Source of the DNA: a virus
Length of the DNA: 33,654 nucleotides
IMG/VR virus record: IMGVR_UViG_3300042507_001755
Location: 1 to 33,654 of that record
Direction: 5' to 3' (one strand)
A program made the translations under genes and the position numbers. Positions 1 to 33,654 of the stretch are shown in pieces (position 1 is the first letter of the stretch; each line of letters opens with the position of its first letter). The notes under the pieces are model-generated. The model made no database searches, was not told the DNA's origin, and worked only from the letters and a program-made list of their open reading frames with translations.

Positions 1-61
1 GTAAAGAAACTTTACTTGAACGGTCAAAAAACTTTACCGAAACTGGTAAAAAAACTTTACC
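1..61. repeat. Iterons inside the initiator gene (possible origin)
   Basis: Three copies of a 17-bp partly palindromic unit, consensus GGTAAAnAAACTTTACC, occupy positions 0 (=33467) to 16, 22-38 and 45-61. The spacing is 22 and 23 bp, about two helical turns, so all copies face the same side of the DNA. They encode the linker of the initiator. Iterons inside the initiator gene next to a helicase gene are the layout of lambdoid origins. The repeat is seen directly; origin function is inferred. Confidence 0.65.
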
Positions 62-187
62 TAACAATAATACTAACAATAAGAATACATTTATAAGGCC
101 TACGGCTGAACAAATAAATGAATATTCTAAGGAGATTGGATTTACTTTAGATGGCTCACAATTTATAGACCATTATGAAGCAAGAGG
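1..187. repeat. Terminal direct repeat, left copy (circular closure)
   Basis: This stretch matches 33468-33654 without gaps and with four mismatches (positions 128, 131, 155 and 176). The same reading frame runs through both copies. Joining them gives an uninterrupted replication gene and a circle of 33,467 bp. Three of the four differences are synonymous; the one at 131 changes Lys to Asn. A true packaged terminal repeat would normally be identical, so this looks like an assembly overlap between two variants of one population. Confidence 0.93.
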
Positions 188-305
188 ATGGTTAATAGGT
201 AAAAATCCTATGAAGGATTGGAAGGCAGCAGTAAGAACATGGAAGAGAAATAGCAATCAGTTTACACCTACTACACAACAAACAACTAAAATTAGCCTTA
301 AATAA
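1..305 (+). CDS. Replication initiator-like protein, C-terminal part (continues from 33173)
   Basis: This is the 3' part of the gene that begins at 33173. The codon frame enters at position 3 and stops at 303-305, and its TAA overlaps the ATG of dnaB (TAATG), which suggests translational coupling. Across the junction the protein is 199 residues: an N-terminal winged-helix-like part, a polar Asn/Thr/Lys linker, and a C-terminal domain of about 65 residues. That domain contains RPTAEQINEY, HYEARGW and GKNPMKDWKAAVRTW, a motif I recognise from phage replication and replisome-organiser proteins. Position directly before a DnaB helicase supports an initiator or helicase-loading role similar to lambda O. 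The precise function is inferred. Confidence 0.8.
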   Translation, partial: KETLLERSKNFTETGKKTLPNNNTNNKNTFIRPTAEQINEYSKEIGFTLDGSQFIDHYEARGWLIGKNPMKDWKAAVRTWKRNSNQFTPTTQQTTKISLK

Positions 306-1639
306 TGGAATTAGTAACACTACCACAGAGCAGAGAGTTAGAGAAAAGCATACTTGGTGCAATATTGATGGATAAAAGAACATTGCCATTAGCAGTTGGA
401 CACTTAAAAAAAGAGGTATTCTATGATTTAGGCCACCAAAAAATCTTTGACGTAATAAAAAAAATGTATGATGATGGCGTTTATGTAGACATCACTACCC
501 TAAACCAAAAACTTAAAGATGATGAGGCGTATAAAGAATTAGGAGGTGCATTTTACCTATCAAAGTTAACTGATAATGTAACTGGAGCACATAATGTCAA
601 CAGCCATATTGAGATGCTTATTGAGGTTTACAAGAAACGAGAAGCATTTATGCTTTTTAAACAAAGCGAATATGAATGCTTAGACAACGATAGTCAAGCA
701 ATAGATTTACTCAGCATGGTCAACGGTAAACTTATAGCTTTACAAGAGTATGGTAATATCCATGAAAAGACAATAACAGATGTCATTTTATCGTTAAATT
801 ACTCAAGAGACAAGGCACAAAGCGGAGAATTATTAGGTTATGATACTGGATTTAGTGAGCTTAATAATACTTTAGCTGGATGGTGCAGACCAGATTTTGT
901 AGTGATTGCTGCAAGACCAGGTATGGGTAAGACAGCTTTTATGCTTTCAAGTATTTACCACCTATGTATCCTAAATAAGGTTCCTACGGCCATTTTTAGC
1001 CTCGAAATGAGCTCCGAGCAGTTAGTTGAAAGGTTAGAGTCAATTACGAGTGAGATACCGTTAAAACGCCTTAGAATGAATAATTTGAATGATGCTGAAA
1101 GAAAGATACTACTAAAAACTGATGATAAGATATTACTTTCCCCTCTACATATTGAAGATATGGGCGGTATAAGTATTTCGCAACTTAGAGCAAAGGCAAC
1201 CATTATGAAGCAGAAGTATGGCATTAAAGTAATCTTTATCGACTATCTACAGCTTATGAGTGGACAAGGCAAAAACAACCAAAACCGAGAGCAGGAGGTG
1301 AGTTTAATAAGCAGAAGCCTTAAATCCTTAGCAAAAGAGTTACAAGTACCGATTATCGCCCTATCTCAATTATCTCGTAGAGTAGAAGAACGAGGAGACA
1401 AGATGCCACAACTATCAGACCTTAGAGAATCTGGTTCTATCGAGCAAGATGCTGATGCAGTTATTATGCTAATGAGACCTAACTACTACGAGATGACTAA
1501 TCCAATAGAGATTGGTGGAACCGAGTATGGCACCAATGATTTAGTAATCTGTAAGGTTGAGAAGAATAGGCATGGCACTACAAAGAACCTACCGTTAAGA
1601 TTTTTACCAGAGACAATGACATTTGTTGACTATAAATAA
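305..1639 (+). CDS. dnaB: Replicative DNA helicase, DnaB family
   Basis: This ATP-driven hexameric helicase unwinds the phage replication fork. The 444 residues are close to the length of bacterial DnaB. Residues about 5-105 form the DnaB N-terminal domain. The RecA-like core has Walker A ARPGMGKTA near 203-211, the SLEMS segment near 232-236, Walker B VIFIDYLQLMS near 309-319, the ALSQLSR motif near 352-358 and the SDLRESGSIEQDAD region near 371-384. The start overlaps the stop of the initiator gene. No primase is visible, so host DnaG is probably used. No intein or truncation is seen. Confidence 0.98.
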   Translation: MELVTLPQSRELEKSILGAILMDKRTLPLAVGHLKKEVFYDLGHQKIFDVIKKMYDDGVYVDITTLNQKLKDDEAYKELGGAFYLSKLTDNVTGAHNVNSHIEMLIEVYKKREAFMLFKQSEYECLDNDSQAIDLLSMVNGKLIALQEYGNIHEKTITDVILSLNYSRDKAQSGELLGYDTGFSELNNTLAGWCRPDFVVIAARPGMGKTAFMLSSIYHLCILNKVPTAIFSLEMSSEQLVERLESITSEIPLKRLRMNNLNDAERKILLKTDDKILLSPLHIEDMGGISISQLRAKATIMKQKYGIKVIFIDYLQLMSGQGKNNQNREQEVSLISRSLKSLAKELQVPIIALSQLSRRVEERGDKMPQLSDLRESGSIEQDADAVIMLMRPNYYEMTNPIEIGGTEYGTNDLVICKVEKNRHGTTKNLPLRFLPETMTFVDYK

Positions 1640-1644
1640 ATAAT

Positions 1645-1911
1645 ATGAAAATCGGAGAAAAACAAAAGGCATACTTAAAAGGTTATGCTATGGCTATACA
1701 AGATTTAATGTATAATTTGACTGGAGAAAATTCAATGGCAAAATCTTATGACCCAATACAAATTGACGAAACATATATTCATTCTTACGCTTTTAATTTA
1801 AAAGATGGTGGTAGACATCATCCTTTAACAGATTATAATAATCTTGAAGAAATTACTAATTTAATGCTTAAAGAGGGTTGTGAGTGGATTAAAGAGTATA
1901 AAAATGAGTAA
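1645..1911 (+). CDS. Hypothetical early protein (88 aa)
   Basis: I do not recognise this family. The product is soluble, of mixed charge, with a central DPIQIDETYIHSYAF stretch and an acidic/basic C-terminus. It starts 5 bases after dnaB and its end overlaps the next gene by 8 bases, so it is part of the same transcript. Tight coupling to dnaB and an uncharacterised partner suggests a DNA-metabolism accessory role, but nothing in the sequence proves that. Confidence 0.7.
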   Translation: MKIGEKQKAYLKGYAMAIQDLMYNLTGENSMAKSYDPIQIDETYIHSYAFNLKDGGRHHPLTDYNNLEEITNLMLKEGCEWIKEYKNE

Positions 1912-2275
1912 ACATAATGGCTATAGGAACAGACGTAAGTTTGAGATAGAAGAGGCTCGTAATGCTGATGGTACCTATCAAGCTATTAAGTTGTTTGCTA
2001 AGAACACTAAGATTTTAGTAATACAAATGCCTACAGCATTGTTAGATGGTTTTATGTGGTTAGAATATGAGAGAGACAACCAACCTTCTGGCATAGCTGA
2101 TAAAAATGTAGAGTTCTTTGCTATTAACTTTGATTTAAGAGATAGGATATACTTTATGAGGTCAGAAATGCTTAGAAAAAAGGCTCGTAGGTACTTTAGA
2201 GTGAACAATACTAAGGTCGAAGGAAACGTCAAATATGTGCAAGTTCCAATAGAGGAAATGATTCGTTATGTATAA
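1904..2275 (+). CDS. Hypothetical basic early protein (123 aa)
   Basis: The ATG at 1904 is preferred over an in-frame GTG at 1880 because it overlaps the upstream stop in the usual phage way and begins with a basic stretch (MSKHNGYRNRRKFEIEE). The C-terminal half has a basic cluster (LRKKARRYFRV) followed by a short beta-rich tail. No family is recognised. The charge pattern would fit nucleic acid contact, but that is speculation. Confidence 0.72.
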   Translation: MSKHNGYRNRRKFEIEEARNADGTYQAIKLFAKNTKILVIQMPTALLDGFMWLEYERDNQPSGIADKNVEFFAINFDLRDRIYFMRSEMLRKKARRYFRVNNTKVEGNVKYVQVPIEEMIRYV

Positions 2276-2304
2276 TATATATAAATATATTGTAACTTTG
2301 GTTT

Positions 2305-2676
2305 ATGGCAACATACAAAACAGCTTCCGAGCTGACCAAAATGATGATTGACTATTTAGGACACAAAGGTATGGAAGTATGGAGAAATAATAACCTTGCT
2401 GTAAAAGGTAGGGCCTTTATTGGGAGAAAAGGAGTTCCAGATATTATAGGTTATGATAAGAAACATGGTCAGTTTGTAGCTTGTGAGATTAAGAAGTTAG
2501 GCGATAGGATTAGTCCAGAGCAATTTACTTTTTTAACTCAGTTAGGATTAGCAGGAGGAGCAAGTATGTTATGTAGCCAGACATCAGATGAAACAATAAA
2601 ATTAGAAATATTTAAAGATGGCGAAACTAAAATCTTCTGCTGGAGGGAATCAGAAAAAGAATTTCGGCAAACGTAA
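2305..2676 (+). CDS. VRR-NUC domain nuclease
   Basis: The 123-residue protein has the compact PD-(D/E)XK signature of VRR-NUC nucleases. It shows a basic GRKGVPDIIGY segment with the catalytic Asp near residue 46, then FVACEIK with the Glu and Lys about 15 residues later, and a helix starting SPEQ that leads to a glycine-rich GLAGGASMLC strand. Phage proteins of this family act as structure-specific nucleases, for example on branched intermediates made during replication or before packaging. Its 3' end is overlapped by a small basic gene in another frame. Family assignment is strong; the exact substrate is unknown. Confidence 0.88.
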   Translation: MATYKTASELTKMMIDYLGHKGMEVWRNNNLAVKGRAFIGRKGVPDIIGYDKKHGQFVACEIKKLGDRISPEQFTFLTQLGLAGGASMLCSQTSDETIKLEIFKDGETKIFCWRESEKEFRQT

Positions 2677-2749
2677 AATGGGTAGGGCTAAAAAATCTTA
2701 CAATAAACACAGTCCGAAGCCTAAACAATACAGAGGCCAAGGCAGATAA
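2618..2749 (+). CDS. Small basic protein overlapping the nuclease gene (43 aa)
   Basis: This ORF starts inside the last 59 bases of the nuclease gene in another frame and continues beyond its stop. The product is strongly basic, with Lys/Arg runs such as KKNFGKRKMGRAKK and a C-terminal YRGQGR, and no hydrophobic core. An internal ATG at 2678 would give a 23-residue form. The region 2677-2749 is otherwise empty and the frame is open, which argues for a real gene. A DNA- or RNA-binding role is possible from charge alone. Confidence 0.55.
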   Translation: MAKLKSSAGGNQKKNFGKRKMGRAKKSYNKHSPKPKQYRGQGR

Positions 2750-2758
2750 ACAACATCT

Positions 2759-2995
2759 ATGGAATTTATGGAAAAATTAGGTGAATTAATAAACAAAGAT
2801 TATTATAATATGGAAAATTTAGAGTTTGAAAACAAGGCAGAGAAAGTAGCAAAAGCTACAAAGAAAGCTAAAGAGTTTGTATCTAACGAGACAATACAGC
2901 TTATTCAAGACATCTTGGATGATGGTACTGTAGACTTAAAGTGGAGAGAAGCCTTAAAAGCACAAGTAAAAAAATATAAAAAAGATGCAGAATAA
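2759..2995 (+). CDS. Hypothetical helical protein (78 aa)
   Basis: The product is rich in Lys and Glu and looks almost wholly helical (ENKAEKVAKATKKAKEF, then VDLKWREALKAQVKKYKK). No known motif is visible. It ends 11 bases inside the next gene. An alternative start at the ATG at 2810 would give a shorter form. Function unknown. Confidence 0.68.
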   Translation: MEFMEKLGELINKDYYNMENLEFENKAEKVAKATKKAKEFVSNETIQLIQDILDDGTVDLKWREALKAQVKKYKKDAE

Positions 2996-3194
2996 CTACG
3001 AGTACGATTCAGTTGTTGAGAATGTTATCAATCGTTTAAAAGACAGAGCAAGGATTGGCTTTGAGAAATACGGAACCGACCTTGACAGAAATGATTTAAT
3101 AACAGAACAATGGATTGAACACGCTATAGAAGAGGCATTAGACTTTAGTCTTTACCTCACTAAGTTAAAAGAGCAATTAAAGAAAAGTTTATAA
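2985..3194 (+). CDS. MazG-like / nucleotide pyrophosphohydrolase-like small protein
   Basis: The 69 residues carry the pattern RAxxGFEKYGTDLDRNDL followed by WxxHAIEEALDFSLYLTKL. I associate this with small all-alpha phage proteins related to MazG-type nucleotide pyrophosphohydrolases, where the paired Glu/Asp residues of the EEAxD helix bind metal. The protein is shorter than a full MazG domain and may need to oligomerise. It starts within the end of the upstream gene. The family resemblance is fair; enzymatic activity is not shown. Confidence 0.6.
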   Translation: MQNNYEYDSVVENVINRLKDRARIGFEKYGTDLDRNDLITEQWIEHAIEEALDFSLYLTKLKEQLKKSL

Positions 3195-3212
3195 CAATAA
3201 AAACCAAACAAA

Positions 3213-3461
3213 ATGTCTAAATCAAAAGAACTCTACCTTGGGAGATGCTTTACACTAACAACAGCATTCGGTAGTTTAAGAAAAATCTCATTAGGCCCAC
3301 AAGACCTACAGAAGTTAAATGAATTTGCTGCTGATAACAAAGGATGGGCTAACATCTTAGTAAAGATGAAGAAGTCTCATAATCCTGGTGAATCAGATTT
3401 CTATGTAGAAATTGACCCATGGAAGCCAGATGGCGAAGTAAAAGAAAAATTACCTTTCTAA
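3213..3461 (+). CDS. Hypothetical early protein (82 aa)
   Basis: An A-rich leader (ataaaaaccaaacaaa) and no Shine-Dalgarno motif precede the ATG, as is common in Bacteroidota. The product has a small mixed alpha/beta look, with LRKISLGPQDLQKLNEFA and a C-terminal DFYVEIDPWKPD. I do not recognise a family. It lies near the end of the rightward early block. Confidence 0.68.
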   Translation: MSKSKELYLGRCFTLTTAFGSLRKISLGPQDLQKLNEFAADNKGWANILVKMKKSHNPGESDFYVEIDPWKPDGEVKEKLPF

Positions 3462-3471
3462 ATTAACTATT

Positions 3472-3654
3472 ATGAAAAATATACTTGAAGCAATGATTGG
3501 TTTATTAGCACTAATGGTAATGGTTTATATACCATTTGCTTTCTTAATCGCAGAATGGAATCCTATATATTGGCATTTAACCTTTAGAGGTTTATATGTA
3601 CTTTCTATTGTAGGATTAGTTACATTTGCAGTCAAAGAGTACCAAAAAAAGTAA
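3472..3654 (+). CDS. Small membrane protein, last gene of the early block (60 aa)
   Basis: The protein has two hydrophobic segments, residues about 4-26 (MIGLLALMVMVYIPFAFLIA) and about 36-53, separated by a short polar loop, and ends in a charged KEYQKK tail. It should sit in the inner membrane. No family is recognised. The terminator that follows at 3684 marks it as the end of the transcript that starts near 29.4 kb. Roles seen for such phage proteins include superinfection exclusion and membrane targeting; neither is shown here. Confidence 0.65.
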   Translation: MKNILEAMIGLLALMVMVYIPFAFLIAEWNPIYWHLTFRGLYVLSIVGLVTFAVKEYQKK

Positions 3655-3683
3655 AGTGTTGTGTTTTGTAGATAAATAGGTGG

Positions 3684-3714
3684 CCCTCCATATTCTTATG
3701 GGGGGTTCTTTATT
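3684..3714 (+). terminator. Rho-independent terminator of the early block
   Basis: CCCTCCATA at 3684-3692 pairs with TATGGGGGG at 3697-3705 over 9 bp (one G-U pair) around a TTCT loop, followed by TTCTTTATT. It lies 30 bases after the last early gene and faces the leftward terminator at 3717, so transcripts converging here are both stopped. Confidence 0.85.
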
Positions 3715-3716
3715 AT

Positions 3717-3745
3717 AAAAAAAGCCCCAGATTTTACCTGGAGCC
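3717..3745 (-). terminator. Rho-independent terminator, leftward transcripts
   Basis: Read on the minus strand, GCTCCAG pairs with CTGGGGC around a 7-base loop and is followed by seven T (plus-strand A run 3717-3723). It lies downstream of the last leftward gene, which ends at 3783. Confidence 0.82.
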
Positions 3746-3782
3746 TTCACCAAAACCAACCAAACACCTATGAGAGAGCATC

Positions 3783-4055
3783 TTAATTCTGTTTATTAGA
3801 ACTATCATAAAATTTTGTTAATACTGAGCCGTAAAGCATAGCTTGATACCTCATTATAAAACTATTGATAGATTCATTGACATAGAAGTAATCTTCGTTT
3901 GTCATATATACAAAGCACCTTTCATCATTTTCCTCATCGGCAGTAACGCTAACTACTTGATATATGTTGATATAAGCATCTGATTCCTCTGAATTATCTT
4001 GGAACTCATAGCTTTCATCTTCATCTTCTGTCAGTTGTATGATGTGCATTAACAT
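3783..4055 (-). CDS. Small acidic protein (about 90 aa)
   Basis: The frame is open further upstream to 4100, but the likely starts are the ATG at 4055 or the one at 4049, which overlap the 51-aa gene upstream. The product has a strongly acidic segment (TEDEDESYEFQDNSEESD) and then a beta-rich part (INIYQVVSVTADEEN, CFVYMTNEDYFYV). No family is recognised. Together with its neighbour it lies between two leftward terminators, apart from the lysis genes. Confidence 0.6.
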   Translation of the reverse strand: MLMHIIQLTEDEDESYEFQDNSEESDAYINIYQVVSVTADEENDERCFVYMTNEDYFYVNESINSFIMRYQAMLYGSVLTKFYDSSNKQN

Positions 4056-4176
4056 TTGTGATACTATTTTTAAGAACAGTAAGTCGCAATTCTCTAACAA
4101 TCAATTCAAGCCTTGCTTCTAAATTGCTTTTCTCCTTCATTAATTGGTTAATCTTTACGTCTACTTCTCTGTTCAT
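4021..4176 (-). CDS. Short coiled-coil protein (51 aa)
   Basis: This open frame begins MNREVDVKINQLMKEKSN and reads through a helix with heptad-like Leu/Ile spacing (NQLMKEKSNLEARLELIVREL) before a polar tail. It overlaps the next gene by about 35 bases. It fills a gap on the coding strand that would otherwise be empty. An internal Met at residue 13 is an alternative start if transcription begins at the promoter-like box just upstream. Function unknown. Confidence 0.5.
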   Translation of the reverse strand: MNREVDVKINQLMKEKSNLEARLELIVRELRLTVLKNSITNVNAHHTTDRR

Positions 4177-4177
4177 A

Positions 4178-4208
4178 CAAATTTACGATTTAATTGATAC
4201 TGAAATAA
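4178..4208 (-). promoter_or_regulatory. Possible promoter for the two terminal small genes
   Basis: On the minus strand TAAATTTG (4185-4178) matches the Bacteroidota -7 box TAnnTTTG exactly. At a 20-base spacing the upstream box is only TTA. The -7 box lies one base before the ATG at 4176, so transcription would start inside that ORF. It follows a terminator, which makes a new start point plausible. Confidence 0.35.
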
Positions 4209-4249
4209 AAAGTGCATACTGCATTGGTAATCAATGTAATACACACTTT
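4203..4249 (-). terminator. Strong terminator after the phosphoesterase gene
   Basis: The plus-strand arms 4209-4226 and 4232-4249 form an 18-bp stem with one mismatch and a few G-U pairs around a 5-base loop. On the minus strand the stem is followed by a T-rich run (TTTTTATTT). It separates the phosphoesterase and upstream late genes from the two small genes at 3783-4176. Confidence 0.8.
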
Positions 4250-4271
4250 AAAAATATTTACTAAACTATTG

Positions 4272-4979
4272 TTACTTCTTAGGTAACCTAATAATCTTAC
4301 TGCCTAATGGCATCGGTACAAATATAGCAACTCTTCCGCCATCTAACACCACTCCGCAGCCCAATGTTGGTCTTTTGGGGAAAGGTCGTGAATACTCCAT
4401 AGCATAGGCATCAATATCAATACCACAGCCTACGTTCATGCCGAATATCATGTCCTTATCTGATGATGAGTATAAAACACCACCAAAACTATGGATATGA
4501 CCTATAACAGTTGATTGTCGAGCATCCCTTGCTCTATTGATTGCACCAGCTTGTCCAGAACTTCCAGTGCCATGAGTATATAGAACACCGTCTATTTCCC
4601 ATTCTAAGGCCCATTTCCAGCCTTTAGGAGCATCCCATGCTTGTTCGTATGATTTGATAAATCTCTCTGGTAAACCGCTTGTTTGAGCCTTTCTTTTATG
4701 TAGGGCTGAGTGATTACCGATACAGACTTTGACGTTAGGAAAAGCCTTGTACCATTTATACATAGCTGCTTGAGCTAAATCAGCTTCATATCCAGCTCCA
4801 TGACCGTCTGGTTTTGATTCGTGATAAGAGATTGCGTGATTGTCTACTTCATCTCCGATATGTACTACTTCGGAGCATTGAAACTTGTTATACACTTCAA
4901 GGCAAAAGTTCCTATAAAGTGGATGACAGAATGGTTCGTGCGTATCTCCTATGACAAGCACATTTTTTTTCGATGCCAT
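4272..4979 (-). CDS. Calcineurin-like metallophosphoesterase
   Basis: The 235-residue protein shows the full set of two-metal phosphoesterase motifs: GDTHEP near 11-16 (Asp12, His14), GDEVD near 42-46, GNH at 88-90, a His in YTHG near 136, and GHIH at 160-163. Enzymes of this superfamily hydrolyse phosphomonoesters or phosphodiesters, and substrates vary widely. It lies just downstream of the endolysin and ends at a strong terminator, so it is probably expressed late. Possible roles include processing of nucleic acids or of cyclic nucleotides used by host defences; the sequence does not decide. Confidence 0.92.
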   Translation of the reverse strand: MASKKNVLVIGDTHEPFCHPLYRNFCLEVYNKFQCSEVVHIGDEVDNHAISYHESKPDGHGAGYEADLAQAAMYKWYKAFPNVKVCIGNHSALHKRKAQTSGLPERFIKSYEQAWDAPKGWKWALEWEIDGVLYTHGTGSSGQAGAINRARDARQSTVIGHIHSFGGVLYSSSDKDMIFGMNVGCGIDIDAYAMEYSRPFPKRPTLGCGVVLDGGRVAIFVPMPLGSKIIRLPKK

Positions 4980-4993
4980 ATTGGTTGGTTTGG

Positions 4994-5443
4994 TTAGTCT
5001 CTGTGAATAGCATAAACAGTTTTATTATTTACTTTTAAAGCATCTAATACTTGCTTTCTGTTTTTGCCTAAGTTGTAGCTTACATGAATCCATGAGTAAT
5101 TAAACTCATTTATTAGTTGGTCAAATTCAAGCTCGTTCTTTATGTATTCAAAAATCTCTTTGTTTGTTACACCATCCACACCATCCATGTCCAGGTCTGC
5201 CGCTTTTCCCTCGCAATGTTGTGATTTTAAGCTGCCTCCAATGTAATGATTGAGAACTTTACTTCTATATCCAGATGATAAGATAAGAGGGCCGAACTTC
5301 ATTCTAATAGGCTCTAATACTCTTTCGCAAAGTATTTTGATATTTTGTATATGTTCTGGGGTTGGCTGATTAGACACACCATGTCTTTTAGCTGATTCGC
5401 TACGAGTAAATTCTGCTAAAGTAAAATGTGCTGTTAGTCTCAT
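4994..5443 (-). CDS. Endolysin, peptidase M15A family
   Basis: This zinc peptidase should cut peptidoglycan cross-links for lysis. Residues 57-83 contain SGYRS and the zinc-binding QHCEGKAAD motif (His76, Asp83); the third ligand is His120 in WIHVSY. The N-terminus (HFTLAEFTRSESAKRHGVSN) is typical of phage M15A enzymes. There is no signal peptide, so release through a holin is expected, and two small membrane proteins lie directly upstream. At 149 residues it is a single-domain enzyme without a separate wall-binding domain. Confidence 0.93.
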   Translation of the reverse strand: MRLTAHFTLAEFTRSESAKRHGVSNQPTPEHIQNIKILCERVLEPIRMKFGPLILSSGYRSKVLNHYIGGSLKSQHCEGKAADLDMDGVDGVTNKEIFEYIKNELEFDQLINEFNYSWIHVSYNLGKNRKQVLDALKVNNKTVYAIHRD

Positions 5444-5454
5444 GGAGCACTAAA

Positions 5455-5649
5455 TTAGGATTTTTTATTAAACTGCTTTTTCAAGAAGCCATACATCTGC
5501 ATTCCTAACCAAGCAATAGTCATTAAATAAACTATTGATTGTAGCAAAGGATTTATTTGCACAATCCCAAAAATATTAAGCCATGATACGGCTGTAAATG
5601 TTATTCCTATTGGAGTTAAATCTGAATTCAAATCGTTAAAGTTTGACAT
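5455..5649 (-). CDS. Holin-like small membrane protein (64 aa)
   Basis: The product has two hydrophobic segments, about residues 12-31 (GITFTAVSWLNIFGIVQI) and 34-55, and a basic tail KKQFNKKS. Size, topology and position directly before the endolysin fit a holin or holin partner. No sequence family is recognised, so the call rests on context. Confidence 0.65.
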   Translation of the reverse strand: MSNFNDLNSDLTPIGITFTAVSWLNIFGIVQINPLLQSIVYLMTIAWLGMQMYGFLKKQFNKKS

Positions 5650-5651
5650 GG

Positions 5652-5852
5652 TTATTTCTTGTTAAAGATTGTTGTTACTACACTTGCTGACAATAAAGTA
5701 GCAGAATACATCAATAATGAATCAAAAGCAGTTTGAGATAATAACGCTGCAAATATTCCAGTTATTGCACATAACAAAGAAATCATACCAGCTACCCTTT
5801 TTGAGCTAACTTCTGAACCTCCAGATAACATATCCTTTATAAACTTTATCAC
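5652..5852 (-). CDS. Holin-like small membrane protein (66 aa)
   Basis: After a polar N-terminus (MIKFIKDMLSGGSEVSSKR) come two transmembrane segments, residues about 21-40 and 45-62, and a short basic end. It overlaps the upstream gene by 4 bases and precedes the other small membrane protein by 2. The pair resembles a holin with a second holin or antiholin; which is which cannot be told from sequence. Confidence 0.68.
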   Translation of the reverse strand: MIKFIKDMLSGGSEVSSKRVAGMISLLCAITGIFAALLSQTAFDSLLMYSATLLSASVVTTIFNKK

Positions 5853-6445
5853 TTTCTACCTATTTTAAAATACAAGCTACCAGAGTAACTCATATTGTTA
5901 TTTTTATTAATATTAAGATTAAGACCTATTAGAGCCTTATTTTTGGCATTTAGCATCAAACCAGGACTTACTACTTCTAAGCCATTAGATGGGCTAAAAT
6001 CGCCTCTTATGCCATAATAAAGCCTATACTTGGCTTTCTCTGCATAATACTCCTTAACATAGATGGTTTTTTCGGTAATATTGGACTCAAAAGACCTCGA
6101 TTTGATACGATTTTGGCTGATAGTATCATTAATCACAAAGATATTAGAATCTTGATTAATAGTGTCAGAATAAGCTCTGCTTACGTTGTAGTCTTGTAGA
6201 ATATAAGCTGTATCATGAATAATAGTGGTATCTGTAGCTATAATCACAAAAGGGATAGAATCCCCTTTTATGTACCGATTTCTGTACGTTTTTATGTACA
6301 AAGTATCATGTATCTCCTTAATCTTATTGTAGTTACTCATATCACTAAAGTCAGCCTTTTTATCGGTTTTATGAAGTGACTCATAGGCAAATACGCCTAA
6401 GAAAAAGAACCCAATGATAAGTAAGTAGTCTCTAATGTGTTGCAT
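5849..6445 (-). CDS. Membrane-anchored periplasmic protein, possible spanin
   Basis: An N-terminal hydrophobic anchor (residues about 8-22, LLIIGFFFLGVFAYE) precedes a long polar region with repeated beta-type strands (DTTIIHDTAYILQDY, SNIFVINDTISQN). The C-terminal 60 residues look like amphipathic beta-hairpins (YRLYYGIRGDF, GSLYFKIGRK), which would suit contact with the outer membrane. There is no lipobox Cys. Placement beside holin-like and endolysin genes suggests a single-protein spanin or other lysis role. This is inference; no known spanin motif is seen. Confidence 0.55.
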   Translation of the reverse strand: MQHIRDYLLIIGFFFLGVFAYESLHKTDKKADFSDMSNYNKIKEIHDTLYIKTYRNRYIKGDSIPFVIIATDTTIIHDTAYILQDYNVSRAYSDTINQDSNIFVINDTISQNRIKSRSFESNITEKTIYVKEYYAEKAKYRLYYGIRGDFSPSNGLEVVSPGLMLNAKNKALIGLNLNINKNNNMSYSGSLYFKIGRK

Positions 6446-6446
6446 A

Positions 6447-6824
6447 TTATGCTAAAGTATAATCTCCAGTTCCTTGTAAACTAACTGAATATGTTGCAAC
6501 TCCTTCTACTGGGCCATCTACTGATACTGATTCAATATTACAAGTACCAGAAAATACCTTAGTACCTATTGTGAAAGTCACAGAAATCTGAGTATTGTTC
6601 TCTTGGTCTGTAAGCATATCAAAATAGTCATAGTTGTCTAAAGTGATAAGACCATCACAACTAATTGTATATGACTTAAAGCCATAAACATATTCTTTTC
6701 TAAATCCAGAAGATTTGTTAGTAATATCTACTTGGTCTGATGATACTTCTAATGAGCATGATGTAGAAGCTGCAAAAACAACTCCACCTTTAGCTAAAAT
6801 TACGTTTGTTCCGTTAAGTGACAT
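6447..6824 (-). CDS. Tail-tube-like paralogue 3 (125 aa)
   Basis: The sequence shares with the tail tube protein at 12736-13155 an N-terminal STSCSLEV segment, a following DITNKSSG, a central ISCDGL, and a C-terminal ATYSVSLQGTG. It is the third of three consecutive tail-tube-like genes after the tail-tip gene. Unlike the main tube protein it keeps a Cys in the central motif, giving a conserved Cys pair about 35 residues apart. It may form extra rings at the tail tip or a decoration. Confidence 0.72.
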   Translation of the reverse strand: MSLNGTNVILAKGGVVFAASTSCSLEVSSDQVDITNKSSGFRKEYVYGFKSYTISCDGLITLDNYDYFDMLTDQENNTQISVTFTIGTKVFSGTCNIESVSVDGPVEGVATYSVSLQGTGDYTLA

Positions 6825-6842
6825 TTTATTATATTTTTATTG

Positions 6843-7460
6843 TTATTGATTTGCACATAATCCAGTTGGAGTTATAGTTCCAGTTCCACTTGTTATTGTT
6901 ATTTGAGGTAATCCTCCAACTATCTGAGCACATTGATAAAATGAGCCTGGAGAAGTTAATACAATAGTATATGTAACTCCAGTATCACAATCATTATATT
7001 GTAATGAACCACCACCTGCACTTGTTATCTGTACGAAATACCTACCACAATTGCTTGGATTGTTAAAACTATAAGGGCCATAACCTTGTATAGATACTGA
7101 ATAAGATGCTACTTGTTCTGTAGCTCCATTTAAGTTAATTGATGTAATATATCCAAACCCATAAACTTGATTTACAGATGTGGTACCTATATAAAATCTA
7201 ATAGTTATTTTAGTTCTATTTAATTGTGCATCAAGTAAATCTTTATAATCATAATCACCTATAGTAATTAATCCATCGCAAGTAAGATTCCATTCAGATA
7301 CATCATTTTTAAATTGCTTGAACCAATCTGATGCATAAGATGTAACATCTACTTGAGACGTAGTAACGTCAAATGAACAGTTTGTAGAAGCAGCAAAAGG
7401 AGAATATGAACCTCCAGCCTCTCTGTATGATAAAATCAAATTACTACCTAAAATAGCCAT
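6843..7460 (-). CDS. Tail-tube-like paralogue 2 with C-terminal extension (205 aa)
   Basis: Residues 1-132 follow the tube-like pattern (ASTNCSFDVTT, LTCDGLI, ASYSVSIQGYG). Residues about 138-205 form an added Cys-containing, Gly/Thr/Ser-rich beta domain (GRYFVQITSAGGGSLQYND, ITITSGTGTITPTGL) not present in its two neighbours. Extra domains on tube-like proteins can project outward and bind sugars or receptors. This one could be a host-contact element at the tail tip. Recognition of the extension is by composition only. Confidence 0.7.
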   Translation of the reverse strand: MAILGSNLILSYREAGGSYSPFAASTNCSFDVTTSQVDVTSYASDWFKQFKNDVSEWNLTCDGLITIGDYDYKDLLDAQLNRTKITIRFYIGTTSVNQVYGFGYITSINLNGATEQVASYSVSIQGYGPYSFNNPSNCGRYFVQITSAGGGSLQYNDCDTGVTYTIVLTSPGSFYQCAQIVGGLPQITITSGTGTITPTGLCANQ

Positions 7461-7470
7461 ATTATTAAGT

Positions 7471-7869
7471 TTATGATATTGTATATCTTCCGCTTCCTTG
7501 TAGCGTTATTCTGTAAGTTACAGCAGATTCTGCTGGACCACTTGCATTTATTGATGTAATGTTAGCCGTACCAGAAATTATATAAGTAGGACTTGTTCCG
7601 ATACTAAATTTAACTGTTAGAGGAGTTCTTGCTAATTGAAAATCAAGCATTTGCTTATATTCAAAATCTCCATTAGCTACAAAACCATCACAGTTTATAG
7701 TCCAACTTGAAAGGTTTGGTAAGGATGAGCTAAACCATGCGTTAAATGATGATGAAACCTCAAACAAATCTGTAGTAGTTTCAAATGAACAACTTGTAGA
7801 TGAACCAAATGGAATGTTTGATGAACCATTAAAGTAGTATAAAATAATATTTGTGCCTAATATTGCCAT
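7471..7869 (-). CDS. Tail-tube-like paralogue 1 (132 aa)
   Basis: The protein starts MAILGTN like paralogue 2 and has the same landmarks: STSCSFETTTD, INCDGF and VTYRITLQGSG. It directly follows the 663-aa tail-tip gene with a 3-base gap. The three paralogues have clearly diverged, so the duplication is old rather than an assembly artefact. Confidence 0.72.
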   Translation of the reverse strand: MAILGTNIILYYFNGSSNIPFGSSTSCSFETTTDLFEVSSSFNAWFSSSLPNLSSWTINCDGFVANGDFEYKQMLDFQLARTPLTVKFSIGTSPTYIISGTANITSINASGPAESAVTYRITLQGSGRYTIS

Positions 7870-7872
7870 AAT

Positions 7873-9864
7873 TTATGCTATTGGTAATCCTGTTTGTGAT
7901 GTTTGAGTTTCATTTAAAATATAATCAGTTTTAGCAGTAGAGCCAATATCTGTATTAGTAACTTCAATTAATTGTATGCTTGATGTTATATTAAGATATG
8001 GAACCAAGTCTAAACGATTAATCAAAAACTTCTTAGTATTATAATTTAACGCACTTGTTCCAGCATCTGTAACTGAATAAACCTTATCTAAATAAATTGT
8101 GCCAGTTGATGCCTTATAAGTACCTAAATCTCCTTCTAATGTAGCTATATTTTTATTTAATAGATTAGAATATTGTCTTATCATTAATTCAATTAAATCC
8201 CTAAATGTTTCAGTAGGTTTACCGAATCTATACCATCCAGTTAAATAATTTCCAGAACTATCAGTAAAAGTACCTAAATTATTAAAATGTTGATATGAAG
8301 CTAATCCTCCTATTGGATATAACCCACCATAAGGCAATTTTACGTCTTTAGTAGTTTTAGATGTGCCTATAAAACGAGTCACTTGTTCTGATTTAACTTC
8401 ACCATCAGCTTGAGTTAATAAAATATTTCTGACATATCCACCACCAAACCCTGCATCCCAATCATCAGCTAAAAATATAACTCTAATGTAACCTCTTAAA
8501 TCAAGGTTTGAACCCATTACTACATTAGGCCCTAAATAACAAGTTAAGCTCTTAGCTTCGTAAACTAATTGGTCTGCTGTTTCAACTGTGAAATACGAAA
8601 ATGAAGTGCTCCATATATTACTTGAGTTCATATAATAAATAGTATATGAAGAACCATCATAATAATTAAGCTGAAAAGCAACCTTTAACTTTCTTTTAGT
8701 GCTATTTAATGTTAAATAATCAAAACTTAATCTAATCTCTGGACCATACATAAATGGAAGAGTAGTGTAAACTCCTGGAGTACCCATTTCTGCCCTTCCA
8801 GTGCTACCTGCAGTAAAAACTGATGCTACAAAAATTCCATTATATTGATAATTTGGATTAATATCTATAGTAGCATAGCCATCAACAGTCTTGGTAAATG
8901 TCCAACCAGGTACAGTGTAGGCAGGTGCAGTTCCAGAATAAATTTTTAAATCATTGTTATATATATAATTTAAAGCACTTCTATAATCAAATGTCGATGT
9001 TACTACTGGATAACCTTTTCTTACAATTTTTACTTGAGACGAGTTAATAAAATGGACATTATTAGCAGCATAAGACTCAATTGAAACGGCATTACTTAGT
9101 GTGCCAGATGTAATAACAGTAGGAGAGCTTGAAATGGTAAACTTAGTATAGTATAACCCAGTTGCCATATCGTTGATTGGCATTATATAAAAATCTCCAT
9201 TATATTGAAATAATCTACATCCAAAAGATGTTATAATATTTTCTAATATAGTAAAATAATCTAATGTAACATAGTCTCTTCTATATTGATATGTTTGAGA
9301 AAATGTTTCATTATTAGTAGAAACACCTCTATTAAACATTCCAGCTGCAAAATATGATATACAAGAATATAAACTTGAAGCGTTTTTATATGGAATTTTA
9401 ACCAATGCTTCAGTTATGATATTTAATAATGGAGTTGGAGCATTTATATTCTCAGTAGATTGATATGGAATATCCTTTAAAAATGATAAACCATCAATAC
9501 AAACAATGTTTACTACTTGATAACCAGTAACAAATCCAACATTAATATAGTCATTAAATAAAAAGCCTTTCCACAAAATTGCACCATTTACACTTAATTC
9601 TACATAATACTCTACATCATTATAATTAAGTAAATCTGGGAAGTTAGTATAGTCATCATTAGTTGATACTATAAAAGAAACATTTAACTGAGAAGATATG
9701 ATTGAACCAATAGGGTCCTCTTCATTTGAATTTGGAGTAACACTTATTTGCGTAGCAGTATAAATATATGAACTACCAGTATGTCCATCTTCATAAATAT
9801 TAACAGTTAAATTAGTATTATCACGAAGTTTTTGAGTTAATTCATATCTTAATCCGTATGCCAT
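7873..9864 (-). CDS. Tail-tip / distal tail or baseplate hub-like protein
   Basis: The 663-residue beta-rich protein follows the tape measure gene directly (1-base overlap), the place of the distal tail or hub protein in siphoviruses. The first 150 residues (KLRDNTNLTVNIYEDG, SSQLNVSFIVSTNDDYTNFP, VNGAILWKGFLFND) look like the hub or distal-tail start seen in phages of Bacteroidota. The middle is rich in Tyr, Ser and Thr and has carbohydrate-binding-like beta stretches. The exact structural role is inferred from order and composition. Confidence 0.75.
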   Translation of the reverse strand: MAYGLRYELTQKLRDNTNLTVNIYEDGHTGSSYIYTATQISVTPNSNEEDPIGSIISSQLNVSFIVSTNDDYTNFPDLLNYNDVEYYVELSVNGAILWKGFLFNDYINVGFVTGYQVVNIVCIDGLSFLKDIPYQSTENINAPTPLLNIITEALVKIPYKNASSLYSCISYFAAGMFNRGVSTNNETFSQTYQYRRDYVTLDYFTILENIITSFGCRLFQYNGDFYIMPINDMATGLYYTKFTISSSPTVITSGTLSNAVSIESYAANNVHFINSSQVKIVRKGYPVVTSTFDYRSALNYIYNNDLKIYSGTAPAYTVPGWTFTKTVDGYATIDINPNYQYNGIFVASVFTAGSTGRAEMGTPGVYTTLPFMYGPEIRLSFDYLTLNSTKRKLKVAFQLNYYDGSSYTIYYMNSSNIWSTSFSYFTVETADQLVYEAKSLTCYLGPNVVMGSNLDLRGYIRVIFLADDWDAGFGGGYVRNILLTQADGEVKSEQVTRFIGTSKTTKDVKLPYGGLYPIGGLASYQHFNNLGTFTDSSGNYLTGWYRFGKPTETFRDLIELMIRQYSNLLNKNIATLEGDLGTYKASTGTIYLDKVYSVTDAGTSALNYNTKKFLINRLDLVPYLNITSSIQLIEVTNTDIGSTAKTDYILNETQTSQTGLPIA

Positions 9865-12032
9865 TATGCTAAACTTATATTTTGTCCTTTAAGATTTGAT
9901 GCCTTTTGTGCTCTATTTACGGACAAAAGTAAGTCTTGTCCTCTTAATACAAATGTACCCCCTCCATCACCACCAATCAAATCTTTTAATTTGTCTAAAG
10001 GAGCCACAACTTCTGGATTAGATGCCGCACCAGGATATTCACCCATTAAACCCATTGTAGGGCCAGATATGATACCTCCGTTTGCAAATCTCATTGGTCC
10101 ACCCTTAGATGAAGTATCATTATTGCCTTTTAATTTTGATTTTAAGAATGCACCTGCAGCAACAGCGGCAGTACCAGCAGCTAAAGCAATAGGCCATGAA
10201 GCTGGATTTTTAAGTGCTTCAAATGCAGCACCTTCAAGAATTGCAAAGCTGATTAATGCTTGACCAAGTTGCGTTAAAGCATCGGCTAATATACCAGCTA
10301 ATGCTACAAATGGTTGTACCTTTTCTCCAGCTAATGCTTGTCCTATAGTTTCACCAAGAGAAACAAAAGAGTTAGCTAAAAAATCATTAGCAATAGAAAC
10401 TATCCTATTTGCAGTATTTGCCCAGTTTGTTCCAACACCAGTTAAGGTACCATTTAAACTTTGCAAAGCAGCATTAATCTCTTGTGTAGCTTTAACATTA
10501 CCTGCAGCAAATACTTGAGCAAACTTTAATTGATTAATCTTACTTTTAATATCTTCTTGCTGTAGATTTATATTACCCCTATGTAATCTTAATTCAGCTT
10601 TTAATTGAGCATCTAAAGATTTAATATAGTCGTTAGTATATTTTACTTGACCATCTATTTTATCTTTATTATAATCATCAATTATTTTTTTAATAAATTG
10701 TTGACCTTTATGTATTTGGTCTATATCTTTATCAATATACTTTTTATTGATTTCTTCAACTCTTATTTTATTAGCAAGAAGAGCATTTGTAATATCTTCA
10801 AATCCAGCAGCATTTAATGCAGCAATATCTTCTTGTAACTTTAATTCTGATTTTACAATTTCTGCATTCTTATCACTAAGTGTGTCAATATAATTACTTA
10901 TTTGAACATTTTGTGCTTTTTCTAATGCTTGTTGTAATTCTTTATCAGTTTTTTCTTGATTTTTTAATAACTTTTGATTTAGCTTATCAATTATGCTTTG
11001 AATTTCTGCATCACTTAATCCAGATTTTTTTAACGCCTCAAAATAAGAAGTCATTGCTGCTTTACCTTCTTTAGTAAGAACATCAGATATTTCAGAAGAA
11101 GTTTGTTCTACAATAGTTGCTGCTGAAGATTGTGCTCCAACAAGTCCTTTTGTATATGCTTTTATAACACCTTTTGCACCAACTGATAAGTTAGTAGTTA
11201 TCGCTTTTGCAGCATAGTAAAGCTTATCAAAAAATGTTAATTGGTCTGTAAGCATTGCAACATCTTTTTTTGCAGAATACTCAGCAGCCTTAGCAAAATA
11301 TAATTCAGCTTTGGCTTTTAACATCAAAGCTTCTATATAGTCTGGAGTTTTATCAATTAATGCTTGTTCAGCTTCGCCTAAACTACTTACCTTACCAAAA
11401 GAATCTCCAAGTTTTTCATTATAATACTCTATAGCTGCAGTCTTAGAAATGTAACCATTTTTAGCTGCTTCTATAAAAGAACCTACCTTTAATAACTCTG
11501 TTCTTGCTGTCTCGGTTGATTTAGCTGCTTCAGTATTAGCTTTACCTAATTCATTTGTTGCTTTTTCTAAAGTGCCAGTTTTAAATATAGCATCATTTAT
11601 TTGGTCTCCATAAGCAGTATAAACTGCAACAAGAGCTGAAAATGCAAAATAAGCAGCACCACCAACTCCTGCAATACTTCCTAATAATGCTGGTAAGTTA
11701 TTTTGAATACCTCTAAATCCATAAGGTAAATCTTGCACAACTAAAGATAATGCTGTCCATTGTTTGTTTGAACTTTTTAAGGTACCTTCTCCAGATTCTA
11801 ATGACGCATTTAGTCTATCATAATCTTCTTTAAGTTTTACCATTGCTGCATCTGTAGGGTCAATTCCTTGAGCCCTCATTGTTATCATTAACTTTGTAAT
11901 TGCAGCTATTTCTTTTTCGGTATTTTTAAGACTTTCACCAAATAATTCATTAGAGGCTCTAATGTTATTTATAGTCTTAGTGTACTGGTCGGTGGCCTTA
12001 ATTATAATATCAACACCTTCTTGATTCGCCAT
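9864..12032 (-). CDS. Tail tape measure protein
   Basis: This 722-residue protein has long helical, Ala/Lys/Gln-rich regions, a hydrophobic segment near residues 110-140 (LLGSIAGVGGAAYFAFSALV) and a second hydrophobic region near 565-640, the usual tape-measure pattern. It follows the two frameshift-linked chaperone frames. At about 0.15 nm per residue the tail would be near 110 nm, an estimate from the general rule. The C-terminus (FVLRGQDLLLSVNRAQ) probably meets the tail-tip proteins. No peptidase or lysozyme domain is visible. Confidence 0.93.
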   Translation of the reverse strand: MANQEGVDIIIKATDQYTKTINNIRASNELFGESLKNTEKEIAAITKLMITMRAQGIDPTDAAMVKLKEDYDRLNASLESGEGTLKSSNKQWTALSLVVQDLPYGFRGIQNNLPALLGSIAGVGGAAYFAFSALVAVYTAYGDQINDAIFKTGTLEKATNELGKANTEAAKSTETARTELLKVGSFIEAAKNGYISKTAAIEYYNEKLGDSFGKVSSLGEAEQALIDKTPDYIEALMLKAKAELYFAKAAEYSAKKDVAMLTDQLTFFDKLYYAAKAITTNLSVGAKGVIKAYTKGLVGAQSSAATIVEQTSSEISDVLTKEGKAAMTSYFEALKKSGLSDAEIQSIIDKLNQKLLKNQEKTDKELQQALEKAQNVQISNYIDTLSDKNAEIVKSELKLQEDIAALNAAGFEDITNALLANKIRVEEINKKYIDKDIDQIHKGQQFIKKIIDDYNKDKIDGQVKYTNDYIKSLDAQLKAELRLHRGNINLQQEDIKSKINQLKFAQVFAAGNVKATQEINAALQSLNGTLTGVGTNWANTANRIVSIANDFLANSFVSLGETIGQALAGEKVQPFVALAGILADALTQLGQALISFAILEGAAFEALKNPASWPIALAAGTAAVAAGAFLKSKLKGNNDTSSKGGPMRFANGGIISGPTMGLMGEYPGAASNPEVVAPLDKLKDLIGGDGGGTFVLRGQDLLLSVNRAQKASNLKGQNISLA

Positions 12033-12033
12033 T

Positions 12034-12351
12034 TTATGCTGGTTTAATATTTTCGTATTTTTTAAGTACTTCTTCTAATTCATCCTTAGTCATTATCTTG
12101 ACATTCTTCTTTCTATTCCTCTTATCGCAATCTAATTCTAAAAGTTCAGTAGGCTTAACCTTCTTGCCTTTAGGTAGTTGCAAATTTACAAGTATCGTAG
12201 TTTGCCATCTTGACCTCACCCATTCTTGCTCCTCTTTATGCCTATAACCATACCAAATAAAGTCTAATTCAGCCATGGTCATCTCCCAAAACAAATGGGG
12301 AAGTATTTGACACTCCCCCATTGTATATCTTTCTATGTCAATCCATTCTAA
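12034..12351 (-). CDS. Tail assembly chaperone, frameshifted second part (gpT-like)
   Basis: This frame is open from 12351 without needing its own start and contains the FWEMTMAELDFIWYGY motif typical of the downstream tail chaperone frame, then a basic C-terminal half. An ATG at 12321 could start a 95-residue product, but the reading frame continues upstream through TTA GAA TGG into the A10 run of the preceding gene. A -1 shift there would give a 228-residue fusion, matching the G/GT arrangement of lambda-like tails. Confidence 0.82.
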   Translation of the reverse strand, partial: LEWIDIERYTMGECQILPHLFWEMTMAELDFIWYGYRHKEEQEWVRSRWQTTILVNLQLPKGKKVKPTELLELDCDKRNRKKNVKIMTKDELEEVLKKYENIKPA

Positions 12352-12719
12352 TTTTTTTTTTCTTCACCAGCCTCTGTTGACGTAGAACTTGGTTGCTCTA
12401 TACCGCTATTCATGCTTTCTGATAATGCAGCCATGATTTCTTGGAACTGAGTTCCAGCGATACCACCCATATCATCTATCCAATCGCATACATCAATCTC
12501 TTTAAAATCTGGAGTTCTTCCTTCTTTGTAGAAAGGGTATTCAGCAGCAGACCTTACTAAATTAACGATAGCATCTAAAGCAGATTCACCGCTTAAAGCT
12601 GTTCCTATCTCTGTTGGGCCTATACCTTGTAACTGACAGAATCTCTTTAGAGACCATGTGCAGAAACGCAGCGGTATTACCTTACCATCAGAAAGTGATA
12701 GGTTAAATTGTCCTCTCAT
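12348..12719 (-). CDS. Tail assembly chaperone, upstream part (gpG-like)
   Basis: The 123-residue protein sits between the tail tube and tape measure genes. It has an N-terminal LSLSDGKVIPLRFCTWSLKRFCQ segment, an alpha-helical middle and a charged, disordered end (STSTEAGEEKKN). The last codons run through ten A and stop at TAG 12350-12348. Chaperones of this kind coat the tape measure protein before tube polymerisation. The in-frame product should predominate over the frameshift fusion. Confidence 0.85.
   Translation of the reverse strand: MRGQFNLSLSDGKVIPLRFCTWSLKRFCQLQGIGPTEIGTALSGESALDAIVNLVRSAAEYPFYKEGRTPDFKEIDVCDWIDDMGGIAGTQFQEIMAALSESMNSGIEQPSSTSTEAGEEKKN
12352..12361 (-). promoter_or_regulatory. 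-1 ribosomal frameshift site (run of ten A)
   Basis: On the minus strand GAAG is followed by ten A, read in frame as GAA AAA AAA AAT TAG. Slipping back one base gives GAA AAA AAA AAA TTA and enters the gpT-like frame. The run sits two codons before the stop, exactly between the paired tail chaperone frames. A-runs are known slippery sites. I did not find a clear downstream pseudoknot by eye. Confidence 0.78.
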
Positions 12720-12735
12720 ATATTTGGTTTTTAGT

Positions 12736-13155
12736 TTATGCGTTGGTAGTCATCACTAATGCTCCAGTTCCAGTGAATGATGCAGAGAAAGTAGCTGGAG
12801 ATTCCATGTCACCAGTAAAGTCTAAAGACTCAACCGCTGCAGTTCCAGTCCAAATCTTGTCACCACTTACGAAAGTAGAGAAAGTCAAAGTTACATCAGT
12901 TCTTGAACTTACAGAAGAAAATAAATCTTCTACGTTTACACCAGCAGCAGCAGATTCGATAACCGCTAAGCCATCTGTTGATACTGACCAAGAACGAAGT
13001 CCTTGAAGTTGTTGAGCCCATCCTCCACTATCTTTTGTAGTAGAATCTGGTAAGTCTGTGCTTACACTTAATGAGCATGAAGTTGAGTGAGCTACTGCTA
13101 CACCGCCAATTTTAACGACTAATAAAGTCCCGTTGAACACACCAGTTGTGGCCAT
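12736..13155 (-). CDS. Major tail tube protein
   Basis: The 139-residue, beta-rich, Ser/Thr/Val-rich protein lies between the tail terminator and tail chaperone genes, the usual place of the main tube subunit. Landmarks are STSCSLSVSTD near 24-34, WSVSTDGL near 56-63, and SPATFSASFTGTGALV at the end. It has one Cys; the second Cys position of the three tube-like paralogues is Thr here. Confidence 0.85.
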   Translation of the reverse strand: MATTGVFNGTLLVVKIGGVAVAHSTSCSLSVSTDLPDSTTKDSGGWAQQLQGLRSWSVSTDGLAVIESAAAGVNVEDLFSSVSSRTDVTLTFSTFVSGDKIWTGTAAVESLDFTGDMESPATFSASFTGTGALVMTTNA

Positions 13156-13196
13156 GATATTTAATTTTAATTTTTAATTAATTGTTTTTCAATCTT

Positions 13197-13625
13197 TTAT
13201 GTTGTTTGAGTTACAAAGTGGTTTACCACTATAACTCTTCTAAAAATATATGTTTCTTCTACATAGTCAAAAGTAGCCTGGTTTGATACCATATTCCTTG
13301 TAACTATTTTGAAATCTGGAGAAGCATTTGGGTAATCTGCAGGAGCTACTCCTATGATTTCCAATAAGCCATTAGCCCATTCATCTACTGACTTTTGACC
13401 TACCTCTCCAGACTTAAATGTCCTATAAACAATGTCAAACTGTATGCTTACATCAAAGTTATAGCTTGTTTTGTCGCTATTCTCTACTGATGTCTGTGAA
13501 CTTATCAACAAGAATGGAGGCTCTGAACCATCTGGAGCTATGGTATCATATACCGATAACTCATAGTCAGCAGCATTTATCTTGTCGAAATAAGCCTTTC
13601 GTATAGCATATCCGCAGTCTTTCAT
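13197..13625 (-). CDS. Tail terminator / tail completion protein
   Basis: The 142-residue protein has the alpha/beta pattern of tail terminators: an N-terminal helix (MKDCGYAIRKAYFDKINA), then YDTIAPDGSEPPFLLISSQT, a central beta strand (FDVSIQFDIVYRT), and a final FRRVIVVNHFV strand. It would cap the tail tube and join it to the neck. The order just upstream of the tube gene supports this. Sequence similarity is weak, so position carries most weight. Confidence 0.72.
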   Translation of the reverse strand: MKDCGYAIRKAYFDKINAADYELSVYDTIAPDGSEPPFLLISSQTSVENSDKTSYNFDVSIQFDIVYRTFKSGEVGQKSVDEWANGLLEIIGVAPADYPNASPDFKIVTRNMVSNQATFDYVEETYIFRRVIVVNHFVTQTT

Positions 13626-13786
13626 TATCCTTCTACCTCTACTTCTTTAGAATCCGTTTGTTGGCCATTTTGAGCCTCATTTAGCTCACCAAAGAACTTG
13701 ATAAGGGGTAAGCCATACTTTGTCGGTAACTCTTGAAAAAAGCCATCTAATTGCTTAATTTGCTCTGCGTTTAATGTTATTGTCAT
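13625..13786 (-). CDS. Small acidic protein between fibre and tail terminator (53 aa)
   Basis: The frame runs MTITLNAEQIKQLDGFFQ to a Glu/Val/Asp-rich end and its stop overlaps the ATG of the next gene (TAATGA). It is too short for most ORF filters but fills the space between the fibre and terminator genes and has its start 30 bases after the fibre's stop. It looks like one or two helices with an acidic tail. No family is recognised. Confidence 0.6.
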   Translation of the reverse strand: MTITLNAEQIKQLDGFFQELPTKYGLPLIKFFGELNEAQNGQQTDSKEVEVEG

Positions 13787-13816
13787 ATTTGGTTATTTTT
13801 ACAAATTTAGGTAAAA

Positions 13817-16800
13817 TTATTTAGCTTCCAAAGCCTCAACTTTTGCAGTCAATTCTTGGATAGCTTTTACTAATATTGGAACTAACTTAGAATAATCTAC
13901 TCCTTGCATTTGTTCACCATCTTTTTGACCATAAACTGCGTAAGGTATTATTTCTTGTAATTCGTGAGCAACAACACCAATCATTCTATCTTCAGTTCCT
14001 TTCCACTTATAGTCATATACTTTTATTGCAGATACTTTATCTAAACCATTTATTTGCTTAAAATCTTCTTTTAGTCTATAATCAGAAGTTATATTATATG
14101 AAGTTGTAGTACCATTTGTACTAATACTACCAACTACAGAACCATTGTAATTTAAATATGCAAAGGCATTAGCAGTATCATCTACTCTGGCATATATACA
14201 ACCATTACTACTACCATTATTAACATATAAATCACATACGTGGTTATTTTGAGTTTGCAGTACTGCTAATTTAACTTGACCATTTGCAGCAGAGCCATTA
14301 ATATTAATTTGACCACCCGATGTGATTCTCATTCGTTCGGTATCGTTTGTTGCAATTGCAATAGTATTAGTTGTTGGATAAAATAAACCATTACCTTGAG
14401 CAGATGTTCCTAATTCAATAGATGGCGCACCTGCTGAACCTGAATTTTGTGTTCTTATAACTCCATTAACATCTAATAATCTTGTTGGACTATTCGTTCC
14501 GATTCCAATTCTACCATTACCTCTTGCAGTTAAAAATTCATTACCAGCATAATCTTGCAAAACAAATGTCGCATCTGCTGCACCGCTTGTACCAGCTTTT
14601 ACTTTTAAACCATAAGAAGTACCAGCACCAGAATTAGTATTTTGAATTATAGCCGCCCAATCTGCTGATGGGCCATTTATTGTAACTTGATTTGAGAATG
14701 TAGCAGCACCATTATTTTTAATTTCAAATAATTGATTACTCGCATTGTCTTCAATAATAAGAGCATAGTTTGTAGAAGTAGCACTTACTGCTCTAATTAT
14801 AGCAGTTGTACTTGTATAAGGAGTTGCTCCTATTCCAACCTTACCACTAAACGTAGCACTTGCTGCACTTATTCCGCCTTCACTTGATATAGCATAAACT
14901 ACATTACCAGCAGCATTTCTTCCTTGCATTATAAGTTTACCTACACCACTTGGTGCTTTAACTTGTAATGACACATCTGCATCATCAGTCATACTTAATC
15001 CAACATTACTTCTTAATGCAAATGTACTACCACTAAACGTAGCACTTGTACCACTTAAAGCACCAGATAATCCTAAAGTTGTTCCGCTTAATCCACCAGT
15101 TAAAGTGCCACCGCTAAGGTTTAATTTGCTATTTAACTGAGTTTGAATTGCACTTGTAACACCAGCAACATAACCTATTTCAGTAGCCGTTGTAGATGCA
15201 CTTGCTGCAATCTTACCAGTACCGTCAGACACTAATGCTCTTGAAGCAGTTAAGTCTGCAGTTACAACAGAAGATGCACCACCAGTTATAGATGCTTGTG
15301 CTCTTGCTGAAGTAAAGTATTGATTTGTACCTTCTGCAACATTAGATGTTGTTAAAACTACTGTTCCAGCTTGTCCGTTTACAGTTGTAACTGGGAAAGC
15401 AATGTTTGTATTTGAAGCACTTGTGATTCTACCTTTGCTATCTACAGCGATTGTAGGTACAGCAGTTGTTGTGCCGTAAGTTGTTGCAGTAACACCAGTG
15501 TTAGCTAATGTTAAAGCAGATGTTACGTTTGCAGAACCATTAAAGCTAACTGACCAAGTAGCATCACCACTTGCAGCTATTGTTCTTGCAGTTGTAAGTG
15601 CGTTTGCAGCGTTTGCTGTACCAGCTAAGTTACCTTCAAAGTTAGCAACTAATGTGCCAACAGTATACCCAGTTCCAGTAGTGTCTACTACATTGGTAGG
15701 TTCACTTACTAAACCAGTAAAGAATTTAAACTTACCAGCATCAGAAGCATCTCTAAACAATCCAGTAAACTCAACACGAGTTTGAGCTGAATCATAGTAT
15801 CTACCATAATATCCGATGTCTACAGCATCTGTAGTATTGTTATCATTTGCAACCTCAAACAATGGGTCTTTAGCAGATATTGATTGAGTGTTTACATAAG
15901 TTGCAGTACCATTAATGGTTAAGTTACCACTTACAACTAAGTTGTTAGGCATTGTAACGTCATTAGTAAATGCAAGGGTTGTAGTGTTACCTACAGTTGT
16001 AGCTGCTATTTGATTAGCAGTTCCGTTTATTGTTGTTATACCTTGGTCAGTCCAAGTTGCTGTGATTACGTTAGCATCTTGTTGAGTTAGGCTTAAAGTC
16101 TTTGTTGATGTACCAGTTACTGCAGCAGATACGATAGAACGATTGTAAGCTATATCGTATTGGCCTAATTTAACCGTAGTAGGAATCGCATAACCAGCAG
16201 TTAAGCTGAATACACCACTATTGTTAGCATAAGTCAAACCAGTCGCAGATGAAGCTAATGCAAGTCTTGCACGAGCATCTGTGTAATATAAGTTAGTGCC
16301 TTCGTCTAAGTCTGTAGTAGTCTTAGCATCAAAAGCAGTATTAAATCTTGCTTGAGTATAATAAAGGTTTGTACCCTCTGTTAAATCAGTAGTAGTCTTT
16401 GTACCAAATCTTGAATCAAATCTTTGATTTGTAAAGTACAAGTTAGTTCCCTCAGCCAAATTAGTTGTAGTACTTGCAGCAAGATTAGTGGCAAAATTAA
16501 CATTACCTCTTGCTGTTGTCCAATAAAGATTCGTTCCTTCTGCCAAGTTCGTTGTGCTCTTAGCAGCGAAAGCTGAATCAAACCTTCCTTGAGTATAGTA
16601 TAAATTAGTTCCTTCTGTAATCCAAGTTGTTATAGGTGCAACATTTTCCCATACAGCTAAAGATGAATTATATCTTAAAACATTGTTATTAGCTATAGAT
16701 GTAATTCTTACATTGTGTAGTTCATCTAATTCGTAGCCATTGTCAACCTTCACATAGATTTTACCATTGTTCTTATGAGCATAAACTACAAAACCTACAA

Positions 16801-17608
16801 TTACTGTATGTTGAGGAGCTACTGGCTTAACCTTGGTAATTGCACCTGGCGTAGTTGGAGAAAGGTATAAAACATCACCATCATTCCAATCTTCTAATTG
16901 TAAATCACCAGTTGTATCAACATTAGTTATTAAACCGCTTGAAGTAACAAAACCTTCTTGGTTGTTAGCAATGTTTTCAGCTACTAAACCTAAAGTATCT
17001 GCTGAATTTGCATCATTATTAGCTTGTGCTAAACCAACAGCTAATCTTTGACCTTGAGCAGCAGTAATCTTAACTACTTGGTAAGCAGATTTGTTTAAGA
17101 TACTACCAGAATTATTAAGTACTCTTGCAACTTGTTTTTGACCTATTGGTAAGATAACTTGTCCACCCAATAATCCTAAATCAGCACCACCTTCACTTGA
17201 GTTCCAATAAATCTTACCTACTGCATTAGCTTCATTAGCTCCAGTGTTAAGTTGCATAAAGTCTCCTTGAACACCGCCATCTGCAGTTGCAATAGTAATA
17301 GTCGGAGTTAAAGTTCTTAAAGTATCGTTATAAGCCCAAGTGATACCAGTACCATTTTGAATCAAACTTGCTACTGTATCATCAATTAAATCTTGTATCT
17401 GAATGCCACCTCCAGTAATGATTAAATCACCATTTATAGTTAGCGTACCAGTAATTGTAGCTGCAGTAGTTGAAAGAGAAAGAGAGGTATTGATACCACC
17501 ACCATCTTGAACTGGCTGTAAAGTACCACTTACTCCAACATTATTAGCACCAATCTGTAGTACTTGTCTATATGTATTTTTTACCGCTTTACCTTGAAGA
17601 GTAGCCAT
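13817..17608 (-). CDS. Tail fibre with S74 intramolecular chaperone
   Basis: The 1,263-residue protein is a trimeric-fibre type. Residues about 1-330 are an attachment and beta region. Residues about 328-453 hold repeats with EGTNLYYT and a following Arg. The middle is Thr/Ala/Gly/Ser-rich beta structure. The last 90 residues carry the peptidase S74 chaperone motif TSDYRLKEDF (Ser1175), with GVVAHELQEIIP, DYSKLVPILVKAIQEL and a coiled-coil end. In this family the chaperone helps trimer folding and is cut off next to the Ser-Asp. Its likely role is host recognition. The gene lies between the neck and tail terminator genes, an unusual place for a fibre. Confidence 0.92.
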   Translation of the reverse strand: MATLQGKAVKNTYRQVLQIGANNVGVSGTLQPVQDGGGINTSLSLSTTAATITGTLTINGDLIITGGGIQIQDLIDDTVASLIQNGTGITWAYNDTLRTLTPTITIATADGGVQGDFMQLNTGANEANAVGKIYWNSSEGGADLGLLGGQVILPIGQKQVARVLNNSGSILNKSAYQVVKITAAQGQRLAVGLAQANNDANSADTLGLVAENIANNQEGFVTSSGLITNVDTTGDLQLEDWNDGDVLYLSPTTPGAITKVKPVAPQHTVIVGFVVYAHKNNGKIYVKVDNGYELDELHNVRITSIANNNVLRYNSSLAVWENVAPITTWITEGTNLYYTQGRFDSAFAAKSTTNLAEGTNLYWTTARGNVNFATNLAASTTTNLAEGTNLYFTNQRFDSRFGTKTTTDLTEGTNLYYTQARFNTAFDAKTTTDLDEGTNLYYTDARARLALASSATGLTYANNSGVFSLTAGYAIPTTVKLGQYDIAYNRSIVSAAVTGTSTKTLSLTQQDANVITATWTDQGITTINGTANQIAATTVGNTTTLAFTNDVTMPNNLVVSGNLTINGTATYVNTQSISAKDPLFEVANDNNTTDAVDIGYYGRYYDSAQTRVEFTGLFRDASDAGKFKFFTGLVSEPTNVVDTTGTGYTVGTLVANFEGNLAGTANAANALTTARTIAASGDATWSVSFNGSANVTSALTLANTGVTATTYGTTTAVPTIAVDSKGRITSASNTNIAFPVTTVNGQAGTVVLTTSNVAEGTNQYFTSARAQASITGGASSVVTADLTASRALVSDGTGKIAASASTTATEIGYVAGVTSAIQTQLNSKLNLSGGTLTGGLSGTTLGLSGALSGTSATFSGSTFALRSNVGLSMTDDADVSLQVKAPSGVGKLIMQGRNAAGNVVYAISSEGGISAASATFSGKVGIGATPYTSTTAIIRAVSATSTNYALIIEDNASNQLFEIKNNGAATFSNQVTINGPSADWAAIIQNTNSGAGTSYGLKVKAGTSGAADATFVLQDYAGNEFLTARGNGRIGIGTNSPTRLLDVNGVIRTQNSGSAGAPSIELGTSAQGNGLFYPTTNTIAIATNDTERMRITSGGQININGSAANGQVKLAVLQTQNNHVCDLYVNNGSSNGCIYARVDDTANAFAYLNYNGSVVGSISTNGTTTSYNITSDYRLKEDFKQINGLDKVSAIKVYDYKWKGTEDRMIGVVAHELQEIIPYAVYGQKDGEQMQGVDYSKLVPILVKAIQELTAKVEALEAK
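16250..16624 (-). repeat. EGTNLYYT repeat region in the fibre shaft
   Basis: Five units of about 25-29 codons each begin with (L/I)xEGTNLYxT followed by a short Arg-containing segment and (K/S)TTxL. A more distant copy (VAEGTNQYFTSAR) lies later in the protein. Both protein and DNA show the repetition, so recombination could change shaft length. Confidence 0.85.
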
Positions 17609-18069
17609 TATATTTTAATTTTTTTTATTTTATTAACCATTTTATATAGTTCTTCTGAAGCCGACAAGAATAAGAATGGTCTATGGGGCAAATTTACTAA
17701 ATTTCCATTACTCCGTTTAAAACTTAATGCATAGCCTTCAAGTTGATTCATATTAAGGTTTCTATACACTGGAATTTGAAAATCATTACCAGTACCAAAC
17801 TCAACAAAAGGAGAGTAATTAGATTGTCTACCCATACGACCTCCAGAGCCAACTCTTGCTCCTGCATTCATATTGTAAGGAGTACTATAAATAGAAGCCT
17901 TTAATAAACCAGTTTTACCTTGTGGTGCCCTTGTTCTTGCGTTATTTTCTATTGTTATTACAGATTCATTGATTATCTTTTGCACTTGCTGAGTAATCAA
18001 ATGAGGTGCCTCTTTTAACCTTTTTGATAGGTTAGTAACACTTGCTGTTTTATTTATAGTAAATGACAT
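17608..18069 (-). CDS. Neck protein, HK97 gp10-like
   Basis: The 153 residues show the family's signs: an N-terminal helix, then ENNARTRAPQGKTGLLKASI with the APxGKTGxL motif near residues 48-57, YSPFVEFGTG near 86-95 and RPFLFLSASEEL at the end. Such proteins form a ring between the head closure and tail terminator. Its stop overlaps the start of the fibre gene. Confidence 0.88.
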   Translation of the reverse strand: MSFTINKTASVTNLSKRLKEAPHLITQQVQKIINESVITIENNARTRAPQGKTGLLKASIYSTPYNMNAGARVGSGGRMGRQSNYSPFVEFGTGNDFQIPVYRNLNMNQLEGYALSFKRSNGNLVNLPHRPFLFLSASEELYKMVNKIKKIKI

Positions 18070-18455
18070 TAAGTAAGTTCCCAGGTTGTACTGATATTCT
18101 CCCAGAAAGCAGTAATACTATCCCAAGTACCAACTCTCTTTAAGGTAGAACAAGTGATTCTCAAAAAGTTGTGACCATCAAATTCATCTATAACGCTGCT
18201 AATCAAGTAGATATTACCTTCAAAAGCAATAGTAAGGTCATTAGAAATAGAGATACTATTGGCATCCCTTATCCTAAAAACAATGTTATCTGATATAGAA
18301 TCCTTACCAGCTACGTTTGTCTTGTTTTGATTCTCCCTAAATATCTCAGCCCAACAAGTATAGTAGTCTACATCCGTTAGGACATAGCCACCAGCACCGT
18401 CAGATTCTGAAACCTTAGATTGGAAAGTAATCCTATTTTTAAGTCTACTTATCAT
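18069..18455 (-). CDS. Head closure protein (head-tail joining family)
   Basis: The 128-residue protein begins MISRLKNRITFQSKV and shows DGAGGYV near 20-26, CWAEIF near 34-39 and LRITCSTLKR near 100-109, which fits the SPP1 gp16 / HK97 gp7-type head-tail joining fold. It plugs the connector after packaging. Adjacent genes on both sides are connector parts and overlap by one base. Confidence 0.85.
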   Translation of the reverse strand: MISRLKNRITFQSKVSESDGAGGYVLTDVDYYTCWAEIFRENQNKTNVAGKDSISDNIVFRIRDANSISISNDLTIAFEGNIYLISSVIDEFDGHNFLRITCSTLKRVGTWDSITAFWENISTTWELT

Positions 18456-19000
18456 TATAATATTATGCTTACTCGTTTATAAGGCTTCATTAGTTCGTAT
18501 GCAGATGCTATGTTAGCATTTGGTTTGCTATCCTCTACAGAAGATTCTCTGTAATCGTATAAATCAGCAAGTATCTTATACAAAGCTGTTTTCATAACTG
18601 GAGGAGTCGTAGCGTAACCACAAGTATAAGTAAACCTAAACTCCATGTGGCTAAAAGCAGTCATATATAGCTTTTTATAGGTGGTTCCTAATACGTTGTA
18701 TTGAGGTACAGTAATCTCTACCCATTCTTCGTTATCCCAGTATTCTACCTTAGAAATCGTATTGATTGGTGCGTATGGAAGTTCAATGAACTCATCCACA
18801 TAAGCCACAACTTGTAAAGTACGAGCTGTCATAGCCACACCAGCATATTTCTCTAATCTAACTCTTGCAGAAGTTATCAAAGAGGTAATTAAGTCGTTAT
18901 CATCATCAAAGTCAACCTTTAGATAGTTCTTAGCTTCAGACAATGTTATTGGTTCTGAAACTGGCTCTATTGTGGTTGTGACATCCCTTATAATCTGCAT
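18455..19000 (-). CDS. Head-tail connector / adaptor, HK97 gp6-like
   Basis: The 181-residue protein has the adaptor pattern EPITLSEAKNYLKVDFDDDNDLITSLITSARVRLEKYAG near residues 16-55, TYTCGYATTPPVMKTALYKILADLYDYRES near 129-158, which would be the helical bundle that docks on the portal. It starts about 90 bases after the capsid gene's stop and its own stop overlaps the next gene. Confidence 0.9.
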   Translation of the reverse strand: MQIIRDVTTTIEPVSEPITLSEAKNYLKVDFDDDNDLITSLITSARVRLEKYAGVAMTARTLQVVAYVDEFIELPYAPINTISKVEYWDNEEWVEITVPQYNVLGTTYKKLYMTAFSHMEFRFTYTCGYATTPPVMKTALYKILADLYDYRESSVEDSKPNANIASAYELMKPYKRVSIIL

Positions 19001-19042
19001 ATACCATTATTTTTACAAAAATAACTAAAATATAGTAGACAT

Positions 19043-19072
19043 AAAAAAGGGGCAGCTTTTGGCCACCCCTTT
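19043..19072 (-). terminator. Partial terminator after the capsid gene
   Basis: On the minus strand AAAGGGGTGGC pairs with GCTGCCCCTTT over 11 bp (two G-U pairs) with a loop of five bases, followed by six T. It lies 20 bases after the capsid stop. This would enrich capsid transcripts over the connector and tail genes beyond it, as in many phages. Read-through must occur for the tail genes unless they have another promoter. Confidence 0.82.
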
Positions 19073-19092
19073 ATATTTGAGTTAATCTAAGA

Positions 19093-20259
19093 TTAAGCTA
19101 CGTTACCGAAATCACCATATACAAACGCACCAGCGTAGTAGATAGGGAATGCGATTCTTGCCTCAACACGAACTGTAATCATGTTCTCAACAGCGTTGTT
19201 ACCATCTTGGTCAAAGAATTGAACAGAGATACCATTACGTTGCATGATTTGAGCACCCATTGACCAGTCTCCTACTAAGAACTTGTCAACAGTCATTGCT
19301 GTAGACTTGAAGATAGGAATACCAGCGATAGATAATTGACCATCAGTTGTAACCACTGTAGAACCTGGTAAAGAGTACGCAGAGTTAGTGTTCTTAGTGT
19401 TTACGATAGCAGCCCAATCTAAAGGATTGATTAAGATACCAGTTGCAGAGTAGTTACTGTTTTCAACTTGTGCAATAGCTTGTACTAATTGCTCAACGTC
19501 TACAGTTGCAGCACCAGTTGCAGCAGAAGCTACACCAGTGATACCTTGCAAGTTAACACCAGAACCAGAACCGAATAATAATTGGCTATCTTCAGCTACT
19601 AAGTATTTCTCTAACAAACGAGATTGCAAGAAAGAAGTCATAGCAGGAACGTCATCTAACATTTGGCGAGAGATTTTAACGTAACCAGCAATAACTTGTG
19701 CAGGAGCATTAACCATGCTGATATCAAAATCAACTTGAGCTTTTGCACTACCTTGAGTTTGGTTAGCAGGAGCACCTTCACCACCAGTTTCTTGAGGGAA
19801 AGTAAATAATCCTTGAGAGATTGTACCTACTGGTAACAAACTTCTAACGTGGATTTTACGAGAAGGTAAACCATAAACTTGGTTAGCATACTGACGAGGA
19901 ATATCTCCAGTCAAGTTAACTGCTTCTGTCATGTTACCTACTGCTTTAGTGTCTAAAATGAAAGAAGTGTTCTTCATTTCACCACGACCTAATTTTGCGA
20001 TGTTGTCCGCATTCTTTTCAATTTGCTCACCTAAAGTGGCATTGAAACCTTTAAATTGATTTTCGTTCATTGTTTTACGATTGCTTTTTGCCTCTAATTT
20101 GTCTGCAGCATCTTTAACTACAGAGATTTGAGATTTTAATTCTTCTAATTCAGTTTTTAAGCCTTCTACTGCTACTGCACTTTCAGCTTTTGCATTTTCG
20201 ATTGCTCCAGATACTTCTGTTTTGATGCCTTCGAATGCACTTTTAATTTCTTCTACCAT
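19093..20259 (-). CDS. Major capsid protein, HK97 fold
   Basis: The 388 residues begin with a coiled-coil delta domain (about 1-62, VEGLKTELEELKSQISVVK) that acts as a scaffold and is normally removed by the protease encoded next door. The HK97 core then follows, with an extended arm, QMLDDVPAMTSFLQSRLLEKYLVAEDSQLLFGSG near 198-232, and VRVEARIAFPIYYAGAFVYGDF near the end. The gene is directly upstream of a terminator and probably gives the most abundant late mRNA. Confidence 0.95.
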   Translation of the reverse strand: MVEEIKSAFEGIKTEVSGAIENAKAESAVAVEGLKTELEELKSQISVVKDAADKLEAKSNRKTMNENQFKGFNATLGEQIEKNADNIAKLGRGEMKNTSFILDTKAVGNMTEAVNLTGDIPRQYANQVYGLPSRKIHVRSLLPVGTISQGLFTFPQETGGEGAPANQTQGSAKAQVDFDISMVNAPAQVIAGYVKISRQMLDDVPAMTSFLQSRLLEKYLVAEDSQLLFGSGSGVNLQGITGVASAATGAATVDVEQLVQAIAQVENSNYSATGILINPLDWAAIVNTKNTNSAYSLPGSTVVTTDGQLSIAGIPIFKSTAMTVDKFLVGDWSMGAQIMQRNGISVQFFDQDGNNAVENMITVRVEARIAFPIYYAGAFVYGDFGNVA

Positions 20260-21032
20260 TAGTTGAAAATTTTAAATGATTGTAAATATTTGTTTACCTC
20301 AATTTCAATGGAAACCATCGGGTCTTCTTCTTCTTCCAATGCCTCATCTTCTGATTCACCTACTGGTTGCAACTCAGTTGGAGCATCTACTGGCGGTTGT
20401 TCTTCTGAAGCGACTGATTCATCTTCTTCCATCTCAGCGAGATATTGTTGTAATTGCTTGAGCTTTAACTCTAACAAACCAAAAGTTTCATCAGTATAGA
20501 AACCATTTCTCAATGACTTGATAGTTTTAGCTATCTCATCAATTAGAGTTGACTTGATTTCAGACTTAACCATAACGGTTGGCGTATTAGAATTGGCACC
20601 CCATAAAACTGAGGAACCTTCAAACAATTTAATTTCTTGAATCTCGTTATATCCAGATTTAGCTTGAGACTTTACAGTCTGGAATCCAATGCTATGCTCT
20701 GTGATATGACCGTCTTTATACAACTCATAAGTATCTCTACCTAAAGTTGTATTAGGCATCTTAACGATTGCCTTTAAACCAAAAGCATCTTCCACCAATT
20801 CCTTTGGCTTCGCTACTGGTTTGTCTGTAGAATGGTTGAACAAGTGCCAGATTCTATTCTTTGCTTGTGGGCCATTCTCTTTAATAGACTTAGTAAAAGC
20901 ACCTGGCGTGATTACATCGCCATCGCTATCTACATTACCAAACGCAGAATAGTAAACCTCAATGGTTCTTGTGTCATCAGCCATATCGACTGGTGCACCA
21001 CTAACTGCTTTCTTGTTATAAAAATTACTCAT
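20259..21032 (-). CDS. Prohead protease, HK97 family (peptidase U35)
   Basis: The ATG at 21032 (MSNFYNKKAVSG) is preferred; the frame's longer form would use a TTG at 21050 that overlaps the preceding gene. The domain has YYSAFGNVDSDGDVITPGAF near 28-47, NRIWHLFNHS near 59-68 (catalytic His) and EHSIGFQTV near 112-120 (catalytic Ser114). The C-terminal 60 residues are very acidic (EEDESVASEE, EDEALEEEED), which may act with the capsid delta domain in scaffolding. Its stop overlaps the capsid start by one base. Confidence 0.93.
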   Translation of the reverse strand: MSNFYNKKAVSGAPVDMADDTRTIEVYYSAFGNVDSDGDVITPGAFTKSIKENGPQAKNRIWHLFNHSTDKPVAKPKELVEDAFGLKAIVKMPNTTLGRDTYELYKDGHITEHSIGFQTVKSQAKSGYNEIQEIKLFEGSSVLWGANSNTPTVMVKSEIKSTLIDEIAKTIKSLRNGFYTDETFGLLELKLKQLQQYLAEMEEDESVASEEQPPVDAPTELQPVGESEDEALEEEEDPMVSIEIEVNKYLQSFKIFN

Positions 21033-21042
21033 ATATTTTTGT

Positions 21043-21882
21043 TTAAGCAATAAACACAGTACAACATCTACAGTTACAATTATTCATTGCACCTCCGTTT
21101 GCATCATGTGCGTATTGCATCTCAATTACTCCTCTATTTGGCGTATTCACAAGGAACGGCTGATTAATAGGTATTCTTACTCCTCCTGCATCTGGATTGG
21201 TTTGTCTATCCAATACCCTATGCCAATCTCTGTACCTATTATTCTTAGCAGGATAATCTGCAGCCACCCATTGCTTTAGCAAAGGTATGTTAACAAATTT
21301 AACTGCACCCATCATACCAGCACTTAATGCTTGATGTGATTCCGTTCTTGCAATCAGCAGACTCCTTGCGTTGTTAATTTTCCCTTCTTGTAGGTTTTTA
21401 ATCGCAAGTGAATTAACCTCGTTAAGACTCAAGTTGTTTTCTTGTCCGTATCTAATAGAGCCGTTCAATATCCTTGTAATCTCGTTCTTGGTAGTATTTT
21501 CAATTCCGTACATCTTAGTTCCGCTATAGGTTGTCCAATAAGACAACATAAAAGCCAACCATTCATCCATGATGTTCAGAGGGTCTAAATCTACTGATTC
21601 TTCTTTTTTAAACTTGTCAAATATCTTTTCATACGTCATGGCAGTATATCCGCCAGTCGTCTCGTACAAAGTTCGTAAAATATTATTAATCTCTGCTCCA
21701 TCAAATAAAGCATTCTGATTATTCATGGTTTGCTGAACTCCGTAGTCCTTTACTAACTGAGCAGCTCTGTCAAAGTCGGATTGTAAAGCAGCCAATATTT
21801 TAGGCTGATACTCTCTTACTGATTTCCTTGCAATCTTTTGTTGCAAAGCGAACTGCTGAGAAGGAGTAACTATCTTAGCCAT
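21043..21882 (-). CDS. Head morphogenesis protein, MuF / SPP1 gp7-like
   Basis: The 279-residue protein carries IARTESHQALSAG near 179-191 and a C-terminal Cys/His cluster (CNCRCCTVF) preceded by WVAADYPAKNNRYRDWHRVLD, which is the MuF domain pattern. Such proteins are minor capsid components near the portal, sometimes ejected with DNA. A one-base overlap joins it to the preceding small gene. No fused toxin domain is visible. Confidence 0.9.
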   Translation of the reverse strand: MAKIVTPSQQFALQQKIARKSVREYQPKILAALQSDFDRAAQLVKDYGVQQTMNNQNALFDGAEINNILRTLYETTGGYTAMTYEKIFDKFKKEESVDLDPLNIMDEWLAFMLSYWTTYSGTKMYGIENTTKNEITRILNGSIRYGQENNLSLNEVNSLAIKNLQEGKINNARSLLIARTESHQALSAGMMGAVKFVNIPLLKQWVAADYPAKNNRYRDWHRVLDRQTNPDAGGVRIPINQPFLVNTPNRGVIEMQYAHDANGGAMNNCNCRCCTVFIA

Positions 21883-22283
21883 TATTCTTTTCCGTCTATA
21901 GCTTCAATCATTTTCCCTGCAGCCGCATAAATTGAGTTCATATTGTTTTGAGCTGCGTATTGTCTTATAGCTGATAATCCTCTTCTGTCTACATTTTTAA
22001 AGTCGGAAGTATAGATATAGCCATAATGACCCTTAGTATCTTCGCCAAGCTCTGGGTCTACACCAAGAAACCATAGACAGTATTTATCATATCCATTTTC
22101 TTCTAAATACGCATTTTCCATTTCAGCCGTAGGTCTTTTCCAAGATTCTGGTCTAATTACATCTCCAGATGCTATAAGTTTATTTGCATGAGCAATACCC
22201 TTAGCGTTTTTTTCAGTTAACCTTTTTAATTCTAAAAGGTTACTAATTGTTTTTTCTAAGACATCAAATGATTTAAGTTCCAT
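21882..22283 (-). CDS. Small protein between portal and MuF genes (133 aa)
   Basis: The second half (NGYDKYCLWFLGVD, DTKGHYGYIYTSDFKNVDRRGLSAIRQYAA) resembles a small domain I recall from the ends of some prohead proteases and head proteins, where a W(F/V)xxxD...YxxxF...VxxxGLxAI pattern recurs. The N-terminal 70 residues are mainly helical. Location in the head cassette supports a structural or assembly role. I have no firm family name. Confidence 0.65.
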   Translation of the reverse strand: MELKSFDVLEKTISNLLELKRLTEKNAKGIAHANKLIASGDVIRPESWKRPTAEMENAYLEENGYDKYCLWFLGVDPELGEDTKGHYGYIYTSDFKNVDRRGLSAIRQYAAQNNMNSIYAAAGKMIEAIDGKE

Positions 22284-22288
22284 AGTTA

Positions 22289-24034
22289 TTATTTTGATGG
22301 GTCGTATGCCCAGTTTTTAAGTGATATGTCTCTTTTAGAAGGGCAACCTTCTGATGCTGGTTCTCCTTGTTCTGCTCCTCTCATTCTACTTACAAAGCTA
22401 ATTGTTCTGTTAGCATCTTCTATATCGTTATTTGTCCAATCTTCTTTGCTCTTAGACAACAATCTTAAATTTCTTTCTATCGGTGCTCTGTCTAAAGATG
22501 CTTTCTTTGAACACTCTGTTTTAGACCAGGCCTCTAATTCTGCATAACCCATGTTAGTAACAGACTTGTACTTAGAGTAAACCTCATCTAATCTTTCGTT
22601 CTTACTCAAAAAAAAACCTTCGTTCTTCACTGGCGGTATATTGTAATCTCCTTGCTGTTGAGCATCTCTTGGGTCTTGCAACATAGTAAGCTCATCGATA
22701 GGTAAGTAACCTGCTGGGATAAAGATTTCATCCATAGCTGGGTCTTCTGAAGTATCGTAACGCATAGCTGCTCTTTTCTCGTTAGGGGTAATCCACCAAG
22801 ACTGAGATAAGATACCAGAAAGTTCTTTCATATCTTCTTGTAACTCTGGGAACACAGTAATATCGAAATCGATATAATATCCATTTCCGATTTCTGCTGC
22901 AAAGAATCTATTGAAAGCATCACGAAGTGCCACTAATTCTGGAAGTACTACTTGCGTAAGCATTTCCTTCTTAGCTTCTTTCATGTTGTTATAAGTCTTA
23001 TTATCTGGGTCGTTAAATAGTGCAGAGTTTACACCGTACACATTACAAAGTTCTCTAAGGGTAACTTTCTCAGATTCTAAAAGCTGAAGGTCGATAGGGG
23101 ATAAGCCCATGTTAACCCAACCTAATTTAGCACCAGCAATCAAAATCTTACCAGCATTCTGCACTATTTGTCCTTGGCTCTTAGTTCCGTACTGATTGTA
23201 GAAATCTTCTTTTAACTTACCAGCTTCTTCTTGTCCAAAGTTGTTAGACTCATCAGCATACAAGATACCTTTAGGGCCTTGATTCTGCAACATACCAACC
23301 GAAGTGTCCTTCGCATCATTAGAACGCTGAACAGTTCTGTAAGCAGCTTGTAATGGGCTTAATCCGTATAATTGGTTTCCGTTAGTGTCAAAGTAAGGGT
23401 TGAAGTATTTTAGATGGATTACGTCTTTCGCATCTAAGAAATCCCATCCAACAAGTGTAAAAGAATAACCTTCAACCCCATTGATAGTACCATCAGATAT
23501 GATGGCCATGTATTGCGGAGGGAGCACGACTAATTCTTGAACTTTACCACTTTCTAATCGGTTAGCCCAAACAAATGAATTGCCGCAAATAAGTTTATAA
23601 CCAATAACGCTTTCAATAAACTCAGAAAGAGATTGATAAGGATTTGGTTTTTCTAATAAATCGTTCAATGGGGAATCTGCAATCTCGCTAATTGCTTTTA
23701 CTCTAATCAACTCAGCTTTAGCTAAGTCTTGAGTAGTAGATGAGTTTTTAGTCATCGATGTATAGCGGTTAAGTGACTTCTTGTCTTTAACCTTGTAAAC
23801 GTAAAATGGTACCGTAGATACAGTTTTAGAGATACGCTTTATGATTGCGTAGACCTCACTATTGTTCTCGTAGTCAAGTACGAATTTTCTTTGGTTAAGT
23901 TCTGGATATAAAGTTCTTCCAGCAAGTAAACCTCCAAAATCAGCAAATGGGCTCGTAACATTTATCATTCCGTTGGGAACTGTTGCCTTTTGTTGAAAAG
24001 GGTTAATTGCTCCGAATATGTCATTTAATTTCAC
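22289..24034 (-). CDS. Portal protein with C-terminal extra domain
   Basis: Residues 1 to about 465 are a HK97-type portal: AIIKRISKTVSTVPFYVYK near the start, SLSEFIESVIGYKLICGNSFVW, GLSPLQAAYRTVQRSND and GVNSALFNDPDNKTYNNMKEA. It forms the dodecameric DNA channel. Residues about 490-581 form an added domain with RAPIERNLRLL, DANRTISFVSRM and CPSKRDISLKNWAYDP, a pattern I know as a separate conserved basic domain. Portals of this family are usually near 400-470 residues, so the extension accounts for the extra length. Confidence 0.93.
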   Translation of the reverse strand: MKLNDIFGAINPFQQKATVPNGMINVTSPFADFGGLLAGRTLYPELNQRKFVLDYENNSEVYAIIKRISKTVSTVPFYVYKVKDKKSLNRYTSMTKNSSTTQDLAKAELIRVKAISEIADSPLNDLLEKPNPYQSLSEFIESVIGYKLICGNSFVWANRLESGKVQELVVLPPQYMAIISDGTINGVEGYSFTLVGWDFLDAKDVIHLKYFNPYFDTNGNQLYGLSPLQAAYRTVQRSNDAKDTSVGMLQNQGPKGILYADESNNFGQEEAGKLKEDFYNQYGTKSQGQIVQNAGKILIAGAKLGWVNMGLSPIDLQLLESEKVTLRELCNVYGVNSALFNDPDNKTYNNMKEAKKEMLTQVVLPELVALRDAFNRFFAAEIGNGYYIDFDITVFPELQEDMKELSGILSQSWWITPNEKRAAMRYDTSEDPAMDEIFIPAGYLPIDELTMLQDPRDAQQQGDYNIPPVKNEGFFLSKNERLDEVYSKYKSVTNMGYAELEAWSKTECSKKASLDRAPIERNLRLLSKSKEDWTNNDIEDANRTISFVSRMRGAEQGEPASEGCPSKRDISLKNWAYDPSK

Positions 24035-24072
24035 GCTATATGATATTTTTACAAAAGTAACAAATTTTTAGC

Positions 24073-25209
24073 CTACACTACCCAACCTCTTTTCGGTTTG
24101 GCAAATTTTGAGTATATGGCATACCTCATGGCATCCATCAAGTGGTCTCTAAACTTAACTGGTTCATCCAACGTATTGCCATCGTTATCAGTTTTCCATT
24201 TATAGTTTTTAAACTCATCCAACAAATCTAACGAATCGCTTTTAACTATCAACGGAAATGACTTTACCTTGTTGATACCAGCAAAAACATCTTTAACGGC
24301 ACTTTTAAGGCTAAATCCAGCCTTATTAATCTCAGCTATGGTCTTGGGTTCAGCAGCATCAGCGAATATCTCTGTACGCTTGTCAAAGCCAAAAGCCTTT
24401 AGCCTATCGATGAGTAGTGAGGTAGACATTTTAGTTTCGTAGATGAGTTGCTCCACAAACATCTCGTTGTCGAAGTGTTTGATTCGCACTAGTGCGGTTT
24501 GATTGTTGTAGCCAAAATCCAGTCCATAAAATATTTCCCCTCCTTCTGGGAAGTTTCTTCTGCGTTTCCAATGGGTATAAATAGTTGCTTCTGATATTGC
24601 TCGTTCACCTAAACCATAAACTCTCCAATATTCATGGTCGGCATCCTTTAGTCTCTCAATCTCCTCCACTAAAGATTTCTCAAGGAATGGGTTGTCTTTG
24701 TAGGTAGTGATGGTAAAGTCAGCATCTTCTCTGGTAATTACCTTGTCATATATCCAAGAGTAGTAATCTGAAGGGTTATAGTCAATTACAATCTTATCTG
24801 TGGTTCTTAGTGCTAACTGCATCCAAGATTCGTAGTTTACCTCGTTGGCCTCGTTAATGAACAGATAGTTTCTTTTACGGCCTCTTATTTTTTGTGGCTG
24901 GTCTGTAGAGACAAACTCTACGGTATTGCCTCCTAAGAAGTAAAGATTTTCTGACTTGTTGTGCTTTTCTTCTGAGTATAGGCCATATTTCGACAGAATT
25001 TCTATAAAGTCTCTCATTACTGAGCCTTTTATGGATGGCAACGATGAACGGCAGATAGTTAGTGTCTTCCCTTTTTCTTGTAGCAATTTTACGATAAACC
25101 AAGTCAATACATTGTAGGTTTTGCCAGACCTTGTTCCGCCTTGCATAACAGATATTTTTTTTTGGCTGTTTTGCAGTATTTCGAAAACGATGTTGGTGGT
25201 TACGTTCAT
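24073..25209 (-). CDS. terL: Terminase large subunit
   Basis: This packaging motor has ATPase and nuclease parts in 378 residues. Walker A is GGTRSGKT at 24-31. Walker B is YLFINEANE at 115-123 with its Glu. The nuclease acids are Asp231 in GLDFGY, Asp284 in FADAAEP and Asp359 in HLMDAMRYA. It follows the small subunit after a 134-base gap and precedes the portal gene. It is slightly short compared with the typical 420-500 residues, but all motifs are present. Confidence 0.96.
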   Translation of the reverse strand: MNVTTNIVFEILQNSQKKISVMQGGTRSGKTYNVLTWFIVKLLQEKGKTLTICRSSLPSIKGSVMRDFIEILSKYGLYSEEKHNKSENLYFLGGNTVEFVSTDQPQKIRGRKRNYLFINEANEVNYESWMQLALRTTDKIVIDYNPSDYYSWIYDKVITREDADFTITTYKDNPFLEKSLVEEIERLKDADHEYWRVYGLGERAISEATIYTHWKRRRNFPEGGEIFYGLDFGYNNQTALVRIKHFDNEMFVEQLIYETKMSTSLLIDRLKAFGFDKRTEIFADAAEPKTIAEINKAGFSLKSAVKDVFAGINKVKSFPLIVKSDSLDLLDEFKNYKWKTDNDGNTLDEPVKFRDHLMDAMRYAIYSKFAKPKRGWVV

Positions 25210-25343
25210 AGGGCATTAGGAAAAAATTAAAAAATTGGCTTTGGTAAAGCGAAACTAATACTTTTTGGTTTTATAGAGGGTAGGCCCCTAACATAAGTCA
25301 GAAATGGCGTTTTTTGACACATATTAAGTTTACCAATAGAAAA
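25210..25343. other. Gap between the terminase genes, possible packaging signal
   Basis: These 134 bases separate the small and large terminase genes. On the minus strand a 31-codon open frame runs 25322-25227 (MCQKTPFLTYVRGL onward), but it has no recognisable support. The GC content is raised around the middle (gggtaggcccctaac). A cos or pac site often lies near the small subunit gene, so this is a candidate; nothing in the sequence proves it. Confidence 0.35.
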
Positions 25344-25880
25344 CTATTCCTCGAACTCATCTTGGTCGTTCATATCTAACAACTCTCCTTTGCTATGGTC
25401 ATATAACGGAATCTCTGGTACCTCGGAAGCCAATGTGGCTGGAACAGTAAAGCTGTTATCTTTCTGAGTATCGAAGTTTATTATATTCTCATCACCATCG
25501 AGCTGCTTCTGCAAGTTAGGTAATTCCGATGGCTTCACTACGTTCACCGTAATCTGCTTCACCACATCTCCCTCATGTGCCACCTCAGTCTTTTCAATGT
25601 ACCCTCTTCTCTTGCCCTTAGTTTTAAGCAAAAACATGGTGGCCAAAGTATCACCCTTAGTAATCCTCTCCATCAATTTATGCTCCCCCCAGTCTAACAT
25701 AATCTCCTCTGGCTCTATTTCAGCCAAAGCCTTCTTAAACTCAGTATCATTCTTCATCCAATTCTGATACATAGTCCTACTAATCCCACACGCTTGACAA
25801 GCAATCGTAATATTTCCAAAATTCTCCCTATAAGCAATGATAAATGCTTCTTTCGTTATATCCTTAAACTCTGCGTTCAT
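25344..25880 (-). CDS. terS: Terminase small subunit
   Basis: The ATG at 25880 (MNAEFKDITKEAF) is chosen; the open frame extends to a TTG at 25916 inside the upstream gene. Residues about 8-50 form a helix-turn-helix (FIIAYRENFGNITIACQACGISRTMYQNWMK), the DNA recognition part of small terminases that replicate host homeodomain-like folds. A helical oligomerisation region follows (MLDWGEHKLMERITKGDTLATMFLLKTKGKRRGY), and the last 40 residues are acidic, where the large subunit probably binds. At 178 residues it is of normal length. Confidence 0.88.
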   Translation of the reverse strand: MNAEFKDITKEAFIIAYRENFGNITIACQACGISRTMYQNWMKNDTEFKKALAEIEPEEIMLDWGEHKLMERITKGDTLATMFLLKTKGKRRGYIEKTEVAHEGDVVKQITVNVVKPSELPNLQKQLDGDENIINFDTQKDNSFTVPATLASEVPEIPLYDHSKGELLDMNDQDEFEE

Positions 25881-25881
25881 A

Positions 25882-26076
25882 TTATCTGTTTTTGGTTGGC
25901 GTTCTAATAGACACAATACTCACTACCTTATCTACCTTGATGTTGTTAAACCCAAGCCAGTTGCCACATTTCCTACACTCATACTGCACCTCCCTAATCT
26001 GACTGCTCCAAACATACTCCTCCTGGACAACACCACATTTGCACTTATAGTTTCTCTTTGCACAAGTATCTTTCAT
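25882..26076 (-). CDS. Zinc-ribbon protein, first gene of the late block (64 aa)
   Basis: The ATG at 26076 (MKDTCAKRNYKCKCG) lies 6 bases after a promoter-like -7 box, so its mRNA may be nearly leaderless. Cys12-x-Cys14 and Cys34-x2-Cys37 with intervening beta strands form a zinc ribbon. A fifth Cys is at residue 5. The gene ends 1 base before the small terminase start. Zinc ribbons often bind DNA or proteins; a role in late transcription or packaging recognition is possible but not shown. Confidence 0.72.
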   Translation of the reverse strand: MKDTCAKRNYKCKCGVVQEEYVWSSQIREVQYECRKCGNWLGFNNIKVDKVVSIVSIRTPTKNR

Positions 26077-26082
26077 AGAAGT

Positions 26083-26113
26083 CAAAGCTACAACTATTAT
26101 ACCAAAACAACAA
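26083..26113 (-). promoter_or_regulatory. Late promoter of Bacteroidota type
   Basis: On the minus strand TTG (26113-26111), a 20-base spacer and TAGCTTTG (26090-26083) match TTG-N19/20-TAnnTTTG exactly. It lies directly before the first leftward gene and could drive terminase through tail genes. The start point would fall about at the ATG at 26076. Confidence 0.65.
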
Positions 26114-26607
26114 TACAAAAGTTAAAATTGGTGAAAACAATGTTTTATATCAAAAATGTGAAGGGCACATCAGCGTTGCACCATTGATTACACGAATAAA
26201 CAAGGTAGGGGGTATAGTGGTATAAATTAACATATATAACACACTGATATTCAATAGTCGAATTGTCTTATAATTACCATTATGTTAAGTAGGTAGCTTA
26301 TTGGTATAGTATTTAGTAAGTATTTATGCATACAATTCATTACTCTGTCATTTGCGGAACATAACACCGACCTACAAAATGAATAGCTACACTATTGGTA
26401 AAGTATGGACAATATAATATAAACTATATTATTTATTTAAGTATATATTATATATTATATTCTATATTATATCTTATATTATATATTATATATTATATAC
26501 TATATATATTGTATAATATATACGGAATGAATAAGCATGGTAAAGATTATATACCAATGGTATGAATTTAGACTGAAAACTATTTTAATATTTTTTTATC
26601 TTTTTTA
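26114..26607. other. Divergent intergenic control region
   Basis: No convincing gene is present in these roughly 490 bases. Copies of an (A)TTGGTA motif occur at about 26299 and 26394 with an inverted copy (TACCAAT) near 26552, which could be operators. A very AT-rich block lies at 26416-26523. The region separates the leftward late promoter from the rightward cassette promoter, so it probably carries control sites for one or both. Confidence 0.5.
26416..26523. repeat. AT-only imperfect TATATTA repeats
   Basis: About 105 bases consist almost only of A and T, built from imperfect TATATTA/TATAATA units in alternating order. This would melt easily and can form cruciform or hairpin structures. 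It may be a DNA-unwinding element or simply a low-complexity spacer created by slippage. Confidence 0.7.
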
Positions 26608-26637
26608 TTGTTATTTCATTTATGTACCATAATTTTA
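26608..26637 (+). promoter_or_regulatory. Promoter of the amidoligase cassette
   Basis: TTG at 26608-26610, a 19-base spacer and TAATTTTA at 26630-26637 fit TTG-N19-TAnnTTTG with one mismatch. It lies 31 bases before the first gene of the cassette. A T-rich tract (ttttttatc) lies just upstream. Confidence 0.6.
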
Positions 26638-26668
26638 GCATGGCATATAAAACCAATGCCGTTTAATT

Positions 26669-26779
26669 ATGGAAAACTTATTGCAATTTCTATTCCCGAT
26701 TCAATTAATATTATTCGGGGTGTTCTTGTTCTTTGTAGGAAAATACATTTATATAACAATTAAAAACAAGCAATCATGA
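26669..26779 (+). CDS. Tiny membrane peptide 1 of the amidoligase cassette (36 aa)
   Basis: The peptide starts MENLLQFLFP, continues with one long hydrophobic segment (residues about 4-28) and ends in a basic KNKQS. The stop overlaps the next start (ATGA), so the two tiny genes are coupled. It has no homologue I recognise. It may anchor or regulate the enzymes of the cassette, be a toxin-like peptide, or be the substrate; none is shown. Confidence 0.55.
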   Translation: MENLLQFLFPIQLILFGVFLFFVGKYIYITIKNKQS

Positions 26780-26880
26780 ACCAGTTTATTTCATTGGGTG
26801 AATTCATTTTGATTATTCTTATCTGTTATCCTTTTATAGTATTAGGGAAAACTTTGGTAGAACATATCAAGGAAAAGTAA
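26776..26880 (+). CDS. Tiny membrane peptide 2 of the amidoligase cassette (34 aa)
   Basis: After MNQFISLGEF comes a single transmembrane stretch (residues about 8-24, FILIILICYPFIVLG) and a charged tail (EHIKEK). Its ATG overlaps the upstream stop by 4 bases. It lies 22 bases before the amidoligase gene, on the same strand and after the cassette promoter. Function unknown; the coupling to the enzyme genes is the main clue. Confidence 0.55.
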   Translation: MNQFISLGEFILIILICYPFIVLGKTLVEHIKEK

Positions 26881-26902
26881 AAACCATAAAACACAACACA
26901 AC

Positions 26903-28177
26903 ATGGAAAACACAACACAAACAACATTTAGACAATCTATTGCCAATTTGCGCATAATGATTGACTTAATTAACGTATCAATTCGTGAAGGATATTTGCG
27001 AAGGGATTATAAAGAAGATAAGGGAAACAATTACGAAAGTATTGTATTAACTGAATCGGGGTATTATGCATTTAACGACGATTGTATTATTGCAGAAGAT
27101 AGGGTATTTCATGAAATAGAAGATAGGGACGAATATGTATTCGACGAAATAGACGAATGCTATATATGCGAAGGGAATGCGGTATATGTACAAGGACGAA
27201 GAACGGGATTCAATACGCATATTGATAATTGTAACCACCATAACGAAATATATCGTTATGAAGGAGAATATATCAATGGTGCATATATGGATTATAATAA
27301 TTTAGTATTCGATTGCCGTGGTAATATAGGGCATACGGACGACTTATATTATTGGGAATGCGACGGAGAATATCATGATGAACCAGAAGACGAAGAAGAC
27401 GAAGAAGACGAAGACGATTCCGATATGGAATCAGCATTTATAAACTCCTATTCATTCCGTCCATCCATGAAATTTTGCTCATTATCTAATGAGAATTCAA
27501 ATGCGCCATTTTTTGGGATTGAATTAGAAGTAGAAAGGAAAAATAGTAATGGATTAAAGCATAAATACATGGCGGGATTGATTAAGCATGAACATTGGTA
27601 TTTCAAAACTGATGGTAGCTTGACTGATGGATTCGAAATTGTTAGCCATCCAATGACATTTAATTATATCAAGCAAAGTGAAAAGACTTTTGCCGATTCT
27701 TTAAAATTATTAGTCGAAAACGGGTATAATAGTTACGACGCTAATACATGCGGGATGCATATACATATTAGTAAAGCAAATTTTACTACATGGCATTTAT
27801 ATCGATTCCTTAAATTCTTTGTAGAGAATAAAGAATTTATTGTGTCTATTTCACAAAGGAAAATGGAAAAATTGCAAAAATGGGCAAATATAGAAGACGA
27901 AAACGATTCGTCATTAATCTATAAAGCAAAGAAAAAAGACGGAAACGATAAAAGGTATGTCGCAATTAATCTACAGAATAAAGCTACAATTGAAATTCGC
28001 ATATTTAGAGGAACATTAAATTTAAATTCATTCATGAAAAACATTGAATTTGCGCATTCTTTATTCATGTACACAAAAGAGAATAAAGATATTTCATTGG
28101 ATGGATTCAAAATGTACCTTGAATCTTCATGCGACTATTCTAACTTAAAAAAATTCATTAACTTAAAAAACTTATAA
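26903..28177 (+). CDS. Amidoligase-family enzyme with N-terminal Cys-rich region
   Basis: Residues about 200-424 match the Amidoligase_2 (COOH-NH2 ligase, glutamine synthetase-like fold) family. Visible motifs are FGIELEVE at 204-211, KTDGSL then GFEIVSHP at 235-250, CGMHIHIS at 283-290, RYVAIN at 351-356 and IEIRIFRGTLN at 363-373. Family members use ATP to join a carboxyl to an amine, making peptide-like amide bonds. Residues about 85-155 have several Cys/His (CYIC, NCNHH, WECDGEYH) that could bind zinc, and 161-175 is a very acidic linker. Only 3 of 18 Arg codons are AGA here, against 13 of 20 in dnaB, which suggests transfer from another genome. The next gene encodes a class II glutamine amidotransferase. 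Confidence 0.85.
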   Translation: MENTTQTTFRQSIANLRIMIDLINVSIREGYLRRDYKEDKGNNYESIVLTESGYYAFNDDCIIAEDRVFHEIEDRDEYVFDEIDECYICEGNAVYVQGRRTGFNTHIDNCNHHNEIYRYEGEYINGAYMDYNNLVFDCRGNIGHTDDLYYWECDGEYHDEPEDEEDEEDEDDSDMESAFINSYSFRPSMKFCSLSNENSNAPFFGIELEVERKNSNGLKHKYMAGLIKHEHWYFKTDGSLTDGFEIVSHPMTFNYIKQSEKTFADSLKLLVENGYNSYDANTCGMHIHISKANFTTWHLYRFLKFFVENKEFIVSISQRKMEKLQKWANIEDENDSSLIYKAKKKDGNDKRYVAINLQNKATIEIRIFRGTLNLNSFMKNIEFAHSLFMYTKENKDISLDGFKMYLESSCDYSNLKKFINLKNL

Positions 28178-28179
28178 TT

Positions 28180-28914
28180 ATGTGCATAATAGCTATTCAG
28201 CCAATGGGCGTTAAAATTAAAGAATCAACATTGCAAAATTGTTGGAATGCCAATAAAGATGGCGCGGGAATCATGTATGTTGAAAATGGAAAAATTATTG
28301 TCAATAAAGAGATGCATTCATTTAGTGAATTCATGAAACTGAAAAAACATGCCGACAAAGTGAATTCTAATATTGTTATGCATTTTAGAATTGCTACCAG
28401 TGGCGGGGTGAATGATAGGAATTGCCATCCATTTAGAATCAATAATGACCTTTACTTTTGTCACAATGGAATTTTAGATATTGACGTTCCAATGAATTCT
28501 AATATTAACGATACGCAAATTTTCAATAATTCATTTATGAAAGGATTGCCTAATAATTTTGTGCAAAATGATACTATTATGGGATTGCTTGAATATACAA
28601 TAGGCAACCGAAATAAATTCGTTTTCATGGATCATGAAGGCCAATTTTATATCCTCAATGAAAATGCGGGAAAATGGGATAATGGCGCATGGTTTTCTAA
28701 TGAATCATATAAAAAGCAATCTTATACATATTACCCTAAAAAATGGGATTTTTATGGCAAAGAAAAAAAGGACGAATCCTATTCGATTGAAGATGAATTG
28801 GAAATTTGCGAATCATGTAATGAGATGCATTTAATTGACGATATGGTGCATGATAATTATTTTGATATGTTATTATGTTCAAAATGCAGCGAATGGGTGC
28901 TTGAGGAAAAATAA
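28180..28914 (+). CDS. Class II glutamine amidotransferase with C-terminal zinc motif
   Basis: The N-terminus is MCIIAIQ, so Cys2 is exposed as the nucleophile after Met removal. Further family motifs are DGAGIMY at 27-33, MHFRIATSGG at 67-76, HPF at 83-85, CHNGIL at 94-99 and NDTQIF at 110-115. Such domains release ammonia from glutamine for a partner enzyme. Residues 210-236 add Cys-x2-Cys twice, a probable zinc ribbon. The gene follows the amidoligase by 2 bases, so the pair is coexpressed and probably works together, the amidotransferase supplying ammonia or using a gamma-glutamyl substrate. A terminator follows at once. Confidence 0.87.
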   Translation: MCIIAIQPMGVKIKESTLQNCWNANKDGAGIMYVENGKIIVNKEMHSFSEFMKLKKHADKVNSNIVMHFRIATSGGVNDRNCHPFRINNDLYFCHNGILDIDVPMNSNINDTQIFNNSFMKGLPNNFVQNDTIMGLLEYTIGNRNKFVFMDHEGQFYILNENAGKWDNGAWFSNESYKKQSYTYYPKKWDFYGKEKKDESYSIEDELEICESCNEMHLIDDMVHDNYFDMLLCSKCSEWVLEEK

Positions 28915-28936
28915 TTGTGTGTTTTCTTTTGTGTGT

Positions 28937-28966
28937 GCATGGCCTGAAATATGGCCATGCTTTTTT
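28937..28966 (+). terminator. Terminator of the amidoligase cassette
   Basis: GCATGGCC at 28937-28944 pairs perfectly with GGCCATGC at 28953-28960 around an 8-base loop, followed by six T. It closes the cassette and keeps its transcription separate from the early block that starts near 29.4 kb. Confidence 0.92.
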
Positions 28967-28985
28967 AGTTTATGACCTTATCAAT

Positions 28986-29015
28986 AAATAAGCCAAAATA
29001 AGACGAAATAAGACG
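28986..29015. repeat. Three tandem 10-bp repeats (AAATAAGACG)
   Basis: Consecutive copies at 28986, 28996 and 29006 read AAATAAGCCA, AAATAAGACG and AAATAAGACG. The exact 10-bp period places them on one face of the helix, as for a cooperatively bound protein. Confidence 0.75.
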
Positions 29016-29106
29016 ATTAAAATATAAAATAATGGTAATACCTTATAAACATAATAGAAGCCCGTAAAATGGCTAAAAATAGGCAAAGAATTGATTTTTA
29101 CTTGCT

Positions 29107-29144
29107 TGTCATGATATGTCATGTTATGTCAATACTTTATTGAC
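29107..29144. repeat. TGTCAT repeats at 10-bp spacing with inverted arm
   Basis: TGTCAT occurs at 29107 and 29117 and TGTCAA at 29127, all 10 bp apart. The last also pairs with TTGAC at 29140-29144 across 7 bases (GTCAA-N7-TTGAC). This resembles an operator bound by a dimeric or cooperative regulator. Confidence 0.65.
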
Positions 29145-29187
29145 GTTGCAACATTGATTGATATGCAGCTACTTATCAGTTACCCAT

Positions 29188-29303
29188 GCCAAAAACCCGC
29201 CAAAAATCTTCTATAGGTATAGCCAAAAATCCAGCAAAAACTCCCCAAAAATCTGCCAAAAACCCCCTAAAAATCTGTGACAAAAACTTTTTACGGACAA
29301 AAA
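29188..29303. repeat. Phased A5 tracts with an 11-bp repeat unit (bent DNA)
   Basis: A5 runs start at 29191, 29202, 29225, 29236, 29247, 29258, 29269, 29282 and 29299. Most steps are exactly 11 bp and one is 23 (about 2x11). The unit is close to GCCAAAAATCT. A-tracts repeated in phase with the helix are known to curve DNA strongly. They could help open an origin, wrap a control complex, or be iterons for a phage initiator. Confidence 0.85.
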
Positions 29304-29388
29304 TCTTTTACCATTTAACAATAAATTAACTAAAATAAATGAAATTATAACAAAAAACCTTTAATTTTACCAAACTAAACCAAAACAA

Positions 29389-29595
29389 ATGCACCAATTA
29401 ATTACCTTAACCCATGCAATGAAGTGTGCTATTACTGGCATACTCATTGACAAAGGCGAACAAGCCTATTACAATTACGAGACAAAAAACTGCATACATC
29501 CCTTGGAGTATGAGTCAAACATGAGCAAAGCTAAAATAGGAGACCCAAAAACTTATTTCAGCAGATTATCTAAACTAAACACCAAAAATACTTAG
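29389..29595 (+). CDS. Hypothetical protein, first gene of the early block (68 aa)
   Basis: It starts after an A-rich leader (aaaccaaaacaaATG). The product has a short motif (KCAITGILIDKGEQAYYNY) with two Cys and an aromatic-rich middle, then a basic end. I do not recognise a family. As the first gene after the control region it is probably made very early and could act on the host. Confidence 0.62.
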   Translation: MHQLITLTHAMKCAITGILIDKGEQAYYNYETKNCIHPLEYESNMSKAKIGDPKTYFSRLSKLNTKNT

Positions 29596-29597
29596 AT

Positions 29598-29735
29598 ATG
29601 CCATTTTCTACTTGCTGTGGAGCACACACCAATTACCCAGAAATTAACCTATGCCCAGAGTGCTTAGAGTACTGCGACTGGGAAGATGAAGAAGAAACCA
29701 ACGAAGAAACAACAACAACACCAAAAAACCCATAA
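29598..29735 (+). CDS. Small Cys-rich zinc-finger-like protein (45 aa)
   Basis: This short ORF reads MPFSTCCGAHTNYPEINLCP and then ECLEYCDWEDEEE before a Thr-rich end. Five Cys (6, 7, 19, 22, 26) and a His at 10 could bind one zinc. It begins 2 bases after the upstream stop and stops 1 base before the next start, the tight packing expected of a real gene. Confidence 0.65.
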   Translation: MPFSTCCGAHTNYPEINLCPECLEYCDWEDEEETNEETTTTPKNP

Positions 29736-29736
29736 C

Positions 29737-29937
29737 ATGAAAAACCTACAATTTATCGAAGAGCTCGACTTTTTACTTAACGAAACTTTTTATTTTACCA
29801 GACAAGACGGAATGATTGTCTCTGGGTCAATGTCAAAAGATTATGATAAGGCGTATTCAATATACAGCAATATTATAAAAGGACAACCTAAGAGTCAAGA
29901 GAAAGTCTTGTTCGAGGTACTAATCCCATCAAACTAA
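29737..29937 (+). CDS. Hypothetical early protein (66 aa)
   Basis: The ATG at 29737 (MKNLQFIEELDFLL) is chosen because it directly follows the stop of the upstream gene; the open frame reaches back to 29686 inside that gene. The product is mixed alpha/beta with TFYFTRQDGMIVSGSMSKDYDKA. No family is recognised. Confidence 0.62.
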   Translation: MKNLQFIEELDFLLNETFYFTRQDGMIVSGSMSKDYDKAYSIYSNIIKGQPKSQEKVLFEVLIPSN

Positions 29938-29941
29938 ACAA

Positions 29942-30178
29942 ATGAATCAAAAACTATCCCTTGAACAAAAGAAGAAAGGCATCAAAGAAGAGTTTACTTA
30001 TGTAAACAGCAACGGCAGAATCTCAAAACAATACACCTACAAAGGCATGATTATCAAATGGGATAACATGATACTAAATGGTAAATGGTTTTACTGGAGA
30101 CATAGCTATTACGCCTCACTTGATGCAGCAGTACAAGGAATAGACAGACACTTAAAAATTTATAACAAAAACAAATAA
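29942..30178 (+). CDS. Hypothetical basic protein (78 aa)
   Basis: A Lys-rich N-terminus is followed by a beta-hairpin-like region (FTYVNSNGRISKQYTYKGMIIKW) and WFYWRHSYYASLDAAVQGIDRHL. The aromatic and basic makeup would suit nucleic acid contact. Spacing to both neighbours is 2-4 bases. No family is recognised. Confidence 0.65.
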   Translation: MNQKLSLEQKKKGIKEEFTYVNSNGRISKQYTYKGMIIKWDNMILNGKWFYWRHSYYASLDAAVQGIDRHLKIYNKNK

Positions 30179-30180
30179 AC

Positions 30181-30474
30181 ATGGAAAACCAAGAAGTAGA
30201 ATTAGTAGAAAGAGAATTAACACCTATTTTCCCTTGTGAGTGGTGCTTTAAGTTTGGCGATAATGAGCCACAAGTATTCGCAGCAACTAACGAAAAGATA
30301 GATGGTCAAGAACCAGCTATTAGATTAGTACTTGCTAACACAGAAGAAACAACTGTAACATTCCAGGACGGAGATAAGGCGTTCACATTATTCTGTAGAC
30401 CATTGACAGAAGCAGGACAAGTATTAATTAACCAAAACAACCAACTACAAGATGATTCAAGTAACGGATTATAG
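30181..30474 (+). CDS. Hypothetical acidic early protein (97 aa)
   Basis: The product is acidic with beta-type strands (PAIRLVLANTEETTVTFQDGDKAFTLFC) and a CEWC pair near residues 19-22. Its last 23 bases overlap the next gene. Acidic small early proteins sometimes mimic DNA or block host enzymes; that is only a possibility here. Confidence 0.65.
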   Translation: MENQEVELVERELTPIFPCEWCFKFGDNEPQVFAATNEKIDGQEPAIRLVLANTEETTVTFQDGDKAFTLFCRPLTEAGQVLINQNNQLQDDSSNGL

Positions 30475-30652
30475 AGCAATGCTGAGACATGGAGATATGA
30501 AAAAAATCTGTGCTATCACTGGACTTTCACCATACCTATTAAAGACAAGATTAGAGAAGCACGATTACGAGACAGTTGAGATAGTAAAAACTTACTATGC
30601 CAACAAGTTAAAAGCACTAAAAAACCAAATCAATGACTATAGCGAAATTTAG
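30452..30652 (+). CDS. Small helix-turn-helix-like protein (66 aa)
   Basis: The segment GDMKKICAITGLSPYLLKTRLEKHDYETVEIVKTYYANK (residues about 14-52, quoted as two parts: GDMKKICAITGLSP and YLLKTRLEK) has the helix, tight turn and recognition helix pattern of small DNA-binding proteins. It overlaps both neighbours. It could control early or replication genes. The fold call is by pattern only. Confidence 0.58.
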   Translation: MIQVTDYRAMLRHGDMKKICAITGLSPYLLKTRLEKHDYETVEIVKTYYANKLKALKNQINDYSEI

Positions 30653-31004
30653 AATGCCACGCAAGTCTTTATTAAGTCCTAAGAACTATGAGATAAATCA
30701 ATCTACAGTTGAAAATGTTATGAATAAAGTAGCTACAATATTTGATATAAAAGTAGCAGCTTTAACAAAAAAAGGTAGATATAGAGAGCAAGTATTAGCA
30801 CGAAATATGTGCTTTTATATCCTTCATGTTCATTATAAACAAAAATCTGCTCAAATCGCACCATACTTTAACAGAGATAGGACTACAGTTTTACATGGAA
30901 TAAACACTTGCTTAAATGACCTTGCAGTAGTTCCTTATTACATGGAAAAATTCCAAGCAGTTAAAAGTTTAATTAAGATTCCAAAATTATATTCAGACAA
31001 ATAA
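30633..31004 (+). CDS. Stand-alone DnaA domain IV-like DNA-binding protein
   Basis: Residues about 48-108 match the DnaA C-terminal DNA-binding domain in order: RYREQVLARNMCFYILHVHY (helix with the conserved Arg), then SAQIAPYFNRDRTTVLHGI, close to the DnaA signature DHTTVLHA, then a closing helix. The AAA+ domain is absent; the 123 residues are only this domain plus a basic N-terminus. In DnaA this part binds the origin boxes. Here it may bind the phage control region or compete with host DnaA at its boxes. Confidence 0.82.
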   Translation: MTIAKFRMPRKSLLSPKNYEINQSTVENVMNKVATIFDIKVAALTKKGRYREQVLARNMCFYILHVHYKQKSAQIAPYFNRDRTTVLHGINTCLNDLAVVPYYMEKFQAVKSLIKIPKLYSDK

Positions 31005-31015
31005 AAACAAACACT

Positions 31016-31225
31016 ATGTATTCTACATTTCACCAACTATCAGAACAAGACAAAAAGCTATTTGTAGCTAAGATTCTACATGAGATTAACTACAGCCAAG
31101 AGTCTTATAACCTAATCAGTAGATTAGTAAACTATTGGGAACACAATCCAATAGTAGAAGCATCCTATTTTAACCAATCAATTAACACAACCAAAAAACT
31201 AAATTATGAGCACAGAACTAACTAA
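31016..31225 (+). CDS. Hypothetical helical protein (69 aa)
   Basis: The protein is mainly helical (LSEQDKKLFVAKILHEINYSQESYNLISRLVNYWEHN) with no recognised motif. It starts 11 bases after the DnaA-like gene and overlaps the next start by 20 bases, so the three are cotranscribed. Function unknown. Confidence 0.62.
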   Translation: MYSTFHQLSEQDKKLFVAKILHEINYSQESYNLISRLVNYWEHNPIVEASYFNQSINTTKKLNYEHRTN

Positions 31226-31898
31226 TCAACCGAGGTTTGATTTAATCAACTCGGATTCAATGCTAAACTTATCTAAAGATTTAGCGAAACTTATTAAAGA
31301 AAAAGGATTGTCAAGCAACATTCAAGGAAAGCAATTCGTTAATGTTGAAGGATGGCAATTCGCTGGAGCTTCTTTAGGGTTAATGCCGATTATCACAGAA
31401 ACTACGGACTTAACTCGAAGAGGCACAGAACCTGGTCAAGTAGAAATAAAGTACATGGCTAAGTGCGAAGTACGAAACATTAATACTGGTCAGTTAGTAG
31501 CTACTGGAGTAGCAATCTGTAGCAACTTTGAGCATAGCAAAAAAAGATTTGATGAGTACGCAATATTATCAATGGCACAGACAAGAGCAATCGGTAAGGC
31601 GTATCGTAACTTACTTGCATGGTTGATGAAAGCTGCAGGATTTGAAGCTACACCAGCAGAAGAGATGGACTTTGCAGTAGAGACACCTAAAAAACCTTCT
31701 CAAACAGTACAAGAAGTTGTAGCAGAAATAGTAGAAGAAGAAGAAATAGATATTGATGCTATCAAGATGGAGATTGCTAAGTGTACTAAAGTAAAGCAAC
31801 TTACTGATTTGTACTTTGGATATAAGCAGTTATTTGACAGTAACGAAACTTTAAAGAAGTTATTGTCTATGAAAAAAGAAAACCTAACCAAAAAATAA
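31206..31898 (+). CDS. Possible single-strand annealing / recombination protein
   Basis: Residues 1-160 have QFVNVEGWQFAGASLGLMPI and EYAILSMAQTRAIGKAYR then KAAGFEATPAEEM. I know the (S/A)xAQTRAxGRAxR...GYxxTPAEEM pattern from phage proteins found beside recombination genes and thought to bind or anneal single strands. After an acidic linker (EEEEIDIDA) a helical tail (VKQLTDLYFGYKQLFD) follows. The gene after it is of a type often found with it. The role is inferred from context and motif, not proven. Confidence 0.6.
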   Translation: MSTELTNQPRFDLINSDSMLNLSKDLAKLIKEKGLSSNIQGKQFVNVEGWQFAGASLGLMPIITETTDLTRRGTEPGQVEIKYMAKCEVRNINTGQLVATGVAICSNFEHSKKRFDEYAILSMAQTRAIGKAYRNLLAWLMKAAGFEATPAEEMDFAVETPKKPSQTVQEVVAEIVEEEEIDIDAIKMEIAKCTKVKQLTDLYFGYKQLFDSNETLKKLLSMKKENLTKK

Positions 31899-31902
31899 AA
31901 CT

Positions 31903-32367
31903 ATGAGTTTAGAATTATTACCAAAAGTAGAACTTAGTTCTATCGAACCATCAAAGTTTAGCATTGAGTTGCTAAAGCAAACTATCGTACAGCATTTTAG
32001 AGAGACTGGAGACAATCCACTTGAGATGCTTGTTAAAGCAGAGGCTATTATTCAGCTTTTAGATGGCATTAGAGCCGATTTAAAGGAAGATGTGGTAGAT
32101 ATACTCTCCTCGCATCCACAAGGCAAAGCAGAGGTCTTAGGAGCAGAAGTTAGTAAGTTTGAATCTGGCGTAAAGTATGCTTATGATGGCGACTATACTT
32201 GGCTTAAAATGAACCAAGAATTAGAAGCTATTAAATTTAAGCAGAAAGAAAGAGAGTCATTACTTAAAACTATTAAAGACCCATTGGTTGACCCAGAGAC
32301 TGGAGAAATGATTTACCCAGCTCCTAAGTATAGCACAACCACATTTAAAATCTCATTAAAGAAATAA
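31903..32367 (+). CDS. Recombination-associated hypothetical protein (154 aa)
   Basis: The protein has an N-terminal helical part, DILSSHPQGKAEVLGAEVSK near the middle, and a C-terminal YDGDYTWLKMNQELEAIK, KERESLLKTI, then PAPKYSTTTFKISLK. I have met the last pattern in phages of Bacteroidota next to genes for single-strand annealing proteins or exonucleases. It starts 4 bases after the upstream gene. Its biochemical role is unknown. Confidence 0.68.
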   Translation: MSLELLPKVELSSIEPSKFSIELLKQTIVQHFRETGDNPLEMLVKAEAIIQLLDGIRADLKEDVVDILSSHPQGKAEVLGAEVSKFESGVKYAYDGDYTWLKMNQELEAIKFKQKERESLLKTIKDPLVDPETGEMIYPAPKYSTTTFKISLKK

Positions 32368-32368
32368 A

Positions 32369-32611
32369 ATGGCAAATACACTTTTAGAAAGATTGCAAGA
32401 TAAATATGGCGAAGAATATGATATTAAAGAAGTAGAAAAATTCTATGAATATAATATCACAATGATACCAGCAGAAGATGATAACCATATTTATAAATTA
32501 AGAATGAAATCTAAGGATAATTCTTTTATTTATACTACATGGCATAGAACTGAAGATACATTATTAAATCACTTATTAAGATATACTTATGAATCAACCA
32601 ACAATGAATAA
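32369..32611 (+). CDS. Hypothetical early protein (80 aa)
   Basis: A small mixed alpha/beta product, with YNITMIPAEDDNHIYKLRMKS and a later LLNHLLRYTYES helix. It starts 1 base after the preceding gene and overlaps the next by about 23 bases. No family recognised. Confidence 0.62.
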   Translation: MANTLLERLQDKYGEEYDIKEVEKFYEYNITMIPAEDDNHIYKLRMKSKDNSFIYTTWHRTEDTLLNHLLRYTYESTNNE

Positions 32612-32747
32612 CGAGCAGTTTGCTCTATGGGTAGCTTTAAGTCAAGGTATGGACAATGCTCTGTTTCAAAGAGCAGATGACATTCTAAAATGGCTTAACA
32701 AAGACATCAAAAAACCTACAACACCTATAACGCCTAAAGGCAAATAG
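32589..32747 (+). CDS. Small hypothetical protein (52 aa)
   Basis: The product reads MNQPTMNNEQFALWVALSQG, then a helix with LFQRADDILKWLNKDIKK and a Thr/Pro/Lys-rich end. Either of two ATGs (32589 or 32604) could start it. It fits tightly behind the gene before it, and a hairpin follows 10 bases after its stop. Confidence 0.55.
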   Translation: MNQPTMNNEQFALWVALSQGMDNALFQRADDILKWLNKDIKKPTTPITPKGK

Positions 32748-32756
32748 TAAACTTAT

Positions 32757-32817
32757 ACCACCTCAAGATATTAAATATTTTATAACAATAAATAGTAATT
32801 AGGGAACTTGGGGTGGT
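32757..32817 (+). other. Large-loop hairpin in the early transcript
   Basis: ACCACCTCAAG at 32757-32767 pairs with CTTGGGGTGGT at 32807-32817 over 11 bp with one G-U pair, around an AT-rich loop of 39 bases. TATTTTAAT follows, weaker than a classic terminator tail. It lies in the only sizeable gap of this gene cluster and could be an attenuator, an RNA-processing site or a structured RNA. Confidence 0.55.
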
Positions 32818-32834
32818 TATTTTAATCTTTATCT

Positions 32835-32996
32835 ATGAAGGAAACACTAATATTTATCTATGAGTTAGTAAAGTTTATACTAATTTCATTACCCTTAGCA
32901 TTTACAATACTATTTACAGCAAACCTTATTTACGAACTAAAACGCATCATTAATGGGATTAGATTTGGAACCAAGAGGATTCGAGAACTCAATTAA
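32835..32996 (+). CDS. Small membrane protein (53 aa)
   Basis: The product reads MKETLIFIYELVKFILISLP and then AFTILFTANLIYEL, a single or double hydrophobic stretch at residues about 5-34, followed by a basic tail (LKRIINGIRFGTKRIREL). The last 44 bases overlap the next gene in another frame. It probably sits in the inner membrane with a basic cytoplasmic end. No family recognised. Confidence 0.55.
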   Translation: MKETLIFIYELVKFILISLPLAFTILFTANLIYELKRIINGIRFGTKRIRELN

Positions 32997-33168
32997 GGTT
33001 AGGATGATTTACCTTGATAACAAAGAAGAAGAGCAGTTTATATCAATAGCAGCAGCTAACAGAAAGACCAACATTAACGCACAAGCAATACGAGAAGCAC
33101 TTAACCCACTACAAAAGAAAAGATTTACCTATCAAAATCGATTAGTAGTGTTTCGTATTAAAAAATAA
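32953..33168 (+). CDS. Hypothetical protein before the initiator gene (71 aa)
   Basis: The second half (ISIAAANRKTNINAQAIREA then RFTYQNRLVVFRI) has the order of a small helix-turn-helix with a beta wing, somewhat like DNA-binding repeats of homing endonucleases. This likeness is weak. It ends 4 bases before the initiator gene, which points to replication or its control. Confidence 0.6.
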   Translation: MGLDLEPRGFENSIKVRMIYLDNKEEEQFISIAAANRKTNINAQAIREALNPLQKKRFTYQNRLVVFRIKK

Positions 33169-33172
33169 ACTT

Positions 33173-33654
33173 ATGTCACAATTTTACACAACAATAATTC
33201 ATCCTATAAGGAAGCACTTTAGCTTGTCTTGTAATGACTACTGCGTATTAGATACCATTATGCGTATGCAGAATAATGAATCGCATTGGTGCTATATGTC
33301 TAAAGATACCATGGCAAACGATTTAGACTTATCAAAACAAGCTGTTCTAAACATAATCACTAAGTTAGTAGAGAAAGAACTTATAGTCAAAAATCCAGCC
33401 ACTAAACACTTACGCATTGCGTCAGTATTCTTAGATTATTTAAACGACTACAAAAAGTTTACCGATGGTAAAGAAACTTTACTTGAACGGTCAAAAAACT
33501 TTACCGAAACTGGTAAAAAAACTTTACCTAACAATAATACTAACAATAAGAATACATTTATAAGGCCTACGGCTGAACAAATAAATGAATATTCAAATGA
33601 GATTGGATTTACTTTAGATGGTTCACAATTTATAGACCATTACGAAGCAAGAGG
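33173..33654 (+). CDS. Replication initiator-like protein, N-terminal part (continues at 1)
   Basis: The gene is cut by the window end and resumes at the start, where it ends at 305 (199 residues in the circle). Residues 1-90 show a winged-helix pattern (CNDYCVLDTIMRMQNN, MSKDTMANDLDLSKQAVLNI, LVEKELIVKNPATKHLRI), as in phage replication proteins. Residues about 95-125 are the polar linker encoded by the iterons. The remainder up to 33654 duplicates 1-187. It precedes dnaB, so a lambda O-like role is likely. Confidence 0.82.
   Translation, partial: MSQFYTTIIHPIRKHFSLSCNDYCVLDTIMRMQNNESHWCYMSKDTMANDLDLSKQAVLNIITKLVEKELIVKNPATKHLRIASVFLDYLNDYKKFTDGKETLLERSKNFTETGKKTLPNNNTNNKNTFIRPTAEQINEYSNEIGFTLDGSQFIDHYEAR
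33467..33528. repeat. Iterons inside the initiator gene, right copy
   Basis: The same three 17-bp units as at 1-61 occur here at 33467-33483, 33489-33505 and 33512-33528. A partial arm (AAAGTTTACC) precedes the first unit at about 33455-33464. In the closed circle the two copies are one locus. Confidence 0.65.
33468..33654. repeat. Terminal direct repeat, right copy (circular closure)
   Basis: This copy pairs with 1-187 at a constant offset of 33,467 with four differences and no gaps. Relative to the left copy it carries A at the position matching 128, T at 131, T at 155 and C at 176. Confidence 0.93.

Follow-up and report, generated by a model that had tools for sequence, protein, structure and literature searches.

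An array of head-to-tail CAAAAAYCY-type units upstream of the early genes is a hallmark of a large family of uncultured phages

Does a row of regularly spaced A5 runs preceding the early genes in an uncultured phage genome bend the DNA, or is it a site recognized by a protein, and what might the phage use it for? The original prediction for this locus described a phased A-tract array that bends DNA, suggested that its conserved unit also binds protein, and proposed an origin of replication, an early-promoter enhancer, or a packaging element as its role. Here, we examine these proposals in the window, by which we mean the whole stretch of 33,654 bp analyzed (IMG/VR record IMGVR_UViG_3300042507_001755), and in related loci.

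Layout of the array and its surroundings

The ends of the 33,654-bp contig (1 to 187 and 33468 to 33654) overlap by 187 bp at 97.9% identity inside the rep gene, and because of this overlap, we regard the record as close to a complete, circularly permuted genome with strain variation. Late genes (terminase, portal, and capsid) run leftward from 25.9 kb, and early and replication genes run rightward, starting at 29.4 kb and continuing across the contig end as far as a DnaB-type helicase. We found no DNA-level match to known phage records. The large terminase (TerL) is at most ~37% identical to those of known phages, and since its relatives include Flavobacterium and Bacteroides phages, the host probably belongs to the Bacteroidota. 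Between terS and a pair of accessory genes for an amidoligase and a class II glutamine amidotransferase (26903 to 28914), there is an extremely TA-rich tract (26442 to 26600), which has the lowest stability in the window and lies near the GC-skew minimum.

The array consists of nine head-to-tail CAAAAAYCY-type units on the plus strand (29188 to 29307), within a region free of genes (28915 to 29388) just 5′ of the early genes, as had been predicted. Its A5 runs start at 29191, 29202, 29225, 29236, 29247, 29258, 29269, 29282, and 29299, giving spacings of 11, 23, 11, 11, 11, 11, 13, and 17 bp. Shuffled sequences with dinucleotides preserved (1,000 local and 200 whole-window shuffles) contained at most five A5 runs per 113 bp, compared to nine observed, and at most two A5 pairs at 11 bp, compared to five observed; neither observed value was reached in any shuffle. 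The description of nine A5 runs at mostly 11-bp steps was thus borne out, with five of the eight steps exactly 11 bp. Together with the conservation of the units in 114 distinct related arrays, described below, these data identify the array as a real shared site and not a chance DNA bend.

Several other elements lie nearby. An intrinsic terminator (28937 to 28970, plus strand) follows the upstream accessory operon (amidoligase and GATase). Just upstream of the array is a degenerate copy (29165 to 29183) of an operator-like dyad that reads GCAACT-N7-AGTTGC in relatives; it was present just 5′ of the array in 56 of the 114 relatives, and the rest had other flanks. Its two arms vary alike, and wobble changes are not biased toward either strand; we therefore rejected an RNA hairpin and read the dyad as a DNA element. 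On the other side, an AT-rich stretch (29304 to 29361) separates the array from the sequence TAATTTTAC (29362 to 29370, plus strand), a likely −7 element (TAnnTTTG-like) of the early promoter, judging by its conservation downstream of the array. In a stability ranking, 80-bp stretches starting at 29299 to 29304 were among the least stable 0.8 to 1.2% of the window. Most related loci, including those with gene insertions, have the TAATTTTAC element 3′ of the array, usually with an A5 or A6 run ~10 bp upstream of the element. The first gene of the early operon, encoding 68 amino acids, follows at 29389 to 29595 (plus strand).

Conserved units and the question of bending

Relatives gathered by IMG/VR searches formed a large uncultured phage family, in which 114 distinct arrays could be compared. 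These arrays had 5 to 13 units (median, 8) and a median span of 98 bp, and the spacing of their units varied from 10 to 26 bp. The conserved unit is strand specific and reads C/T-A5(6)-YYY, mostly CAAAAAYCY (in the window, CAAAAA plus three pyrimidines every 11 to 13 bases). Among 422 distinct A5 or A6 runs from the 114 arrays, position −1 was C or T in 421, and positions +1, +2, and +3 were pyrimidines in 421, 420, and 415, respectively. The A run was A5 in 405 and A6 in 52 of 457 distinct units, and none of the 457 was interrupted. Nor have the units been homogenized: for example, CCCTATGC-A5-CTCC keeps the same identity and order across phages whose early proteins are only 30 to 45% identical. 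Even at just 31% identity in the DnaA-like protein and 38% in the early protein at 29942, the array is present.

The expectation that the unit is conserved outside the A run was therefore confirmed, and the suggestion of protein binding gained support, in that conservation past the A run points to sequence-specific recognition. Because distinct units keep their identity and order, have not been homogenized, and never have interrupted A runs, we read the array as a sequence-specific site; on these patterns of conservation, it is likely to be a multisite element that acts as DNA or, less likely, as RNA.

The evidence for bending was of a different kind. In related arrays, steps of 11 and 13 bp dominate and steps of 12 bp are rare. 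The best common period over the 114 distinct arrays was 11.8 bp, with a period power of 4.2, compared to 1.4 at 10.5 bp (random, ~1). In a wedge model, the most curved 115-bp segments of the whole stretch fell in the array, but 53% of the shuffles of its spacer order were predicted to be as curved or more so, and an ideally phased version was far more curved than the real array. The curvature prediction that had been suggested as a check thus placed the array no higher than its own spacer shuffles. Of the “phased” array, the regularity stands, with spacing at 11 or 13 bp, and the tuning to the helix does not; given the family-wide period and the missing curvature excess, we rejected a helix-phased bend. 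Regular spacing of A-tracts need not imply that curvature has been selected.

Distribution across the phage family

All relatives that cover the site carry the units, always in one orientation and flanked by the terminase side and the early operon, and their early proteins range down to 30 to 45% identity. Counting distinct loci that hold TerS plus either early genes or the array, a strict array (at least four units) was found 1.5 to 4.3 kb from TerS, on the early side, in 113 of ~116. The three that fail the strict test (L276, L278, and L284) have units of the same motif, sparse and at wide, irregular spacing. A pattern scan of IMG/VR detected the array almost only in this family. When 84,980 species genomes were scanned for three units at 11-bp spacing, only near-identical tandem repeats (microsatellites) were recovered, and Flavobacterium phages 11b, 1/32, and FpV9 had no such array. 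The same array was not found in hosts, plasmids, or known phages, with low-complexity masking possibly hiding matches in part of these searches. The array is a hallmark of this large uncultured phage family: a cis element present throughout it and hence a landmark by which the family can be recognized.

What lies on either side of the array varies. The upstream flanks fall into several unrelated classes, several of which are present in both main backbone groups. Downstream, genes of 0.3 to 1.8 kb are inserted between the array and the early promoter in many relatives, and the distance from array to promoter ranges from ~10 bp to 1.8 kb. The array is thus autonomous and independent of both flanks, and because inserted genes split it from the downstream parts, neither the promoter distance nor an unwinding element is kept at a fixed place. 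In several unrelated inserted genes (the methylase of L309 and L315 and the genes of L104, L021 and L250, and L121), the start codon comes 10 to 13 bases after the last unit, so the array may be transcribed in those phages. The accessory genes between array and promoter differ and include DNA methylases downstream of or near the array (L309, L315, L005, and L047); the insert in L309 and L315 is a cytosine methylase.

Candidate roles of the array

The units, their strand, the 11- and 13-bp steps, their conservation, and their independence from the flanks are direct observations, and from them we infer which protein might bind and what for. We postulate that the array is a self-contained cis site of head-to-tail C/T-AAAAA-YYY units on which copies of one DNA-binding protein would assemble side by side. 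By analogy with known phages, our tentative first choice is the initiation of packaging: as a pac-like site, the array would be wrapped (~100 bp) around a ring of the small terminase, with each helix-turn-helix (HTH) on one unit, and the large terminase would then cut near the array, where packaging would begin. The candidate binder is TerS (25344 to 25880, minus strand), identified as a small terminase subunit by PHROG and carrying an HTH in its N-terminal half, which is conserved in an alignment. Among the relatives, it is the best-conserved DNA-binding protein (61 to 100% identity, with the N-terminal half largely invariant); identities range from 30 to 99% for the DnaA-like protein and from 45 to 100% for a small HTH protein, and the N-terminal domains of Rep vary or are unrelated. 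Small terminase rings of SPP1/SF6 are ~90 Å in diameter, their HTHs are separated by about one turn of DNA, and they have been proposed to select ~100 bp of bent DNA in which 5 to 7 consecutive A/T pairs lie between GC pairs (PMC4737164). From ring dimensions, we calculate that DNA around the outside of a ring of nine would measure ~102 bp, or 11.3 bp per subunit. Packaging was ranked first because these values fit the median span of 98 bp, the median of eight units, and the 11.8-bp period and because TerS varies least.

The resemblance to the SPP1/SF6 pac region extends to length (~100 bp), A/T runs between GC pairs, and the spacing of about one turn in the HTH ring (PMC4737164), but the units described here are strictly sequence conserved and repeated at 11.8 bp instead of being chosen by bend alone, and they are not at the terS gene. 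Distance is one of several points against packaging. Known pac sites usually lie in or beside terS, and the array is 1.5 to 4.3 kb away, for which reason we do not file it as an SPP1-type pac and suggest only that it may work like one. The ends of related contigs, taken as a trace of packaging ends, scatter, several of them in the TA-rich tract near terS, and form no cluster at the array; this scatter and the 187-bp end overlap are compatible with permuted headful DNA. The variation from 5 to 13 units and from 10 to 26 bp in spacing, with three relatives sparse or irregular, argues against a fixed ring geometry, and the recognition helix of TerS differs at several positions while the unit stays constant. 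The structure model of TerS was poor (pLDDT, 52), and a PDB search with it yielded no significant match, the top one being phBC6A51 (2ao9; E = 0.2).

We also speculate that the array could be an assembly track for a ring protein, either the small terminase or another HTH oligomer, with one 9-bp site per subunit, a spacing set by ring circumference (~11.8 bp) rather than by the helical repeat, and the mobility of a cassette between accessory genes; as a whole, we consider this proposal unlikely. If TerS does bind one unit per subunit, the array would inform the continuing debate over the way in which small terminase rings select viral DNA. It is a ready test piece, since one fragment is enough to probe TerS, the small HTH protein, the DnaA-like protein, and host factors alike.

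An alternative hypothesis, doubtful but next in plausibility to packaging, is that the units are covered by a regulator, of phage or host origin, through which the surrounding promoters are controlled. The array lies before the early promoter element TAATTTTAC and has an operator-like dyad upstream, and a candidate regulator is encoded nearby: a 66-amino-acid protein (30452 to 30652), predicted to form an HTH and a long helix, that was found in 76% of array loci, with many of the other loci truncated. Searches of Pfam, PHROG, and PDB gave no relative of this protein, and its recognition helix varies across the family while the unit is constant. Promoter activation by upstream A-tracts in other systems (PMC2753651) provides a precedent; like phased A-tracts of this kind (e.g., IS5 upstream of glpFK and UP-like A-tracts), the array has multiple A-tracts near a promoter, but its spacing is not phased to the helix and its promoter distance, owing to inserted genes, is anything from ~10 bp to 1.8 kb. 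The proposed role of early-promoter enhancer is therefore doubtful, with 0.3 to 1.8 kb of genes intervening in many relatives and some ATGs only 10 to 13 bases after the last unit. Those same ATGs, with no visible promoter between them and the array, favor a transcribed array that would act as an unstructured, C-rich, G-poor RNA, either as a Rho loading (rut) site or as a translation leader. The composition (26% C and 8% G) and the pyrimidine-C dimers every 11 to 13 nt (steps of 11/13), on the same strand as transcription, resemble the rut descriptor, (YC)N9-13 (PMC9160355), and several early genes have CA5Y 14 to 16 nt 5′ of their ATG. Yet rut sites need no exact A5 run, whereas the array has an invariant A5 and a fixed 9-mer core, with 0 of 457 units interrupted, and its transcription is conjectural. 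The window has a promoter-like element separating the array from the first early gene; 5′ of the array, we detected no conserved promoter, the dyad there shows no RNA-like behavior, and Rfam gave no match. We consider an RNA role distinctly unlikely.

A replication function, with the array as a second origin or initiator-assembly array and its AT-rich neighbor as the unwinding element, seems very unlikely. In its favor, the head-to-tail sites adjoin DNA that ranks within the least stable 1% of the window, and a protein consisting only of DnaA domain IV (30633 to 31004, plus strand; Pfam Bac_DnaA_C, E = 2.8e-15) is encoded family-wide. However, inserted genes part the array from the AT-rich stretch, and the rep gene contains lambda-type iterons of its own: four lambda-O-like copies with the core GGTAAAnAAACTTTACC (33448 to 33530, plus strand), 20 to 23 bp apart and the first degenerate, which are the likely replication origin. 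The lambda O iterons likewise lie in the O gene (PMC7466680). The array shares direct repeats, an AT-rich neighbor, and curved DNA with the lambda ori, but it lies outside rep, has 11- and 13-bp steps instead of ~20-bp iterons, and does not follow the type of Rep. Repeats of another sequence but equal spacing are present in at least one other Rep type, and in some types no repeats stood out; across the family, the N-terminal DNA-binding domains of Rep fall into several unrelated types, with no accompanying change in the array. Because rep carries its own iterons and its domains are swapped without change in the array, we rejected a Rep-dependent origin here, and the proposed origin is unlikely in that sense. 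DnaA boxes were also rejected: the unit logo at wide gaps does not fit, with the pyrimidine triplet 3′ of the A run and none before it, and the only exact TTATNCACA-like box in the window, at 28181, is outside the array. The recognition motif of the DnaA domain IV protein is RDRTT or RDHTT, depending on the family member.

Least probable of all is a by-product without function, in which low-complexity repeats spread by slippage and recombination at a hot spot of accessory-gene insertion. The arrays are mosaic and gene content shifts on both sides, as this would predict, but the A runs are never interrupted and the units are not homogenized, with identity and order kept across phages with early proteins 30 to 45% identical. 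The array also recalls parC, the centromere of plasmid R1 bound by ParR, in being a row of direct repeats near a promoter, and ParR-type complexes wrap DNA as a solenoid (PMC9426499). The repeats of R1 parC are 11 bp, whereas the steps here are 11 and 13 bp, and no partition genes were recognized among the subset of proteins searched.

Several early genes (e.g., those at 30181, 31206, and 31903) also have a run of CA5-6 ~14 to 16 nt ahead of the start codon, where it is perhaps an A-rich translation start signal.
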